From assembly GCA_027491315.1 (NCBI GenBank), contig JAIXWL010000004.1, positions 124,001 through 188,000 on the forward strand: a stretch of 64,000 nucleotides of DNA, written 5' to 3'. Shown piece after piece: positions 1 through 64,000 of this stretch. The position numbers were made by a program, and so were the translations under genes. The DNA is from Cytophagaceae bacterium (GTDB lineage: Bacteria > Bacteroidota > Bacteroidia > Cytophagales > Spirosomataceae). Each line of letters starts with the position of its first letter. The stretch's first letter is position 1. The notes under the pieces were generated by a model that worked only from the letters and a program-made list of their open reading frames with translations, was not told where the DNA came from and did no database searches.

Positions 1-611
1 ATTTTACCCTTGGAATGGGAAAAGTAGGGGGCTACCCAGCCAATTCCATGCAGCATTTTGCTGCGCTGATGTATTGTAAGTGGTTATATGCCAAAACCCA
101 GATATTTTACCGATTACCTACCGAGGCCGAATGGGAATATGCGTGTCGGGCTGGTGGTAAAGGAGCTTATTCTTCCTTATCAGCCAATGAGAAATTAGAA
201 GATTACGCTTGGATAGCTAGTAATTCAGGGGATAAATACCATTTGGTTGGTCAGAAAAAGCCCAATGCTTGGGGATTATATGATATGCTAGGAAATGTAC
301 ATGAATGGGTATTGGATCATTATGAGCCAACTTACTCAGCTAATAAAAAGGCACATCAAGCGATTTTTAAAGATAAATATGCGGATGCCATTGTCCGTGG
401 AGGTAGTTTCCGGGATGAGGCCAACATGGCTCGAAGTGCCAGCCGATTAGCCGCTGATCCAGTTTGGAACCGAAGAGATCCGCAGGAGCCTAAAAGTAAA
501 TGGTGGAATGCAGATGCTCCTTTTGTAGGATTTCGTATCATGCGCCCTGCCAAACAACCAAGTCCGGAGGAAGTTCGGGCATTTTTTGATCAATATTTAA
601 AAGATTTTTAA
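1..611 (+). CDS. SUMF1/formylglycine-generating-enzyme-like domain protein, 3' end only
   Basis: The reading frame is open from the left edge, so the true start lies outside the window; about 200 C-terminal residues are visible. They carry the SUMF1 (FGE-sulfatase) fold signatures: LPTEAEWEYACRAG, the NVHEWV segment, VRGGSF and the terminal GFRIMRP. In real formylglycine-generating enzymes a cysteine pair sits a short way after the RGGS motif. Here that stretch reads RSASRLAADP with no cysteine, so sulfatase activation is unlikely and a binding or structural role is more plausible. GldJ and GldK of gliding motility also use this fold, but no other gliding gene is next to it. It lies 25 bases before a Tat-exported oxidoreductase on the same strand and may share its operon. 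Confidence 0.85.
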   Translation, partial: FTLGMGKVGGYPANSMQHFAALMYCKWLYAKTQIFYRLPTEAEWEYACRAGGKGAYSSLSANEKLEDYAWIASNSGDKYHLVGQKKPNAWGLYDMLGNVHEWVLDHYEPTYSANKKAHQAIFKDKYADAIVRGGSFRDEANMARSASRLAADPVWNRRDPQEPKSKWWNADAPFVGFRIMRPAKQPSPEEVRAFFDQYLKDF

Positions 612-636
612 CCTTCAAAATAGATACCTAAATAAC

Positions 637-1986
637 ATGAAAAATTCACGTAGAGAATTCATCGTGCAGTCGAGCCTGGGAGCCGGAGCACTGCTAGCAG
701 CTCCACTAGTCACACAGGCCAGTCCAGGAGTAAGTTTTAGCCAAAGTTTGGTGGGAGATACCTTGAAAGTAGCCTTGATTGGTTGCGGTGGTAGAGGAAC
801 AGGAGCCATCATTCAGGCTTTAAGTACGAAAGAAAATATTCAATTGGTGGCTATGGCTGATGCCTTTAAAGATCGATTGGAAGATTGCTACAAGAGCGTC
901 ATGAATTCTCGTGCCAAAGATAAATCGGCTCAAGCAGTACCAGTGAATCAGAAAGTCAATGTTCCTGAGGACCATAAATTCGTAGGTTTTGATGCTTATA
1001 AGCAAGCTATGGCTTTGGCCGATGTGGTGATTTTGACAACTCCTCCAGGATTTCGTCCCTATCATTTTGAAGAGGCGGTACGTTTAGGAAAGCAAATTTT
1101 CATGGAAAAACCGGTGGCAACTGATCCAGCGGGTATACAACGTGTTTTGGCAGCGGCTAAAATAGCCAAAGAAAAGAAATTGAATGTGGTGGTGGGATTG
1201 CAGCGTCACTACCAAAATTCTTACCGTGATTTGATGAAGCGTGTGCAAGATGGCCAGATTGGTGATATTGTATCGGCATCTTGTTGGTGGAATAACGATG
1301 GCGTATGGGTAAAACCACGCAAGGAGGGGCAATCGGAAATGGAATACCAAATGAGAAACTGGTATTATTTCAACTGGATTTGCGGGGATCATATTACAGA
1401 ACAACACATTCATAATATTGACGTGATCAACTGGGCGAAAAACGGATATCCAGTTAGAGCCAGAGGTACAGGAGGTAGAGAAGTAAGAAAAGGGAAGGAT
1501 TATGGTGAAATTTTTGATCACCATATTGTAGAATTTGAATATGCAGATGGAACTATCCTAAATAGTCAATGTCGGCATATTCCTGGAACCTGGACAAAGG
1601 TAGATGAGCATTTAATTGGTACTAAAGGAAAGGTGTTATTTGATTCAGCCAAAATGTTGGATTTGAAAGGAAATGTGAGTTATGCTTTTGATAAAAAGAC
1701 AAAAGAGAATAATCCATATCAAACCGAGCATGATGAGTTATGGGCCAGTGTAGCAGCGGGAGAGTATAAATTTGCTGATGCAGAAAATGGGGCATATTCT
1801 ACCATGACATCTATCTTAGGAAGAATGGCTACCTATTCAGGACAGATCATTGAATGGGATAAAGCGATTAATTCAGGGATCAATATAGCACCAAGTCGAT
1901 TTGCTTGGGATGCAGATATGCCATTGAAGCCAGATGCGAATGGATTGTACCCAGTAGCAGTGCCAGGAAAAACCAAGTATTTTTAA
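637..1986 (+). CDS. Tat-exported Gfo/Idh/MocA family oxidoreductase
   Basis: This 449-residue protein begins with a twin-arginine leader (SRREF at residues 4-8, then a hydrophobic alanine/leucine stretch to about residue 28), so it should be exported folded with its cofactor. A Rossmann NAD(P) motif GCGGRGTG lies at 49-56. The family EKP motif at 157-159 (in IFMEKPVATDP) supplies the usual catalytic lysine. The C-terminal half matches the alpha/beta dimerisation domain. Such secreted dehydrogenases in Bacteroidota often act on sugars or inositols, but the substrate cannot be read here. It follows the SUMF1-like gene by 25 bases and ends 65 bases before nuoA, so it may be last in an upstream operon. 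Confidence 0.88.
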   Translation: MKNSRREFIVQSSLGAGALLAAPLVTQASPGVSFSQSLVGDTLKVALIGCGGRGTGAIIQALSTKENIQLVAMADAFKDRLEDCYKSVMNSRAKDKSAQAVPVNQKVNVPEDHKFVGFDAYKQAMALADVVILTTPPGFRPYHFEEAVRLGKQIFMEKPVATDPAGIQRVLAAAKIAKEKKLNVVVGLQRHYQNSYRDLMKRVQDGQIGDIVSASCWWNNDGVWVKPRKEGQSEMEYQMRNWYYFNWICGDHITEQHIHNIDVINWAKNGYPVRARGTGGREVRKGKDYGEIFDHHIVEFEYADGTILNSQCRHIPGTWTKVDEHLIGTKGKVLFDSAKMLDLKGNVSYAFDKKTKENNPYQTEHDELWASVAAGEYKFADAENGAYSTMTSILGRMATYSGQIIEWDKAINSGINIAPSRFAWDADMPLKPDANGLYPVAVPGKTKYF

Positions 1987-2051
1987 TAAAATAATCTTCA
2001 AAATTAGATTTTAGTGAGTAAATTGCCGCTTCAAATTTAGCGAAGTACAAG

Positions 2052-2420
2052 ATGAACTATCAACCTCAAGATTTTTTACCCATTTTCGTTCAATTAGGGG
2101 CGGCCTTGGCATTTATCGTTCTGGTCATGGTGTTAACCCATGCCCTAGGCCCTAAACGTCATTCGCAGAAAAAAGACGATTCTTTTGAGTGTGGAATTGA
2201 ATCTATTGGAGATGCTCGAACACCGATTTCGGTGAAGTATTTCTTGGTAGCGATATTATTCGTTTTGTTTGATTTGGAGATTGTATTTATGTACCCTTGG
2301 GCGGTTAACTTTAAGCAATTGGCATGGAACGGTTTTTATGAAATGATCGTATTCATGGGCTTGTTATTAGCTGGATTTATCTACGTAATTAAAAAAGGTA
2401 TTTTAACCTGGGAAAAATAA
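2052..2420 (+). CDS. nuoA: NADH-quinone oxidoreductase subunit A
   Basis: This is a 122-residue inner-membrane subunit of complex I with three predicted membrane segments (about 10-32, 64-85 and 92-112). The family signature FECGIE and the following cytoplasmic loop with DARTPISVKYF are intact; this loop sits near the quinone pocket. Length is normal. It is the first gene of the nuo operon, 65 bases after the preceding oxidoreductase gene and 49 bases before nuoB. No clear ribosome-binding sequence precedes the ATG, as is usual for the phylum. Confidence 0.95.
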   Translation: MNYQPQDFLPIFVQLGAALAFIVLVMVLTHALGPKRHSQKKDDSFECGIESIGDARTPISVKYFLVAILFVLFDLEIVFMYPWAVNFKQLAWNGFYEMIVFMGLLLAGFIYVIKKGILTWEK

Positions 2421-2469
2421 ACAATTAGCTTTTTGCTGGGTTTATTTTTAATAGAAAAGAAGATTATAT

Positions 2470-3018
2470 ATGAGTGATGCAAAAATTAATATCGTAGAAG
2501 CGCCGGCAGGTTTAGAGGGTCAAGGATTTTTTGCTACCAGTTTAGATTCATTAGTAGGGATGGCTAGAGCAAATTCGCTCTGGCCATTGCCTTTTGCTAC
2601 ATCTTGCTGCGGTATTGAGTTCATGTCTACTATGGCCTCTCATTATGACATTGGCCGATTTGGTGCAGAGCGTTTGAGTTTTTCTGCTCGCCAAGCCGAC
2701 GTGTTGATGGTAATGGGGACGATAGCCAAGAAAATGGCACCGGTTGTTAAGCAAGTGTATTTGCAGATGGCTGAACCTCGTTGGGTTTTATCCGTAGGTG
2801 CATGCGCTTGTTCTGGAGGTATTTTTGATACTTATTCCGTATTGCAGGGTATTGATCGGGTTATCCCAGTGGATGTATACGTGCCAGGTTGCCCTCCTCG
2901 TCCAGAGCAGATTTTGGATGGCTTTATGCAAATCCAAGAACTAGCAAAAAATGAATCTATTCGTCGTAGAAACCAACCCGAGTATAAGGCTTTGTTGGAA
3001 TCTTATGGTATTGAATAA
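2470..3018 (+). CDS. nuoB: NADH-quinone oxidoreductase subunit B
   Basis: This 182-residue peripheral subunit holds [4Fe-4S] cluster N2, the last electron carrier before quinone. The ligands are visible: the tandem cysteines C46-C47 in TSCCGIEFM, C112 (in GACACSGG) and C141 in VPGCPPRPEQ. Length and motif order are normal for the family. It follows nuoA by 49 bases and precedes nuoC by 11, in the standard nuo order. Confidence 0.96.
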   Translation: MSDAKINIVEAPAGLEGQGFFATSLDSLVGMARANSLWPLPFATSCCGIEFMSTMASHYDIGRFGAERLSFSARQADVLMVMGTIAKKMAPVVKQVYLQMAEPRWVLSVGACACSGGIFDTYSVLQGIDRVIPVDVYVPGCPPRPEQILDGFMQIQELAKNESIRRRNQPEYKALLESYGIE

Positions 3019-3029
3019 GTAAATCGAGC

Positions 3030-3539
3030 ATGGAAAACGTGAGTAATCAACAAATTATAGATGCCTTACAAGGGCAATTCGGAGAAGAGGCTATTTATGG
3101 AATCGCTGAATCCCATGGGATCTTACAAATAACCACTGAAGTAGAACACATCGTTCCGATGCTTCATTTTCTGTACCAACATCCGGTATTGAAATTTCAA
3201 TTTTTAACTGATTTAGCAGGGATACATTTTCCTGAGGCTAAAGGGCAAGAGTTGGGGGTTATATACCATTTGCACAGTTTAGAAAATAATGTGCGATTGT
3301 GGATCAAAATTTATGTACCGATTGAAAAGCCTGAGGTTCCTACGGTGACTGGTTTGTTTGCCACCGCCAACTGGATGGAGCGTGAAGCTTTCGATTTTTA
3401 CGGTATCATTTTTGAAGGTCACCCGAATTTGATTCGTATTTTGAACGTTGAGGACATGGATTACCATCCAATGCGTAAGGAATATCCTTTAGAGGACGCC
3501 ACCCGTCACGATAAAATAGATGAATTATTTGGTAGATAA
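3030..3539 (+). CDS. nuoC: NADH-quinone oxidoreductase subunit C
   Basis: This 169-residue protein is the 30-kDa-type subunit of the complex I peripheral arm. The conserved WMEREAFDFYGI stretch and the C-terminal HPNLIRIL...YHPMRKEYPLE signature are present. It is a separate gene here, not fused to nuoD as in enterobacteria. It lies 11 bases after nuoB and 21 before nuoD. Confidence 0.94.
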   Translation: MENVSNQQIIDALQGQFGEEAIYGIAESHGILQITTEVEHIVPMLHFLYQHPVLKFQFLTDLAGIHFPEAKGQELGVIYHLHSLENNVRLWIKIYVPIEKPEVPTVTGLFATANWMEREAFDFYGIIFEGHPNLIRILNVEDMDYHPMRKEYPLEDATRHDKIDELFGR

Positions 3540-3560
3540 ACTACCTTCAACGAGCGAAAC

Positions 3561-4796
3561 ATGTCTGAAGTAGCATTAGTAAATAACCCCAACGTAGGTC
3601 TAGATAAGACGCCGAAAAGCGGCCCTTATGTGAACGAGTTGACTACCCTAAATTTAGGTCCTACCCACCCAGCCACGCATGGTATTTTTCAAAATATCTT
3701 GACCATGGATGGAGAAACGATTGTGGATGCAGAGCAAACCGTGGGATATATCCACCGTGCATTTGAAAAAATTGCGGAGCGTCGTCCATTCTATCAAATT
3801 ACCACATTAACTGACCGCATGAATTATTGTTCAGCTCCTATTAATAATATGGGTTGGCACATGACGGTAGAAAAATTATTGGGAATAGAAGTTCCAAAAC
3901 GTGCACAATACATCCGAGTTATCATGATGGAATTGGCTCGTTTGGCAGATCATATTATTTGTAACTCCATTTTGGCGGTTGATACCGGAGCCCTTACCGG
4001 CTTCCTGTATGTTTACCAATGGAGGGAGTTTATCTATGAAATTTACGAGGAGCTTTGCGGAGCTCGTTTAACGACCAACATGGGTCGTTTTGGTGGCATG
4101 GAAAGGGATTTAAGCCCGGTTGCCATAGAGAAAATTAAGAAATTATTGGCCGAGTTACCTGCTGCTTTGAAGGAATTTGAAAGCATGGTGGTACGTAACC
4201 GAATTTTCATGGATCGTACACAGAATGTGGGCGCCATTTCGGCTGAACGTGCTTTAAACTACGGTTTTACTGGTCCTAATTTACGTGCTGCTGGAGTAGA
4301 TTATGATGTGCGTTCCTTGAATCCATACTCATCGTATGAAGATTTTGATTTTGAAATTCCAGTAGGTACCAAAGGAGATACCTATGACCGTTTCTTGGTG
4401 CGTGAAGAGGAAATGTGGCAGAGTTTACGCATCATTCAACAGGCCATGGATAACTTGCCAGAAGGACCATACCATGCAGATGCCCCACATTATTACTTAC
4501 CTCCTAAGCAAGAGGTTTACCGAAACATGGAGGCCTTAATTTACCATTTCAAAATTGTAATGGGAGAAATAGACGCTCCAGTGGGTGAAGTATATCATTC
4601 GGTAGAAGGGGGTAATGGAGAGTTAGGATTTTATTTGGTTTCGGATGGTGGACGTACACCTTATCGTTTGAAATTCCGTAGACCAGGATATATATATTAT
4701 CAAGCATTCCCAGAAATGATCAAAGGTTCGACTTTATCGGATGCCATTGTAACAATGTCATCGATGAATGTGATTGCAGGTGAGTTAGATACATAA
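3561..4796 (+). CDS. nuoD: NADH-quinone oxidoreductase subunit D
   Basis: This 411-residue protein is the 49-kDa-type subunit that, with NuoB, forms the quinone-binding cavity. The signature LNLGPTHPATHG starts near residue 30, and the family's YIHRAFEK and MDRTQ-type segments follow; the C-terminal region (KFRRPGYIYYQA, then DAIVTMSS) matches the family. A 29-residue N-terminal tail precedes the core. It ends three bases before the nuoE start, which suggests translational coupling. Confidence 0.95.
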   Translation: MSEVALVNNPNVGLDKTPKSGPYVNELTTLNLGPTHPATHGIFQNILTMDGETIVDAEQTVGYIHRAFEKIAERRPFYQITTLTDRMNYCSAPINNMGWHMTVEKLLGIEVPKRAQYIRVIMMELARLADHIICNSILAVDTGALTGFLYVYQWREFIYEIYEELCGARLTTNMGRFGGMERDLSPVAIEKIKKLLAELPAALKEFESMVVRNRIFMDRTQNVGAISAERALNYGFTGPNLRAAGVDYDVRSLNPYSSYEDFDFEIPVGTKGDTYDRFLVREEEMWQSLRIIQQAMDNLPEGPYHADAPHYYLPPKQEVYRNMEALIYHFKIVMGEIDAPVGEVYHSVEGGNGELGFYLVSDGGRTPYRLKFRRPGYIYYQAFPEMIKGSTLSDAIVTMSSMNVIAGELDT

Positions 4797-4799
4797 TAC

Positions 4800-5294
4800 A
4801 TGGAAGGTAAGAATAACATCGTTTTCCCAGCAGAAACGCTGGAATTAGTGAAGAAAATCATTGCTCGTTACCCTGAGGGGAAACAGAAGTCGGCACTTTT
4901 GCCCATTTTACATTTGGCTCAAGCCGAATGGAAATGGTGCAGTCCAGAGGTGATGGATTATGTAGCTTCTTTATTGTCTATCAAGGCGGTGGAGGTGTAT
5001 GAAGTGGCTAGTTTTTATACCATGTTCCATTTAGAACCGGTGGGAGAACATGTCATTGAGTATTGTCGGACCGGTCCTTGTTGCTTGATGGGAGGAGTTG
5101 AGGTGTATGACCATTTGAAAAAGCGCTTAGGAGTTGAGACTGGAGGAACGTCAGCAGATGGTAAATTCACCGTCAAAGAAGTAGAATGTTTAGCTGCATG
5201 TGGATGGGGACCTGTATTTCAGATTCGTGAGAAGTTTTACATGCACTTGACGAAGGAGAAGGTAGATCAAATCATTGATGAATTAGGAAAATAA
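4800..5294 (+). CDS. nuoE: NADH-quinone oxidoreductase subunit E (24-kDa type)
   Basis: This 164-residue thioredoxin-fold subunit carries [2Fe-2S] cluster N1a. The four ligands follow the family pattern: C89 and C94 in EYCRTGPC, then C130 and C134 in VECLAACGWGP. It pairs with NuoF in the NADH dehydrogenase module. The gene starts three bases after nuoD and stops six bases before nuoF. Confidence 0.95.
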   Translation: MEGKNNIVFPAETLELVKKIIARYPEGKQKSALLPILHLAQAEWKWCSPEVMDYVASLLSIKAVEVYEVASFYTMFHLEPVGEHVIEYCRTGPCCLMGGVEVYDHLKKRLGVETGGTSADGKFTVKEVECLAACGWGPVFQIREKFYMHLTKEKVDQIIDELGK

Positions 5295-5300
5295 GCGAGG

Positions 5301-6641
5301 ATGAAGATATTAACCGAACATATTGAGGTACCTGGAATTGAGACGATTGACGTATATCGTAAGCATGGTGGGTACCAAGCGGTAGAAAAAGCGTTGAAAA
5401 AAATGACTCCTGATGAAGTAACCGAAGAGGTGAAGAAATCAGGGTTGCGTGGTCGTGGTGGTGCAGGATTCCCAGTTGGGATGAAGTGGTCATTTTTGGC
5501 AAAACCAGAGGGAGTACCCCGTTATTTAGTTTGTAATGCAGATGAGTCTGAGCCTGGTACTTTCAAAGACCACTATTTGATGTGGAAATCTCCTCATACC
5601 TTAATTGAGGGTATGATTGTTTCCAGTTTTGCCTTAGGAGCCAATACATCTTACATCTACGTTCGTGGAGAGTTGATGTATGTGATTCATATTTTAGAAA
5701 AAGCCATCCAAGAAGCCTATGATAAGGGTTTGTTGGGTAAAAATATACTAGGTTCTGGCTATGATTTGGACTTATATGTTCAGTCGGGCGGCGGTGCTTA
5801 TATCTGCGGAGAAGAAACAGCTTTGTTGGAATCTTTGGAAGGTAAACGTGGTAACCCACGTAATAAGCCACCATTCCCAGCCGTAAAAGGTCTTTGGCAA
5901 TGTCCGACAGTAGTCAATAATGTGGAGTCTATCGCTGCTACTTCATGGATTGTGAATAATGGTGGTGATGCGTATGCGCAGATTGGAATAGGAAGAAGTA
6001 CAGGTACTAAATTAATTTCTGCATCAGGGCATATTCGTAAGCCAGGTGTGTACGAAATTCCATTGGGGATAACGGTAGAGGATTTTATCTACTCAGATGA
6101 ATGGTGTGGTGGTATACGGGAAGGGCATAAATTAAAGGCTGTAGTAGCTGGTGGTTCATCTGTACCTATTTTACCTGCAGAAATGATCTTAACGACGGCA
6201 TCAGGTGAGAAAAGATTGATGACTTATGAGTCTTTGTCTGACGGAGGTTTTGCTACAGGTACGATGTTAGGTTCAGGAGGATTTATTGTGATGGATGAGA
6301 CAACATGTATCGTACATAATACCTTAACTTTTGCTCGTTTTTATCACCATGAATCTTGTGGTCAGTGTTCTCCTTGCCGAGAAGGTACTGGCTGGATGGA
6401 TAAGGTTATCAAGCGTATTGAATTAGGCCATGGCCGAAAAGAAGATATTGATTTGTTAGTGGATGTGGCTAAGAAAATCGAAGGAAATACGATTTGTCCA
6501 TTAGGTGATGCAGCCGCATGGCCTGTAGCTGCGGCAATTCGTCATTTTAGAGATGAATTTGAATGGCATATTGAACATCCTGAATTAGCGACTCAACCTG
6601 GTGCGGTTTACATGCGTCCGGGTGCCAGCTGGTCTAATTAA
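5301..6641 (+). CDS. nuoF: NADH-quinone oxidoreductase subunit F (NADH- and FMN-binding)
   Basis: This 446-residue catalytic subunit oxidises NADH with FMN and passes electrons to cluster N3. Visible features are the glycine-rich GRGGAGFP nucleotide-binding segment near residue 50, the VCNADESEPGTFKD motif near residue 75, the GAYICGEETALLESLEG stretch near residue 160, and the [4Fe-4S] ligands in ESCGQCSPCREGTGW (about 351-365) plus a cysteine near 398 in NTICPLGD. Length is normal. Its TAA stop shares one base with the ATG of the following glycosyltransferase, an unexpected partner. Confidence 0.95.
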   Translation: MKILTEHIEVPGIETIDVYRKHGGYQAVEKALKKMTPDEVTEEVKKSGLRGRGGAGFPVGMKWSFLAKPEGVPRYLVCNADESEPGTFKDHYLMWKSPHTLIEGMIVSSFALGANTSYIYVRGELMYVIHILEKAIQEAYDKGLLGKNILGSGYDLDLYVQSGGGAYICGEETALLESLEGKRGNPRNKPPFPAVKGLWQCPTVVNNVESIAATSWIVNNGGDAYAQIGIGRSTGTKLISASGHIRKPGVYEIPLGITVEDFIYSDEWCGGIREGHKLKAVVAGGSSVPILPAEMILTTASGEKRLMTYESLSDGGFATGTMLGSGGFIVMDETTCIVHNTLTFARFYHHESCGQCSPCREGTGWMDKVIKRIELGHGRKEDIDLLVDVAKKIEGNTICPLGDAAAWPVAAAIRHFRDEFEWHIEHPELATQPGAVYMRPGASWSN

Positions 6642-7804
6642 TGATGGGAGCCAAAATTCTTTTTGTAGGGCATGATGCTAACCGTGCAGGAGCACAACTC
6701 GTATTATTGCATTGGTTGAAAGAAAATGCGGCAAAGGGTCAAAAAGGATATTTGTTATTAGAGAAAGGCGGAGATTTATTAGCCACTTACCGTAAATATG
6801 CGGAAGTTTGGATTTGGAGGAGAGAGCATAACAAGGCCAGAAATATATTTAAAAAAATACCTTTTCTCAAAAGAGAGGAAAGTTCACCAGATCGGGAACC
6901 TAATAAAGCAGAAATTCAAAAGATGTTGGGCGAATTTCGTCAACAAAAATTTGATTTAATTCTAGGAAATACGGTAGCATCTTTATCCTTGATGCAGCAG
7001 CTGACTTCCTTGAAAATTGCTTTTGGTGCTTATGTGCATGAATTGAAGTTTTCTTGCGAGACTTATGCTTCGGAAAAGGACATGCAGTTTTTAGCGCAAA
7101 AAGTAAAGCATGTTTTTGCGGTTTCAGAACAAGTGAGAATATTATTGAAGGAGAAATATGGTATTCCCCAAGAAAAATTGGCTTTACTTCCACCCGTTGC
7201 CGAGTTGGCTAAAACCAAATCTGGAACGTCTGAGCAAGTAAGAGAACAATTGAATATCCCAGCAACAAGTCCATTGGTCTTGGGTTGTGGATTAGCTGAA
7301 TGGAGGAAAGGAACAGATGTTTTTATTCGCGTAGCCAGACAGGTGATTCGATTAAAACCGGAAGTTCATTTCGTTTGGTTAGGCATGGGTGATAACCTCT
7401 ATTCTGCGGAGCTCATAGAAGAGAAAGAAAAATGGGATGTAGGCGCACAAGTGCATTTAATCCCTGCCAGAGCAGATACTAAAGCCTATTTTGAGGCCAT
7501 GGACCTGTTTTTCTTGTCGTCTAGAGAGGACCCTTTTCCACTGGTAATGCTAGAAGCAGGCTATCAAGCCAAGCCATTGGTCGGGTTTAAGGAAAGTGGC
7601 GGAATTGCTGATTTCACCCAGGGGATAGAGGGATTATTAGTAGATTATATGGATGAAGGGCAAATGACGAATTTAATTATTCGTTGGTTAGAGGCTCCCA
7701 ATTCTGAAAAAGTACTTTTAGGTGAAGAATTAAAAGCTAGATCTACCCAATATACCGTGAAAGCGTTTATGGAACGATGGGCTGCATTAGAAAAAGATCT
7801 TTAA
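6641..7804 (+). CDS. GT4-family glycosyltransferase embedded in the nuo operon
   Basis: This 387-residue protein has two Rossmann-like halves typical of GT-B retaining glycosyltransferases (group 1/GT4). The N-terminal half begins ILFVGHDANRAGAQ. The C-terminal half has a donor-binding strand with GLAEWRKGTDVF (about residue 217) and the acidic signature SSREDPFPLVMLEA near 290-303. No membrane segment is evident, so it is probably cytosolic and acts on a lipid-linked or nucleotide sugar acceptor. The start codon overlaps the nuoF stop by one base, and a second ATG follows immediately. It ends 40 bases before nuoG. It has no known role in complex I and is best seen as an operon passenger. The donor sugar is unknown. 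Confidence 0.85.
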   Translation: MMGAKILFVGHDANRAGAQLVLLHWLKENAAKGQKGYLLLEKGGDLLATYRKYAEVWIWRREHNKARNIFKKIPFLKREESSPDREPNKAEIQKMLGEFRQQKFDLILGNTVASLSLMQQLTSLKIAFGAYVHELKFSCETYASEKDMQFLAQKVKHVFAVSEQVRILLKEKYGIPQEKLALLPPVAELAKTKSGTSEQVREQLNIPATSPLVLGCGLAEWRKGTDVFIRVARQVIRLKPEVHFVWLGMGDNLYSAELIEEKEKWDVGAQVHLIPARADTKAYFEAMDLFFLSSREDPFPLVMLEAGYQAKPLVGFKESGGIADFTQGIEGLLVDYMDEGQMTNLIIRWLEAPNSEKVLLGEELKARSTQYTVKAFMERWAALEKDL

Positions 7805-7844
7805 TTGAACATTGATCAAGGGCTTAAACCCTTAAAAATAGAAA

Positions 7845-8876
7845 ATGAAAGTAACAATTGATAACATCACATTAGAGGTAGAACCAGGTACTACCATCAT
7901 GCAGGCGGCAAGGATGATTGGTCCAGAGATTGCGCCTCCTGCTATGTGTTACTATGAACCTTTGAAAGGTACGGGAGGTAAATGTCGGGGTTGCTTGGTT
8001 AAAGTTACTGCCGGTTCAGAAAAAGATCCTCGTCCTATGCCAAAATTGGTACCCTCTTGCATCACTACGGTACAAGATGGTATGATTGTAGAAAATACCA
8101 TCAATGAGCAGGTATTAGAAACAAGAAAAGGTATTGTAGAGTTTTTGTTGTTAAACCATCCTTTAGATTGCCCTGTTTGTGATCAAGCTGGAGAATGTCA
8201 TTTACAAGACTTCTCCTTTGAGCATGGAGTTTCTTCTACTCGTACGGTTGAGGAAAGAAATACGTTTGAGCCTGTTGATTTAGGTCCTTACATCAAGCTA
8301 AACATGAATCGTTGTATTCTATGTTACCGTTGCGTATATGCCGCAGATCAGCTGACTGAGGGTCGTGTTCATGGAGTGATGCACCGTGGTGATCATGCGG
8401 AGATTAGTACCTACATAGAAAAGGCCATTGACAATGATTTTTCTGGAAACGTGATTGACGTGTGTCCTGTTGGAGCATTAACCGATAAAACATACCGTTT
8501 CAAAAGTCGTGTTTGGTTCTCTAAGCCTGAAGATGCACATTGTGATTGCGACAAATGCTCGGGCAATGTGACCTTATGGTATCGTGGAGATGAAGTTATT
8601 CGTGTGACAGGACGTAAGAATGAGTGGGGTGAGGTGAAAGAATTTATTTGTAATACTTGTCGTTTTGAACGTAAGAAAACTTCGGATTGGGTAATTGAGG
8701 GGCCAACCAAAATAGCTCGGCATTCAGTAATTTCAGCGAATAAATACGGAGCTAATTTGATTAAACCATCCTTCCCAATCAAACAAGCGGCCTTGGCTTA
8801 TAAGCCAATTGACGATGATCGAGATCGTAGTTTTTTACCTGCTAAAAAGAGTCTTCCTAGTTCAGAAAAGAAATAA
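7845..8876 (+). CDS. nuoG: NADH-quinone oxidoreductase subunit G, short Bacteroidota form
   Basis: This 343-residue iron-sulfur subunit corresponds to only the N-terminal third of long NuoG proteins. The [2Fe-2S] ferredoxin domain has C35, C47, C50 and C72. The His-Cys cluster has H105, C109, C112 and C118. The next [4Fe-4S] site has C157, C160, C163 and C207. A further cysteine group (C233, C235, C238, C269, C272) marks the start of the molybdopterin-oxidoreductase-like region, which then ends after a lysine-rich tail instead of continuing for some 500 residues. The clean stop and the two-base gap to nuoH argue for a natural short form, not a recent truncation. Short NuoG proteins are, to my knowledge, usual in this phylum. 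Confidence 0.9.
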   Translation: MKVTIDNITLEVEPGTTIMQAARMIGPEIAPPAMCYYEPLKGTGGKCRGCLVKVTAGSEKDPRPMPKLVPSCITTVQDGMIVENTINEQVLETRKGIVEFLLLNHPLDCPVCDQAGECHLQDFSFEHGVSSTRTVEERNTFEPVDLGPYIKLNMNRCILCYRCVYAADQLTEGRVHGVMHRGDHAEISTYIEKAIDNDFSGNVIDVCPVGALTDKTYRFKSRVWFSKPEDAHCDCDKCSGNVTLWYRGDEVIRVTGRKNEWGEVKEFICNTCRFERKKTSDWVIEGPTKIARHSVISANKYGANLIKPSFPIKQAALAYKPIDDDRDRSFLPAKKSLPSSEKK

Positions 8877-8878
8877 TC

Positions 8879-10003
8879 ATGGAATTAATTAATACCGTTT
8901 TTATCGCAAAAGCCATCATCGTAGGAATCGTATTCGCGATTACTCTAGGGGTTGCTGCTTATTCAACTTATTTTGAACGGAAGATTGCTGCGTTCATGCA
9001 GGACCGAATTGGTCCAGACCGTGCTGGTCCATTTGGTATTTTACAGCCTTTGGCAGATGCGGTTAAAATGTTCATGAAAGAAGATTTTATCCCGGCTAAT
9101 TCGAATAAATGGTTGTTTATCGCCGGACCATGTTTGTCCATGTTAACCGCTTTAATGACCTCAGCAGTAGTACCTTTTGGAGATACAGTAACCATTGGTG
9201 GAGCTACTTTTGATTTACAAGGTATAGACGTAAACATCGGTATTTTGTGGGTTTTTGGTATTGTTTCTCTTGGCGTTTATGGTATCATGATCGGTGGCTG
9301 GGCATCGAACAATAAATTTGCCTTGCTAGGGGCCATTCGTGCCGCCTCTCAGAACATATCTTATGAGTTAGCTATGGGTATGGCCATCATTACTATTTTG
9401 ATGATTACCGGTTCATTATCTACGAAAGAGATTGTTGAAGTACAGCAAAATGGCCATTGGAACATTTTTTATCAACCTTTGGGTTTCATCATTTTTATCA
9501 TTTGTGCTTTTGCCGAATGTAATCGTACCCCCTTTGATTTACCAGAATGTGAAACGGAATTAATTGGTGGATACCATACCGAGTATTCTTCTATGAAATT
9601 GGGATTCTATTTGTTTGCTGAATATATCAATATGTTTATCTCGGGTGCAGTAATGGCTACTTTATATTTTGGTGGTTATGATTACCCAGGGATTGATTTT
9701 GTGACGCAGCAATTTGGAAGCAATGTAGCTAGTTTTGTTGGTGTTGGTGCTTTGATTGGAAAGTCCTTAGGCTTCGTATTTGTTTTCATGTGGGTACGTT
9801 GGACCATCCCAAGATTCCGTTATGACCAATTAATGAATTTAGGTTGGACTGGCTTAATTCCATTAGCGATGTACAACGTGGTCGTGACTGGATTTGGAAT
9901 TTTAGTGGGAAAACCATTCATGGTTTCCATCGCAGGTTTAGTGCTATTAATCGCGGCATTGTTCGTGTATGATCAATTATTAGTTAAGAAAAAAATAGCT
10001 TAG
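8879..10003 (+). CDS. nuoH: NADH-quinone oxidoreductase subunit H
   Basis: This 374-residue, roughly eight-helix membrane subunit connects the peripheral arm to the proton-pumping arm and forms the quinone entry channel. The signature RIGPDRAGPFGILQPLADAVK lies near residues 42-62 and is followed by KEDFIP. The conserved acidic loop FAECNRTPFDLPECETELIGGY is near residue 212. It begins two bases after nuoG and ends four bases before nuoI. Confidence 0.96.
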   Translation: MELINTVFIAKAIIVGIVFAITLGVAAYSTYFERKIAAFMQDRIGPDRAGPFGILQPLADAVKMFMKEDFIPANSNKWLFIAGPCLSMLTALMTSAVVPFGDTVTIGGATFDLQGIDVNIGILWVFGIVSLGVYGIMIGGWASNNKFALLGAIRAASQNISYELAMGMAIITILMITGSLSTKEIVEVQQNGHWNIFYQPLGFIIFIICAFAECNRTPFDLPECETELIGGYHTEYSSMKLGFYLFAEYINMFISGAVMATLYFGGYDYPGIDFVTQQFGSNVASFVGVGALIGKSLGFVFVFMWVRWTIPRFRYDQLMNLGWTGLIPLAMYNVVVTGFGILVGKPFMVSIAGLVLLIAALFVYDQLLVKKKIA

Positions 10004-10007
10004 GTAT

Positions 10008-10526
10008 ATGAAATTAAGCAATAAAACCAAGGTCTTGGAGCAAGGGGAAATGACCCTAGCTGAGCGTATGTACTTACCTGCCATAGTAGGTGGTATGGCC
10101 ACTACCTTAAAACACTTCTTTTCGAAGCCCGTTACCATACGTTATCCTGAGCAAAAGCGCTATTTGGGTCCTGTGTATCGTGGGCAACATATTTTGAAGC
10201 GTGACGAAGCTGGTGCAGAGCGTTGTACGGCTTGTGGCCTTTGTGCTGTGGCATGTCCAGCCGAAGCAATTTCTATGGTTGCCGAGGAAAGAAAAGCAGG
10301 TGAGGAGTCATTGTACCGTGAAGAGAAATATGCCAAAGTATATGAAATCAATATGCTTCGTTGTATTTTTTGCGGTTTATGCGAGGAGGCTTGTCCTAAG
10401 GAAGCTATTTTCTTACGCCATGATACCATGGTACCAGTATTCCACCAGCGCGATGAAGTGATTTGGGGTAAAGATAAATTAGTTGAAAAAATGGATCATC
10501 GCTATTTGCGCGATGGTTGGAAATAA
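10008..10526 (+). CDS. nuoI: NADH-quinone oxidoreductase subunit I
   Basis: This 172-residue subunit is of the 8Fe ferredoxin type and carries clusters N6a and N6b. The two motifs are CTACGLCAVACP (C73, C76, C79, C83) and CIFCGLCEEACP (C119, C122, C125, C129). An amphipathic N-terminal segment probably anchors it to the membrane arm. It is followed by nuoJ after eight bases when the proper nuoJ ATG is used. Confidence 0.95.
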   Translation: MKLSNKTKVLEQGEMTLAERMYLPAIVGGMATTLKHFFSKPVTIRYPEQKRYLGPVYRGQHILKRDEAGAERCTACGLCAVACPAEAISMVAEERKAGEESLYREEKYAKVYEINMLRCIFCGLCEEACPKEAIFLRHDTMVPVFHQRDEVIWGKDKLVEKMDHRYLRDGWK

Positions 10527-10534
10527 ATAGATGT

Positions 10535-11050
10535 ATGGAGATTTCTAATATTTGGTACTTTTTATCGGCCTTGACCTTATTGAGCGCGTTGATGGTGATT
10601 TTGTCTAAGAATCCCATCCACAGTGTATTGTATTTGGTATTTACCTTCTTCTGTATTTCTGCACATTACGTGTTGTTAAATGCTCAATTTTTGATGGCTG
10701 TTAATATTATTGTTTATGCAGGAGCCATCATGGTATTATTCTTATTTGTTATCATGATGTTTGATTTAAAGAAGAATATTCCTGAGTCTAAAAGTTCGTT
10801 AACCAAATTAGCGGGTTCCGTAGTGGCAGGTACTTTATTGGTGATTCTAATAGCGATCATTCGTAAAAATAATATTCCTGGCCCGGTTTTGGAGAAGTTT
10901 AATTCTCAAACAGGTATGGTGGAGAATCTGGGTCAAGTACTTTATGGCGAGTTTTTACTACCCTTTGAATTAGTATCTATTCTATTCTTTGTGGCTATGG
11001 TAGGTGCTGTTTTATTAGGTAAAAGAGAGGCTGGAGAAAGGAATTTCTAA
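10535..11050 (+). CDS. nuoJ: NADH-quinone oxidoreductase subunit J
   Basis: This 171-residue membrane subunit has five predicted helices. The family's NPIHSVLYLV and VNIIVYAGAIMVLFLFVIMM segments are present; the latter contains the flexible third helix. The start at 10535 (ATG, protein beginning MEISNIWYF) is preferred over an in-frame TTG at 10517, which would overlap nuoI. It is the last nuo gene here: a strong hairpin terminator begins 21 bases after its stop, and no nuoK follows. Confidence 0.93.
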   Translation: MEISNIWYFLSALTLLSALMVILSKNPIHSVLYLVFTFFCISAHYVLLNAQFLMAVNIIVYAGAIMVLFLFVIMMFDLKKNIPESKSSLTKLAGSVVAGTLLVILIAIIRKNNIPGPVLEKFNSQTGMVENLGQVLYGEFLLPFELVSILFFVAMVGAVLLGKREAGERNF

Positions 11051-11071
11051 GGTACAGTTCTTATAAAATAC

Positions 11072-11102
11072 AAAGGCGAACCAAATGGTTCGCCTTTTTT
11101 TA
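11072..11102. terminator. Rho-independent terminator after nuoJ
   Basis: An 11-base stem AAAGGCGAACC / GGTTCGCCTTT encloses an AAAT loop and runs into a T tract on the plus strand. The matching A-rich side lets it serve the convergent minus-strand gene as well. It ends the nuo operon before any nuoKLMN gene. Confidence 0.9.
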
Positions 11103-11115
11103 TTCAGAGAGTAGA

Positions 11116-11790
11116 TTATTTCTTTGGGCTAATTTTGTGGTTGAAAAAACCAACTTTAAGTCCTACCTGACCTGAAAATCCAGATAGCTCAGGTATCTCG
11201 TCATTTCCAATAGCTAAGCGATAATTAGCTCCAGCAAATAAACGAATGTATTTATGAACATTTAATTCGGCATTAATACCTGGCTGAAGGCCAAAGGCAT
11301 TACGACCATTTCTCCAATAAAAATTGTCAAATCGCCCGCCTGGACCCGGCATGCCTGTCATCATACTAGCATCTTGATAACGAATAACTCCTATCAACAA
11401 TGGAAAACTTAGGTGAACTAATTTGTTGGCATTGGGAGTATATGCCAAGGAAAAAGCAGAGAAATTTTGTCTCAGATCATTGGAGTAAAACTCATTTCGG
11501 TGGCGCATGCTACCTAAAAAGCTAGCACCAATTTCCCATTTATTATTTACATGCAAGGCTAGTGCACCACCTTGTTGTGGGCCCAATTGTCCAAACTGGA
11601 CCAATGGAGAAAAGGATAAACCAATACTTTTGATTTTAGGAGAAGGACCTCCTTTAAACAAGGTTTTGGTTTCGGAATCTGTCTTGGCATCTTTTTTATC
11701 TTGAGCAGATAAGGTAGTTTGCGCCAAGGCAACTTGTGACATGAACACGGATAAGCAGAATACTAAAGGGCGGATTGAATAAAGTTTCAT
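11116..11790 (-). CDS. Secreted outer-membrane beta-barrel-like protein, unknown function
   Basis: This 224-residue protein starts at the ATG at 11790, which opens a good signal peptide (MKLYSIRPLVFCLSVF, cleavage probably after VALA-Q). A longer in-frame start at 11832 would bury the signal and was not used. The mature part has a short charged region and then alternating strands with many glycines and aromatics (for example GGALALHVNNKWEIGASFLG, ending KVGFF-N). This pattern suits a small outer-membrane barrel or porin-like protein. No specific family is recognised. It converges on nuoJ and is divergent from the downstream sensor kinase. Confidence 0.7.
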   Translation of the reverse strand: MKLYSIRPLVFCLSVFMSQVALAQTTLSAQDKKDAKTDSETKTLFKGGPSPKIKSIGLSFSPLVQFGQLGPQQGGALALHVNNKWEIGASFLGSMRHRNEFYSNDLRQNFSAFSLAYTPNANKLVHLSFPLLIGVIRYQDASMMTGMPGPGGRFDNFYWRNGRNAFGLQPGINAELNVHKYIRLFAGANYRLAIGNDEIPELSGFSGQVGLKVGFFNHKISPKK

Positions 11791-11995
11791 ATAGGGGGTG
11801 GTTTGAAATGATGGAACGAATGTAGAAAGCATTTTCGAAGTAAAATTTAATTTTCGATTAGCCTAGATGAAAGGAGGATATATACCCATATTTTGTCGAT
11901 AAGCCTGCATAATTTCAATAGAAGTCAAAATTGTTTGTTTTGTCGATTGATTTCCCTTGATTGAAGAGTGGATTTCTAAATTGGTATAGAATAGC

Positions 11996-12003
11996 TAGCT
12001 TTG
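11996..12003 (+). promoter_or_regulatory. Candidate -7 promoter box of the LytS/LytTR operon
   Basis: TAGCTTTG matches the Bacteroidota -7 consensus TAnnTTTG and ends 19 bases before the kinase ATG. No good TTG -33 element is found at the expected distance, so confidence is modest. The decamer TTTTGTCGAT occurs twice upstream (11891 and 11938). Confidence 0.4.
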
Positions 12004-12022
12004 TGGGCAATAAAACAGGCTT

Positions 12023-13084
12023 ATGTGGAAGGCTTTATTACAACCTAAATCTCAACGAACTTTTAAAATACTCTTCAACCTCATTTTATGGGGTTTGTGG
12101 ATTGGGCTACCTCTATTAAGTCCTGTGCACCAGTCGCACTCGAACGACCACCCACATCCTCATCAAAACCCTGAGTTCACTGAGCATATTTGGTTGGAGA
12201 TTTGCACGGTAGTCCCCATGTTTTATACCATTACCCTCATTTTAATCCCCATTGTGTTTAGGCAAGGAGGGGTATTGTCCTACATTGTTTCCGTTATTTT
12301 GCTCGTAATAAGCTTTTGGTTTATTCAGTATTTTGTCATGGCTTATATCCTTCCATTTGACGAAAGAACAATGGAGTGGCCGACCATCAAAGGCTTTTTC
12401 CCCTTAATTATGATAACGGGAATCGCGTCAACTTATGGTTTATTATTGGAATTTATCACCATAGAAGCTAGAAATGAAGAATCGAAAAATGAGCAAATGA
12501 AGTCGGAGTTATCCTTCCTTCGCTCCCAGATTTCTCCGCATTTTATCTTCAACGTATTGAATAGTATTGTGTATTTAATTCGTACCAAGGCCGATAAACA
12601 AGCGGAAGATGTTACCATTCGTTTATCCAATTTAATGCGCTATATGCTGTATGATTCGGATCAGTCCATGATACCATTGACTAAGGAACTAGAGTATTTG
12701 AAGAATTACATTGATTTACAAAAAATGCGTTTTGATGATGATGTACGGATAGATTTTCAAATTATAGGTACAATTAAAAACTGCATTATTGAACCCATGT
12801 TACTGATTCCATTTGTTGAAAATGCTTTTAAACATGGAGTAGGCTTCGTGGTGGATCCCGTCATTAAAATTAGTTTTGGGATAGAGGATGGTATATTGAA
12901 TTTTACCGTGGAAAATAAAAAAGGAGATCATGATCCTAGTGTCAAGGATGAAAGCTCTGGAATAGGTTTAAAAAATGTTATTCGTCGATTGGAATTACTC
13001 TATAAAAATCGACATGTATTGAATATAGAAGATTTGGAAAAAGACTTTAAAGTAGGACTACGATTAAAACTGCATAAATTATAG
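12023..13084 (+). CDS. LytS-type sensor histidine kinase with His-rich periplasmic loop
   Basis: This 353-residue protein has four predicted membrane helices (about 12-32, 59-79, 84-110 and 124-146), then a coiled linker and a His_kinase/HATPase module. The phospho-acceptor is H173 in RSQISPHFIFNVLNS. The ATPase N-box is in the VENAFKHG segment, and a GIGLKNV glycine box follows. Between helices 1 and 2, residues 34-55 carry six histidines (HQSHSNDHPHPHQ and a later EH), unusual for this family and suggestive of metal binding. The response-regulator gene begins four bases after the stop. The convergent neighbour is a TonB-dependent receptor, a possible target of a metal-sensing pair, but that is inference. 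Confidence 0.88.
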   Translation: MWKALLQPKSQRTFKILFNLILWGLWIGLPLLSPVHQSHSNDHPHPHQNPEFTEHIWLEICTVVPMFYTITLILIPIVFRQGGVLSYIVSVILLVISFWFIQYFVMAYILPFDERTMEWPTIKGFFPLIMITGIASTYGLLLEFITIEARNEESKNEQMKSELSFLRSQISPHFIFNVLNSIVYLIRTKADKQAEDVTIRLSNLMRYMLYDSDQSMIPLTKELEYLKNYIDLQKMRFDDDVRIDFQIIGTIKNCIIEPMLLIPFVENAFKHGVGFVVDPVIKISFGIEDGILNFTVENKKGDHDPSVKDESSGIGLKNVIRRLELLYKNRHVLNIEDLEKDFKVGLRLKLHKL

Positions 13085-13088
13085 GTAT

Positions 13089-13835
13089 ATGGAAAAGTTA
13101 AATTGTATTGTTGTCGATGATGAAAACATGGGCAGAAAGTTGTTGGAGGAAAACGTACGACAATTACCCTTTTTGCAATTGGTGGCTTCTTGTAAGAATG
13201 CTTTTGAAGCGATGGAAGTCTTACAAACTCAGTCTGTTGATTTAATCTTTTTAGATATCCAAATGCCAGGTATGTTGGGAACTCAGTTTTTACAAACCTT
13301 GAAGGACAAACCATTGACTATATTGGTTACCGCTTATGATCATTATGCCGTGGAAAGTTATGAATTAGATGTCGTCGATTACCTAATGAAACCAGTAAGT
13401 ATCGAACGATTTAGTTTGGCTGCACACAAGGCTTTAGGTTTATTCCAAAATAAGAAAAGTAAGGTGGATGCAGGTAGCAGAGCTAGTTCAGTAGAAGCAG
13501 CCCCACAAGAAGATTTCTTTTTTGTCAATGTGGAGTATGCTTTGGTTCGTATTTCCATTCCACAAATCACCCACATTGAAGGTTTGAAAGACTATGTCAA
13601 AATTTATTTAGAGGGTGAAAGGAGGCCAGTGTTGACCAAGCTGACCATGAAGTCTATTGAAGCAAAAGTGATCAATCACTCATTCATGCGTGTGCACAAA
13701 TCGTTTATTGTCAACATGCGAAAAATTGAATCCATCAAACAGCAGCGCATCAAAATAGGTACATTTGAAATACCTGTAAGTGATTCACATGCCAGTGAAT
13801 TGATGGAAAAACTGAATTTTACAAGGCCTTCTTAA
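13089..13835 (+). CDS. LytTR-family response regulator
   Basis: This 248-residue regulator has an N-terminal receiver with acidic pocket VVDDE (residues 8-12), phospho-acceptor D56 in FLDIQMPG and the conserved lysine in MKPV near 106. After a serine/alanine-rich linker (about 123-140) comes a LytTR DNA-binding domain, with the typical THIEGLKDYVKIYL and MRVHKSFIVNMRKI segments. It surely partners the preceding kinase. Its TAA stop abuts the stop codon of the convergent TonB receptor with no base between them, so the two transcripts must overlap. Confidence 0.92.
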   Translation: MEKLNCIVVDDENMGRKLLEENVRQLPFLQLVASCKNAFEAMEVLQTQSVDLIFLDIQMPGMLGTQFLQTLKDKPLTILVTAYDHYAVESYELDVVDYLMKPVSIERFSLAAHKALGLFQNKKSKVDAGSRASSVEAAPQEDFFFVNVEYALVRISIPQITHIEGLKDYVKIYLEGERRPVLTKLTMKSIEAKVINHSFMRVHKSFIVNMRKIESIKQQRIKIGTFEIPVSDSHASELMEKLNFTRPS

Positions 13836-15845
13836 TTAAAAGAAGCCTATTTTCAGTCCTCCTGAGAAGTTTCTTCCTGGAGAAGCATTGTAGTACCTAG
13901 CACCTACGGCATTGAGATCTGGACCAGCGCTGTATTTCTCGTTTCCAATATTATCGGCGGCAAGCCACAATTCCCAAGTATATTTGGCCATATTTTTGCG
14001 GTAGGAAATTTTGCTGTTCCACACTCTACTCGAGGGGAGAATGTCCGTATTGGCGTCATTCAAATAAATATAATCGCTCATTAAGAACTGCTGGTTCCAG
14101 CTTAAACCCGGTAAAATATTCCAAACAAAAAGTAAAGATTGTTGGAAAGGACTCGTTCCTGTTAAAAAATTACCGTTGTAGGTTTTACCTGCATTACTGT
14201 AATCTGTGAATCTGAAGTTTTGCCAAGTGGTGGCAGAAAGTACCTGTAAGAAGGAAGTAGGCGCCCACTGTAAACTAAGTTCCATACCTTGCTGGGTTGT
14301 TTTACCCACATTATCATAAAAGTCAGCTCCGTCTGCCGCTCTACGCAATACAATGGTTTCGTCCAAATTGAATTGATAAAGACTTAAGTCCCAGGTTAAG
14401 CGAGCAGCAGGACTCCAGCCTCGGTAACTAAGTTCATAATTCCAGCCTTTTTCAGCTCTCAATGAGCGGTTGATAACATTGGTAGAAGGTCTAATTTCAG
14501 CTATGCTGGGGGGTGAAAAACCATGGGCTACCTTGGCAACTAAATTCTGATGAGTACTTAGTCTTCTGACTATGGCTAAACGTGGAGAAAAAATACCTTC
14601 ACTGGATTGGAATTCAGTCCAAAGTTTATTGTAACTACCGGCCAAGGTAAAAGCCCAATTTTTAATGCCATCGTATTCCAATTGAGTGAAAATGCCACCC
14701 TGTTGGACACGTGTATTTTGTTCAAATTGTAAGGTATCTTTTACCCCTTTGCGATTTCCATAGGTACGGCTATCAAATTGTCCCACTTGAAATTCATAGC
14801 CCAGATCCCAGGTAAATTGACCTTTCCCTGCGGCTTGTTTATAATGTATTACTCCACGGTTATTCAGGTTGGGTTCCTCTCGGAACTCATAGTTTCGGAT
14901 GGTCGGATTTTCGATACTATTTACCTGAACGGCATGTATGGCATCCCAGGCCCAATTGGCATTCCAAGCATTGGAAACATGAGCCCCAACAAAATAACTT
15001 TTCAATTTAAAGGTAGCCATTTGCTCTACCGCACCTCGGTTAATTCCGGCGGCAGGTCTAGCTTGGATGGGGTTTTCTTGATACTGCTTTAAGGTTAATC
15101 CACCGGGAGTTTGGTAGGCTAAATCTCCATAATAGGCAATTAAATTGATGGCACCAGTGGTTCCAAAACTTTTATTCCATTCATAGGAGAACCATTGTTT
15201 TTTCAGGGCAGACTGATCTCGGTAGCCTTTTTGTTGCAAGAATGAAGTGTAAAAACGGTGTGAACTAGTGGCCTTGCCTAAGCGGATATCCCAAGATTGT
15301 TTATAGCCACCCAGGGAATGAAAAAGTTGCTGGTGCTGTACAGAGGGAGCTTGGTAAGCCTGACTAGACATCAATAATACGCCTCCTGTTCCCGCTCCAT
15401 AAAGACCCCCACTTGGGCCTTTTGATACGACTACTTGTTGGAATTGCTCAGGATCAAGTAATGCAAAGTAGGAGTTGTTTCCAGCATCTGTAAAAGACAT
15501 TTGATTCCAATATATTTTGACATTTCGTACACCAAAAGGAGCACGAAGTGAGCTTCCACGAATAGCTAAACGATAACTTCCAGGCGAGCGTTCTTCCATT
15601 CGGATACCTGCTTGCGAATTTAAAGCGGGTAAGAAACTTAGGGCATTGCCTACGTTTATTTTGCTTGAATCTAGCAATACGATGGCATCAGGAGAACGAA
15701 GTGGATTACGTTTTTTCTCAAAGGCTTGTACCTCTACCGTGGCTAATGTTTTGTTGGAGAATTCATCTTTATTTTGAGCCCAAGTTAAACTGGGGATCAG
15801 TAGAAAAGTACAAATCCGGATAATTAAAGTATGGTTGAATTTCAT
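13836..15845 (-). CDS. TonB-dependent outer-membrane receptor
   Basis: This 669-residue receptor begins with a signal peptide (MKFNHTLIIRICTFLLIPSLTWA). A plug domain follows, with the SGGLYGAGTGGVLLMSS stretch near residue 140. The rest is a 22-strand-type barrel ending in GLKIGFF, a terminal aromatic as expected for BAM recognition. The length and the lack of a SusD neighbour place it with siderophore, metal or vitamin receptors, not SusC-type glycan importers. Its ATG overlaps the TAA of the upstream beta-barrel gene by one base. No ligand can be assigned. The opposite-strand two-component pair ends exactly at its stop. Confidence 0.9.
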   Translation of the reverse strand: MKFNHTLIIRICTFLLIPSLTWAQNKDEFSNKTLATVEVQAFEKKRNPLRSPDAIVLLDSSKINVGNALSFLPALNSQAGIRMEERSPGSYRLAIRGSSLRAPFGVRNVKIYWNQMSFTDAGNNSYFALLDPEQFQQVVVSKGPSGGLYGAGTGGVLLMSSQAYQAPSVQHQQLFHSLGGYKQSWDIRLGKATSSHRFYTSFLQQKGYRDQSALKKQWFSYEWNKSFGTTGAINLIAYYGDLAYQTPGGLTLKQYQENPIQARPAAGINRGAVEQMATFKLKSYFVGAHVSNAWNANWAWDAIHAVQVNSIENPTIRNYEFREEPNLNNRGVIHYKQAAGKGQFTWDLGYEFQVGQFDSRTYGNRKGVKDTLQFEQNTRVQQGGIFTQLEYDGIKNWAFTLAGSYNKLWTEFQSSEGIFSPRLAIVRRLSTHQNLVAKVAHGFSPPSIAEIRPSTNVINRSLRAEKGWNYELSYRGWSPAARLTWDLSLYQFNLDETIVLRRAADGADFYDNVGKTTQQGMELSLQWAPTSFLQVLSATTWQNFRFTDYSNAGKTYNGNFLTGTSPFQQSLLFVWNILPGLSWNQQFLMSDYIYLNDANTDILPSSRVWNSKISYRKNMAKYTWELWLAADNIGNEKYSAGPDLNAVGARYYNASPGRNFSGGLKIGFF

Positions 15846-16609
15846 TAAAAATAATAGGTAAGGTAGCCTGAAAGAAAATGCACACTCGAAGCTGGAATGG
15901 ATTTAGAATTTGGATTCGAGGATGAACCCAAGTTAAGCAATTCGTACATGAACGTTGCCCCGATTTGTTGGCGTTTATATTCTATTTTTCCTTTAAAAGA
16001 TAAGTCATTTGCCGTACTCAATGTTTGAAAGGGTACACCTACGTATCGGCCAAATAAAGTAACTTCTCGAATGATGGGCTCAAATACCTGGCCAGAGATG
16101 GCAAAATCATTTTTTCCTGGAATTTTTAATCCAAAGCCAGCTGTTATACCATGTAAACTGTATTTCTCTTCTTCAATGTATTTATAAGTTGGAGTAGAGA
16201 TTCTTCTTGCCAATGATTTACTGTAAATGCTTACCATAGGGAAAAAAAATGGCTCTTCTTTTTTGGCTTTATGTTGCCATTTGATACCTATTTCTGCTTC
16301 ACCTCCACGAAAGGCGGATTCTAAATTATTTAAATTAGTAGGCGCATTTTGAGGTTCAATGAAAGTATAGGTTTTTAAGTCCACGGGAGAATGATGTGTG
16401 TTCCCATATGTTTTAAGGCGGACGAAAAATAGTTTTTTGGAGTTGGGTTTTTGAAAGGTGATTTGAGTCGCAAAATCAACGGTTTGTTGATCTTCATACC
16501 ATAAAATACGGCTACTTCCCACACTTGTTTCTAATTTAAACTTTTGCGCCCAGCTATTTTGGCAGGTAAAAAGTATTAAAAATAATATCAAGTAGCCTAG
16601 TCTTTTCAT
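15845..16609 (-). CDS. Secreted outer-membrane-like protein coupled to the TonB receptor
   Basis: This 254-residue protein has a signal peptide (MKRLGYLILFLILFTCQNSWA). Its mature region is rich in alternating hydrophobic and polar strands and ends in SGYLTYYF, a terminal aromatic compatible with an outer-membrane barrel. No family is recognised. Translational coupling to the receptor (one-base overlap) suggests that the two work together. It starts 22 bases after the end of the glycosyltransferase gene at 16632, so it may belong to the same long minus-strand transcript as the polysaccharide cluster. Confidence 0.65.
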   Translation of the reverse strand: MKRLGYLILFLILFTCQNSWAQKFKLETSVGSSRILWYEDQQTVDFATQITFQKPNSKKLFFVRLKTYGNTHHSPVDLKTYTFIEPQNAPTNLNNLESAFRGGEAEIGIKWQHKAKKEEPFFFPMVSIYSKSLARRISTPTYKYIEEEKYSLHGITAGFGLKIPGKNDFAISGQVFEPIIREVTLFGRYVGVPFQTLSTANDLSFKGKIEYKRQQIGATFMYELLNLGSSSNPNSKSIPASSVHFLSGYLTYYF

Positions 16610-16631
16610 ATTTCCGTAAAATTATAAAAGA

Positions 16632-17396
16632 TTACCAGTATTTACCCTTTTTTTGCCAGGTAAAAACTAATCCTCTAATGGCAATAATCAGGTGATAATA
16701 GCAGGTAGTCCACCATCCATAATGCTTTTTAAGTATTTGAAAGCGTTCTTTCCAACTCGTTTTGAGGTTTTTTACAGAAGCTCCTCCCATTAAATATCGA
16801 CAAATTGGATAATCGGTCTTCTTGATGCTATGGGCTAATTTCAAGCAATTAATTTCCCAATCGATGTCAGAACTCATTCGATATTCCATAGAAAACATGG
16901 GAGCTAATTCTCTTTTGGCGATAAAGGATTGATGACAAACCACCATGCCTTTTTTAAAGTCTTTCCAGCTGAGATTTTCGGGTAATTCATGGGGGCTCAC
17001 TTCTGAACGTAATCCGATGGCCTTGCCGGCAGGATTAACAAAAATGGCATCTCCATATAGGATATCGGGGTTATTTTGTAAATCGCGTATAATCTGACGT
17101 AGGGTATCTGGCCCGGCAAAAGTATCTCCTGCGTTTAAAAAATATACATATTTTCCTGTGGCTAGTGCCATCCCTTTATTCATGGCATCGTAAATACCTT
17201 TGTCTGGCTCAGAAACAAGGTGTGCGATTTGATTTTTATAGGCTTGTACCAATTCCAAGGTACGATCTCGAGAACCTCCATCCATGATAATCAGTTCAAA
17301 GTCATCCTCTCGCTGAGAGAAAATACTTCGAAGGGTATTTTCTATAAAGGCTTCAGCTTGATAGGTGACCGTGATGATACTAAGTAGTTTGGACAT
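16632..17396 (-). CDS. GT2-family glycosyltransferase
   Basis: This 254-residue inverting GT-A enzyme has an N-terminal nucleotide-sugar domain beginning SIITVTYQAEAFIENTLRSI, an IIMDGGSRDRT motif near residue 37, the EPDKGIYDAMNKG segment and the metal-binding region FLNAGDTF near 93. A short C-terminal helical tail may contact the membrane. It probably adds one sugar to a lipid-linked repeat unit. It lies one base after the preceding GT4 gene on this strand. Confidence 0.88.
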   Translation of the reverse strand: MSKLLSIITVTYQAEAFIENTLRSIFSQREDDFELIIMDGGSRDRTLELVQAYKNQIAHLVSEPDKGIYDAMNKGMALATGKYVYFLNAGDTFAGPDTLRQIIRDLQNNPDILYGDAIFVNPAGKAIGLRSEVSPHELPENLSWKDFKKGMVVCHQSFIAKRELAPMFSMEYRMSSDIDWEINCLKLAHSIKKTDYPICRYLMGGASVKNLKTSWKERFQILKKHYGWWTTCYYHLIIAIRGLVFTWQKKGKYW

Positions 17397-17397
17397 A

Positions 17398-18669
17398 CTA
17401 TAGGGAAGTTTGGTAAAACTGAAGGTGCTTTTGTGCGATGATGGAGGCCTCGTAATGAGTTTCTACTTTTTTGCGCGCTTCATTTCCTAATTCTTTGGAA
17501 CGAGAAACGATGAAATCTATTCCTTCACAAAGGTCCTCGGCTTGAATTCTATCGGCCACAAAACCATTTGTTTGATGATCAATCATCTCAGGTATACCGC
17601 CTACTTTAAAGCCCAGACAAGGGGTGCCGCAGGCCATGGCTTCCATGATGGTATTGGGAAGATTTTCTTCCAAAGAAGGGGTAATAAACATCTCGGCTGA
17701 TTGATAGGCAAGAATCATGGTAGGAACATCTTGAATTTTGCCTAAGGTATGCAATGGTAAGGCCAGCGATTGCATAATTTGTGAATCTGAAATTTCACCC
17801 ACCACCAGTAATTCGGTATTTTGAGCCTTGTCAGGATGAAGATTCACCCATTGCTGGAGAGCCGTTTTCAACAATGAAAAGCCTTTTTCAGGCGCCGAAA
17901 CGCGCATGGCTACAAAGAGCAAATAGTGCTTATCAGGCTGTAGTCCCAGCTCACTTTTGGCTTTTTTTTGATCACCAGGCTTGAATATTTGTAAGTCGAT
18001 GGCATTGGCGATGGTTTTTATCTTAATACCCTTTAAAATACTGCTGGACTTGGCTCGACGACCTAACCAGTCTGAGCAGGTGATGATGTGCAGGTTTGGG
18101 TACTGGAATTGCTTTACTTTTTTAGACCATAATTGATGAGATAGATCATTGGATGCGGGCTGGGCTAAAAACTTACAGTTGCCACATGCACTTTCATATC
18201 CCTGGCAATTTCCACTATGGTGACATCCACCAGTGAAAGTCCACATATCATGCAAGGTCCAATAAACAGGTTTATTTATTTGTAAAATTTTTTCAATGGT
18301 GGCAATAGATAAAAAACCGAAATTTACCCAATGCAAATGGATGATATCTGCCTCCAATAAAGCTGGATGTTGGGAAATATCTTGTCCAAAAATCCCAGGA
18401 TTAAATAGAAAACGGATGGATTTATCTCGCTCAAATCGAGCGAAGTAAAGTCGCTCAGCAACAAATCGGGCAAATGCCATCCATTTTTTCCAAACAGAAC
18501 TTGCTAGCGAAATACTAGGGTCATTTCCAGTTTTTTCTTGGACTAAAGTAGTCACTTGATGGCCAGCTTTTTCTAATGCATCATGTAATCGACCACAGGC
18601 AATCGCCGCTCCGCCATTGTGATTATGGTAAGAGAGTAAGACGATTTTTAGAGGTCGGGGTGAGTTCAT
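17398..18669 (-). CDS. GT4-family glycosyltransferase
   Basis: This 423-residue GT-B enzyme is read from the ATG at 18669 (MNSPRPLKIVLLSYH). That start forms an ATGA overlap with the wecB stop and fits the family N-terminus better than an upstream in-frame start at 18729. Features are SYHNHNGGAAIACGRLH, the WTLHDMWTFTGGCHHSGNC segment (with cysteines CQGYESACGNC that could bind metal), and the donor site TPSLEENLPNTIMEAMACGTP. It is probably cytosolic and membrane-associated. The cysteine cluster after WTFTGGCH is seen in a subset of GT4 enzymes. Confidence 0.88.
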   Translation of the reverse strand: MNSPRPLKIVLLSYHNHNGGAAIACGRLHDALEKAGHQVTTLVQEKTGNDPSISLASSVWKKWMAFARFVAERLYFARFERDKSIRFLFNPGIFGQDISQHPALLEADIIHLHWVNFGFLSIATIEKILQINKPVYWTLHDMWTFTGGCHHSGNCQGYESACGNCKFLAQPASNDLSHQLWSKKVKQFQYPNLHIITCSDWLGRRAKSSSILKGIKIKTIANAIDLQIFKPGDQKKAKSELGLQPDKHYLLFVAMRVSAPEKGFSLLKTALQQWVNLHPDKAQNTELLVVGEISDSQIMQSLALPLHTLGKIQDVPTMILAYQSAEMFITPSLEENLPNTIMEAMACGTPCLGFKVGGIPEMIDHQTNGFVADRIQAEDLCEGIDFIVSRSKELGNEARKKVETHYEASIIAQKHLQFYQTSL

Positions 18670-19769
18670 GAATGAGGGAACAATTGATGAATAATCGCCG
18701 CAATTCTTTCTGCCGTATGCCCATCCCAAAGCGGAGGAACTTCCCCTTTTTTGACTTTACCTTGTAAAATATCCAATAATGCCGCGTAAGTCTTTTGAGG
18801 GTCTAAATCAGCCAATAATTGGTTTGTCCCCAAAGTGACAGTAATGGGGCGTTCTGTACTATCTCGGAAAGTCAGGCAAGGAATTCCTAAATAGGTGGTT
18901 TCTTCCTGTATTCCGCCTGAATCTGTTAGGATAGCGGTGGCATTGGACATCAACCGAATGAATTCTAGATATCCCAAAGGTTCTGTTAGAATCAAATTAG
19001 GGATCTTATTTAAGCGGTCCGATAATTTAAATTTATCGATATGCGCCCTAGTTCTCGGGTGAATAGGGAATACTACTTTCGTTTGAGCGGTACTTAATTC
19101 CAATAATTCCAAGATGCCAAGCAGCCCCTGTTCTGTATCTACATTGGCTGGACGATGCATGGTTACTACAATGTAGTTTTTGGCTTGCACCTGCAAATCG
19201 GCCATGATACTACTATGTTTTGCTTTTTCCCGATACCGCTCCAAAGAATCTATCATGACATTCCCCACAAAAAAGACTCTTTCTGGGTCAACTCCTTCTT
19301 TTTTAAGGTGTTGCATGCCACTTTCTTCCGTAACAAATAAGTAGTTAGCCACCGAATCTGTTAAAATTCGATTAATTTCTTCAGGCATTTTTCGATCTCC
19401 ACTCCGTAAGCCAGCCTCTACGTGCGCTAAAGGAATATCCATTTTAATAGCCACTAAGGTACATGCCAAGGTAGAGGTAACATCTCCCACCACAATGATT
19501 AAATCGGGCTTTTCTGCTTGAACTATGGGTTCAAAGGCCAGCATGATTTTAGCCGTAACCTCTGAATGTGTTCCACCGCCTATTCCTAAAAAGAAATCAG
19601 GTTTAGGTAGTTCTAATTGAGTGAAAAAAACATCACTCATTTTGGCATCAAAATGCTGTCCAGTATGTACAATTTTAGATTCCCAGCCCTCCATAGCCTG
19701 TATGGCACGGTGTAGTGGTGCTACTTTCATGAAATTGGGCCTGGCACCTACAATTTGTAATACTTTCAT
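18666..19769 (-). CDS. wecB: UDP-N-acetylglucosamine 2-epimerase (non-hydrolysing)
   Basis: This 367-residue GT-B-fold enzyme interconverts UDP-GlcNAc and UDP-ManNAc. Signatures are GARPNFMKVAPLHRAI at the start, HVEAGLRSGDRKMPEEINR around residue 115, and the C-terminal DSGGIQEETTYLGIPCLTFRDSTERP. The length matches the family. No ManNAc dehydrogenase (wecC) is next to it, so UDP-ManNAc itself may be a donor, or the dehydrogenase is elsewhere. It overlaps the next gene by four bases. Confidence 0.92.
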   Translation of the reverse strand: MKVLQIVGARPNFMKVAPLHRAIQAMEGWESKIVHTGQHFDAKMSDVFFTQLELPKPDFFLGIGGGTHSEVTAKIMLAFEPIVQAEKPDLIIVVGDVTSTLACTLVAIKMDIPLAHVEAGLRSGDRKMPEEINRILTDSVANYLFVTEESGMQHLKKEGVDPERVFFVGNVMIDSLERYREKAKHSSIMADLQVQAKNYIVVTMHRPANVDTEQGLLGILELLELSTAQTKVVFPIHPRTRAHIDKFKLSDRLNKIPNLILTEPLGYLEFIRLMSNATAILTDSGGIQEETTYLGIPCLTFRDSTERPITVTLGTNQLLADLDPQKTYAALLDILQGKVKKGEVPPLWDGHTAERIAAIIHQLFPHS

Positions 19770-19800
19770 GTGAATTTTTGTCGAATGATTTATTAAAAAA

Positions 19801-21024
19801 TTACCGCTTATTTTGACGTTCTATGGCAAATTTAAAGGCTTCCATATAATTACTCAAAACGCTATGAATATTGATTTCTTCCTCAATGATATTCTTGGAA
19901 GCAATTCCCATGGACTTAATTTTATCAGGATGTTGGAATAAGTCAGAGATTACTTCCACTAAACTTGATAAATCTCCTGATTTAAAATATCGACCATTGA
20001 TGCCTTCCTTGACTAATCTTTTCTCGGTTCCGTCGGCAATGGAGCATACCACGGGCTTTCCGAAACACATGGCTTCGTTGATGGATAAACCACCCATTCC
20101 GGCTAATACGTAAATACCCGCTGCCAAGGTGATTTTGCCCAATTCTTGCATGTCATAAATACCTCCCCAAAAGTGAATATAGGCATTGGCTCCTAAGCTT
20201 TCTACCAGCTGTTTTAGCGAAGCCATTTCGGGGCCATCTCCTACAATATGTAATTCCGTTTCTGGAAATGTTTTTTTAAGCTGAACAGCCGCATGAATAA
20301 GTAGATCAACCTGTTTCCATTTCACCAATCGCCCTACATGCAATAATCGAAAAGAATGCGATGTGGGTAATCCTGCTTTTTCGATGGCTGCGTATTGCTG
20401 AGCTATAAAATCTGTATCAGGGGAATTAGCCGTCACAAATACTTTTTCAGGGGATACTCCATAGCTTGCATGGATGTTTTTCGCTTCATCCAAGTAATTT
20501 ATGTGGGCATCCACTAGGTTAACAAAGCGCTTTCTACTCTCTCTCACCATCCAATATTTAAGATAGGCTAGTAAAGACTGGCTTTTTTGATGCTGCTGAT
20601 TGTTTTCAGTGATACCGCCGCCGCTGACATAAAAAGAAATGGCCTCTTGATAAGTAGGCACCTGAAATGGGATTTCTTTTGAAATGAGTGCGATTTTATG
20701 TTTTCTTAAAAATCGATACCATGAAGGATAAAATACATAGGCCAATTGGTAAGGCCAATTCACCATTAATACATCTGGTTTTTCCTGAAGTATGAGTTCC
20801 TTTAAACCTTTAAAGAATTTTTTGCCATAATAGGTAGTGTATTCCTCCGCATAAATCACCTTGAATTCTATTCCACTTTTACTTTCAAATACCCCTGCCC
20901 CCAAGGTAGCACCCTCGCCAGAAGGTACAATGACCACCACTTCCACACCAAATTCATGCTGTAATTTATTCAGCACTAAGTTGTAATAATGAGGCAGGCC
21001 ACCGGCCAGGGACATTAATTTCAT
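19801..21024 (-). CDS. GT4-family glycosyltransferase
   Basis: This 407-residue group-1 glycosyltransferase has the second Rossmann domain beginning LLHVGRLVKWKQVDLLI, then HIVGDGPE, and a donor-site segment GMGGLSINEAMCFGKPVVCS in which the usual first glutamate position is glycine-rich. Its ATG overlaps the flippase stop (ATGA), showing coupling to export of the same glycan. It precedes wecB by 31 bases. Confidence 0.86.
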   Translation of the reverse strand: MKLMSLAGGLPHYYNLVLNKLQHEFGVEVVVIVPSGEGATLGAGVFESKSGIEFKVIYAEEYTTYYGKKFFKGLKELILQEKPDVLMVNWPYQLAYVFYPSWYRFLRKHKIALISKEIPFQVPTYQEAISFYVSGGGITENNQQHQKSQSLLAYLKYWMVRESRKRFVNLVDAHINYLDEAKNIHASYGVSPEKVFVTANSPDTDFIAQQYAAIEKAGLPTSHSFRLLHVGRLVKWKQVDLLIHAAVQLKKTFPETELHIVGDGPEMASLKQLVESLGANAYIHFWGGIYDMQELGKITLAAGIYVLAGMGGLSINEAMCFGKPVVCSIADGTEKRLVKEGINGRYFKSGDLSSLVEVISDLFQHPDKIKSMGIASKNIIEEEINIHSVLSNYMEAFKFAIERQNKR

Positions 21025-22517
21025 TTTTTCAAATAATTTTTAATCAACTGCTTCATGTCTGGACTTAAATTCAATTTCCAAGCAGCCAATAGAAACAAAG
21101 CACTAACACTGAAAGTCTTTAGACTAATATTTAAAAACCAGCTTATCCACTTTTCTCCCTCAATGGTAGGCAATTGACTTACTAATAGGTAAATGACTCC
21201 ACTGACTAATAAGATACCCAAGGTGCGAATTTCAAAGGGTTGTAGTCCCATTTTGTACCAAATGAATATAAATTTGATGGAATTATAAATGAAGAGAGCC
21301 AAAAGACTCGCTAAAGCCGCTCCATTAAATGAGTAAAGTGGAATAAAAATAAGGTTCCCCACCACCACAATGCTCGCCAAAATAATGTAAAAAAGTAGGT
21401 CGTAGCGGTAAAATTTAGAATTAATTAAAATTTCTGAATTTAAGCCTGTCCCCATATCGATGATTTTACTAATCCCCACCATCAAGACTACCCATTTCCC
21501 TGTTTCGTAAACTTCACTTCTAGGGATGATTTGATAGATTTGATCCAAGTTTAGCCAGACTAATAGAAATAAAAAACAACCGACCAATAATAAGTTTAGG
21601 GATGATTTTTTATAGATCTCTTCTATTTGGCTGTTGTCATTTCGTTTCCAAGCTTGGGCTAAGAGGGGCGTAGAAATCGCGGCAATCACATTTCTAGGTA
21701 TGGCAATCATTAAGGCCATGCGGGAGTTAATATCAAAAATAGCCGTTGTGCCTAATCCCCCTGCGTAAGCTGGCAACATGATTTTTTCTACATGTTGTAT
21801 CAGTGTGAAACTGGCCCCCGCTAAAATAACCCAGGCACCGTATCCTACCATTTCTTTAAAAATGGGCTTTCTCAAAAATGAAAAGTCCATTTTGGTATAA
21901 AATCTTTTTAATTGTTTGATGTAGAGTAAAAGTGCCACAACGGCTAGAATATACGAAACCGTGATTCCTTGAACCAATTGATGGAAATTTAATATGCCCC
22001 ATCCATAGGCGACAATTAATAAGGCATTGGCGATTCTTAAATATAACTCTCGAATGATGGCCGGAACGACTATCCTTAAATGTACCCTAGCATAGGATTC
22101 CAATACACTCATGTAGAGAAAACTTGCCGTTAACGGGATGATGTAATAAAAATAGGTAGGCAAAAGGGGCGAGTTTTCAGCGTAAAACTGGTTGAATAAG
22201 CCCCTCAAAGCCACATAGCCTAGACTAAATAAGCCAAGTCCTAGGAGAGGAGAAAGTAAGAGAAAAGTAAAAAAGCCTCCATGCTTATTTTCCGGATTAT
22301 CAAAATGTGGAAAAAACCGAACGGCTATATGAGGTATGCCAAAGTGTGTAAAGGAAGAGAATATCAGAGGAATACTGACCAAAGCCCCTGCAATTAAGCC
22401 CACTTCAGCTTGGCTTAGAAACTTATTATACAAGAAAATGACATTGAACGTCCCGATGGCCGTACCCAAATAGGTAACAATAGAGCCTTTTAAACTTTGT
22501 CGGATGACGATCCCCAT
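21021..22517 (-). CDS. Polysaccharide repeat-unit flippase (Wzx/MOP family)
   Basis: This 498-residue integral membrane protein has about 12-14 predicted helices and the N-terminal pattern of the polysaccharide transporter family (RQSLKGSIVTYLGTAIGTFNVIFLYN). It should flip undecaprenyl-linked repeat units to the periplasm. Its presence indicates a Wzx/Wzy-type pathway, but no Wzy polymerase or initiating phosphoglycosyl transferase is visible in the window. Its stop overlaps the next glycosyltransferase start by four bases. Confidence 0.87.
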   Translation of the reverse strand: MGIVIRQSLKGSIVTYLGTAIGTFNVIFLYNKFLSQAEVGLIAGALVSIPLIFSSFTHFGIPHIAVRFFPHFDNPENKHGGFFTFLLLSPLLGLGLFSLGYVALRGLFNQFYAENSPLLPTYFYYIIPLTASFLYMSVLESYARVHLRIVVPAIIRELYLRIANALLIVAYGWGILNFHQLVQGITVSYILAVVALLLYIKQLKRFYTKMDFSFLRKPIFKEMVGYGAWVILAGASFTLIQHVEKIMLPAYAGGLGTTAIFDINSRMALMIAIPRNVIAAISTPLLAQAWKRNDNSQIEEIYKKSSLNLLLVGCFLFLLVWLNLDQIYQIIPRSEVYETGKWVVLMVGISKIIDMGTGLNSEILINSKFYRYDLLFYIILASIVVVGNLIFIPLYSFNGAALASLLALFIYNSIKFIFIWYKMGLQPFEIRTLGILLVSGVIYLLVSQLPTIEGEKWISWFLNISLKTFSVSALFLLAAWKLNLSPDMKQLIKNYLKK

Positions 22518-22578
22518 GCGATTTTTTTTGAATAATCAACAAATTTACAAATTTGCCTTCATTGAATGAATTCAATTG

Positions 22579-23682
22579 TTAAGACAATAACTGTTTAATC
22601 TTTTGGCTTAATTTGCCTACTTCATAATGTTCCAGCATATGTTTTCTGGCAGCCATGCCCATTTGTTGGCATAAATCTCTTTGAGAAGCCAATCGAATCA
22701 AGGCATTTCCCATGGAACTTACATCATGCTCATCTACTAAGATGCCTGTTTCTTCCTCTATTACTGCTTCTGGAATACCGGCATGTCGAGTGGAAACAAT
22801 GGCCAAACCTGTGGCGGAGGCTTCTAAAATGGCTACGGGAGTCCCTTCTGAGTCACCCGATGGAGTCACCACCGAATGTTGAATAAAGGCATCTGCCGCT
22901 TGTAATAGAGGTAAATATTCTTCTGGCGACTTAGCCCCTAAAAAGTGGATGTTATTTTCTAATTGATGCGCTTTTACATAGTCCTTAGCTTCCTGCCACA
23001 AGGGTCCATCACCCACCATGTTGAATTGAGCATCAGGAAATTGCTTTAGTAGTATTTCAAAGGATTTAATGCTGAGTAAAGAGCCTTTTTTGGCGGCAAA
23101 ACGTGCCACTGAAATAAGTTGAAATGACGTATTTTGTTTCTTTTGTTTGTCTGGATAAAACTGATTGAGGTCTACGCCGCATGGTATCACATGTAAATTG
23201 GGCAATGGACCACAGATTTTCTCTAAGGTAGGTTTCATGGCAGAAGCCACAACAATGACGGCCTTGGCCTTGGGTAAGACCTTGGCATATTGGGGTCCAT
23301 AATTTTCCAAGGTTTTGGTTTCATTGGCATCAAAGCCTAAAAAGACGATTCCGAATGGTATTTTTTCCGATTCACAAGCCTCGGAAATATGTGTCCCAAG
23401 AGGACCATAATTAGCCAAAAGAGCTTCTATTTGATTATTTCGTAGGTATTTACGTAAAAAATAGGTGTAGATTTTTTGGTATAAATCAGGAAAAAGTCGA
23501 CGTAAACTACCCCGTACTAGTAGTTGATTCAGAGGAAAAGGATAAATAGAGCCACCTTTATAAAGTCTAGAGGGTTGCCAACCTTCATAAAGAACCGAGT
23601 GTGGTTGAAGCTGTTTGATTTGCTCATCAATGAATGTTTCGGAATAAGAAAAGTAATTTGATCGAGCAATTAATAGCTTCAT
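22579..23682 (-). CDS. GT4-family glycosyltransferase
   Basis: This 367-residue enzyme resembles the colanic-acid type of GT4 enzymes. It has SYSETFIDEQIKQL near the start, LISVARFAAKKGSLLSIKSF at the second domain, FNMVGDGPLWQEA, and the donor-site acidic region SGDSEGTPVAILEASATGLAIVST. It is the first minus-strand gene of the polysaccharide block, 61 bases before the flippase, and is divergent from the epimerase at 23792. Confidence 0.88.
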   Translation of the reverse strand: MKLLIARSNYFSYSETFIDEQIKQLQPHSVLYEGWQPSRLYKGGSIYPFPLNQLLVRGSLRRLFPDLYQKIYTYFLRKYLRNNQIEALLANYGPLGTHISEACESEKIPFGIVFLGFDANETKTLENYGPQYAKVLPKAKAVIVVASAMKPTLEKICGPLPNLHVIPCGVDLNQFYPDKQKKQNTSFQLISVARFAAKKGSLLSIKSFEILLKQFPDAQFNMVGDGPLWQEAKDYVKAHQLENNIHFLGAKSPEEYLPLLQAADAFIQHSVVTPSGDSEGTPVAILEASATGLAIVSTRHAGIPEAVIEEETGILVDEHDVSSMGNALIRLASQRDLCQQMGMAARKHMLEHYEVGKLSQKIKQLLS

Positions 23683-23766
23683 CGAATGGGGTTCGAGGTG
23701 AATGAATTAACGAAAATACGAAATTATTTTAAAGCCATCCCGACTAGGTTAATCAAATCTTAGCTC

Positions 23767-23774
23767 TATTTTTG
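23767..23774 (+). promoter_or_regulatory. Candidate -7 box for the epimerase gene
   Basis: TATTTTTG fits TAnnTTTG and ends 17 bases before the ATG at 23792, inside the divergent gap with the glycosyltransferase gene. No convincing -33 TTG is present. Confidence 0.35.
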
Positions 23775-23791
23775 CAAGGCATTTGAAAGGT

Positions 23792-24721
23792 ATGGAAAAA
23801 ATATTACTCATTGGTGGAGCTGGTTTTTTAGGATTGAATTGGATTCAATTTTTAGAGAAACAAGCACCCAAGAATGAAGTTTCCTTGACCGTATTGTCTC
23901 GGCACCACCATCCTGATTTGGAGCGATTTCCTGAGATTACTTGGGTGAAAGGAGATTATGGCGATAGAGGGTTGTTGGAAAACCTATTTCAAAAAGAAAA
24001 ATTTACGCAGGTATTTCATTTTGCTAGTACCATCGTACCAGCCACCTCTACCCAAAATGTATCGGAAGATTTAGAGGCTAACCTCAAACCGACCATCCAA
24101 TTGTTAGAAGTGATGAAGCAGTTTGATTGTCGCTTTTTACTTTATTTATCCTCTGGTGGGGCTGTTTATGGAAATGCAGGATTGGAAGCTCTTCATGAAA
24201 ATCATGCTTGTCGGCCTATTTCTTCTTACGGCATCATTAAATTGGCTGTTGAGCATTTTATTCAGCTTTATTCCAAAATCCATCAAATTGATTACCTCAT
24301 ACTACGCTTGTCTAACCCATTTGGATATTTTCATCATTCGGATCAACAAGGTGTTATCAATATTGCCTTAAGAAAAGCATTGCGTGGAGAGACCTTCACG
24401 GTTTGGGGAGATGGTAGCCAGACCAAAGATTATATTTTTGCTGAGGATATAGCCAAAGCCATATTTCAATTATGGCAGGCGGGACATAAAAATGACACCA
24501 TCAATATTGGCTATGGTTCAGCCATATCCTTATTAAGTATTTTAGAAAAAATCAAAAGCTTAATCCCAAGCTTTCAGGTTGCTTTTAAAGAGGCTAAACC
24601 TACTGATGTTCCCCATGTTTATCTAGATGTACATAAATTGGAATCCCTCATTTCTTTTGAAAGAACTCCTTTTGATGAGGCTTTGGAGAGAACTTGGAAA
24701 TGGGAAAAAAGTAATTTATAA
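23792..24721 (+). CDS. NAD-dependent epimerase/dehydratase (extended SDR)
   Basis: This 309-residue protein is read from the ATG at 23792; an in-frame TTG nine bases upstream would give MKGMEK and is less likely. It has the Rossmann motif GGAGFLG (8-14), the substrate-site LYLSSGGAVYG with the catalytic serine, and the YxxxK pair in SYGIIK. It probably makes a nucleotide-sugar donor for the adjacent polysaccharide locus. It is transcribed divergently from that locus and ends before the heptamer repeat array. Confidence 0.87.
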   Translation: MEKILLIGGAGFLGLNWIQFLEKQAPKNEVSLTVLSRHHHPDLERFPEITWVKGDYGDRGLLENLFQKEKFTQVFHFASTIVPATSTQNVSEDLEANLKPTIQLLEVMKQFDCRFLLYLSSGGAVYGNAGLEALHENHACRPISSYGIIKLAVEHFIQLYSKIHQIDYLILRLSNPFGYFHHSDQQGVINIALRKALRGETFTVWGDGSQTKDYIFAEDIAKAIFQLWQAGHKNDTINIGYGSAISLLSILEKIKSLIPSFQVAFKEAKPTDVPHVYLDVHKLESLISFERTPFDEALERTWKWEKSNL

Positions 24722-24774
24722 GCTTTCGTTCATTCCCTTTCGCTGGGCTGTCCGACGAGATTTTGAGCTTCCTA

Positions 24775-24892
24775 CCCCTAATCACTAAAACCCAATCACT
24801 AAACCCTAAACCCAATCACTAACCCCTAAACCCTAACCCCTAAACCCTAACCCCTAAACCTTAATCACTAACCCCTAATCCCTAATCACTAT
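24775..24892. repeat. Telomere-like period-7 repeat array (CCCCTAA/ACCCTAA/TCACTAA)
   Basis: Seventeen consecutive units can be read: CCCCTAA, TCACTAA, AACCCAA, ACCCTAA and close variants. All are seven bases long except one six-base unit (ACCCAA at 24810-24815). The array lies between two convergent genes. It resembles heptameric short tandem repeats described in cyanobacteria and, by coincidence, the plant telomere unit. It encodes no protein. Confidence 0.9.
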
Positions 24893-24939
24893 ATTTCTAT
24901 CTTTCAATTGGTGATTCCAACAAATACCTAAAAATGAGA

Positions 24940-25641
24940 TTATAATTTCTTTGCTACTAATATAAAGGTACAGGCATCTTCTCTTCTGGATTTATTACCT
25001 GCAATTTTGTCAAAAAAGATAATGAAAGGTTGTAAGAGCATGGACCAAAGTGGACGAATGGCTTTGGGGAATTTAAATAAAAGTCCATCCTGGAATAATT
25101 GAAGTCCCATGGATGAGCGGGATAAGATTCCTTCAAAATATACGATTTCAAAGCCAGCCTCTTTTACAATCTTCTGCAAACCTGTGGAAGTCCAGCGCCA
25201 AAAGTCCGTAGGATCTGGATGAAACATCCAATAGCCATGAGTAGAAAGTATTAATTTGCCATCCTTTTGTAAAATGCGACAAGCCTCCATTAAATAGGAC
25301 TTGGGATCTTCCACGTGCTCCAAAACTTGGGTGGATAAGACAAAGCCTACACTTTCATCCGGCATGTCGATGATACCTTTGGGGTCCACCACCACATCAG
25401 CCTTGGTATTGATGGCTAAATCTAAACCGATGTATTGCTCTACAAAAGGTCCAAAAAGTGGCTCATAAGGTTTGTTACCACAACCGTAGTCGGCCAAAAG
25501 CTGATGAGGGGCATTTTTCACGAATAGTTCGATGACCCTTTCTAACTGCTTCCTAAGTTGAATCAGGTAATAATATCGGGCTGACATCCTTCCCCAAATT
25601 TTGGGATATAAACGTTCAACTCCAGCTTCTCTACTTTCCAT
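24940..25641 (-). CDS. Class I SAM-dependent methyltransferase
   Basis: This 233-residue methyltransferase has the SAM-binding motif I LLADYGCGNKPYEPLFG near residue 47, an acidic motif II LDLA, and VLSTQVLEHVEDP near 105. The C-terminal part has a hydrophobic segment (about 195-215). Its substrate is unknown. The neighbouring sugar genes suggest glycan or lipid methylation, but it is in the opposite direction and separated from them by the repeat array. It starts two bases after the TPR-like gene ends. Confidence 0.82.
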   Translation of the reverse strand: MESREAGVERLYPKIWGRMSARYYYLIQLRKQLERVIELFVKNAPHQLLADYGCGNKPYEPLFGPFVEQYIGLDLAINTKADVVVDPKGIIDMPDESVGFVLSTQVLEHVEDPKSYLMEACRILQKDGKLILSTHGYWMFHPDPTDFWRWTSTGLQKIVKEAGFEIVYFEGILSRSSMGLQLFQDGLLFKFPKAIRPLWSMLLQPFIIFFDKIAGNKSRREDACTFILVAKKL

Positions 25642-25643
25642 AA

Positions 25644-26756
25644 TTACAATAGTTTGGATAAGCGATGGTACTCATCCTGCGAGTTTTTATATTCAATATA
25701 CTCCTTCGAGAGGTGTAAGTATTTTTTTGCTTTAGCCTTTTGGCCCGACTTATGAGCGATACGGCATAATCCTAAATAGGCCAAACCTCGGATATCTTTG
25801 GTGAATCTTTCCTCAAAGGGATATTGTAATGCCTTGAGGTAATGTGCTTCAGCTTGAGCCATTTTTCGTTTGCCAAATTCATCTGCGATACCTCTAAATA
25901 CCCATGCTGCACCGGTAAAATAAGGGATTTTTAATTTCTCTAATTTATCAAGGTAAATTTCTCCTTCCTCAAAATTATGAGTCAAGGCCAATAGTTCTGC
26001 TCTTTGAAGGATGAAAAGATGATTGCTTGGAAAATCTTCTAAAAGGGCTTGGTTAAGTGGAAGAGCTTTGGCCGGCGTACCCTCGTATTTATTGTATACA
26101 TAACCTAAATAAAAGCGTCCTTCATTCTTCACAAAAATAGTTTTGCGTGTACTTTGTTCTAAGAAATTTAAGCCAACCCGTTTATTCCCTTCCTCAAAAA
26201 AGACCATTAAGGGTTTAATAACAGGATGCAATTCTGGGTAAACGATGCGGTAATAATTGTATATACCTGCCGAATATAAAAATTCAGGTTGCTTATCCGT
26301 ATTTTTTAGGGCAATCTTTAAGAAGGAATATGATTTCCGCGTGTAAGAAACGGCCTTCATGAAGTTCTGGTTATCTGCTTCATAGGCCGCCAAAAAACCC
26401 GTAGAAGAAATGCAAAAAAAGACGGCTTCTAAATCATTTTCATTTTTTTCAAATGCAGCTTCCGCTAATTCAAAACTTCTTTCCAAATAAGCCAAATAGG
26501 CTTTGCTCTGATTTGGATGATCTTTTAAGGGGAAATATTGTTTTTCCCATTGCATGGCCAATAATAAATAACTACTTGGGTGCTTGGGGTATTTAGATTT
26601 TAGGGCATTGAAGTCGTCCGTGGATTCTTTGAACTCATGGTTATACATGTGGTTCAATCCATTGGAAATCCATTCTTTTGCTTGATTATCGGATAAAATT
26701 TGTCCAGAAATATTCCAAGATATAAGCCAAAAAAGGACCAAAAATATTCGCCACAT
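25644..26756 (-). CDS. Secreted TPR-like repeat protein, unknown function
   Basis: This 370-residue protein is read from the ATG at 26756, which opens a signal peptide (MWRIFLVLFWLISWNISGQ). An in-frame TTG at 26777 would add seven residues. The mature protein is almost entirely helical, with repeating helix pairs such as SYLLLAMQWEKQYFP and AYLGLCRIAHKSGQKAKAKKYL, as expected of tetratricopeptide-like repeats. It is probably a periplasmic scaffold. It may be co-transcribed with the methyltransferase gene (two-base gap). Confidence 0.7.
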   Translation of the reverse strand: MWRIFLVLFWLISWNISGQILSDNQAKEWISNGLNHMYNHEFKESTDDFNALKSKYPKHPSSYLLLAMQWEKQYFPLKDHPNQSKAYLAYLERSFELAEAAFEKNENDLEAVFFCISSTGFLAAYEADNQNFMKAVSYTRKSYSFLKIALKNTDKQPEFLYSAGIYNYYRIVYPELHPVIKPLMVFFEEGNKRVGLNFLEQSTRKTIFVKNEGRFYLGYVYNKYEGTPAKALPLNQALLEDFPSNHLFILQRAELLALTHNFEEGEIYLDKLEKLKIPYFTGAAWVFRGIADEFGKRKMAQAEAHYLKALQYPFEERFTKDIRGLAYLGLCRIAHKSGQKAKAKKYLHLSKEYIEYKNSQDEYHRLSKLL

Positions 26757-26814
26757 AAATACACGGTTGAATTGCAAAAATACGTAAGTACTGTGGTTTT
26801 TGGGCCTAATTTTT

Positions 26815-26822
26815 TACTTTTG
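26815..26822 (+). promoter_or_regulatory. Candidate -7 box for the M16 peptidase operon
   Basis: TACTTTTG matches TAnnTTTG and ends 27 bases before the ATG at 26850. The nearest TTG lies too close for a classical -33 element. Confidence 0.35.
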
Positions 26823-26849
26823 TTTCTATTTTATAATTAAACTTCCCGA

Positions 26850-28094
26850 ATGATTTCATTTCAAGAATTTACCTTAGACAATGGCTTACGAGTTATCGTA
26901 CATGAAGACCCCAGCACAACCCTAGCTGTGATGGATGTGATTTACGATGTGGGCTCCCGAGATGAAGATCCCAGCCGGACAGGTTTTGCTCATTTGTTTG
27001 AGCATTTGATGTTTGGAGGTTCGGAAAATATACCAAATTACGATAGTCCTTTGCAGCGAGTTGGAGGCGAGAATAATGCTTTTACTACGCCAGATTTGAC
27101 TAACTATTACATCAGTTTGCCATATCAAAACTTGGAAACAGCCTTTTGGTTGGAGTCTGATCGTATGAAGCAGCTGGCCTTTAACCCTAATTCTTTAGAG
27201 GTTCAAAGAAAAGTTGTGATTGAAGAGTTTAAGCAACGCTATTTGAATCAACCTTATGGTGATTTATGGTTAAAGTTTAGGCCATTAATTTACCAAAAGC
27301 ACCCCTATCGCTGGGCCACCATTGGGGCAGATATTCAGCATATTGAAGAGGCTAGTTTAGAAGATGTTAAGGCTTTCTTTTATAAACATTATGTACCAGC
27401 TAATGCAGTATTAGTGGTGGCAGGGAAAGTTCAGTTGGAAGAGGTTAAAAATTTAGCAGAAAAGTGGTTTGGTCCTATTCCGGGTGGAGTGAAGCCTTTA
27501 CGCCAACTGGTTCAAGAGGATCCTCAATTAGAAAATCGCCACATGGAAATTACAGCCCAAGTTCCTTCTGATCGAATCTACAAGGCTTATCCCATGGTAG
27601 GGCGTTATCAGCCAGGTTTTCATGCCATAGATATGTTGGCAGATTTGATGGGTAGAGGGGAGTCATCCTATTTGTATGAGCATTTGGTTCAAAATAATCG
27701 CATTTTTGATTCAATTAATGCTTACCAAATGGGGTCTATTGACCCCGGAATTATGATTATTCAGGGTCAAGTAAGTGATGGAGTAGCTATAGAAGAAGCT
27801 GATCAAGTCTTGGAAAAGGTAATTCAAGGATTTGTTCAGTCCGGAATAGTGGAGCAGGCTTTGCAAAAAGTGAAAAATCAAGCGGAGGCGAGTTTAGTGT
27901 TTATGGAGGTGGAGGTTTTAAACCGAGCCATGAATTTAGCCATGGCTGCCAATGCCGGAGATCCCAACTGGGTAAATACGGAAGCTGAAAAAATTCAAGC
28001 CGTTTCTTTAGCTGAAGTGCAATCTTGGGCAAAACGCTTGTTTATTGACGGGAAATCGAATACCTTATGGTATAAGAAAGAAAAGAATTCATAA
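26850..28094 (+). CDS. M16-family zinc metallopeptidase
   Basis: This 414-residue peptidase carries the inverted zinc motif HLFEH (H48, E51, H52) and the downstream acidic stretch VVIEEFKQRY that gives the third ligand. It comprises one N-terminal M16 domain and one inactive C-terminal domain. It lacks a signal peptide, so it is likely cytoplasmic, like the short processing-peptidase-type members. Its TAA stop overlaps the ispF ATG by one base. Confidence 0.88.
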   Translation: MISFQEFTLDNGLRVIVHEDPSTTLAVMDVIYDVGSRDEDPSRTGFAHLFEHLMFGGSENIPNYDSPLQRVGGENNAFTTPDLTNYYISLPYQNLETAFWLESDRMKQLAFNPNSLEVQRKVVIEEFKQRYLNQPYGDLWLKFRPLIYQKHPYRWATIGADIQHIEEASLEDVKAFFYKHYVPANAVLVVAGKVQLEEVKNLAEKWFGPIPGGVKPLRQLVQEDPQLENRHMEITAQVPSDRIYKAYPMVGRYQPGFHAIDMLADLMGRGESSYLYEHLVQNNRIFDSINAYQMGSIDPGIMIIQGQVSDGVAIEEADQVLEKVIQGFVQSGIVEQALQKVKNQAEASLVFMEVEVLNRAMNLAMAANAGDPNWVNTEAEKIQAVSLAEVQSWAKRLFIDGKSNTLWYKKEKNS

Positions 28095-28573
28095 TGAAGA
28101 TACGTGTAGGACAAGGTTATGATGTACACCGCTGGGTCGAAGGTAGACCTTGTATTTTAGGAGGTATTGAAATTGAATCTACAAAAGGGCCCTTGGGTCA
28201 TTCAGACGCCGACTTAGTTTGTCATGTGATTTGTGATGCTCTTTTAGGGGCAGCTAATCTACGAAATATTGGTTTCCATTTTTCAGATAAAGATCCACAA
28301 TGGAAAGGGGTTTCCTCCATTGCCTTGTTAACCCGTGTGCTTGAAATGATTCGTGAAAAAGGTTGGGAAGTAGGCAATGTAGATGTGACCATCATTTTAG
28401 ATCAGCCCAAGTTAAATCCCCATATACCTGCTATGCAAGCTAATTTAGCTCAAGTAATGGCAGTGGAATTGGACCAGATAACCTTGAAAGCAACCACCTC
28501 TGAAGGAATGGGTTTTGTTGGAAGAGGAGAGGGAATATCGGCCATGGCAGTGGCTCTAATTACTGCTGAGTAA
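28094..28573 (+). CDS. ispF: 2-C-methyl-D-erythritol 2,4-cyclodiphosphate synthase
   Basis: This 159-residue enzyme forms the cyclic diphosphate in the non-mevalonate isoprenoid pathway. The metal ligands are in GYDVHR near residue 8 and in LGHSDADLVCH near 36, and the C-terminal TSEGMGFVGRGEGISA is the family signature. Length is normal for the trimeric enzyme. It is coupled to the M16 gene by a one-base overlap and lies three bases before the Rel/SpoT gene. Confidence 0.95.
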   Translation: MKIRVGQGYDVHRWVEGRPCILGGIEIESTKGPLGHSDADLVCHVICDALLGAANLRNIGFHFSDKDPQWKGVSSIALLTRVLEMIREKGWEVGNVDVTIILDQPKLNPHIPAMQANLAQVMAVELDQITLKATTSEGMGFVGRGEGISAMAVALITAE

Positions 28574-28576
28574 GCT

Positions 28577-30826
28577 ATGCCTATCAATTTAGAAAAAGAA
28601 AGATTAGAGATTTTAAAAAGGTATCGCAAATTACTGCGAACAGCCAAGCCTTTTTTAAAGGATGATGATGCCAAACAAATTAAAAAGGCCTTTTTAATTT
28701 CGGCGGAGGCACATAAGGAAATGCGGAGAAAATCCGGAGAACCTTATATTTATCACCCTTTGGCTGTAGCTCAAATTTGTGTGGAAGAGATTGGATTGGG
28801 AACCACATCCATCATCTCTGCTTTGTTGCATGACGTAGTTGAAGATACCGATACAACCTTGGCCGATATTGAGAAGGATTTTGGGCCGAAAATCGCCTCC
28901 ATCATTGATGGCTTGACCAAGATCTCAGGGACTTTTGAGTATGGGACTTCCCAACAAGCGGAAAATTTCCGCAAGATGTTATTGACCTTATCTGACGATA
29001 TTCGAGTGATCTTGATTAAGTTGGCGGATCGTTTACACAACATGCGGACTCTTTCCAGCATGGCCAAGGAGAAGCAATTAAAGATAGCTTCTGAAACCAT
29101 TTATTTATATGCTCCTTTGGCCCACCGTTTAGGTTTAAATGCTATTAAGACAGAATTGGAGGATTTAGGTTTGAAATATACCGAACCCGAAGCGTTTAAG
29201 GAGATTGCCAATAAATTGACAGAAAACAAACGGAACCGGGAAAGTTTTGTCGATCATTTCATCCGTCCTATTAAAAAATCACTGGATGAATTGCATTTGA
29301 ATTATACCATCAAAGGAAGGCCTAAATCCATTTATTCGATTTACAATAAGATCAAAAGCAGTAATACTCCTTTTGATAAAATCTATGATTTATTTGCCGT
29401 AAGGGTGGTGATTGACGTACCCTTGGAGAGAGAAAAAGCAGACTGCTGGGAAGTCTATTCCATTGTAACGGATCATTATCGTCCCAATCCTAGTCGATTG
29501 AAAGACTGGGTATCAACCCCAAAATCCAATGGATATGAGTCCTTACATACCACGGTGATGAGTTTGCCTTATGGCAACGATAAGGAGGGCCGTTGGGTGG
29601 AAGTACAGATTCGTACCAAAAGGATGGATGAGATAGCCGAGAAAGGGGTTGCTGCACACTTTAAATATAAAGGAACAGATACGCGCACCAGTCAAGCTTT
29701 TGAATCCTGGTTAAGTCAAGTTCGAGAGGCTTTAGAAACTAATGACAAGAGCCAGTCGGCCGTGGAACTAGTAGATGACATCAAAAACTCCTTGTATCAT
29801 GAGGAAGTTTTTGTGTTTACACCGAAAGGAAAATTAGTGGTTTTGCAAGTGGGTTCTACTGCCTTGGATTTTGCTTTTGAAATTCACTCGGAGGTGGGGG
29901 CCAAATGTATTGGGGCTAAAGTAGGAGGAAAATTGGTGCCCTTGTCGCATAAACTGAGCAATGGAGACCAAATTGAAATATTAACTTCTTCCAAGCAAAA
30001 ACCTTCTGAAGATTGGCTGCGCATTGTGACTACCACGAAGGCAAAAGCCCGGATTAAGGATTTCATCAAGGAGGAGAATAAGTCGCACGTTATTAAAGGA
30101 CGTGATTTAATTGAGCATCGATTGAAGATTCTGGGATATCCTAGTTTGACTTTGGAAATCACCAATCAGCTACGAGCATATTACAATGCCAAAGATGCCA
30201 ATGACCTTTTTTATCGATTTGGGAAAGGCTACATCGCTATTGAGCAATTAAAACATTGGAAGTCCGACAAGGAAATGCACGAGCGGAAGCAAGCAGAGAA
30301 GGCTATCCAGGTGCCCATTGTTGATAATAAGAGCTTCACCAAGGAGATGAAACGCGTGCAGCATGATCGTAAAGATGCTGATATTTTGTTGATTGGTGAA
30401 GATATGGATAAGGTGGATTATACCTTAGCCAAATGCTGTAATCCTATCTCCGGAGATGATGTATTCGGTTTTGTGACCATCAATGAGGGGATTAAAATTC
30501 ACCGTACCAATTGCCCTAATTCTCCCGAATTGCTATCAAGACATGGTGATCGAGTGATTAAAGCACAGTGGGCCAGTCAAATAGCCATGTCATTTGTGGT
30601 GGACTTGGTGATTCGTGGAATTGATCGGGTGGGATTGGTGAATGATGTGACTCGGGTGATATCCGATGAACTAAAAGTGAATATTACAGCCCTCAATATT
30701 GGAGTCAAAGATGGGCTTTTTGAGGGGCGAATTTCCTTAATGATTCAAGATACTGACCACTTAGTTGCCCTCGTAGGAGAATTAGAACGAGTGGCAGGAG
30801 TAATTGAGGTAGCCAGGGAAGAATAA
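28577..30826 (+). CDS. Bifunctional (p)ppGpp synthetase/hydrolase
   Basis: This 749-residue long RSH protein sets the stringent response. Domains in order are: HD hydrolase (H85-D86 in SALLHDVVEDT; DRLHNMRTL near 150), synthetase (KGRPKSIYSIYNKIK, then SNGYESLHTTV and EVQIRTKRMDEIAE, near 245-370), a TGS domain (VFVFTPKGKLVVL, about 405-465), a helical and zinc-finger-like middle (AKCCNP near 620), and a C-terminal ACT domain. Both catalytic centres look intact. It follows ispF by three bases. Confidence 0.94.
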   Translation: MPINLEKERLEILKRYRKLLRTAKPFLKDDDAKQIKKAFLISAEAHKEMRRKSGEPYIYHPLAVAQICVEEIGLGTTSIISALLHDVVEDTDTTLADIEKDFGPKIASIIDGLTKISGTFEYGTSQQAENFRKMLLTLSDDIRVILIKLADRLHNMRTLSSMAKEKQLKIASETIYLYAPLAHRLGLNAIKTELEDLGLKYTEPEAFKEIANKLTENKRNRESFVDHFIRPIKKSLDELHLNYTIKGRPKSIYSIYNKIKSSNTPFDKIYDLFAVRVVIDVPLEREKADCWEVYSIVTDHYRPNPSRLKDWVSTPKSNGYESLHTTVMSLPYGNDKEGRWVEVQIRTKRMDEIAEKGVAAHFKYKGTDTRTSQAFESWLSQVREALETNDKSQSAVELVDDIKNSLYHEEVFVFTPKGKLVVLQVGSTALDFAFEIHSEVGAKCIGAKVGGKLVPLSHKLSNGDQIEILTSSKQKPSEDWLRIVTTTKAKARIKDFIKEENKSHVIKGRDLIEHRLKILGYPSLTLEITNQLRAYYNAKDANDLFYRFGKGYIAIEQLKHWKSDKEMHERKQAEKAIQVPIVDNKSFTKEMKRVQHDRKDADILLIGEDMDKVDYTLAKCCNPISGDDVFGFVTINEGIKIHRTNCPNSPELLSRHGDRVIKAQWASQIAMSFVVDLVIRGIDRVGLVNDVTRVISDELKVNITALNIGVKDGLFEGRISLMIQDTDHLVALVGELERVAGVIEVAREE

Positions 30827-30875
30827 TAGCTTTTTTCAGTTTTTATAGCTTATTTTACGTCGTTTTTTTCGCTAA

Positions 30876-31361
30876 ATGTCCACAGAAATAGATAAGTTCG
30901 ATTCGGTTAAGAAAATTTTCACAGCCTACTTGGAAAACAAGGGTCTGCGCAAGACACCCGAGCGATTTGCCATCCTGGAGGAGATTTATTTACGTGACGA
31001 CCATTTCGATGTGGAGGAGTTATACATCTCCATGAAAAATAAGAAATACCAAGTTTCTCGGGCCACGGTGTATAATACCTTGGACGTCTTGGTAGAATGT
31101 GATTTGGTGGTAAAACACCAATTTGGACGTAATCAAGCTCAGTTTGAGAAGTCTTATGGACGCAGGCAGCATGATCATTTAATTTGTACAGATTGTCATA
31201 AGGTGACGGAGTTTTGTGATCCTCGAGTTCAAACCATCCAGAGTTTAGTAGGAGAGATGTTGCACTTTAATGTAATGCACCATTCCTTGATATTCTACGG
31301 ATCATGTACCAACAAGAATTGTGAACACCGCGCTAATTTCCAAGCGAGGTCTCAAGAATAG
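30876..31361 (+). CDS. Fur-family metal-responsive regulator
   Basis: This 161-residue protein has a winged-helix half, with YQVSRATVYNTLDVL as the recognition region, and a dimerisation half. Metal sites are visible: H99-H101 with the preceding region, C104/C107 in CTDC, and C144/C149 in CTNKNC as the structural zinc pair. It could be Fur, PerR or Zur; the subtype cannot be settled by eye. It lies between the Rel/SpoT and purA genes, with 49 and 21 bases of spacing. Confidence 0.9.
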   Translation: MSTEIDKFDSVKKIFTAYLENKGLRKTPERFAILEEIYLRDDHFDVEELYISMKNKKYQVSRATVYNTLDVLVECDLVVKHQFGRNQAQFEKSYGRRQHDHLICTDCHKVTEFCDPRVQTIQSLVGEMLHFNVMHHSLIFYGSCTNKNCEHRANFQARSQE

Positions 31362-31382
31362 AAGATTTTAAAAATAGTTTTT

Positions 31383-32663
31383 ATGGCAGTTGATGTATTA
31401 TTAGGCTTACAGTGGGGTGATGAAGGGAAAGGGAAAATTGTAGATGTTTTAGCACCTCGTTACCAGGTTGTGGCGAGATTTCAAGGAGGACCCAATGCGG
31501 GCCATACCTTGGAGTTTGATGGTTTTAAGCATGTGTTGCATCAGATTCCATCGGGTATTTTCCGTCAGGAAGTACAGAATATTATCGGAAATGGCGTGGT
31601 TTTAGATCCCATCATTTTTAAGAAGGAAATCGAAGGATTAGCGCATTTTAACCTTGATTTGAAGAAAAACCTGGAAATCTCCAAGAAAGCGTCCATCATT
31701 TTGCCTACGCACCGTTTGTTGGATGCTGCTTATGAACTAGCTAAAGGAAAAGAAAAAATTGGTTCTACCCTAAAAGGAATTGGACCTACTTATACAGACA
31801 AAATTTCTCGTCAGGGATTGCGTGTAGGTGATATGATTTCGCCTAATTTCTCTGAGAAATACAAGGCCCTAGTGGATCGCCATAAAGCGATTTTGGATGT
31901 GTATAAATTTGAATATGATTTGGCGGAAGCTGAGGCGGCATTTTTTGAGGCCGTGGATTTCATGAAGCAATTTGCTTTAGTTGATTCCGAATATTCGGTT
32001 AACAACGCCATTAATTTAGGCAAGACCATTTTAGCGGAAGGAGCTCAAGGTTCATTATTGGACGTTGACTTTGGGTCTTACCCATTTGTTACTTCATCCA
32101 ATACCATTACGGCGGGAGCTTGTACCGGTTTAGGGGTAGCTCCTAAAAACATCGGAGAAGTGTTTGGTATTTTTAAGGCCTATGCTACACGTGTGGGATC
32201 AGGTCCATTCCCAACCGAATTAGAAGATGAAGTGGGAGAAGCGATGCGTCAAGAAGGTCGTGAATTTGGTTCTACGACCGGTCGTCCTCGTCGATGCGGT
32301 TGGATAGATTTACCAGCATTAAAATACGCCATGATGATTAATGGCGTTACGCAATTGATCATGATGAAGGCGGACGTCCTAAATATTTTTGAAGAAATTT
32401 TGGTTTGTACTGCCTATGAAATGCCAGATGGCACCGTGACAGATCAAATTCCATTTGAGATAACCGATATCAAGGTAAAACCTATTTATGAAACTCTTCC
32501 AGGGTGGCATTGCAGTTTAGAAGGAATGCGTGATTTTAATGAATTACCTGCTGAATTGACAAATTACATTGCTTTCTTAGAGAAACACTTGAACTTACCG
32601 ATCAACTTCATTTCTACAGGCCCAGATCGTGAGGCTTGTGTTTTAAGAGGATCATTGGCATAA
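31383..32663 (+). CDS. purA: Adenylosuccinate synthetase
   Basis: This 426-residue enzyme makes adenylosuccinate from IMP, aspartate and GTP. The N-terminal GLQWGDEGKGK (GTP/IMP site, residues 8-18), GGPNAGHT near 36, and the C-terminal STTGRPRRCGWID are classic. Length is normal. The next gene, the psi-like protein, starts seven bases after its stop. Confidence 0.96.
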   Translation: MAVDVLLGLQWGDEGKGKIVDVLAPRYQVVARFQGGPNAGHTLEFDGFKHVLHQIPSGIFRQEVQNIIGNGVVLDPIIFKKEIEGLAHFNLDLKKNLEISKKASIILPTHRLLDAAYELAKGKEKIGSTLKGIGPTYTDKISRQGLRVGDMISPNFSEKYKALVDRHKAILDVYKFEYDLAEAEAAFFEAVDFMKQFALVDSEYSVNNAINLGKTILAEGAQGSLLDVDFGSYPFVTSSNTITAGACTGLGVAPKNIGEVFGIFKAYATRVGSGPFPTELEDEVGEAMRQEGREFGSTTGRPRRCGWIDLPALKYAMMINGVTQLIMMKADVLNIFEEILVCTAYEMPDGTVTDQIPFEITDIKVKPIYETLPGWHCSLEGMRDFNELPAELTNYIAFLEKHLNLPINFISTGPDREACVLRGSLA

Positions 32664-32670
32664 AAAGAAC

Positions 32671-33318
32671 ATGGCTTCGGATCGAATTGATTTGGCAGAA
32701 TTGTATAAGTTCGATGAGATTTACTGGATTCCAGCAGATCGGCCTAGCATTCCATCCGAAGCTTCTGTTTTATCTGAGCCTGAGCCTCTAGCAAGTCAAG
32801 AAGTAGAGCTCCCGGTTGCCACCCTTGCTCCTCAGGTTGAAAAGGAGACTAATTCCACTCAAGATAAAGCCAGTATTCCATCTGGTCCAGGTCTTCAAGC
32901 AAGCTTTGTAGAAAAAATCGTTACTGAGCCGACAGCCCCTCATGAGGTTTCAACAACTTTGCCGACTGTCAATTGCCGTTTGGTCGTAGTAGGGAAAATC
33001 AATGCCACAGAAAAAGAGCGTTTGCAATTAGTTTTATCGGCTTCTCCGGTTTCCCTTCAAGCGAATGATTGGCAAATTCTAGAACCCATGGAAACCTTCA
33101 CATTGGACGAATTCGTGGATGGTACCCACGCTCAATGGTACGTGTTTTTAGGTGATCAAATCCCCGCTTGGAAGGAACAATTATCAGAAGGAAAAATCAT
33201 CAGTCGGGTGAACAAAAAGGTGTATCATTTCCCTCGACTAATATCCAGCTTAAAAGACTCCGAAAAACCATTGAAATTAGCATTTTGGAATGCTATGAAA
33301 GAAATTGTCAATGGTTAA
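32671..33318 (+). CDS. Putative DNA polymerase III psi (HolD)-like protein
   Basis: This 215-residue protein has no annotated family I can name with certainty. It has three parts: a conserved-looking N-terminal segment (residues 4-25, RIDLAELYKFDEIYWIPADRP), a Pro/Glu/Ser-rich linker (about 26-98), and a compact alpha/beta domain (100-213). The order and several motifs parallel E. coli HolD as I recall it: a tau-binding N-terminus ending in RRP, a strand RLV.V followed by a helix and an SP turn, and a C-terminal helix with a tryptophan (here LAFWNAMKEI). This is inference; sequence similarity is weak. It starts seven bases after purA, so it is likely co-transcribed. Confidence 0.5.
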   Translation: MASDRIDLAELYKFDEIYWIPADRPSIPSEASVLSEPEPLASQEVELPVATLAPQVEKETNSTQDKASIPSGPGLQASFVEKIVTEPTAPHEVSTTLPTVNCRLVVVGKINATEKERLQLVLSASPVSLQANDWQILEPMETFTLDEFVDGTHAQWYVFLGDQIPAWKEQLSEGKIISRVNKKVYHFPRLISSLKDSEKPLKLAFWNAMKEIVNG

Positions 33319-33382
33319 GCTTACATATTGGCATTTCTAGCCAGATTGAATATTTAGTCCAATAGATCATTAACCGTTTACA

Positions 33383-34381
33383 TTACATCGCCATTCTTGG
33401 CAGCGGACTTACATCTTGACCACAGAAAATACCTGCTTCTGCTTTAAAATGTCCCGCCATGGCAATCATACCAGCGTTATCAGTGCAATAGGAAAATGCT
33501 GGAATAAAGACATCCCAATGCTGTTGAGTCCCTAATGCTTGAATACCATTCCTAAGTCCGGAATTTGCAGCTACTCCACCAGCAATGGCAATTTGCTGAC
33601 AGTTTTTTTCCTTCATGGCTTTTTTGACCTTGCGCAGTAACATGTCGATCAATGTTTTTTGAACCGAAGCACAAATGTCCGCCTTATTTTCTTCAATGAA
33701 CTGTGGATTATTCTTTTGTTCTTTTTGTAAAAAATAGAGAATAGCCGTTTTAATACCTGAAAAAGAAAAATCTAGTCCCGGCATTTCCCCTAAAGGAAAT
33801 GAGAATCTATTGGGGTCTCCTTCCCTAGCTAATTTATCAATCATGGGGCCACCTGGATAGGGTAGACCTAGGAGCTTAGCTGTTTTATCAAAAGCTTCCC
33901 CCACGGCATCATCCTGGGTCTCACCAATGACTTCCATGTCCAAAGCACTTTTAACCCAAACCAGCTGCGTATGACCACCGCTCACGGTTAAGCAAAGGAA
34001 GGGAAATTGGGGTTTAGGCTCTTCAATAAAGTGGGCCAACACATGGGCTTCCATGTGGTTCACTTCGATCAATGGAATTTGTAAACTTAGTGCTAGGGCT
34101 TTAGCAAATGAGGTACCAATTAAGAGGGCGCCCAATAAACCAGGGCCACGCGTAAAGGCAATGGCATTCAGTTCATTTTTGTTTATATTTGCTTTTTGCA
34201 GAGCCTCCTGTACAACAGGTATGATGGATTTTTGATGAGCTCTGCTGGCTAATTCCGGAACTACTCCTCCCCATTGGGTATGGATTAGTTGAGTGGATAC
34301 AATGTTCGAACGAAGTTCTCCGTTTACCATAATGGCAGCGGATGTTTCGTCGCAGGAAGATTCAATGGCCAGTAGTTTCAT
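33383..34381 (-). CDS. tsaD: tRNA N6-threonylcarbamoyladenosine transferase subunit
   Basis: This 332-residue ASKHA-fold enzyme completes t6A modification at position 37 of ANN-decoding tRNAs. The metal-binding NHMEAH (H109, H113), the N-terminal AIESSCDETSAA, SGGHTQL and the C-terminal AIAGGVAANSGLR are present. Length is normal. It converges on the psi-like gene and is divergent from the TamB-like gene. Confidence 0.95.
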   Translation of the reverse strand: MKLLAIESSCDETSAAIMVNGELRSNIVSTQLIHTQWGGVVPELASRAHQKSIIPVVQEALQKANINKNELNAIAFTRGPGLLGALLIGTSFAKALALSLQIPLIEVNHMEAHVLAHFIEEPKPQFPFLCLTVSGGHTQLVWVKSALDMEVIGETQDDAVGEAFDKTAKLLGLPYPGGPMIDKLAREGDPNRFSFPLGEMPGLDFSFSGIKTAILYFLQKEQKNNPQFIEENKADICASVQKTLIDMLLRKVKKAMKEKNCQQIAIAGGVAANSGLRNGIQALGTQQHWDVFIPAFSYCTDNAGMIAMAGHFKAEAGIFCGQDVSPLPRMAM

Positions 34382-34398
34382 AGGGATTTAAAACTCTG

Positions 34399-34406
34399 CA
34401 AAAATA
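34399..34406 (-). promoter_or_regulatory. Candidate -7 box for tsaD
   Basis: Read on the minus strand this is TATTTTTG, ending 17 bases before the tsaD ATG, in the usual place for a Bacteroidota promoter with a short leader. A -33 TTG is not evident. Confidence 0.35.
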
Positions 34407-34450
34407 AGGCAAAATATGCCGTAATCGGTGGTTTTTCTGAAAAAGAAAAT

Positions 34451-37400
34451 ATGATTAAAGCAACCAAAATCTTCGCTAAATCCATTCTTTACGGTTTGGT
34501 GGGGATTTTTTTGTTGTTTTTTTTGCTAGTCTTATTACTGCGTGTCCCTGCGAATCAAACGCTATTAGCCCAATATTTTGCTCCCAAAATAGAGAAGGCA
34601 ATCGGCTATCCACTCACAGTTCGAGCCATTCAACTCAAGTTTTTTGATGAAATAAGTTTTTGGGGTTTGCGTGTCAAAGACCCTTGGGGCAAAGAAATGA
34701 TCCATATTGAGCGATTGGATATCAATTTTAATCTTTCTGATATACTCTTCCAAGGAAGTAATCCACATTTGGATTATGCCCGTTTGTATCAACCCAAAGT
34801 ACACCTGATTTTCGAAAAAAAATCCGGAAAAATGAATTTGGATGAATTTATTGTACGGATTGACCATTGGTTAAATCCAGGTCCTAGCGTAGCTGGTCCT
34901 AGCTCCAAATTTGAAATTTTAGATGCCGAGGTGGTGGATGGCTCATTTATGTTGGATGATCAACAAATTAAAAGTGAAGCTACTTCCCGACATTTTGATC
35001 TAAATCACCTCATTTTTACCCACATCAATGCCAAGGTAAAGGACTTTTTTGTACAAGGAGATACCCTAGGTTTACAAACCATAGGTCTGAAGGCTTTGGA
35101 TCCTATTAGTGGTCTGAATATTAAGTCATTGGATACCAAATTCATGTATGCTGATAAGCAAATGCGCTTTGATCAATTGAATTTATTTTTCAATGATTCT
35201 CAAATAAAAAATCAGATTGTTTTTGACTATTCGAGTACCCAGGACTTTAAGTCATGGAACAAGAAAGTCAGAATGAAAGCCTATTTTGATAATAGTCAAA
35301 TTCGCGGCGAAGACTTAGGTCGATTTGTCTCTGATATGTACCAATACAAAGGCATGTATAAATTGAAAGGCAATTTAGATGGCCCTGTTGCCCGTTTAAA
35401 TTTGAAGAATTTTGAAATGGCCTTCGGTAGTAAAAGTGTACTCCGGGGCGATTTTAGTTTCCAGGGATTGCCAGAAATTGATAAAACGGTGATGAATTTT
35501 GACATGGTGAATTCCCTTTTTCACCCGCAAGACCTACAAGTCTTTTTGTCCAAATCTGCCGTGGAAAAAATGAATATTTTGGGGCCTGTTTCCTTTGGAG
35601 GGAAGTTTTCAGGAACAAATAAGGATTTCTCCACCTCGGGTAAATTAAATACAGGTTTAGGCTATATGGAAGGAGATGTCATGATGAATTTAAGTGATTC
35701 CATGGCTTTTTCTAAGTACCAAGGGAAGTTAAAATTGAAGAAATTTAAACTGGGTAAATTGTTCAGTTTGGAAGAATATTTGGGAACGATTGATTTAGAA
35801 GCACAGGTAAAAGGTTCTGGATTTTCTAGTAATTCGGCTAAAGTAGATTTTGATGGGCAAGTTTCGGAAATCAATATTAAACGCTATGCTTACCGAAGAG
35901 TAAGTTTAAAAGGGAATTTACAAAGGCAATTATTCAAGGGATTGGTATCTGTTAAGGACAGTAATTTATTGGCCCAAATGACAGGTGAAATTAATTTGCG
36001 TCAGGAAAAACCGGTCTATAATTTGGAAGGTCGTATTGACCATGTGGATTTAGGAAGGTTGCGAATCACAGATACGCCCATGCAGTTGGTGAGTGATTTT
36101 CAGGTAAATATTGCCATGAATGATTTGGATGATTTGGAAGGTAGGGCCACATTCTCCGAAGCGATTTTAGGAACACCTAAGAAGTTGGATTTACCCATTC
36201 ACCTACTGACTTTTAGTTCTGATTTGAAAGGGCCTAAAAGACATTATCGTTTGAATTCAGACCTGATTTCAGTGGAGGCTGAAGGGGATTTTGTTCCTTC
36301 TCAATTGCAAAAAGATTTGAGCCAGTTGTGGGAGGAATACACCTTGTATTTCACTAAAAACGAGGCGGAAAGAGCTGCTTATTATGCCGCCAAATCCCAT
36401 GAAACGAATCGGAAATATGTGTCCGACTTTACGGTAATTTGCCATGATGCTAAACCCATTTTGACCCGATGGTTTCCTACCATAGACCTAGCTAAAAATA
36501 CAGTTTTCTCAGGAAGCGTCAATAAAGGACGATCTGTTTCCTTGAGTTTAGAATCTTATCCTGACACCTTGGTATTGGGTGGATATAAGTTTTATCAATC
36601 CATTTTTTCCTTCCAAAGTTCGAAGTTCTTAGGAGGCCCAGAGGTTTCTAGTAGCTTGGTATTCCAGTCGAGAAGGCAGCATCTGAACTTCCTAACCCCT
36701 ACGGAAAACTTAAAATTGGATGGTCTTTGGGATCAAGATCGAATCAATTTCGAATTGGATTTTAAGCAACAAGGTGACGAGAATTTAGCACATTTAGGTG
36801 GTGTTTGGCGCTTTGAAAAGGATGGTTTATCGCTCCGTTTTAAAGATACGTACCTTAGGATTTTAGGGCAGGATTGGGCCGTAGATCCAGAAAATAAAAT
36901 ATCCATTCAAGGTAAGGAATTGCATGCTGAACACTTTTTGATTTCGAATCAAAAGCAATCAATTGCCTTGCAAGGAAGCTTGTCCATGGACTCCACAGAA
37001 ACATTAAGGCTTCGAGCCAATAAGTTTCAACTGGGGACATTGGCACCCCTATTTTCACTGAAAGTACAAGGTGAATTGAATGCCGAAATTAATATCCAAG
37101 ATTGGTACCAACACACGCGTTTAGATACCTGGTTGTTGGTAGATTCTTTGCATTTGAATAAGTTTTACATTGGAAATTTGCAAGGTGTAGGAACCTATAA
37201 TGCCGACTTGAAAACCATGGATTTAAATTATCATTTAAATCGTTTGGGGGAGTCTGTTGTGGAGGTTAATGGTACTTATAAGCCTTTTGAAACTAGGAAC
37301 AAACTAGATATTTCTGCCGAGTTAAATAAGACAAATTTGAGTATTCTGGAACCCTTTACCCAAGGGGTATTTTCTGGTTTGGCTGGGGACGCCTCAGGTA

Positions 37401-38914
37401 AATTAAAGGTGAGAGGAACCATCGAAGACCCAGATATCCAAGGAAAGATCGTGCTTCAAAAAGCCAAATTATTTTTCGATTATTTGAAAACTAGCATGGC
37501 TTTTTCAGATACGGTGGAGTTTAAGACCCGTCAAATCATAGGCCGAAATTGGAAGATTTCAGACCCAGAAGGTAATACAGCTAAGTTAAATGCAAACTTT
37601 GTTTTTCCAGTAGGAAGTCCTTTTGAAATGAACATTGAAGCCAATTTGAATCGCTTTAAATTATTGAATACACAGCGTGATCCTACCTCATTTTATTATG
37701 GAACGGGGTATACTTCTGGCCCGATATCCATTCGAGGAGCCTTGCATGATTTGTTGATTACTGCCGACTTAAAAAGCGAAAGAGGAACTCGTTTATACAT
37801 ACCTTTGGACAGAGAAAGTAGTACCGAAAATGATGAAGACTATGAGTTTTTTAGTAAGTCTTTGCAAGTAGATTTGAATGCCAACACGCAGCAAATAACA
37901 TCTAAATTAAAAGAGGGTGGCATTAGTTTGGACTTGGATTTGGCCTTTACCCCAGAAGCCTATGGCGAAGTTCAAATTGATAAGAAGAAGGGAGATTTGA
38001 TGCGGATTTATGGTACGGGAAATATCAATATGACCTTAGATAAAAAAGGTCAGTTTAGGATGGTGGGAGATTATGCCATTGATCAGGGAGACTATACTTT
38101 TACCTTACAAAATTTAATCAATAAGCGATTTGCTATCCAGCGAGGATCAAAGATTTCTTGGACTGGAGATCCTTTGGAAGCAAATGTGAATATTAAAGCA
38201 ATTTATACGCAATATGCTTCATTGTTTCCTATCTTATTAGACACCACGAATAAATCGAACTTGCCTGAGTTTAAAAGACGTTATCCCGTGGATGTGACAA
38301 TCAACTTGCAAAATAGACTTTTATCGCCCAATATTTCCTTTGATATAGGTATTCGTGATTACCCCAAAGATGTTCATTTGAACGGAGCTGTTACGGCATT
38401 TACCAACCGAATTAAAACGGATGAACAAGAGCTAACCCGACAAGTCTCCAATGTCTTATTGTTCGGGCAATTGGTTTCTCCATTTGGAGGAAGTGGTATC
38501 GCTTTGGGTAATTTGGTAGGAAATTTCACCGAGATGTTATCGAATCAATTGAGTAATCTGGCTTCACAAATCAATAAAGATTTGAACATCGATGTATACT
38601 TAGGAGGAGGGAATTTGAACCAAGATATTTTATCCAATTTACAATTAAGGGCCTCTTATAATGTGAATGACCGTCTACGAATTACTCGAAGCGGAGGTTT
38701 CACTGATGCCCGAAATCAAACGAGTCCTTTGATTTTATTAGGCGACTGGGCCTTGGAATATTTTGTAAAACGGGATGGTTCACTCCGTTTAAAAACCTAT
38801 AATCGAAACGTTCAAACTACCCTATTGGGATCATTAAACTCCTATCAAATCAACCAAACACTTGGGGCTAGTTTACTCTATAATCGTAGTTTCAATAAGT
38901 TGTTTGGAAAGTGA
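34451..38914 (+). CDS. TamB-like translocation/assembly module protein (DUF490)
   Basis: This 1487-residue protein has one N-terminal membrane anchor (about 12-35). It is followed by a very long beta-rich region with repeated short amphipathic strands (AsmA/TamB-like), and ends in the DUF490-type C-terminus (ITRSGGFTDARNQTSPLILLGDWALEYFV and NQTLGASLLYNRSF). Proteins of this kind bridge the inner and outer membrane, with roles in lipid transport and outer-membrane protein assembly. Its size fits large Bacteroidota homologues. It stands alone on the plus strand; the BamA/TamA-type partner is not in the window. Confidence 0.85.
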   Translation: MIKATKIFAKSILYGLVGIFLLFFLLVLLLRVPANQTLLAQYFAPKIEKAIGYPLTVRAIQLKFFDEISFWGLRVKDPWGKEMIHIERLDINFNLSDILFQGSNPHLDYARLYQPKVHLIFEKKSGKMNLDEFIVRIDHWLNPGPSVAGPSSKFEILDAEVVDGSFMLDDQQIKSEATSRHFDLNHLIFTHINAKVKDFFVQGDTLGLQTIGLKALDPISGLNIKSLDTKFMYADKQMRFDQLNLFFNDSQIKNQIVFDYSSTQDFKSWNKKVRMKAYFDNSQIRGEDLGRFVSDMYQYKGMYKLKGNLDGPVARLNLKNFEMAFGSKSVLRGDFSFQGLPEIDKTVMNFDMVNSLFHPQDLQVFLSKSAVEKMNILGPVSFGGKFSGTNKDFSTSGKLNTGLGYMEGDVMMNLSDSMAFSKYQGKLKLKKFKLGKLFSLEEYLGTIDLEAQVKGSGFSSNSAKVDFDGQVSEINIKRYAYRRVSLKGNLQRQLFKGLVSVKDSNLLAQMTGEINLRQEKPVYNLEGRIDHVDLGRLRITDTPMQLVSDFQVNIAMNDLDDLEGRATFSEAILGTPKKLDLPIHLLTFSSDLKGPKRHYRLNSDLISVEAEGDFVPSQLQKDLSQLWEEYTLYFTKNEAERAAYYAAKSHETNRKYVSDFTVICHDAKPILTRWFPTIDLAKNTVFSGSVNKGRSVSLSLESYPDTLVLGGYKFYQSIFSFQSSKFLGGPEVSSSLVFQSRRQHLNFLTPTENLKLDGLWDQDRINFELDFKQQGDENLAHLGGVWRFEKDGLSLRFKDTYLRILGQDWAVDPENKISIQGKELHAEHFLISNQKQSIALQGSLSMDSTETLRLRANKFQLGTLAPLFSLKVQGELNAEINIQDWYQHTRLDTWLLVDSLHLNKFYIGNLQGVGTYNADLKTMDLNYHLNRLGESVVEVNGTYKPFETRNKLDISAELNKTNLSILEPFTQGVFSGLAGDASGKLKVRGTIEDPDIQGKIVLQKAKLFFDYLKTSMAFSDTVEFKTRQIIGRNWKISDPEGNTAKLNANFVFPVGSPFEMNIEANLNRFKLLNTQRDPTSFYYGTGYTSGPISIRGALHDLLITADLKSERGTRLYIPLDRESSTENDEDYEFFSKSLQVDLNANTQQITSKLKEGGISLDLDLAFTPEAYGEVQIDKKKGDLMRIYGTGNINMTLDKKGQFRMVGDYAIDQGDYTFTLQNLINKRFAIQRGSKISWTGDPLEANVNIKAIYTQYASLFPILLDTTNKSNLPEFKRRYPVDVTINLQNRLLSPNISFDIGIRDYPKDVHLNGAVTAFTNRIKTDEQELTRQVSNVLLFGQLVSPFGGSGIALGNLVGNFTEMLSNQLSNLASQINKDLNIDVYLGGGNLNQDILSNLQLRASYNVNDRLRITRSGGFTDARNQTSPLILLGDWALEYFVKRDGSLRLKTYNRNVQTTLLGSLNSYQINQTLGASLLYNRSFNKLFGK

Positions 38915-38920
38915 AATTAA

Positions 38921-38967
38921 TGTAGAATGAAGAATGTAGAATGAAGAATGAAGAATGTAGAATTGTA
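38921..38967 (+). repeat. TGWAGAA heptamer array, plus orientation
   Basis: Six tandem heptamers alternate TGTAGAA and TGAAGAA and end in TTGTAG. The same unit recurs reversed at 39174-39247 and forward at 43205-43246. Confidence 0.9.
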
Positions 38968-39121
38968 GACTACTAGTAAAAGTTAATCATGTATATTTTT
39001 CTTTCGGTTTTTAGGGCCAATTGAAGGCGTGTTGATATTTATATTTATTCGTCCTTGGCGCTTCTAGTTACATTAAAAACCGCAAGATTCCCCGATTGAT
39101 AAATTGATACGAATTATTCTG

Positions 39122-39162
39122 ATTTCCCATTTTGGTTTTTTATGAACGAAAAAATGGGAAAT
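39122..39162. repeat. 12-base perfect inverted repeat
   Basis: The arms ATTTCCCATTTT (39122-39133) and AAAATGGGAAAT (39151-39162) are exactly complementary around a 17-base loop. They lie between the two opposing heptamer arrays. Confidence 0.85.
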
Positions 39163-39173
39163 GATGAGGCTCC

Positions 39174-39247
39174 CATTCTACATTCTCAATTCTTCATTCT
39201 TCATTCTTCATTCTACATTCTTCATTCTACATTCTTCATTCTACATT
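39174..39247 (-). repeat. TGWAGAA heptamer array, minus orientation
   Basis: About ten units of ATTCTAC/ATTCTTC (the reverse complement of the TGWAGAA unit) run in tandem with one variant, ATTCTCA. It faces the array at 38921 as a degenerate inverted repeat. Confidence 0.9.
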
Positions 39248-39276
39248 AAAAAAGGAACCACTCGCGCAGTTCCTTT
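39248..39276 (-). terminator. Rho-independent terminator of the coiled-coil gene
   Basis: Read on the minus strand, the stem AAAGGAAC / GTTCCTTT with a ten-base loop (cactcgcgca on the plus strand) is followed by a run of T. It lies 32 bases after the stop of the gene at 39308. Four heptamers (TTCTTAA, TTCTTAA, TAACTAA, TCACTGA; 39275-39302) fill the gap. Confidence 0.75.
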
Positions 39277-39307
39277 CTTAATTCTTAATAACTAATCACT
39301 GAAATTC

Positions 39308-40249
39308 TTATTTTACTTCAAATCCACCCGTACCAATGGCAAAACCTTCCGAATATAATTCGATGGTATATTTACCAGGTTTGTAAGCTACACCACCACG
39401 AGAATAGAATACATCTACCGCTTGGTTATTGTTCGTATAGGTTACTACTTGCTTAGCCGTATAAACCATTTCTTTTCCGTCTTGAGTAAACTTACCAGAA
39501 CCGGCTGCTTCGTCAGAAATAATGGCCCCATCAGCATCCAAGACACGAACAAAAATGGTTTTGTTCTCTAATTTAGTAATTGGGTTGCTGGCTAAGTTGA
39601 AGGTAATTTTCAACTTTTCAATTTTCTTACCATTAAAACGCGATTTTTCAGCTTCCTTCCCTTTGTTACTCACAGAAAGTACGCGCAATCCTTGAGCTTT
39701 CAAAGCAGCAGCAATACTTACCTTTCTAGCCAATTCTTTGTTTTTAGCAGTTACTTCCGATAGGGTGTCTGCTAAGGTTTTGTTCTCCGTTTTTAAGCCA
39801 GTATTTTCAGAATTCAAGGTTTGATTTTGCGTAGTCAAGACTTGGTTATTCTCGGTTAAGATGCCGTTTTGTTTTTTCAGTTCAACAATGTCTGCATCTT
39901 TTTGGGTCAAAACTAGATCATATTCCTTGATTTTGGCCTCGTAGGAGGCAATGGTTGCGTGGTTGGCTTTTTTCAAAGAGCTTTTGTCTTGCTCTAATTG
40001 AACTTTCAATGCTTCTAAGTCACTAACTTGGCCACCTAATGCTTTGATTTCCTCAATCTTAGCATCTAGTTGGGTCGAAATGGAATCCAATTTCATGCGA
40101 GTATTCGCTAATTCAGTGGCTTTTTCTTCAATATTGACAGCTTGTTCTTTTGTCAATTGGTTGGAACGAAAATACAAGACGCCTAATACTGCTGTTAATA
40201 CAGCCAATACAATCAAGGCAATCTTTGAGGTGTTGTTGGATGTTTCCAT
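39308..40249 (-). CDS. Membrane-anchored coiled-coil protein, unknown function
   Basis: This 313-residue protein is read from the ATG at 40249 (METSNNTSKIALIVL); an in-frame TTG nine bases earlier is less likely. A single N-terminal membrane helix (about 9-27) is followed by a long heptad-patterned coiled coil (about 30-175) rich in Lys, Glu, Leu and Asn. A C-terminal beta-type domain follows, with KLKITFNLASNPITKLENKTIFVRVLDADG and, near the end, KPGKYTIELYSEGFAIG. The topology suggests a periplasmic rod with a distal sandwich domain. Similar proteins seem common in Bacteroidota, but I know of no assigned role. It is divergent from nadB. Confidence 0.75.
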   Translation of the reverse strand: METSNNTSKIALIVLAVLTAVLGVLYFRSNQLTKEQAVNIEEKATELANTRMKLDSISTQLDAKIEEIKALGGQVSDLEALKVQLEQDKSSLKKANHATIASYEAKIKEYDLVLTQKDADIVELKKQNGILTENNQVLTTQNQTLNSENTGLKTENKTLADTLSEVTAKNKELARKVSIAAALKAQGLRVLSVSNKGKEAEKSRFNGKKIEKLKITFNLASNPITKLENKTIFVRVLDADGAIISDEAAGSGKFTQDGKEMVYTAKQVVTYTNNNQAVDVFYSRGGVAYKPGKYTIELYSEGFAIGTGGFEVK

Positions 40250-40354
40250 TTGCTTCAAATGTTTATTTAAGGGTTTAATTCAATGCAAATTTAACATTAA
40301 TATTCAATATTTCGTTTTAAATAGGCTTTTGGTTAATTTGCGCCTCTGAAAGAC

Positions 40355-41944
40355 ATGAATATGCCTACGTATGATTTTATTGTGGTGGGTTCTGGAATCG
40401 CTGGCTTATCATATACGGTTAAGGTAGCCCAATACTTCCAGGATAAACAAATCCCCATCAAGATTGCGCTAATAACTAAAACGGTTGCTGAGGAAACCAA
40501 TACCAAATATGCTCAGGGCGGTATTGCGGCCGTTTGGGATAATCAAGATTCTTTTGAAAAACATATACAAGATACCTTGGTAGCTGGAGATTTTGAAAGT
40601 GATCCAGCCGTGGTAGAATTGGTAGTGAAAGAAGCTCCCGAGAGGTTGAAAGAGTTAATTTCTTATGGGACAGATTTTGATCGTAAATCTGATGGAAGTT
40701 TTGACCTAGTCAAAGAAGGAGGGCATTCCGATAAACGTATCTTGCATTATAAAGATTCTACAGGGAATGAGATTGAAAGGGCTTTATTAGAAAAGGTGAA
40801 GTCTTTTTCATCGGTTGATTTCTTCACTCATTACTTTGCGGTTGACTTGATAACCCAACATCATTTGGGTGAAAAAGTGACCAAAGATACGCCTCACAAA
40901 AAATGTTTTGGCGTATATGTATTGAATAAAAAAACCAAAAAGGTAGAGACTTTTATTGGAAAAACTACGCTATTAGCTACGGGTGGTATAGGTCAAGTGT
41001 ATCAATCGACCACTAATCCTACCATTGCCACTGGAGATGGAATAGCGATGGCTTACCGTGCCAAAGGATTTGTCAAAGGGATGCAATACATCCAGTTTCA
41101 TCCTACAGCCCTTTACCAACCTGGAAAGAAACCTAATTTTTTGATTTCTGAAGCAGTTCGCGGACACGGTGGAATTTTGAAAAATTTAGATGGATCTACT
41201 TTCATGGAAAAGTATGACGCTCGACTTTCTTTGGCTCCCAGAGATGTTGTTGCTCGTGCCATAGACTCTGAGATGAAGAAAAATGGTACCGAGCATGTGT
41301 ATTTGGATACCCGACATATTCCTAAAGAAGATATCATCGCTCATTTTCCGATGATTTATCATTATTGCTTGGATCATTTGGGCATTGATATGTCAAAAGA
41401 AATGATCCCCGTTGTGCCTTGCCAGCATTATTTATGTGGAGGCATCATCGTTAATGAATACAGTCAAACCAATATTGAGCACCTATACGCCGCGGGGGAA
41501 TGTTCACATACAGGCTTACATGGGGCCAATCGTCTAGCATCCAATTCACTTTTGGAAGCGATTGTTTTTGCTCATCGTGCCTTTGAAAAATCCATCACAG
41601 AATTTGGCACACAAATGATACCTGAAGGCATCCCGCAATGGAATGATGAAGGAACTCGGAATCCAGAGGAAATGGTCCTAGTAACGGAAATGACCCGCGA
41701 ATTGGAGTCTATTATGAGTAATTATGTAGGGATTGTTCGTACTGATCGCCGTTTAAAGCGGGCTTATGATCGATTGGAACTTATCTATTTGGAGCATGAG
41801 GAATTATATAAGCAATCCAAAATCACGGTTCCACTTTGTGAACTTAGAAATATGATTAATGTGGCTTATTTAATTATTAAGCATGCCCGTGCTCAAAAAG
41901 AAAACAAGGGGTTACATTACAACCTAGATTTACTTAATGCGTGA
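40355..41944 (+). CDS. nadB: L-aspartate oxidase
   Basis: This 529-residue flavoprotein oxidises L-aspartate to iminoaspartate, the first step of de novo NAD synthesis. The FAD-binding VVGSGIAGLSYTVK starts near residue 8, NTKYAQGGIAAVW follows near 48, HPTAL is near 250, and GLHGANRLASNSLLEA is near 388. These, with a fumarate-reductase-like C-terminal helical domain, define the family. Its 3' end overlaps the convergent udk gene by 15 bases. The partner genes nadA and nadC lie 13-16 kb away at 54969-56812. Confidence 0.95.
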   Translation: MNMPTYDFIVVGSGIAGLSYTVKVAQYFQDKQIPIKIALITKTVAEETNTKYAQGGIAAVWDNQDSFEKHIQDTLVAGDFESDPAVVELVVKEAPERLKELISYGTDFDRKSDGSFDLVKEGGHSDKRILHYKDSTGNEIERALLEKVKSFSSVDFFTHYFAVDLITQHHLGEKVTKDTPHKKCFGVYVLNKKTKKVETFIGKTTLLATGGIGQVYQSTTNPTIATGDGIAMAYRAKGFVKGMQYIQFHPTALYQPGKKPNFLISEAVRGHGGILKNLDGSTFMEKYDARLSLAPRDVVARAIDSEMKKNGTEHVYLDTRHIPKEDIIAHFPMIYHYCLDHLGIDMSKEMIPVVPCQHYLCGGIIVNEYSQTNIEHLYAAGECSHTGLHGANRLASNSLLEAIVFAHRAFEKSITEFGTQMIPEGIPQWNDEGTRNPEEMVLVTEMTRELESIMSNYVGIVRTDRRLKRAYDRLELIYLEHEELYKQSKITVPLCELRNMINVAYLIIKHARAQKENKGLHYNLDLLNA

Positions 41945-42559
41945 TTTAAGGTAATGAACAATCACCTCAAGTCCTTTCTCGAAATGGACATTATTGGGGA
42001 TGACGATGTCGCAACTTTTTTTGTGAGGACGAATGTATTCTTCGTAAGTAGGTTTAACGTGGTATTTCCAGCGGTACATTACATCCTGTAAATCATAACC
42101 TCTTTCTTCGTTATCACGTTTAATGCGGCGTTTCAATTTGATTTTGTTTTGCGCATCTATGAATATTTTCAAATCCAAAAGTTTGGCAACCTCTGGAAAG
42201 TGGAAAACAAAAATACCTTCAACAACCAAAATTTTGCGTGGATAAAAATGTAGGATATCTGGAACTTTACTTGAATTATTAAAGGTGTATTCTTCCCTGG
42301 TTACGATTTCACCCGAACGTAATTTTTCTACATCTTTCGCAAATGCCTCATCATCGATGGCGCCAGGTAAATCAAAATTCTCAATCCCATTTTCGTCCTT
42401 CGATTGTTCATGCTTCGGACGATAATAATTGTCTTGAGATAATAAACAGATTTCTTCGGAAGGAAATTGAGCCATCAGTCTTTGTAAAAACAATGTTTTA
42501 CCTGAGGCGCTTCCACCGGTAATTCCGATGATATATGGTCTTTCGATAGTTGGGGTCAT
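41930..42559 (-). CDS. udk: Uridine kinase
   Basis: This 209-residue P-loop kinase phosphorylates uridine (and usually cytidine) in pyrimidine salvage. The Walker A motif GGSASGKT is at 15-22, a DNYYRP stretch follows near 42, and VVEGIFVF is near 110. RRIKRDNEERGYD matches the lid region. It could also be a phosphoribulokinase-like paralogue, but length and motifs favour Udk. It follows the methyltransferase gene by 66 bases on the minus strand. Confidence 0.9.
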   Translation of the reverse strand: MTPTIERPYIIGITGGSASGKTLFLQRLMAQFPSEEICLLSQDNYYRPKHEQSKDENGIENFDLPGAIDDEAFAKDVEKLRSGEIVTREEYTFNNSSKVPDILHFYPRKILVVEGIFVFHFPEVAKLLDLKIFIDAQNKIKLKRRIKRDNEERGYDLQDVMYRWKYHVKPTYEEYIRPHKKSCDIVIPNNVHFEKGLEVIVHYLKSRIK

Positions 42560-42625
42560 TGATGTTTGAATTCGAATGCAAATTTGCGAAAAGCATTTTA
42601 TTATCCCTCAAAAAAAAGCATGTTT

Positions 42626-43162
42626 TCAAAGGTTTCGGTATTCTAAATAAAAACTATGTTTTTCTTTTGGCACTTTTTGTCGAAGTTGAAATTGCTTACT
42701 TGCCATTTGCTGATCAATTTCCTCCTGAAAATATAGCTTTTTCCCACATCCCTCATGTATTTCTCGTTTTTGGACAGATAATTCCTCTTCCAAAATAATC
42801 CAACCGCTGGGTTTTAATAGCTGTTTCATGGCTTGGATTAACTCTTCTATTTGGTCAAATTCATGCCAAGCATTGAAAATAAATATGCCATCGATACTCT
42901 GAGGGTATAAAGCTAATTGGTTTAAAGCCAGGTTATGAACCTCAAATTTAGGGTAAAAAGGTAAAGCTGTTTTCTCCTTAAAATACTGAATACTATCTTC
43001 TACCGCCTCTTCATTCAAAACATCTACTTGAGTATCTACTAAAATGATTTTCCCACAAGGTCGGTGTATCAATAAATTCACTTCCCACCAGGCTGAGCCA
43101 CATCCTATGGATAGTAGGGTATCCGATGGATTCCAAGTAAAATGATCCATTAATTGTTTCAT
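42626..43162 (-). CDS. Class I SAM-dependent methyltransferase
   Basis: This 178-residue protein has SAM motif I LLSIGCGSAWWEVNL near residue 17, an acidic motif II VDTQ near 43, and a post-motif FIFNAWHEFDQIEELIQAM near 94. It is small, with no extra substrate domain visible. Substrate and pathway are unknown. It lies upstream of udk on the same strand, and a TGWAGAA heptamer array is just upstream of its start. Confidence 0.78.
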   Translation of the reverse strand: MKQLMDHFTWNPSDTLLSIGCGSAWWEVNLLIHRPCGKIILVDTQVDVLNEEAVEDSIQYFKEKTALPFYPKFEVHNLALNQLALYPQSIDGIFIFNAWHEFDQIEELIQAMKQLLKPSGWIILEEELSVQKREIHEGCGKKLYFQEEIDQQMASKQFQLRQKVPKEKHSFYLEYRNL

Positions 43163-43204
43163 GGCTCAAAGAAAGGGAAAATATGGCTAATTGTTAAGGG
43201 GAAA

Positions 43205-43246
43205 TGTAGAATGTAGAATTAAGAATGTAGAATGTAGAATGTAGAA
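43205..43246 (+). repeat. TGWAGAA heptamer array
   Basis: Six tandem heptamers (TGTAGAA five times, TTAAGAA once) lie between two divergent genes. This is the same unit as in the arrays at 38921 and 39174. Confidence 0.9.
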
Positions 43247-43397
43247 TTGGGGAGGTAGCACTGTGAATTAAGAAATTTTGGAGCATCCATTTGAAGTTTA
43301 TGGAGTGCTTATTTCAAACAAGAAATATGAAAAGGAAATGGAAAGACTGAAATTAATCAGTAATTTTCGGAGTAAGCAAAATTTTATTAACCTAGTT

Positions 43398-43901
43398 ATG
43401 GCCATATTCATTGCACCCACCGCCTCTGTCATGGGCCGAGTTTTTATCTCTCCTAATGTTTCTATTTGGTATGGAGCGGTCATTCGGGCAGATGTGGAAG
43501 AAATTCATTTGGGCGAGGGATGTAATGTGCAAGACAATGCGGTGTTACATGCAGATGAGGGGGATAAAACCATCATTGGAAAATTTGTTACGATCGGACA
43601 TGCTGCCATTGTACATGGAGCGGAAGTCGGCGAAGGCAGTTTGATTGGTATGCATGCCACGGTTCTGAATCGGGCTAAAATAGGTAAGTATTGTTTAATT
43701 GGAGCACATGCCTTAGTGACAGAAGGAATGGAAATACCTGATTATTCCTTGGTATTGGGAACGCCTGCCAAGGTAGTCAAAACCTTAAATGAATCGCAAA
43801 TTGAGCGTTTGAAATTTGGGCCGCCCCATTACATTAAAATGGGAGAAAAACATGCCAAAGGAGAATACCCATTGATTACTCAAGCCGATTTTGAATCATG
43901 A
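43398..43901 (+). CDS. Gamma-carbonic anhydrase-like hexapeptide-repeat protein
   Basis: This 167-residue protein is read from the ATG at 43398; an upstream in-frame TTG would add 40 residues with no homology-like pattern. It is a left-handed beta-helix of hexapeptide repeats. The three zinc-ligand positions are filled by H51, H68 and H73 (in VLHADEG and TIGHAAIVHG). It is close to the YrdA/PaaY group, whose carbonic anhydrase activity varies. It is coupled by an ATGA overlap to the next gene. Confidence 0.87.
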   Translation: MAIFIAPTASVMGRVFISPNVSIWYGAVIRADVEEIHLGEGCNVQDNAVLHADEGDKTIIGKFVTIGHAAIVHGAEVGEGSLIGMHATVLNRAKIGKYCLIGAHALVTEGMEIPDYSLVLGTPAKVVKTLNESQIERLKFGPPHYIKMGEKHAKGEYPLITQADFES

Positions 43902-44374
43902 TTGATCTAATTTTAATTCGACATGCCCACTCAGGGCCTTACGATCAGCCCGATAAGGAGCGGCAATTATCACTGCAGGGGATGGAAGAGGTGAGTTTGT
44001 TGGCTCAAAAACTTAAGTCGGTTCATCTGCCAACGGGTTTATGGTTATGTTCAGATGCCCAAAGAACGGTGGAAACAGCCACAGCACTGAGAAGTGAATT
44101 AGGTATCGTAGGTCCTATTAATTTAGATGCTTGTTGGTATCAAGCATCCGGACCAGATTACGTTAATTTAATTGAAAAGCAAAATAGACCCGTGATCTAT
44201 TTGGTAGCCCATAATCCATCCATTTCCTATGTGGCTTCCTATTATTCAGGAACATTAATTCAAATGGAAACGGGTGGATGTTGCTATTTACGGTTTCAAT
44301 ATGCTGACTCCGTTGCGGAATTAAGTAAAGGTACGGGAGATTTAGTATTTAATTTTAATCCACAAGTTGTATAA
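43898..44374 (+). CDS. SixA-like histidine phosphatase
   Basis: This 158-residue member of the histidine phosphatase (phosphoglycerate mutase-like) superfamily has the catalytic motif LIRHAHSGPYDQ (R8-H9), the RQLSLQG turn, and the second histidine in VAHNPS near 107. SixA proteins act on phosphohistidine or small phospho-compounds; the target here is unknown. It overlaps the gamma-carbonic anhydrase gene by four bases and the following 43-residue frame by one base. Confidence 0.85.
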   Translation: MIDLILIRHAHSGPYDQPDKERQLSLQGMEEVSLLAQKLKSVHLPTGLWLCSDAQRTVETATALRSELGIVGPINLDACWYQASGPDYVNLIEKQNRPVIYLVAHNPSISYVASYYSGTLIQMETGGCCYLRFQYADSVAELSKGTGDLVFNFNPQVV

Positions 44375-44505
44375 TGAGCAAAAATCAAAAAATATTCCGT
44401 TGGGTACTCATCTTATTTACACTACTGATGGTAGCCCTTGCCATTGATATGGCCAAAAATACCACGGCTCCTTGGAATAAGAAAAAGGTGGAAAAAGCCC
44501 GCTAA
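44374..44505 (+). CDS. 43-residue single-pass membrane microprotein
   Basis: A short frame starts at the ATG that shares its first base with the SixA stop codon (TAATG) and ends with TAA at 44505. It encodes a basic N-terminus (MSKNQKIFR), one hydrophobic helix (WVLILFTLLMVALAIDMA, about 10-27), and a lysine-rich tail (WNKKKVEKAR). Coupling and clean topology suggest a real gene, but no homologue is known to me. Confidence 0.6.
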   Translation: MSKNQKIFRWVLILFTLLMVALAIDMAKNTTAPWNKKKVEKAR

Positions 44506-44578
44506 TTTGATTGTGCTATTTAGGATTTGGCAAATTTTGCTTGCTTGAATTTTCGAAATGCCTGTATACCTACCTCAA

Positions 44579-45706
44579 ATGAAGTTATTAGTCAGCATTT
44601 TTCTTTTTACCGTACCATTATCTGCTTTTTCTCAAGCGCAAAAGGCAGAATTGGCTATTGATTCGATCATGAAATCAAGTCCGGTCATGGGAATCTCTGT
44701 AGCCGTGGTGAAAAATAATAAATTGGTCTATTCACATTCATTTGGTTTAAAAGACCAATCCAAGAATACTCCTTTGACAGATGATTGCTTATTTCGGATT
44801 GCATCCATTTCCAAATCATTTTCAGCAACAGCCATCATGCAATTGGTAGAAGCTAAGAAAATATCTTTAGAAGATGATGTCAGTAAGCTAGTCGGTTTTC
44901 CAATTCGTAATCCCCAATTTCCAAATCAAGTGATTACCCTGGGAATGTTGCTTTCGCATCGGTCCTCATTAAATGATAGTCAGGGTTACTTTAGCTTGGA
45001 TGTCCTGAATCCAGCCAAGAATTCTAATTGGACACAATGTTACAACCCGGTGGAGCCAGGTAAGGGTTATATGTATTGTAACCTAAACTTTAATATGGCC
45101 GGAACAATCATAGAAAAGGTTTCTGGAGAAAGGTTTGATCAGTACATAAAACGTCATATACTTATGCCATTGAAGATTGATGGTGGATATTGCGTGGATT
45201 CATTGGATAAATCTCGATTCGCAACAATTTATGAGTACTCCATTGACTCAGCCAAGTTTAAGGCATCACTAGCAGCCTATGCCCCAAGAACACAGGAGAT
45301 TGCTAATTATCAAATGGGATACTCAACACCTATATTTTCCCCAACGGGAGGGATGAAAATATCCACGCGTGATTTAGCACGATATATGATTATGCATAGT
45401 CAAAGGGGTAAATTTGAAGGGAAGAGAATTATTTCAAAACGCAGTTCCAAGGTGATGCAAACGCCCCTTTCAGAAGAAGAACATTATGGATTAGCATTAT
45501 TAAAAACAGATCGATTGATAGCAGGGAAGACCATGACTGGTCATACAGGTTCTGCCTATGGATTAGAGAGTTTGATGTTTTTTCAGCCCAAAGAAAAATT
45601 TGGATTAGTTGTGATAAGCAATGGCTGCCACCCCGAAAGTGTGGATGGTTTCAATTTGATCTTGAAAAAAACAGCCAATGCCTTATATGATGCATTTATT
45701 CAATAG
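44579..45706 (+). CDS. Secreted serine hydrolase, beta-lactamase/AmpC family
   Basis: The preferred start is the ATG at 44579, giving 375 residues with a signal peptide (MKLLVSIFLFTVPLSAFSQ); an upstream ATG at 44558 would add seven residues. The catalytic SxxK is S76-K79 in IASISKSF. The tyrosine motif is YCN in GYMYCNLNF, and the third motif is HTG in GHTGSAYGLE. Such class-C-like proteins may be D,D-peptidases or esterases; true beta-lactamase activity cannot be inferred. It stands alone, 73 bases after the microprotein. Confidence 0.87.
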   Translation: MKLLVSIFLFTVPLSAFSQAQKAELAIDSIMKSSPVMGISVAVVKNNKLVYSHSFGLKDQSKNTPLTDDCLFRIASISKSFSATAIMQLVEAKKISLEDDVSKLVGFPIRNPQFPNQVITLGMLLSHRSSLNDSQGYFSLDVLNPAKNSNWTQCYNPVEPGKGYMYCNLNFNMAGTIIEKVSGERFDQYIKRHILMPLKIDGGYCVDSLDKSRFATIYEYSIDSAKFKASLAAYAPRTQEIANYQMGYSTPIFSPTGGMKISTRDLARYMIMHSQRGKFEGKRIISKRSSKVMQTPLSEEEHYGLALLKTDRLIAGKTMTGHTGSAYGLESLMFFQPKEKFGLVVISNGCHPESVDGFNLILKKTANALYDAFIQ

Positions 45707-45847
45707 CGGATATTTTGATATATTATTTTAGAGCTAGGAGGGATTTACTCATTTCCTATCTTACAAAACCGCTCATCATTTATTTCATCTAATCCTTTTG
45801 GAAAATCCTTAGTTTGAGTTGTTTATTTACATAATCCCCTAAAAAAC

Positions 45848-46789
45848 ATGACTACTTTACTCGTTTTTGGAATCATTGCCATTTTATTAATTTTCTTCAG
45901 TTTGGTTACGGTTCAGCAAGGAAATATTGCGGTTATTTCTATGTTTGGTAAATACCAACGTATTCTTCACCCAGGTTTGAACTTTAAAATACCTCTGATT
46001 GAAAGTGTATATAAGGTTATTTCCATTCAAAATCGCTCCATTGAATTAGAGTTTCAAGCGATTACTATTGACCAAGCCAATGTGTATTTTAAATCCATGT
46101 TACTTTATTCAGTGATCAATCAAGAGGAAGAAACCATCAAAAATGTAGCCTATAAATTCATTGATGCTCAAAGTTTGATGCAAACATTGGTTAGGACAGT
46201 GGAAGGTTCAATTCGTTCTTTTGTGGCTACCAAGCGCCAAAGCGAAATCTTGAGTTTGCGCAAGGAAATTGTTTCTTATGTGAAAGATCAAATCGATCAA
46301 GTGATGGAGGAATGGGGTTATCACCTACAAGATTTACAATTAAATGACATCACGTTTGATGAAGTGATTCTGAAATCCATGAGTCAAGTTGTGGCTTCTA
46401 ATAACCTAAAAGCAGCTGCTGAAAATGAAGGTCAAGCTTTATTAATCACCAAAACCAAAGCTGCTGAAGCGGAAGGTAATGCGATCAAAATTTCGGCGAA
46501 TGCCGAGCGTGAGGCTGCTCAATTGCGCGGACAGGGTGTGGCTTTATTCCGACAAGAAGTAGCCAAAGGGATGTCGGATGCAGCTAGAGAAATGCAACAA
46601 GCTAACTTAGATACCTCGGTGATTTTATTCTCTATGTGGACGGAAGCCATTAAGCAATTTGGAGAGCAGTCGAACGGAAACGTTATTTTCTTAGATGGAT
46701 CTGCTGATAATATGCAAAGAACCATGCAGCAAATGATGAGTGTCAACCAGCTTCAAACCATTAAGCAGACTATAAAGAAAGAGAGCTAA
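45848..46789 (+). CDS. SPFH/band-7 family membrane protein
   Basis: This 313-residue protein has one N-terminal membrane segment (about 2-22), then an SPFH domain beginning VQQGNIAVISMFGKYQRILHPGLNFKIP. A coiled AAAENEGQALLITKTKAAEAEGNA region follows near 196-220, as in stomatin/HIR-type proteins. It likely forms ring oligomers that organise membrane microdomains or control a protease. No NfeD partner is adjacent. Its stop codon lies in the loop of the shared terminator. Confidence 0.9.
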   Translation: MTTLLVFGIIAILLIFFSLVTVQQGNIAVISMFGKYQRILHPGLNFKIPLIESVYKVISIQNRSIELEFQAITIDQANVYFKSMLLYSVINQEEETIKNVAYKFIDAQSLMQTLVRTVEGSIRSFVATKRQSEILSLRKEIVSYVKDQIDQVMEEWGYHLQDLQLNDITFDEVILKSMSQVVASNNLKAAAENEGQALLITKTKAAEAEGNAIKISANAEREAAQLRGQGVALFRQEVAKGMSDAAREMQQANLDTSVILFSMWTEAIKQFGEQSNGNVIFLDGSADNMQRTMQQMMSVNQLQTIKQTIKKES

Positions 46790-46803
46790 GGCTCTCTTTC
46801 TTT
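46774..46803. terminator. Bidirectional terminator overlapping two coding ends
   Basis: A perfect 13-base stem AAAGAAAGAGAGC / GCTCTCTTTCTTT with a TAAG loop contains the last codons and stop of the band-7 gene and reaches the stop codon of the convergent DinB gene. It has pyrimidine-rich 3' sides in both directions. Confidence 0.75.
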
Positions 46804-47320
46804 ATTTTACCGATAACACGTGTGCCAAATGATGGTCACAATGCCAGGCATAAATTCCTAATGCGCGATCTAATGGATAGGTAATTCCTCTTTCTGGGTT
46901 CACGTAGGATTTTTTCCAATCACTTTCCTGCATCGCATTTAATAAAAATACCCAACGTAAGTGAATATATTTTATCCCTTCTATTGACCATTCTATGGGT
47001 GCTTCGTTGCCATCGGGTAAATTAGCCCAATCAGCTTCCGAATAGGGTTTAATGATGGGGTTTTCCTCTGTCAAAGCCATTTTAAAACGAATAAAAGAAT
47101 TTATATGGCTATCATTGACATGGTGAATTACTTGACGAGCCGTCCAACCACCCGGTCTATAATGCTTGGCTAAAGTCTCTTGCGACATTCCAGCTACTGC
47201 TTGTTGCAATTTTTCTGGAAATTCAACTAAGGTTTTAATCCATGCTGTTCTAATTTCTGGCGTAATGTTTTCAGGAGCCGAAAACCTACCTATCGGGTAT
47301 TGCAATGAGTTGATTTCCAT
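46802..47320 (-). CDS. DinB/YfiT-like putative metal-dependent enzyme
   Basis: This 172-residue four-helix protein has the histidine triad expected of the DinB/BstA fold: VIHHVNDSH near 66 and HCDHHLAH near the C-terminus. YfiT-type members transfer or hydrolyse thiols such as bacillithiol. The metal and substrate here are unknown. It begins four bases after the end of the ligase-like gene, as the likely last gene of the mrp-nifU-ligase operon. Confidence 0.82.
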   Translation of the reverse strand: MEINSLQYPIGRFSAPENITPEIRTAWIKTLVEFPEKLQQAVAGMSQETLAKHYRPGGWTARQVIHHVNDSHINSFIRFKMALTEENPIIKPYSEADWANLPDGNEAPIEWSIEGIKYIHLRWVFLLNAMQESDWKKSYVNPERGITYPLDRALGIYAWHCDHHLAHVLSVK

Positions 47321-47324
47321 ATGG

Positions 47325-49043
47325 TTAAACTGTTTTAGATTGGGTGTAAAAACCCGTAATTTCTTGGGCTAGTTGACGTGTTTGGGCTATCAAAGGATGC
47401 ACCCCTTTGGAGATAGCCTCAAGCATTTCAGCGGCGGAATCTTTGTTCCACTGAGCGGTATTGACAGTAACCATTATTTCACCTTCCTCTAATAACATGG
47501 GAGTTTGAACAATAAAGGACTGTTTTCCTGCAGCAGATAAAGCATGAGCTTGTTTTTTTACTGCTTCAAAACTTTCTTCTAATTCAAGCGCATGATTGCC
47601 TCTAATTTCAAGGACAATCTTCTCTTGCTGATTTTGGGCAGCTAATTCTTCCTTAATGGCCAAATCAAGTGCTTCTAATTGTTTACGAATGGCATGGTAG
47701 TTTTTACCTGTACGCATCCTTTCTCTTAAAGACTGGCGGATGAAATAGGTAATTGAATCCGTAATGGTCAATCCAATTTCTGCCATTTGTTTAAAAATTA
47801 AGGAACTAGGCGACATACCTGGGATGGTATTGGGATCATGTAAAACCACCTGGCCACCCTCTGACAAAAATCCATCGATTCGAGTACAAACACCAAAGCC
47901 TAAATCATCAAATGCCTGACAGACCATTTTTTGGATTTGTTGCAAATCCACTAAGCTGGCATCCATGGGTATGCGTTTCCGAGTAGCCTTAGATTTATAT
48001 TTAGCATTGAAATCAAAAACTTCGACTGATTCATCGATAACGATTTCGGTAGGAGGTAAGGCAACCGTTTGTCCTTTGGGACTTTGAATCACGCCACAAC
48101 TAAATTCGTTGCCTTGGACAAAAGATTCCAACAAGATAGCATCTTCCGAATGGATGGAATGAATACTAGCCTTGGTGACACTTAATTTGAAATATTCTTG
48201 TAAACTGGAAAGTAAGTCGGCCGGGTGTTGGTAGTTTTGGTGATTAAATCGGACAGGGAAACCAATTCCTTCGTCCAAATTCACCATTTTTTGTAATAAA
48301 ACTAATTTATCTTCTTCCGTATAATTCAACCAGTCCTCGCGGTAAATTTCTTGAATAAATAAGCATTTTTTGATCGCCTTGTCGAAGTCTTCCAAGGAAT
48401 CTTTTTTCACAAAAGCCAAGCCAATGGAAGAGCCTTGATGTGGCGCTTTGGCAACAAATGGAATTCCGATTTCCTTTTTCACTTGTTCAAAAAGGGTCTC
48501 TCTTCCGTATTTTTCGTAATCTTCTCGTTGAAGTACAAAATACTTTTTATCTAAACCAACACTCTTTTTTAGCCAGTCATTTTGTTTGGCTTTATCGATA
48601 CCAATGGAGGAGCCAAGTAAACCTGGTCCCGAATAGGGCATGCCAAACCATTCTAATAAACCTTGAATGCTACCATCTTCTGCAGCGGGTCCATGCATGG
48701 CCAAGAAAACAAAATCAAAGTATTGGGAAAATTCATGTGGCTGAATTACTTGCCCAATTTCAGCAATGATCTGTTGGTAATCTTCCGTCGATAAATCCTT
48801 AATGGATTCGATGTAAACAGAGAATATGTCGTCTTGAAATCTTTTTGGAGGGAAAAAATCACGAATAGAACTTGAATGTATCAAATCTTCGTGGATCAAA
48901 ATAAAATTACCTAAGCTATCCACAAATACAGGGACAGGTTGAAATAGGGCTTTATTGATATGAGCCATGGCAGTCTTACCGCCAGCAAAACTAATTTCAC
49001 GTTCACGAGCCGGTCCCCCAAAAAATATTCCAATTCGCATCAT
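47325..49043 (-). CDS. Enlarged D-alanine--D-alanine ligase-like ATP-grasp protein
   Basis: This 572-residue protein has a Ddl-type core: FGGPAREREIS at 8-18, AMHGPAAEDGSIQGLLEW at 115-132, KAPHQGSSIG at 199-208, and HDPNTIPGMSPSS at 402-414. Normal Ddl enzymes have about 310-370 residues. Here about 70 extra residues sit at 229-300, between the two halves of the ATP-grasp fold, and a tail runs from about 446 to 572. In the metal-binding NEINT-type motif the glutamate is replaced by aspartate (HDPNT). It may be the cell's true Ddl or a related peptide ligase. Two ATG codons begin the frame; either could be used. It lies five bases after the NifU-like gene. Confidence 0.8.
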   Translation of the reverse strand: MMRIGIFFGGPAREREISFAGGKTAMAHINKALFQPVPVFVDSLGNFILIHEDLIHSSSIRDFFPPKRFQDDIFSVYIESIKDLSTEDYQQIIAEIGQVIQPHEFSQYFDFVFLAMHGPAAEDGSIQGLLEWFGMPYSGPGLLGSSIGIDKAKQNDWLKKSVGLDKKYFVLQREDYEKYGRETLFEQVKKEIGIPFVAKAPHQGSSIGLAFVKKDSLEDFDKAIKKCLFIQEIYREDWLNYTEEDKLVLLQKMVNLDEGIGFPVRFNHQNYQHPADLLSSLQEYFKLSVTKASIHSIHSEDAILLESFVQGNEFSCGVIQSPKGQTVALPPTEIVIDESVEVFDFNAKYKSKATRKRIPMDASLVDLQQIQKMVCQAFDDLGFGVCTRIDGFLSEGGQVVLHDPNTIPGMSPSSLIFKQMAEIGLTITDSITYFIRQSLRERMRTGKNYHAIRKQLEALDLAIKEELAAQNQQEKIVLEIRGNHALELEESFEAVKKQAHALSAAGKQSFIVQTPMLLEEGEIMVTVNTAQWNKDSAAEMLEAISKGVHPLIAQTRQLAQEITGFYTQSKTV

Positions 49044-49048
49044 GAAAC

Positions 49049-49303
49049 TTAAGATTGTAGGGTTTGACTTAACTCTTCTACCGATATAATTTCGGGCACT
49101 TCACGACGAATGGCTTCTTCAACACCTGCTTTAAAGGTCATGGCAGACATATTGCATGACTTACAAGCACCTAATAAATTAAGCTTTAGGCGATTGTCAT
49201 CTGTAATTTCAACGATCTCCACATTTCCACCATCGGCAATGAGGTAGGGGCGTATGGAATCAAGGGCTGCTTGTACTTTCGAATATAGAGGGTGGTTTTC
49301 CAT
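49049..49303 (-). CDS. NifU C-terminal-domain iron-sulfur scaffold
   Basis: This 84-residue protein consists only of the NifU C-terminal domain, with the cluster-binding CKSC motif (C47, C50 in GACKSCNMSAMTFKAGVEEAI). It binds or delivers [4Fe-4S] clusters, like NfuA's C-terminal domain. It sits two bases after the Mrp-like gene, so the two likely work as a pair in cluster assembly. Confidence 0.92.
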   Translation of the reverse strand: MENHPLYSKVQAALDSIRPYLIADGGNVEIVEITDDNRLKLNLLGACKSCNMSAMTFKAGVEEAIRREVPEIISVEELSQTLQS

Positions 49304-49305
49304 GA

Positions 49306-50388
49306 TTATTGACGTGGAGTAGAAGCGTTTCTAATAGCAATTTGTTGGGCTAAATTAGCAGCAATACTAGCGAAAGCGCTGGCACTTGGTCCTTCCGTGG
49401 CGGCGATAGGTTTTCCCTCATCTCCGGCTTCGCGGATGGCTTGAATCAGGGGAACTTCGCCTAAGAAAGGTACTTTGTATTTTTCTGCTAAGTTTTTGCC
49501 GCCGTCTTTACCAAATAAATAATATTTATTGTCTGGTAATTCCGCTGGAGTAAAGTAGGCCATATTTTCTACTAAACCTAAAATTGGAACATTGATTCCG
49601 GCTTGGTTAAAAAATTGCAATCCTTTGGTAGCATCAGACAGAGCTACTTTTTGAGGGGTAGTCACGATTACAGCTCCAGTCAATTTAATTAATTGAACCA
49701 ATGTTAGATGAATATCTGAAGTTCCAGGAGGCAGGTCAATCAGCAAATAATCTAATTCATCCCAATTGGTATCTCCGAAGAATTGACGTAAAGCTTGGGT
49801 CATCATGGGACCTCTCCAAGGCACTGGACTTTCACTTGGAGCTAAAAAGCCCATTGAAATCATCTTAATGCCATATTGCATGATGGGCTGAATGCGGTTT
49901 TTACCGTTGACTTCCTGTACCAAGGGCTGTAATTCCTCTGCCCCAAACATCACTGGGATGGATGGTCCTGAGATATCAGCATCCAAAATACCTACCTTAG
50001 CCCCGCTTTGTTTTAAAGCCATGGCTAGGTTAGCCGTTACGGTTGATTTACCTACACCACCTTTACCGGAGGCTACTGCAATCACATTTTTGACACCAGG
50101 AATTAATGGATCAGAGGAAGTTAGGCTGGTAACCTCCGCCGTCATGTTGATGATAATTTTTAAGTCGGGATGCACCAAACGATGAATGGCCTCCTCGCAA
50201 TCTTGTCTAATTTTTTCTTTTAATGGGCAGGCAGGAGTGGTTAATACCACGGTGAAACGAACTTCACCAATACCTAATTCCACATCTTTTATCATGTTCA
50301 AGGTCACCAAATCTTTTTTAAGATCAGGTTCTTGAACAGTGCTTAAGGCACCTAATATGATTTCTTTACTTACGCTTAATTCTCCCAT
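49306..50388 (-). CDS. mrp: Mrp/ApbC-family P-loop iron-sulfur carrier ATPase
   Basis: This 360-residue protein is read from the ATG at 50388; an in-frame TTG 27 bases upstream is less likely. An N-terminal DUF59/MIP18 domain (with TTPACPLKEKI) precedes the deviant Walker A GKGGVGKST at 108-116. The DxxPPGTSD switch is near 213. The CxxC motif that carries a bridging cluster in Salmonella ApbC and human Ind1, normally after the ENM turn, is absent: the region reads ENMAYFTPAELPDNKYY. It may therefore bind clusters differently. It lies 63 bases after the GSCFA gene. Confidence 0.88.
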   Translation of the reverse strand: MGELSVSKEIILGALSTVQEPDLKKDLVTLNMIKDVELGIGEVRFTVVLTTPACPLKEKIRQDCEEAIHRLVHPDLKIIINMTAEVTSLTSSDPLIPGVKNVIAVASGKGGVGKSTVTANLAMALKQSGAKVGILDADISGPSIPVMFGAEELQPLVQEVNGKNRIQPIMQYGIKMISMGFLAPSESPVPWRGPMMTQALRQFFGDTNWDELDYLLIDLPPGTSDIHLTLVQLIKLTGAVIVTTPQKVALSDATKGLQFFNQAGINVPILGLVENMAYFTPAELPDNKYYLFGKDGGKNLAEKYKVPFLGEVPLIQAIREAGDEGKPIAATEGPSASAFASIAANLAQQIAIRNASTPRQ

Positions 50389-50451
50389 GAATGCTTTGTC
50401 TCTATCAAACCTCAAATATAAGGTTTTTTCACCTTTAATTGCCTCTTGGAA

Positions 50452-51423
50452 TTAACTAATTGATAAAATTCGAGCTTGTATGGCTTGCAAAATTTTATGG
50501 GTATCATAGCCCAAATTACTCTTGGAAAACTCAGATTTACATTGTTCCAAGCTTTGCAAATAAAGGGCTTTTTTGGCTGGATGAAATTGATGTCCTAAGG
50601 TTTGAAATACCGATTTCCATTTTTTTTCAATTTGGAGTAATGCTGGGCTGCAATAACAGGTGCTGAATTTTTCCCAAATGTATTCTTCAGCAGTTTCATT
50701 AGGATGAATCATATCAGCAGCATAAAACCGATAATCGCGTAATTCATCCATCATGATTTCAAAGGCAGGAAAATAGTCGACTTGCTCGTGATTGTTTTTT
50801 AATGTTTCTGCGGCCAAGCGAAGCAATGCCTTGGAAACCGCGTTCTCTGGCATGCCGTCTTTGGTATGTCTGACTGGAGAAACCGTTAAAATAATGCGTA
50901 AATCGGGATTTTTCTTGATTATTTTTTGAATGAATTCCTGATAAGGAACAATGATTTCATCCAAAGTAGATAATCGTTTTTCAAAGGCATTAGCTGCTTG
51001 TTTATGGCAGTTTGCAATAGGTCTTTTTAATTTTTTATCCCAATAATAATAAGCCGTACCCCAGGTTATCAGCAAAAATTGGCTTTGTGCCAAACTTTTT
51101 TTGACGATTTGTTGACGCTGTTGTATCAGCTCCATGAGGTCAGATGGGTCTGCGGCACATAGACTAGAGTGGTAATCTGGGTGCAGCCAAATACCTTGTT
51201 GATTGATTAATTCTATAGGAGAAAGTTTTTCTGTTTGAAGTGCTTTCAGGATAGCATTGGGGTGAAATAGCGTTCCAAAAGGTTGGTTCAGGATGTTAAT
51301 AGGCAAACTTTCCATTCTTTTTCCCATATTTTCAGCAAAGCAAGAACCTAGGCTAATTACTGAGGAGGAGGGAATTATTTTCTGGGTGGATTCGGGTATT
51401 GGAATGGGAGTGGAAAATTGCAT
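50452..51423 (-). CDS. GSCFA-domain protein
   Basis: This 323-residue protein bears the namesake motif GSCFAENMG (26-34) and belongs to the SGNH-hydrolase-like GSCFA family common in Bacteroidota. The serine in GSC and later conserved D/H stretches (IHPNETAEEYIWE near 231) suggest an esterase- or acyltransferase-like fold. No signal peptide is obvious. The function of the family is unknown. It lies upstream of mrp on the same strand. Confidence 0.85.
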   Translation of the reverse strand: MQFSTPIPIPESTQKIIPSSSVISLGSCFAENMGKRMESLPINILNQPFGTLFHPNAILKALQTEKLSPIELINQQGIWLHPDYHSSLCAADPSDLMELIQQRQQIVKKSLAQSQFLLITWGTAYYYWDKKLKRPIANCHKQAANAFEKRLSTLDEIIVPYQEFIQKIIKKNPDLRIILTVSPVRHTKDGMPENAVSKALLRLAAETLKNNHEQVDYFPAFEIMMDELRDYRFYAADMIHPNETAEEYIWEKFSTCYCSPALLQIEKKWKSVFQTLGHQFHPAKKALYLQSLEQCKSEFSKSNLGYDTHKILQAIQARILSIS

Positions 51424-51611
51424 TTTATTTTTACTGGTTTAAACGCATGAATTTTCAAAATATGCGATATTTCAAGGGCAATTTATTCAATTTTAGTGGA
51501 TTGTTATTAGCTCAAACCAGTGGATTATATCACAAAATGACATGGAATGGTATTATTCAGCGGTAGTTTTGAATTCGTCCTGGATTCTATTTCGAATCTG
51601 ATTGAAATCAA

Positions 51612-51619
51612 TAACTTTG
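51612..51619 (+). promoter_or_regulatory. Candidate -7 box for the glucosidase gene
   Basis: TAACTTTG matches TAnnTTTG and ends 32 bases before the ATG at 51652. No -33 TTG at the right distance is seen. Confidence 0.35.
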
Positions 51620-51651
51620 CGATTTGCATTTATTCATACAAATTATAAGCT

Positions 51652-54291
51652 ATGTCGGAACTAGGAGCGGAGCGTGCACGATTAAAAACTCGTAATGATA
51701 ATAAAGGCTGGAAAAAGTGGGGGCCATATTTAACAGAAAGGCAGTGGGGTACGGTACGAGAGGATTATTCGGCTCATGGAAATGCTTGGGATTCGATTAC
51801 TCACGACATGGCTCGGTCCAAAACTTACCGTTGGGGCGAGGAAGGCATTGGCGGAATTTCAGATAATAAGCAGCATGTCTGTTTCGCTTTTTCCTTTTGG
51901 AATCACAAAGATCATATCTTAAAAGAGCGGTTTTTCGGATTAACTGGTGGGGAATCCAATCACGGAGAGGACGTTAAGGAATTGTATTATTATGAGGATT
52001 CTACCCCGACTCATTCTTATATGCGGATGAGTTATAAATATCCGCACCAAGCTTTCCCTTATCAAAAACTGATTGATGAAAGTAAAAAAAGGACTCGTTT
52101 AGAGCCTGAATATGAATTGTTAGATACTGGCATATTTGATCGAAATGAATATTTTGACATCAAGATGGAATATGCCAAAGCCGATGAGCAGGATATTTTA
52201 ATACAAGTAACGGTAGAGAATCGAGCAAAAGTAGCGGCTCCAATCACCGTTTTACCCACCATTTGGTATCGAAATACTTGGTGTTGGGGATATGAAAATT
52301 ATAAATATAAACCATTGCTTACTGGGGTGGGTCATTCCTTTATTGAGGTAGATCACCGGGTAGTGGGGCGTTTCAAGCTTTATGCCGAAAATGCAGATGA
52401 ATTTTTATTTTGCGATAATGAAACCAACTTTCGTCGCCTACATGATTCACCTAATTTAAGTCATTTTGTTAAGGATGGTATCAATGACTACATCGTTAAC
52501 AAGGCGAAGAATACCATTAATCCCAATAATATCGGAAGTAAGGCGGCGGTTCGTTTTTCAGCTAAAATTCCGGCTGGGGGTAAAAAGGTATTTCGTTTGC
52601 GGTTGACGAATCACTCCATGCAACATCCTTTTGAGGATTTTGATCAAATATATTCCGCAAGAATCAAGGAAGCCAATGAATTTTATGATGATTTGCATGG
52701 AAATGTAAAAGAGGAGAAGTTGCGCCACATACAGCGTCAATCTTATGCGGGTATGCTTTGGACAAAGCAATGGTATTATTATAACGTTTTTGAGTGGATC
52801 AAAGGAGATCCTTCTATGCCGCCACCGCATCCGAGTAGAAAGGTGGGTAGAAATAATACTTGGCGCCATATGTATGCGGCAAATATTTTATCCATGCCTG
52901 ATAAATGGGAATATCCTTGGTTTGCGGCATGGGATTTAGCTTTTCATACCTTGCCATTGGCTAGGTTGGATCCAGATTTTGCTAAGCGGCAATTAGCAGT
53001 AATTCTTCGTGAATATTACATGCATCCTAACGGCCAGATTCCCGCATATGAATGGTCTTTCTCGGATGTAAATCCACCTGTACATGCGTGGGCGACTTGG
53101 AAGGTCTATGAGATAGATAAGCAAATGAACGGGGGAGTGGGAGATGTTACTTTCTTAGAAAGGATTTTCCATAAACTCTTGTTGAATTTTACTTGGTGGG
53201 TCAACCTGAAAGATGAGGGAGGAAATAATATTTTCGGTGGAGGCTTTCTGGGTATGGACAATATCGGTGTATTTGATCGATCGGCCACCTTGCCTACGGG
53301 CGGGCATTTAGAACAAGCGGATGGAACAGGTTGGATGGCCATGTACAGTTTGAATATGCTTCGAATTGCCTGTGAGATTTCGATTGAGAAGCCTGTGTAT
53401 CAGGATATGGCTTCCAAGTTTTTTGAGCACTTTTTGCACATTGCAGGAGCGATGCAGGCCATTGGAGGAGATAAATTGAATTTGTGGGATGAGGATGACC
53501 AATTCTATTATGATATGTTACATAAGGAAGATGGTAGCTTGATGTTATTGAAATTACGTTCAATGGTTGGCTTAATTCCATTGTTTGCGGTAGAGGTATT
53601 GACTTCAGAAATGTTGGAAAAATTACCTCAATTTAAAAGAAGGGTAGAGTGGGTTTTGAATAACCGACCGGATTTGGCCAATTTGATCTCTCGTTGGTAT
53701 GAGCCAGGTAAGGGAGAAAGCCGCTTATTATCCATTTTGCGGGGTCATCGGATGAAAATGATCATGAAGCGGATGTTTGATGAAACGGAATTTTTATCGG
53801 ATTTTGGTATACGAACTTTGTCAAAATACCATCAACAGCATCCATATAAATTCATCTATGATGGAGGTACCATTCAGGTCAATTATGATCCTGCGGAATC
53901 CACGGGCGATATGTTTGGAGGGAATTCCAATTGGCGAGGACCTATTTGGTTTCCAATGAATTTCTTAATTATAGATTCATTAAGGAAATTCTCTGATTAT
54001 TATGGAACGGATTATGAGGTTGAATTTCCGACTAATTCGGGTGTTATGGTTAATATCAAAGATGCAGCCGAAGGAGTTTCAAAGCGATTATTAGATTTGT
54101 TTATCCCGAATAAAGAAGGAAAGATTCCCATGTATGGAACCTATGAAAAAATGCAAGAAGATGAGCATTTCAGGGATTCTATGTTGTTTTTTGAATATTT
54201 CGATGGAGACACGGGTAAAGGTTTAGGAGCCAGTCATCAAACAGGATGGACAGGATTAATTTCAGAAATTATACATCAATTATATGGATAA
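51652..54291 (+). CDS. GH63-type glucosidase
   Basis: This 879-residue cytosolic protein (no signal peptide) resembles the large MGH1/GH63-type glucosidases. The N-terminal part has RARLKTRNDNKGWKKWGPYL and the early segment RQWGTVREDYS. A beta-sandwich region follows. The C-terminal (alpha/alpha)6 barrel carries WFAAWDLAFHTLPLA, DGTGWMAMYSLNM and FGGNSNWRGPIWFPMN, which hold typical catalytic-face residues. It probably cleaves alpha-glucosidic bonds in an oligosaccharide or storage glycan; bond specificity is unknown. The following RidA gene overlaps its 3' end by eight bases. Confidence 0.85.
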   Translation: MSELGAERARLKTRNDNKGWKKWGPYLTERQWGTVREDYSAHGNAWDSITHDMARSKTYRWGEEGIGGISDNKQHVCFAFSFWNHKDHILKERFFGLTGGESNHGEDVKELYYYEDSTPTHSYMRMSYKYPHQAFPYQKLIDESKKRTRLEPEYELLDTGIFDRNEYFDIKMEYAKADEQDILIQVTVENRAKVAAPITVLPTIWYRNTWCWGYENYKYKPLLTGVGHSFIEVDHRVVGRFKLYAENADEFLFCDNETNFRRLHDSPNLSHFVKDGINDYIVNKAKNTINPNNIGSKAAVRFSAKIPAGGKKVFRLRLTNHSMQHPFEDFDQIYSARIKEANEFYDDLHGNVKEEKLRHIQRQSYAGMLWTKQWYYYNVFEWIKGDPSMPPPHPSRKVGRNNTWRHMYAANILSMPDKWEYPWFAAWDLAFHTLPLARLDPDFAKRQLAVILREYYMHPNGQIPAYEWSFSDVNPPVHAWATWKVYEIDKQMNGGVGDVTFLERIFHKLLLNFTWWVNLKDEGGNNIFGGGFLGMDNIGVFDRSATLPTGGHLEQADGTGWMAMYSLNMLRIACEISIEKPVYQDMASKFFEHFLHIAGAMQAIGGDKLNLWDEDDQFYYDMLHKEDGSLMLLKLRSMVGLIPLFAVEVLTSEMLEKLPQFKRRVEWVLNNRPDLANLISRWYEPGKGESRLLSILRGHRMKMIMKRMFDETEFLSDFGIRTLSKYHQQHPYKFIYDGGTIQVNYDPAESTGDMFGGNSNWRGPIWFPMNFLIIDSLRKFSDYYGTDYEVEFPTNSGVMVNIKDAAEGVSKRLLDLFIPNKEGKIPMYGTYEKMQEDEHFRDSMLFFEYFDGDTGKGLGASHQTGWTGLISEIIHQLYG

Positions 54292-54757
54292 GCGTACACC
54301 AGAAGAAAATTTTGCAGCCTTGAATTTGGCATTACCACCGGCACCTAGTCCACTAGGTGTTTATAAGCCTGGTCTTCAAATGGGGGAATTGTATTACGTT
54401 TCAGGTCATGGACCTGTGCAAACTAATGGAAAATTAATCATTGGCCGTATTGGGGATAGCTTAACGATGGAAGAAGGAAAGCAAGCAGCCCAACAAGTTG
54501 GATTGACTATTCTGGCTACTTTAAAGGCACAGCTGGGTAGTTTAGACCGGGTGAAAAGGGTGGTAAAAGTATTGGGAATGGTGAATTGCACCTCTGATTT
54601 TGAGCGACATCCTTATATCATCAATGGCTGTAGTGAGTTATTTGCTCAGGTTTGGGGGGAGGAAATGGGAATCGGCGTTCGCAGTGCTGTGGGTATGGGG
54701 ACTTTACCTGACAATATTCCTGTAGAGATTGAAGCCTTGTTTGAATTACATCAATAA
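54284..54757 (+). CDS. RidA/YjgF family protein
   Basis: This 157-residue protein has the RidA fold. The conserved arginine that binds imine substrates is present in GVRSAVGMGTLPDNIPVEIEALFEL, as is the central SGHGPVQTNGKL strand. It belongs to the longer YjgF-like subgroup. Members hydrolyse reactive enamines or imines. Its eight-base overlap with the glucosidase gene is striking, since no metabolic link is obvious. Confidence 0.87.
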   Translation: MDKRTPEENFAALNLALPPAPSPLGVYKPGLQMGELYYVSGHGPVQTNGKLIIGRIGDSLTMEEGKQAAQQVGLTILATLKAQLGSLDRVKRVVKVLGMVNCTSDFERHPYIINGCSELFAQVWGEEMGIGVRSAVGMGTLPDNIPVEIEALFELHQ

Positions 54758-54851
54758 GCTGATATTCTTTATCAGTTTTTTCTCGGATTATCTGGGGTTT
54801 CGAGCTTAGCTTTGAGCTTCCCTCCGCTTGGTTTGATGATCAGGTATGTTG

Positions 54852-54939
54852 TTCAGATTTGTCAATCTGGATCGGCGATTTGGTTTTTCATTCAATTGTG
54901 TCGTTCAGATTTGTCAACTTTTTGAAAGTTGACAAATCT
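54852..54939. repeat. Palindromic repeat pair with AGATTTGTCAA core
   Basis: The right element is a perfect 15-base inverted repeat (AGATTTGTCAACTTT at 54907-54921, loop TTG, complementary arm at 54925-54939). A shorter copy at 54852-54870 (TTCAGATTTGTCAATCTGG) shares the core GTTCAGATTTGTCAA. This resembles a REP-type element in the 211-base gap after the RidA gene. The rest of the gap shows nothing recognisable. Confidence 0.8.
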
Positions 54940-54968
54940 AAGTGGCCCCCAAGCTCATTTATTAATCC

Positions 54969-55955
54969 TTATTTGGAAATTTCCAGCATGGCTTTCAAGG
55001 CTTTGTAAGCAGGGATTCTGATTTCTTCGCTCAAATGAATTTCTGGAAGCTCGTAATATAGCGCGTTATATAATTTCTCTAAAGTATTCATCTTCATGTA
55101 GGGACATTCACTGCAAGCACAGGAGTTTTGCTCATTGGCAGGGGCAGGGATCAAATGTTTTTGAGGAACAGCCATTTTCATTTTATGCAAAATGCCGGCT
55201 TCCGTAGCTACAATGAAGGTTTGTCGCTCTGATTTTTCCACATAGTTCAACAATGCCGTTGTACTTCCTACATAATCTGCCTCCCGTAATATCATTTCCT
55301 TACATTCGGGATGGGCAATCAACAATGCATCGGGGAATTCTACGCGCAATTGCTTTAATTTATCAAGTGAGATATCAATATGAACCATGCAGGCACCCTC
55401 CCATAAAATGAGATCACGTCCTGTTTTATGAGCAACATACCTGCCTAAATTAGCGTCTGGAGCAAAGATGATTTCCTTGTCTTTAGGTATGGACTCCACC
55501 ACCTGTACCGCATTGGAAGAGGTACAAATGATATCCGTCATGGCCTTAATTTCAGCTGAGCAATTGATGTAACTTACCACCACGGCCTCAGGATGTTTCG
55601 CTTTTAAAGCCGCAAATTCCTCTACAGGAACTGAGTCAGCTAAAGAACAACCTGCATTGAAATCTGGAACAACTACCTTTTTTTGCGGATTTAATATTTT
55701 GGCCGTTTCACCCATAAAATGAACGCCACAAAAAACGATTAGGTCGGCGGTAGTTCTTTCTGCCGCTTGTGAAAGTCCTAAACTGTCTCCCACAAAATCA
55801 GCCAATTCTTGGATTTCACCATCTACATAATAGTGTGCCAAAATCACCGCATTTTTTTCGGCTTTTAATCTTTTTATGGCTTCAATTAATTCTGCCCCTT
55901 TGGGTGCAGATCTACTGATATAACCTACTTCTGCTGCTTCTTCCGTTAAATTCAT
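54969..55955 (-). CDS. nadA: Quinolinate synthase
   Basis: This 328-residue [4Fe-4S] enzyme condenses iminoaspartate with dihydroxyacetone phosphate. Cluster ligands are probably C103 (AGCSLADS), C189 (EGACMVH) and one of the C-terminal CACSECP cysteines (C279, C281, C284). Substrate-site segments such as NAVILAHYYVDGEIQ are intact. Its ATG overlaps the nadC stop, so nadC is first in the operon. Confidence 0.95.
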   Translation of the reverse strand: MNLTEEAAEVGYISRSAPKGAELIEAIKRLKAEKNAVILAHYYVDGEIQELADFVGDSLGLSQAAERTTADLIVFCGVHFMGETAKILNPQKKVVVPDFNAGCSLADSVPVEEFAALKAKHPEAVVVSYINCSAEIKAMTDIICTSSNAVQVVESIPKDKEIIFAPDANLGRYVAHKTGRDLILWEGACMVHIDISLDKLKQLRVEFPDALLIAHPECKEMILREADYVGSTTALLNYVEKSERQTFIVATEAGILHKMKMAVPQKHLIPAPANEQNSCACSECPYMKMNTLEKLYNALYYELPEIHLSEEIRIPAYKALKAMLEISK

Positions 55956-56812
55956 GCTTTTTTTGCTTTTAAGCTCAGATCTAAACTCTTAATTTGATGG
56001 GTTAATGCACCCATGGATATATAATCTACCCCCGTTTCGCCATAGGCTCTTAAGGTATTTTCATTAATTCCCCCGGATGCTTCGGTAATAAATCTTCCAT
56101 TGATTTTTCTAATGGCATCTCTAAGTCGATCCGGACTAAAATTATCCAACATAATTCGTTGCACCCCCCCAAAAGCTAGGACTTCATCTAATTCCGACTC
56201 GTTCCTGACTTCAATTTCAATCGCTAAGCCCAATTGGTTTGTTTGATTAAAGGCAAAGGCTTTTTCAAGGGCAGCTTTGATACCACCTGCGTAATCGACA
56301 TGATTATCTTTTATTAAAATCATGTCATATAAAGCAAAACGATGATTCACTGCTCCTCCAATTTTACAGGCCCATTTTTCTGCAATCCTGAAGTTGGGTG
56401 TTGTTTTTCTAGTGTCTAATAATTGACTACGGGTTCCTTCCAGCAGGTTTACCATCCGTTTGGTGTAGGTAGCAATTCCTGACATTCGCTGCATGCAGTT
56501 TAACACTAGCCGCTCTGCTTTTAAAATGGATTGAGCCTTACCTTGGACCTCTAAAACGATTTGCCCAGGTTGAATACTTGCTCCATCCATCATAAAGGTC
56601 TGCACTTGTAAGTCAGCATCTACCTCTTGGAATATATGAAGGGCCATTTCAACACCAGCCAAAATACCCACGTCCTTTACTAATAACTGAGCTTTTCCAT
56701 GAGCATCATGGTCCACGGTGGCCAAGGAAGTGTAATCTCCTGGTCCAACATCCTCCTTTAAGGCTGATTGAATAAAGGACTTGATGTGAATAGGATCCAG
56801 GTATGCCAACAT
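55952..56812 (-). CDS. nadC: Nicotinate-nucleotide pyrophosphorylase (quinolinate phosphoribosyltransferase)
   Basis: This 286-residue enzyme converts quinolinate and PRPP to nicotinate mononucleotide. Key residues lie in DTRKTTPNFR near 137, VNHR near 158 and LIKDNHVDYAGG. The start is taken as the ATG at 56812 (MLAYLDPIH); a GTG two codons earlier is possible. The frame overlaps nadA by four bases. A candidate TAAATTTG -7 box lies on the minus strand at 56832-56839. Confidence 0.94.
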   Translation of the reverse strand: MLAYLDPIHIKSFIQSALKEDVGPGDYTSLATVDHDAHGKAQLLVKDVGILAGVEMALHIFQEVDADLQVQTFMMDGASIQPGQIVLEVQGKAQSILKAERLVLNCMQRMSGIATYTKRMVNLLEGTRSQLLDTRKTTPNFRIAEKWACKIGGAVNHRFALYDMILIKDNHVDYAGGIKAALEKAFAFNQTNQLGLAIEIEVRNESELDEVLAFGGVQRIMLDNFSPDRLRDAIRKINGRFITEASGGINENTLRAYGETGVDYISMGALTHQIKSLDLSLKAKKA

Positions 56813-56889
56813 GCTCACGGTTTTTGTTTCGCAAATTTACAAATTTTAATCTTACTTGAGTGGGAAATGGAATTGTAAAAAAAATATCC

Positions 56890-56897
56890 TATTTTTG
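56890..56897 (+). promoter_or_regulatory. Candidate -7 box for the small secreted gene
   Basis: TATTTTTG matches TAnnTTTG and ends nine bases before the ATG at 56907, in the divergent gap with nadC. A TTG at 56873 is closer than the usual -33 spacing. Confidence 0.35.
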
Positions 56898-56906
56898 CTC
56901 CCCATC

Positions 56907-57260
56907 ATGCAAAAGAAGGCTAACTTTTTTCAATTGTTTTTATTTCTACCAGTCCTATTCTGGCTGGTAGCAAATCCTATTTTCCTGTTTTCCGCAGAGA
57001 AAAAGGTAGTACAAACAGAGAAAAAAATACCATCTAGTAAGAAAGAAACTAATCCAGAAACGATTGTAAAGGCTGAACAGCCTGTATATCAGGTGAGTAG
57101 CAATCTTCAGTTGGATTTTCCAACGGATTGGGCTTTTCAGCAATTGTCGATTCCTAGTTTCCAAGAAACGTTGCATGCATTTAAATTACCTATTGCATTG
57201 CCGCGTGCTCAGATACTTAGTATTCTATTTACCCAATTTATAGCCACTCTGGCCCCTTGA
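56907..57260 (+). CDS. Small membrane-anchored or secreted protein, unknown function
   Basis: This 117-residue protein is read from the ATG at 56907 (MQKKANFFQLFLFLPVLFWLVANPIFLF). An in-frame ATG at 56856 would add 17 residues ahead of a weaker leader. One hydrophobic helix (about 8-29) is followed by a lysine-rich stretch and a short domain with PTDWAFQQLSIPSFQETLHAFKLP. No family is recognised. It ends 60 bases before secDF; a possible short hairpin (AATTGTC/GACAATT) lies between them. Confidence 0.55.
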   Translation: MQKKANFFQLFLFLPVLFWLVANPIFLFSAEKKVVQTEKKIPSSKKETNPETIVKAEQPVYQVSSNLQLDFPTDWAFQQLSIPSFQETLHAFKLPIALPRAQILSILFTQFIATLAP

Positions 57261-57320
57261 GAATTGTCTAATTTGTTGGACAATTTTACACTTATTTTAT
57301 TTCAATTTTAATTTACTATT

Positions 57321-60245
57321 ATGCGTTACAAAAGTGCCATTATATGGCTGTCTACGATTATTTCAGCCCTTTGTATCTTTTTCCTTTCCTTTACTTGGAA
57401 AGCGAATCAATTACGTGATCAAGCCGTTACTTATGCTACAAGCAAAGACGGTAAGTATGATCCTGCGAAGCGTTTACGCTTTATCGATTCCCTTTGGAAA
57501 CAACCTGTTTATTTGGGATATACTTTCCAGGAAGTAACTCAATATGCCCTACAAAAAGGTCTTGACTTAGAAGGAGGTTTACATGCCGTATTAGAGGTTT
57601 CACCAGATGAAATTTTACGTGCACTTTCTGGTAAAAGTAATGATCCAACTTTTGAGAAAGCATTAGAAGAGGCTAGAAAACAGCAAATCAATTCTACTTT
57701 GCCATTCAATGAGTTATTCTACGCAGCTTTTGCTAAAATAGCTCCCAACCAAAGTTTAGCTTCGGTGTTTGCTAATTCAGTGAACCGTGGTAAAATCAGT
57801 TCTACTTCTTCAGATTCTCAAGTTAAGAAAGTTATTAATGCGGAAATTGATGGAGCTGTAGACCGCGTTTACAAAATTATTCAGGCGCGTATCGACAAAT
57901 TTGGAGTAGCTAACCCGAACATTCAGCGTTTACCAGGTTCTAACCGTATCCAGGTGGAGCTGCCGGGTGTAGACAATCCAGAGCGTGCTCGTAAATTGTT
58001 ATCTGGAGCTGCCAAATTAGAATTTATTGAGTGTTATGAATTGAATGAATATGGCGCTGGATTAAACGCTTTAGGTGCATTATTAGAACAAGAGACAAAA
58101 GCACCAGTGGCTGCTACAGCACCTGCTGCAGCTTCTAAAGATACTTCAGCTAATGCTTTAGCCTCTCAATTGACTTCGGCTTCTAAAACTGATTCTGGAA
58201 AAGCTAAGGCTGATACAGCGGCTGGCAATGCATTGACTAAGTTATTTGTACAGATGGGAAATGGTATCGGAGTGTATCGTAAAGATACGGCCCGCGTTAA
58301 TGCTTTATTCCGTCGCCCAGAAGTGAAAGGCTTTTTCCCTGCTAATTTAACATTTGCTTGGTCAGCTAAAGGAACACCAGCTACCAACGGAGATGAGATT
58401 TTGAGTCTTGAAGCCTTGAAAAAAGGAGAAGGACAATCTGCTCCTTTAGAAGGTGATGTGATTACAGATGCCGCACAAGATTTCGATCAGACTGGTCGTG
58501 CAGAAGTAACCATGTCCATGAATGGAACAGGTGCTCGTATCTGGAAAAACTTGACTGGTGCTAATGTAGGTCGTCGTATTGCGATTGTTTTAGATGGTTA
58601 TGTATACTCTGCTCCAGTTATCAATGGTGAGATTCCTGGTGGTCGTTCTTCCATCTCTGGAAACTTTACCGTAGAAGAAGCAAAAGACTTAGCCAATGTA
58701 TTGAAAGCGGGTAAGTTACCAGCTCCTACGCGAATTGTAGAAGATGCTTTCATTGGTCCATCCCTAGGAAATGAAGCTATTAACCAAGGATATTTATCCA
58801 TGGTATTAGGTTTGTTATTGGTCATCATCTTCATGGTTGGTTACTATGGTACTCCAGGTTGGATGGCTAACTTATCCTTATTCTTTAACTTATTCTTCAT
58901 TGCTGGAGTATTGGTACAGATCCAAGCTTCTTTGACTCTACCAGGTATTGCAGGTGTTGTATTGACGCTGGGTATGGCGGTGGATGCCAACGTATTGATT
59001 AATGAACGTATTCGAGAAGAATTACACAAAGGAAAAGGCTTATTGGAAGCCATTAACTTAGGTTATGAGAAGGCACTAAGTGCTATTTTGGATGGTAATA
59101 TCACCACAGTTTTGGTCGGTGTAATCTTGATTATTTTCGGATCAGGATCAGTGAAAGGATTTGGTGTGACCCTTTGTATTGGTTTAATTACCTCAGTATT
59201 TACTGCGGTATACCTATCACATATCTTCATTGATTGGATGGCTAAACGTGCCATTAAAGCTGGAAAAGAGAAAGAAATGACTTTTGAAACCTTTATTTCT
59301 AGAGACTTATTCAAAGGCATGAATTTCGATTTCATTGGAAAGCGTAAATATTCATATTGGTTCTCTTGGGGATTAATTTTATTAGGTGCTATTGTTTTAT
59401 TCATGCAAGGTGGATTTAACTTAGGTGTTGACTTCAAAGGAGGTCGTTCTTATGTGGTGGAGTTCTCTAAGCCAGTAGAAGCAGGATTAGTGAAGGAAGC
59501 TTTGAAAGATGATTTCAATGGTGTTGGTTCTGAGGTAAAGACCTATAATGGTCAAACTAAATTGAAGGTAACAACTTCTTATTTGGTAGAAGATGAATCG
59601 ATTCAAGCTAACCAAACAGTTAGAACAGCTTTAGAGAAAGGTTTATCAGAATTTTCTGCAAGCAATCCTAAGATTTTATCTGAATCCAAAGTTGGAGCGA
59701 CAGTAGCGGATGATATTTTGACCCAATCTTTTGTGTCGATATTCTATGCCTTGATTGCCATCTTTATTTATATCTTAATTCGTTTCCGTAAATGGCAGTA
59801 TTCTCTAGGAGGTATCATCGCTCTATTGCACGATACATTGGTGGTACTAGGTATGGTAGGAATCGTTCGTTTATTCGGATTTGAATTGGAAGTTGACCAG
59901 GTTTTCATTGCAGCGATCTTGACAGTAATTGGTTATTCCATCAATGATACAGTGGTTGTTTTTGACCGTATTCGTGAGGAAATTGGTGTAGATCCTGACA
60001 TGGGAAATAAGCCATTGATGATTAAAACCATCAACGAGTCGATTAACCATACCATGTCTCGTACGGTGATGACAGCAACAACCGTGTTCTTAGTGGTAAC
60101 TGTCTTATTATTCTTCGGTGGAGATGTATTAAGAGGTTTCTCTTTCGCCATGTTTATTGGTGTTGTATTTGGTGCATATTCTTCTATATTTGTAGCTGCA
60201 CCTATTGTAATCGACTTTGGTACGTCGAAAAAAGAAAAGAAATAA
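57321..60245 (+). CDS. secDF: Fused SecD-SecF protein translocase subunit
   Basis: This 974-residue fusion joins SecD and SecF, as is typical of the phylum. The SecD half has GLDLEGGLHAVLEV near 85, a large periplasmic P1 domain with an Ala/Ser-rich insertion (about 265-305), and six membrane helices (about 490-650). The SecF half begins near 680 with GVDFKGGRSYVVEF and has six further helices. It uses the proton-motive force to help preproteins leave the Sec channel. A strong terminator lies nine bases after its stop. Confidence 0.95.
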   Translation: MRYKSAIIWLSTIISALCIFFLSFTWKANQLRDQAVTYATSKDGKYDPAKRLRFIDSLWKQPVYLGYTFQEVTQYALQKGLDLEGGLHAVLEVSPDEILRALSGKSNDPTFEKALEEARKQQINSTLPFNELFYAAFAKIAPNQSLASVFANSVNRGKISSTSSDSQVKKVINAEIDGAVDRVYKIIQARIDKFGVANPNIQRLPGSNRIQVELPGVDNPERARKLLSGAAKLEFIECYELNEYGAGLNALGALLEQETKAPVAATAPAAASKDTSANALASQLTSASKTDSGKAKADTAAGNALTKLFVQMGNGIGVYRKDTARVNALFRRPEVKGFFPANLTFAWSAKGTPATNGDEILSLEALKKGEGQSAPLEGDVITDAAQDFDQTGRAEVTMSMNGTGARIWKNLTGANVGRRIAIVLDGYVYSAPVINGEIPGGRSSISGNFTVEEAKDLANVLKAGKLPAPTRIVEDAFIGPSLGNEAINQGYLSMVLGLLLVIIFMVGYYGTPGWMANLSLFFNLFFIAGVLVQIQASLTLPGIAGVVLTLGMAVDANVLINERIREELHKGKGLLEAINLGYEKALSAILDGNITTVLVGVILIIFGSGSVKGFGVTLCIGLITSVFTAVYLSHIFIDWMAKRAIKAGKEKEMTFETFISRDLFKGMNFDFIGKRKYSYWFSWGLILLGAIVLFMQGGFNLGVDFKGGRSYVVEFSKPVEAGLVKEALKDDFNGVGSEVKTYNGQTKLKVTTSYLVEDESIQANQTVRTALEKGLSEFSASNPKILSESKVGATVADDILTQSFVSIFYALIAIFIYILIRFRKWQYSLGGIIALLHDTLVVLGMVGIVRLFGFELEVDQVFIAAILTVIGYSINDTVVVFDRIREEIGVDPDMGNKPLMIKTINESINHTMSRTVMTATTVFLVVTVLLFFGGDVLRGFSFAMFIGVVFGAYSSIFVAAPIVIDFGTSKKEKK

Positions 60246-60253
60246 ATTCATTA

Positions 60254-60282
60254 GGCCGGTGCAATATTTGCACCGGCTTTTT
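60254..60282 (+). terminator. Rho-independent terminator after secDF
   Basis: A nine-base stem GCCGGTGCA / TGCACCGGC with an ATATT loop precedes a T-rich run, nine bases after the secDF stop. Confidence 0.88.
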
Positions 60283-60310
60283 AATGATTTCCATTTAAAA
60301 ATTTGATGCT

Positions 60311-61789
60311 ATGAGCAACAGTATTTGGAGAAAAAAACCGTTGGAAGCCTATGCAGCTGACGTTAAAAACAATCAATTAAAACGTGTTCTTGGAAAATGG
60401 GCTTTGACCTCCTTGGGTATCGGTGCGGTGATTGGCGGGGGTATTTTTACCTTGACAGGAATTGCTGCACATGATTGGGCGGGTCCTGCTTTGGCCTTAT
60501 CTTTTGTGATGGCGGGAGTAGCGTGTACGTTTGCAGCATTATGTTATGCTGAATTTGCCTCGATTTTGCCTGTGGAAGGCTCAGCTTATGCCTATTCATA
60601 TGGTACAGTAGGTGAGTTTTTTGCCTGGTTCATTGGTTGGAACCTAATTTTGGAATACATGATGGGAGCTACCACGGTAGCCGTGGCTTGGTCTGGGTAT
60701 TTTGAAAAACTATTACATCTCTTCAACATTAACTTACCGATTTATCTCACGAATGATCCTGTTACAGCGGCTGAAAAAGCTGAAAAACTACGAGCAGCAG
60801 GTGAAACGGTACCCGATTTTGCCTTTGCTTTCAATTTACCTGCCTTCTTGATTGTTTGGGGAGTAACTTGGGTTTTGGTTAAAGGAATTAAAGAAGCAGC
60901 TAGTACCAACAACTTAATTGTTATTTTGAAGGTGGCTGCGGTAATTTTTGTTATTGTAGTCGGTGCTTTTTATGTAGACACCGCAAATTGGCATCCTTTT
61001 ATACCGGAAGCGGTGATTGATGAATCGGGGGCACAGCACTATGGATTTAATGGTGTAGTGACAGCGGCTAGTATCATCTTCTTTGCCTACATAGGTTTTG
61101 ATGCCGTTTCTACTCAAGCAGGTGAAGCGATCAATCCAACGAAAGATATTCCATTCGCCATTATTGCCTCTTTATTGATTTGTACCTTGTTGTACATTTT
61201 AGTTTCCTTGGTTTTAACTGGTATGGTAAAATACGATACTTTGGATTTGAAAGCACCAGTTGCTTCAGCTTTCGAAGGGGCAGGTTTGCCTATTGCCATG
61301 TACATTGTGACTATTGCTGCAACAGCTGGTTTAACTTCCGTAATGTTAGTAATGATGTTATCTCAAACCCGTATCTTTTTGGGTATGGCCAAAGACGGAT
61401 TATTACCCAAAGGTTTGTTTGGAGCGATTCACCCGAAATTCAAAACCCCATGGAAAAGTACCATTTTCGTGGGAGGTATTGTTTCCGTAGTTTCTGCATT
61501 AACTCCAATCGACAAAGTATCTGAAATGTGTAGTTCGGGTACCTTATTAGCCTTTGCTATGATTTGTGGTGCAGTTTGGTTACTTCGTGTTCGTGAACCA
61601 AATATCGAGCGCCCATTCCGTGCTCCTTGGTTACCATTCGTAGCTACTGCAGGTATCTTGTGTAATCTTTATTTAATGTGGGGTTTACGTACAGAGACAA
61701 AAATATCCTTCTTGATTTGGGGTAGTTTAGGTGTTCTTGTTTACTTCCTTTATAGTAAAAAGCATAGCAACTTGAACCAAAACAACTAA
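60311..61789 (+). CDS. APC-family amino-acid permease
   Basis: This 492-residue integral membrane protein has about 12-14 predicted helices. The APC signature GIGAVIGGGIFTLTGIAA near residues 36-53 forms the unwound first helix of the LeuT fold, and EYMMGATTVAVAWSGYF is near 117. The layout is closest to cationic amino-acid transporter (CAT/YhdG-type) permeases, but the substrate is not certain. A terminator follows its stop. Confidence 0.88.
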   Translation: MSNSIWRKKPLEAYAADVKNNQLKRVLGKWALTSLGIGAVIGGGIFTLTGIAAHDWAGPALALSFVMAGVACTFAALCYAEFASILPVEGSAYAYSYGTVGEFFAWFIGWNLILEYMMGATTVAVAWSGYFEKLLHLFNINLPIYLTNDPVTAAEKAEKLRAAGETVPDFAFAFNLPAFLIVWGVTWVLVKGIKEAASTNNLIVILKVAAVIFVIVVGAFYVDTANWHPFIPEAVIDESGAQHYGFNGVVTAASIIFFAYIGFDAVSTQAGEAINPTKDIPFAIIASLLICTLLYILVSLVLTGMVKYDTLDLKAPVASAFEGAGLPIAMYIVTIAATAGLTSVMLVMMLSQTRIFLGMAKDGLLPKGLFGAIHPKFKTPWKSTIFVGGIVSVVSALTPIDKVSEMCSSGTLLAFAMICGAVWLLRVREPNIERPFRAPWLPFVATAGILCNLYLMWGLRTETKISFLIWGSLGVLVYFLYSKKHSNLNQNN

Positions 61790-61809
61790 GTCAACAAGAA
61801 AGTAATATT

Positions 61810-61839
61810 TGGCACCCAAATTGGGTGCCATTTTTTTTT
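61810..61839 (+). terminator. Rho-independent terminator after the permease gene
   Basis: The stem TGGCACCC / GGGTGCCA with an AAATT loop is followed by nine T. Its right arm contains the TTG of the prfC promoter candidate. Confidence 0.88.
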
Positions 61840-61851
61840 GCTGTATTTTTG
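61821..61851 (+). promoter_or_regulatory. Candidate prfC promoter overlapping the upstream terminator
   Basis: TTG at 61821-61823 and TATTTTTG at 61844-61851 are separated by 20 bases and fit the Bacteroidota TTG / TAnnTTTG promoter. The TTG lies inside the terminator hairpin. The -7 box ends 24 bases before the prfC ATG. Confidence 0.5.
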
Positions 61852-61875
61852 CAAACTAATTAAAATATTCATTGA

Positions 61876-63468
61876 ATGAGTAAGCTCGCAGCCGAAATTG
61901 CCAAAAGAAGAACCTTTGGAATTATCTCCCACCCCGATGCAGGAAAGACAACTTTAACGGAGAAATTACTTCTTTTTGGAGGGGCTATTCAAACAGCCGG
62001 CGCAGTAAAGTCGAATAAAATCAAGAAAGGGGCTACTTCTGACTTCATGGAAATTGAACGCCAAAGAGGTATTTCGGTAGCAACATCCGTTATGACATTC
62101 GATTACCAAGGTGTGAAAATTAATATTTTGGATACTCCGGGTCACAAGGATTTTGCAGAAGATACTTATCGGACCCTCACCGCGGTAGACTCAGTAATAT
62201 TGGTGATCGACTGCGTGAAAGGGGTAGAGGAACAAACCGAACGATTGATGGAGGTTTGTCGGATGAGAAAAACACCCGTGATTATTTTTATCAATAAGAT
62301 GGACCGTGAAGGTCAAAATCCCTTTGATTTGTTGGATGAATTGGAACAAAAATTATCCATTCGAGTGCGCCCCTTAACTTGGCCAATCAATATGGGTTCT
62401 AATTTCAAAGGGGTATATCATTTATTGGATCGTTCATTAAACTTGTTCTCAGCTAATAAAACCAAGATTGAAAAAAATGTGGTGGCTGTCGACATACATA
62501 CCCCAGAATTGGAAGTAAGGGTAGGGGACAAAGATGCGGCCCAATTGCGGGAGGATGTGGAGTTGATTGAAGGCGTTTATGAGCCTTTTGATCGGACTGA
62601 ATATTTATCAGGGGATATTGCCCCTGTGTTTTTTGGTTCAGCTGTCAATAATTTTGGTATACAAGAATTGTTAGACACATTTACCAAAATAGCTCCTCCT
62701 ACCCAAGCGCGTGGAACAGATGTGCGTGTGGTGGATCCATCAGAAAAGAAATTCACAGGATTTGTCTTCAAAATACACGCCAATTTAGATCCAAAACATC
62801 GAGATAGAATTGCCTTTTTGCGTATATGTTCGGGAGTTTTTCAGCGTAATACCTTTTACCAACATATCCGTTTAAAGAAAAATGTGCGCTTCGCGAACCC
62901 ATATAATTTTATGGCTCAAGAGAAAGAGGTGATTGAAGAAGGCTTCCCCGGTGACGTGATTGGTTTATATGATACAGGTAACTTTAAAATTGGAGATACT
63001 TTGACAGAGGGGGAAGTATTGAACTACCAAGGGATACCTAATTTCTCGCCTGAGATTTTTAAGGAACTAATCAATTTAGATCCAATGAAGGCCAAGCAAT
63101 TGGAAAAAGGTATTGATCAATTGACTGATGAAGGAGTTGCTCAATTATTTCTGCAACCCCAATTAGGTAACCGTAAAATTGTTGGTACAGTAGGGGATTT
63201 GCAATACGAAGTAATTCAATACCGCTTAGAGCATGAGTATGGAGCTAAATGCCGATTTGATGGCATGCAAGTAAGTAAAGCTTGTTGGATTACTTCTGAA
63301 GATCCGAAGAAGTTGCAAGAATTCGTTCGTTTAAAAGGTCAGAATATCGCCCAGGATAAAGATGGTAATTATGTGTTTTTGGCAGAGTCCGATTGGATTT
63401 TACGAATGAACCAAACCAATAATCCAGAAATTGAATTCCATTTTACCTCGGAGTTTAAGTTAGCGTAA
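61876..63468 (+). CDS. prfC: Peptide chain release factor 3
   Basis: This 530-residue translational GTPase recycles RF1/RF2 from the ribosome. G motifs are SHPDAGKT (18-25), the switch [21 protein letters not shown] and NKMD. The length and the C-terminal domain ([19 protein letters not shown]) distinguish RF3 from EF-G. It converges on the phosphomutase gene. Confidence 0.95.
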
Positions 63469-63561
63469 ACTATTAAAAGCCAAAGATCAAATTCTATAGT
63501 CAAATCGACTGTTCATTCATTATCAATTTATTGGACAATATAATTTGTTTGAAAAACGTTA

Positions 63562-63618
63562 CAACGCTCAACGCTGGCAAGGTTTTAAACCTTGACAGCG
63601 TTAGGAAAAAGAGCGTTG
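63562..63618. repeat. Nested palindrome (REP-like)
   Basis: Three nested inverted pairs share one axis: CAACGCTC (63562-63569) with GAGCGTTG (63611-63618), AACGCTG (63570-63576) with CAGCGTT (63596-63602), and CAAGGTTT (63578-63585) with AAACCTTG (63587-63594). The direct repeat of AACGCT in the left arms permits alternative pairings. Confidence 0.85.
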
Positions 63619-63629
63619 AAAATGCCTTA

Positions 63630-63670
63630 AAACAATAAAACCTAGGCAAAATACCTAGGTTTTATTGTTT
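63630..63670. terminator. Bidirectional terminator between prfC and the phosphomutase gene
   Basis: A perfect 17-base stem AAACAATAAAACCTAGG / CCTAGGTTTTATTGTTT encloses a seven-base loop. AT-rich arms supply T runs on both strands for the two convergent genes. Confidence 0.88.
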
Positions 63671-63705
63671 GGATAACATCGCAATCGACTCATTGGCAAA
63701 GTATA

Positions 63706-64000
63706 CTATTTGAGGCCTAAATCTTCTTGAATGGTCTTTACTTTTGCTTGTAAGGAATGAAACGTGGCATTAAAATCAGCAGCCGAGGCTAAAGGAGCAT
63801 TTACTGAGACATAAAACTTGATTTTGGGTTCCGTTCCTGAAGGTCTTGCCGAAACTTTTGAGCCATCAGCTAAGATTAATTGAATCACATTAGAAGCCTC
63901 TATACCTCTTCCTTCCACGATGGGACTAACCTGACCGGTGGTTAAATCGGTTGCTTGTAAGCCTTCGTAATCCAACACCTTCACCGGTTTACTGCCTGCC
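63706..64000 (-). CDS. Phosphohexomutase (phosphoglucomutase/phosphomannomutase), C-terminal part
   Basis: The frame stays open to the right edge, so the 5' part is outside the window. About 97 C-terminal residues are visible. They hold the phosphate-binding loop SARPSGTEPKIKFYVSV of the alpha-D-phosphohexomutase superfamily, preceded by NVIQLILADGSK. Whether it is a phosphoglucomutase or a phosphomannomutase cannot be told from this domain. It converges on prfC. Confidence 0.9.
   Translation of the reverse strand, partial: AGSKPVKVLDYEGLQATDLTTGQVSPIVEGRGIEASNVIQLILADGSKVSARPSGTEPKIKFYVSVNAPLASAADFNATFHSLQAKVKTIQEDLGLK

Follow-up and report, generated by a model that had tools for sequence, protein, structure and literature searches.

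In Escherichia coli, the N-terminus of psi (HolD) enters the collar of the DnaX clamp loader and touches three DnaX subunits (PMC11253446), and psi links the loader to chi, which binds SSB (PMC3197488). The psi of Pseudomonas aeruginosa, which is about twice as long as that of E. coli and has an unstructured N-terminal region, escaped sequence comparison and was recognized through co-purification (PMC3197488). In two further papers, psi is listed in gammaproteobacteria only, with diverged and undetected homologues suspected in other proteobacteria (PMC3290774), and HolC and HolD are confined to gammaproteobacteria (PMC8092217). A literature search by titles and the beginnings of abstracts (most subscription journals lie outside it, and 'HolD' also matches 'hold') found, among the papers listed, none naming a Bacteroidota psi.

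The window analyzed here is a stretch of 64,000 nt (GCA_027491315.1, contig JAIXWL010000004.1, positions 124,001-188,000, forward strand) from a member of the order Cytophagales whose named relatives include Aquirufa species. The initial annotation had suggested that a psi subunit was hidden behind purA, and a 215-aa reading frame does directly follow that gene (Table 1). We propose that its product is a strongly diverged homologue, in Bacteroidota, of the clamp-loader (DnaX) accessory subunit psi, and place the probability of this reading at about three in four. The reading frame is a true gene rather than a chance one, since it was found in 35/37 genomes of the genus, its own genome counted. 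Of the two genomes without it, G004 yielded just a purA fragment of 89 positions, and no purA was found in G034 (62% complete). Downstream lies a convergent gene that we take, from its sequence, to be tsaD.

Table 1. Features of the psi-like gene, its product and its neighbours (positions within the window)
Feature	Position	Strand	Basis
purA (adenylosuccinate synthetase), upstream neighbour and synteny anchor	31383..32663	+	PF00709, E 9.5e-167
psi-like gene, 215 aa	32671..33318	+	ATG start; 7 bp after purA stop codon
Residues 1-26, conserved N-terminal peptide LAELYKFDEIYWIPADRP, a segment that may bind the DnaX collar	32671..32748	+	A1 invariants; hmmsearch with A3
Residues 27-96, hypervariable tether, predicted disordered	32749..32958	+	dN; pLDDT; far shorter in relatives of 155-162 aa
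Residues 97-215, psi-like alpha/beta C-terminal domain	32959..33315	+	hhalign to A3; AlphaFold2 model
Residues 187-209 FPRLISSLKDSEKPLKLAFWNAM, putative equivalent of the final-helix motif of psi (SPALTDLRANPTARAALWQQI in E. coli)	33229..33297	+	K202 and W206 invariant in A1
Presumed tsaD, convergent downstream neighbour	33383..34381	-	ORF list; match on opposite strand in most genus loci

A 12-row alignment of proteins of the type found in Aquirufa (A1) falls into three parts, with a conserved N-terminal peptide and a conserved C-terminal domain joined by a linker free in both length and sequence. The motifs quoted in the initial annotation could all be located, namely ADRP (residues 22-25), RLVVVG (103-108), a helix (112-123) followed by SP (125-126), the strand W156YVFLGDQIP and the final helix motif from F187 to M209. 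Invariant positions in A1 comprise L8, A9, L11, I17, Y18 and W19 in the N-terminal peptide and include G108, W134, G161, F187-R189, K202 and W206 in the C-terminal domain. The linker, previously described as disordered-looking, diverges fast, with dN of 0.49-0.87 for residues 27-96 against five relatives, compared with 0.15-0.26 for the C-terminal domain (dS was usable in one comparison alone, at 4.4). It is also predicted to be disordered: the full-length AlphaFold2 model has a mean pLDDT of 65, with segments 1-5, 14-68 and 71-94 below 50, a mostly low-confidence N-terminal peptide carrying a short helix at residues 8-11, and a confident C-terminal domain. Modelled alone (residues 98-215), this domain has the alpha/beta build that had been described for it (pLDDT 83, pTM 0.77).

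Aligned with E. coli psi (HolD, PF03603; PDB 1em8, 3sxu, 3gli), the protein follows the same order of elements: an N-terminal peptide, a linker, a beta-alpha start, a strand carrying 'LG' and a tryptophan-bearing last helix. In alignment A8, columns L12, G91 and W122 (E. coli numbering) are kept in 11/11 rows, the tryptophan of the W206 motif aligning with W122. The two proteins differ in that identity in A8 is 17%, the window protein has a long hypervariable linker, no chi was found to accompany it, and its own sequence falls under every model cut-off. The P. aeruginosa psi, alike in its length and unstructured N-terminal region, differs in that its N-terminus binds DNA and chi is present (PMC3197488).

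Searches of Pfam, NCBIfam and PDB sequences with the window protein alone were all negative, and a Pfam scan of five Aquirufa relatives likewise returned no match. Searches with A1 gave two matches in 146 genomes of the order and, at E<=10, 35 matches in 59 relatives, all of them within the genus. A second, common form was found through synteny: immediately behind purA, two genomes from a different genus within the same GTDB family have a gene whose product shows the same three-part build. Used as a query, a common-form protein was matched in 107/120 genomes of the family. The other 13 comprise 12 from the genus of the window, every one of which carries the Aquirufa-type gene with purA beside it, and one genome of another genus (G202), in which an Aquirufa-type gene located by synteny rather than by A1 lies 1 bp behind purA. 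The two forms are thus complementary, and when several separate searches and locus readings are joined, 120/120 family genomes carry one form.

Conservation of the neighbourhood is partial. Of 50 common-form loci inspected in the family, 19 have purA ahead of the gene in the same orientation, and the gene then starts anywhere from 4 bp before the purA stop codon to 462 bp beyond it; no purA was seen upstream within the short flank examined at 15 further loci (L174-L188), 14 of which are from other families. The gene at L156 lies directly behind purA, and its protein scores above the Pfam psi cut-off. The protein at L154 (G187:C51) also passes that cut-off; its gene neighbours a tsaD of opposite orientation, and the flank examined contains no purA. 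Between them, these two loci adjoin both neighbours of the window gene.

To compare the forms, we used a 41-row common-form alignment (A3) that reaches other families of the class. Eight of its rows were drawn from one set of 30 loci, 20 from a second set and 13 from a set of 16 loci; L137, L183, L174 and L189 were left out (the last two being the same gene as L152), the start codons of many rows were picked by eye, and loci from the whole-genome A3 search were not added. The alignments A1 and A3 match over residues 99-215 in hhalign (95.6%, E 1.1e-8), with a score of 58.3 compared to 11.8 and 11.2 for reversed decoys and at most 24.3 for 100 column-shuffled ones. An unfiltered hmmsearch with A3 among the 194 ORFs of the window recovered the psi-like gene only (E 1.5e-6; next 0.48), its 22.1 bits exceeding the 8.1 bits of the best of 2000 shuffled copies, and the alignment spans the N-terminal peptide to the C-terminus. 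A3 also matches 32/32 distinct Aquirufa sequences, the weakest at E 0.001 in a database of 32. The K and W of the C-terminal helix motif are invariant in A3 as well as in A1. The whole-genome A3 search missed the window gene, which the unfiltered search detects; across the phylum, the profile without further iteration matches 32/296 genomes, and phylum-wide presence is therefore not claimed.

It could be argued that the Aquirufa-type protein is a non-orthologous replacement at a site formerly held by the common form, and A1 indeed gave no signal against one single common-form protein (0.4%). This scenario is very improbable given that the A3 match runs over the whole length from peptide to C-terminus, that the C-terminal domains match far above decoys, and that position and three-part architecture are the same. 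Both profiles, moreover, matched the G202 protein in a small local search, one scoring 99 bits and the other 18 bits with a bias of 9.

The common form in turn connects to psi. The first two common-form proteins had one match each in Pfam, to DNA_III_psi (E 0.05 and 0.034), and one match each in NCBIfam, again to psi. When all 41 members of A3 were scanned against Pfam at E<=1, psi was returned in 26 (best E 8.6e-7) and 20 other families appeared once each. Scored singly, ten members hand-picked from the 41 gave psi in nine, in one of these second to another family, and three of the ten lie above the PF03603 cut-off (29.7, 28.2 and 24.8 bits against 22.2). Five psi models of NCBIfam were matched, in 8, 4, 3, 2 and 1 members (best E 5.7e-4), compared with one member each for the non-psi families among the 25 listed of 28, some of which have similar E-values.

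The profile comparison with HolD proposed in the initial annotation succeeded through this intermediate and failed directly. A profile of three enterobacterial psi sequences aligns with A3 (68%, E 4.8e-5), scoring 33.5 against at most 21.3 for 150 decoys. Single enterobacterial sequences scored a modest 9.7 bits (Proteus), 2.3 (E. coli) and 1.0 (Klebsiella) against A3; A3 compared with E. coli HolD alone was not significant, and it matched no chain among PDB sequences. A1 set directly against enterobacterial psi scored 12.4, under the mean of its decoys (12.9), and thus gave no signal. The window protein likewise fails the curated model, with no PF03603 match in its own genome (the E. coli control was positive), and Pfam returned no psi match for 6/6 Aquirufa-type proteins, including that of G202, which had two weak matches to other families. 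We nevertheless regard homology of the C-terminal domain to psi by descent as supported, because the sequence comparisons form a chain from the window protein to A3 and from A3 to the Pfam and NCBIfam psi families and enterobacterial psi; synteny behind purA further agrees with this. The suggestion of psi homology made from the window sequence is hence supported by way of intermediates.

Structural comparison gave a mixed outcome, yielding a confident alpha/beta domain and no psi chain among the best 50 of 677 Foldseek rows for the full model or the best 50 of 954 for the domain-only model; since these were the best 50 rows only, psi may rank lower in both lists. The seven top rows for the full model are family-4/UdgX uracil-DNA glycosylases (probability 0.99-1.00, E 3.1e-3 to 8.8e-3), which could mean that the protein is unrelated to psi and belongs to a uracil-DNA-glycosylase or Rossmann-like fold, its motifs being convergent. 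The resemblance is loose, though, with TM-scores of only 0.34-0.39 and rmsd of 5.1-5.5, and the domain-only model gave nothing significant (best row E 0.058) and no glycosylase among its best 50 of 954 rows. Profile comparisons controlled with decoys also tie the protein to a family scoring as psi, and we judge an unrelated origin to be quite improbable. The initial annotation ascribes a uracil-glycosylase-like fold to psi itself. If this relation is true, the glycosylase matches would not conflict with a psi assignment; our literature search found no paper joining psi and uracil-DNA glycosylase.

No match to chi (HolC, PF04364) was found in the genome of the window, with positive controls in E. 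coli and Caulobacter, and none of 198 Bacteroidota genomes had a chi match above the cut-off. Weak matches occur in four genomes of one distant family (L220-L223; E 1.6e-4 to 8.5e-4, below the cut-off), inside frames of 456-625 aa, and are probably not chi. A strongly diverged chi may lie beyond detection. Domain III of DnaX is present in the genome of the window (PF12169, E 1.9e-12). Given a DnaX with domain III, a conserved N-terminal peptide and no detected chi, we propose a psi-like subunit of the loader whose bridging role has changed or been lost. Chi binding is a feature of HolD proper, and no chi was found here; the protein is accordingly classed as a psi homologue.

On the model of psi in E. 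coli, the peptide of residues 1-26 would fold onto the collar that the three DnaX subunits build from their domain III, and would stabilize the loader; this loader-binding part probably works like that of psi. Residues 27-96 would act as a loose tether whose sequence is not conserved, and the alpha/beta domain would offer a docking surface to another protein of the replication fork. Chi, not found in the genome, is unlikely to be this partner; as guesses, we name SSB, primase or DNA itself. Binding to DnaX, stabilization of the loader and the identity of the partner are all extrapolated from the E. coli system.

The same absence of chi, in this genome and above the cut-off in the 198 others, would also be expected of a protein that descends from psi and has left the clamp loader, its domain being recruited elsewhere, for example to DNA repair or to a task linked with purine synthesis. 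The strong divergence in Aquirufa points the same way, as does the fact that A1 found no member outside the genus (that of G202 came from synteny). We consider such a departure unlikely in view of the core distribution of the gene over both forms in the family sample, the DnaX domain III encoded in the same genome, and the retention of the N-terminal peptide, the very part that binds the DnaX collar in E. coli (PMC11253446). A purine-linked role in particular is disfavoured because purA adjacency is kept in just 19/50 common-form loci.

If the psi-like reading is correct, psi would be nearly invisible to annotation in Bacteroidota, as only 2/392 genomes of the phylum score above the PF03603 cut-off in a whole-genome search (in one, G388, the match coincides with a hit of A3). 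A few Bacteroidota members are thus already visible to Pfam, and some may be annotated as psi in public records. A broader scenario, whose chances we see as evenly balanced, is that Bacteroidota have a chi-free psi: a core, fast-evolving loader subunit whose N-terminal peptide would plug the DnaX collar and whose C-terminal domain would couple the loader to a different fork partner. The psi part of the clamp loader would then be older or more widely spread than thought and separable from chi, and a psi without chi would allow a direct test of which psi function came first, loader stabilization or SSB coupling.

Additional copies were seen in a few genomes. In the genome of L005, a segment lying some 1.6 kb downstream from the intact gene (G033:C31:144635-144781) matches the last 44 profile positions and contains four stop codons; it appears from its sequence to be a decayed partial copy of the psi-like gene. 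In a pair of genomes from a single genus, a 245-aa frame gives an additional, weaker match to the common form (G208:C6:135555-135869 and G190:C17:126588-126902) and is possibly a paralogue.
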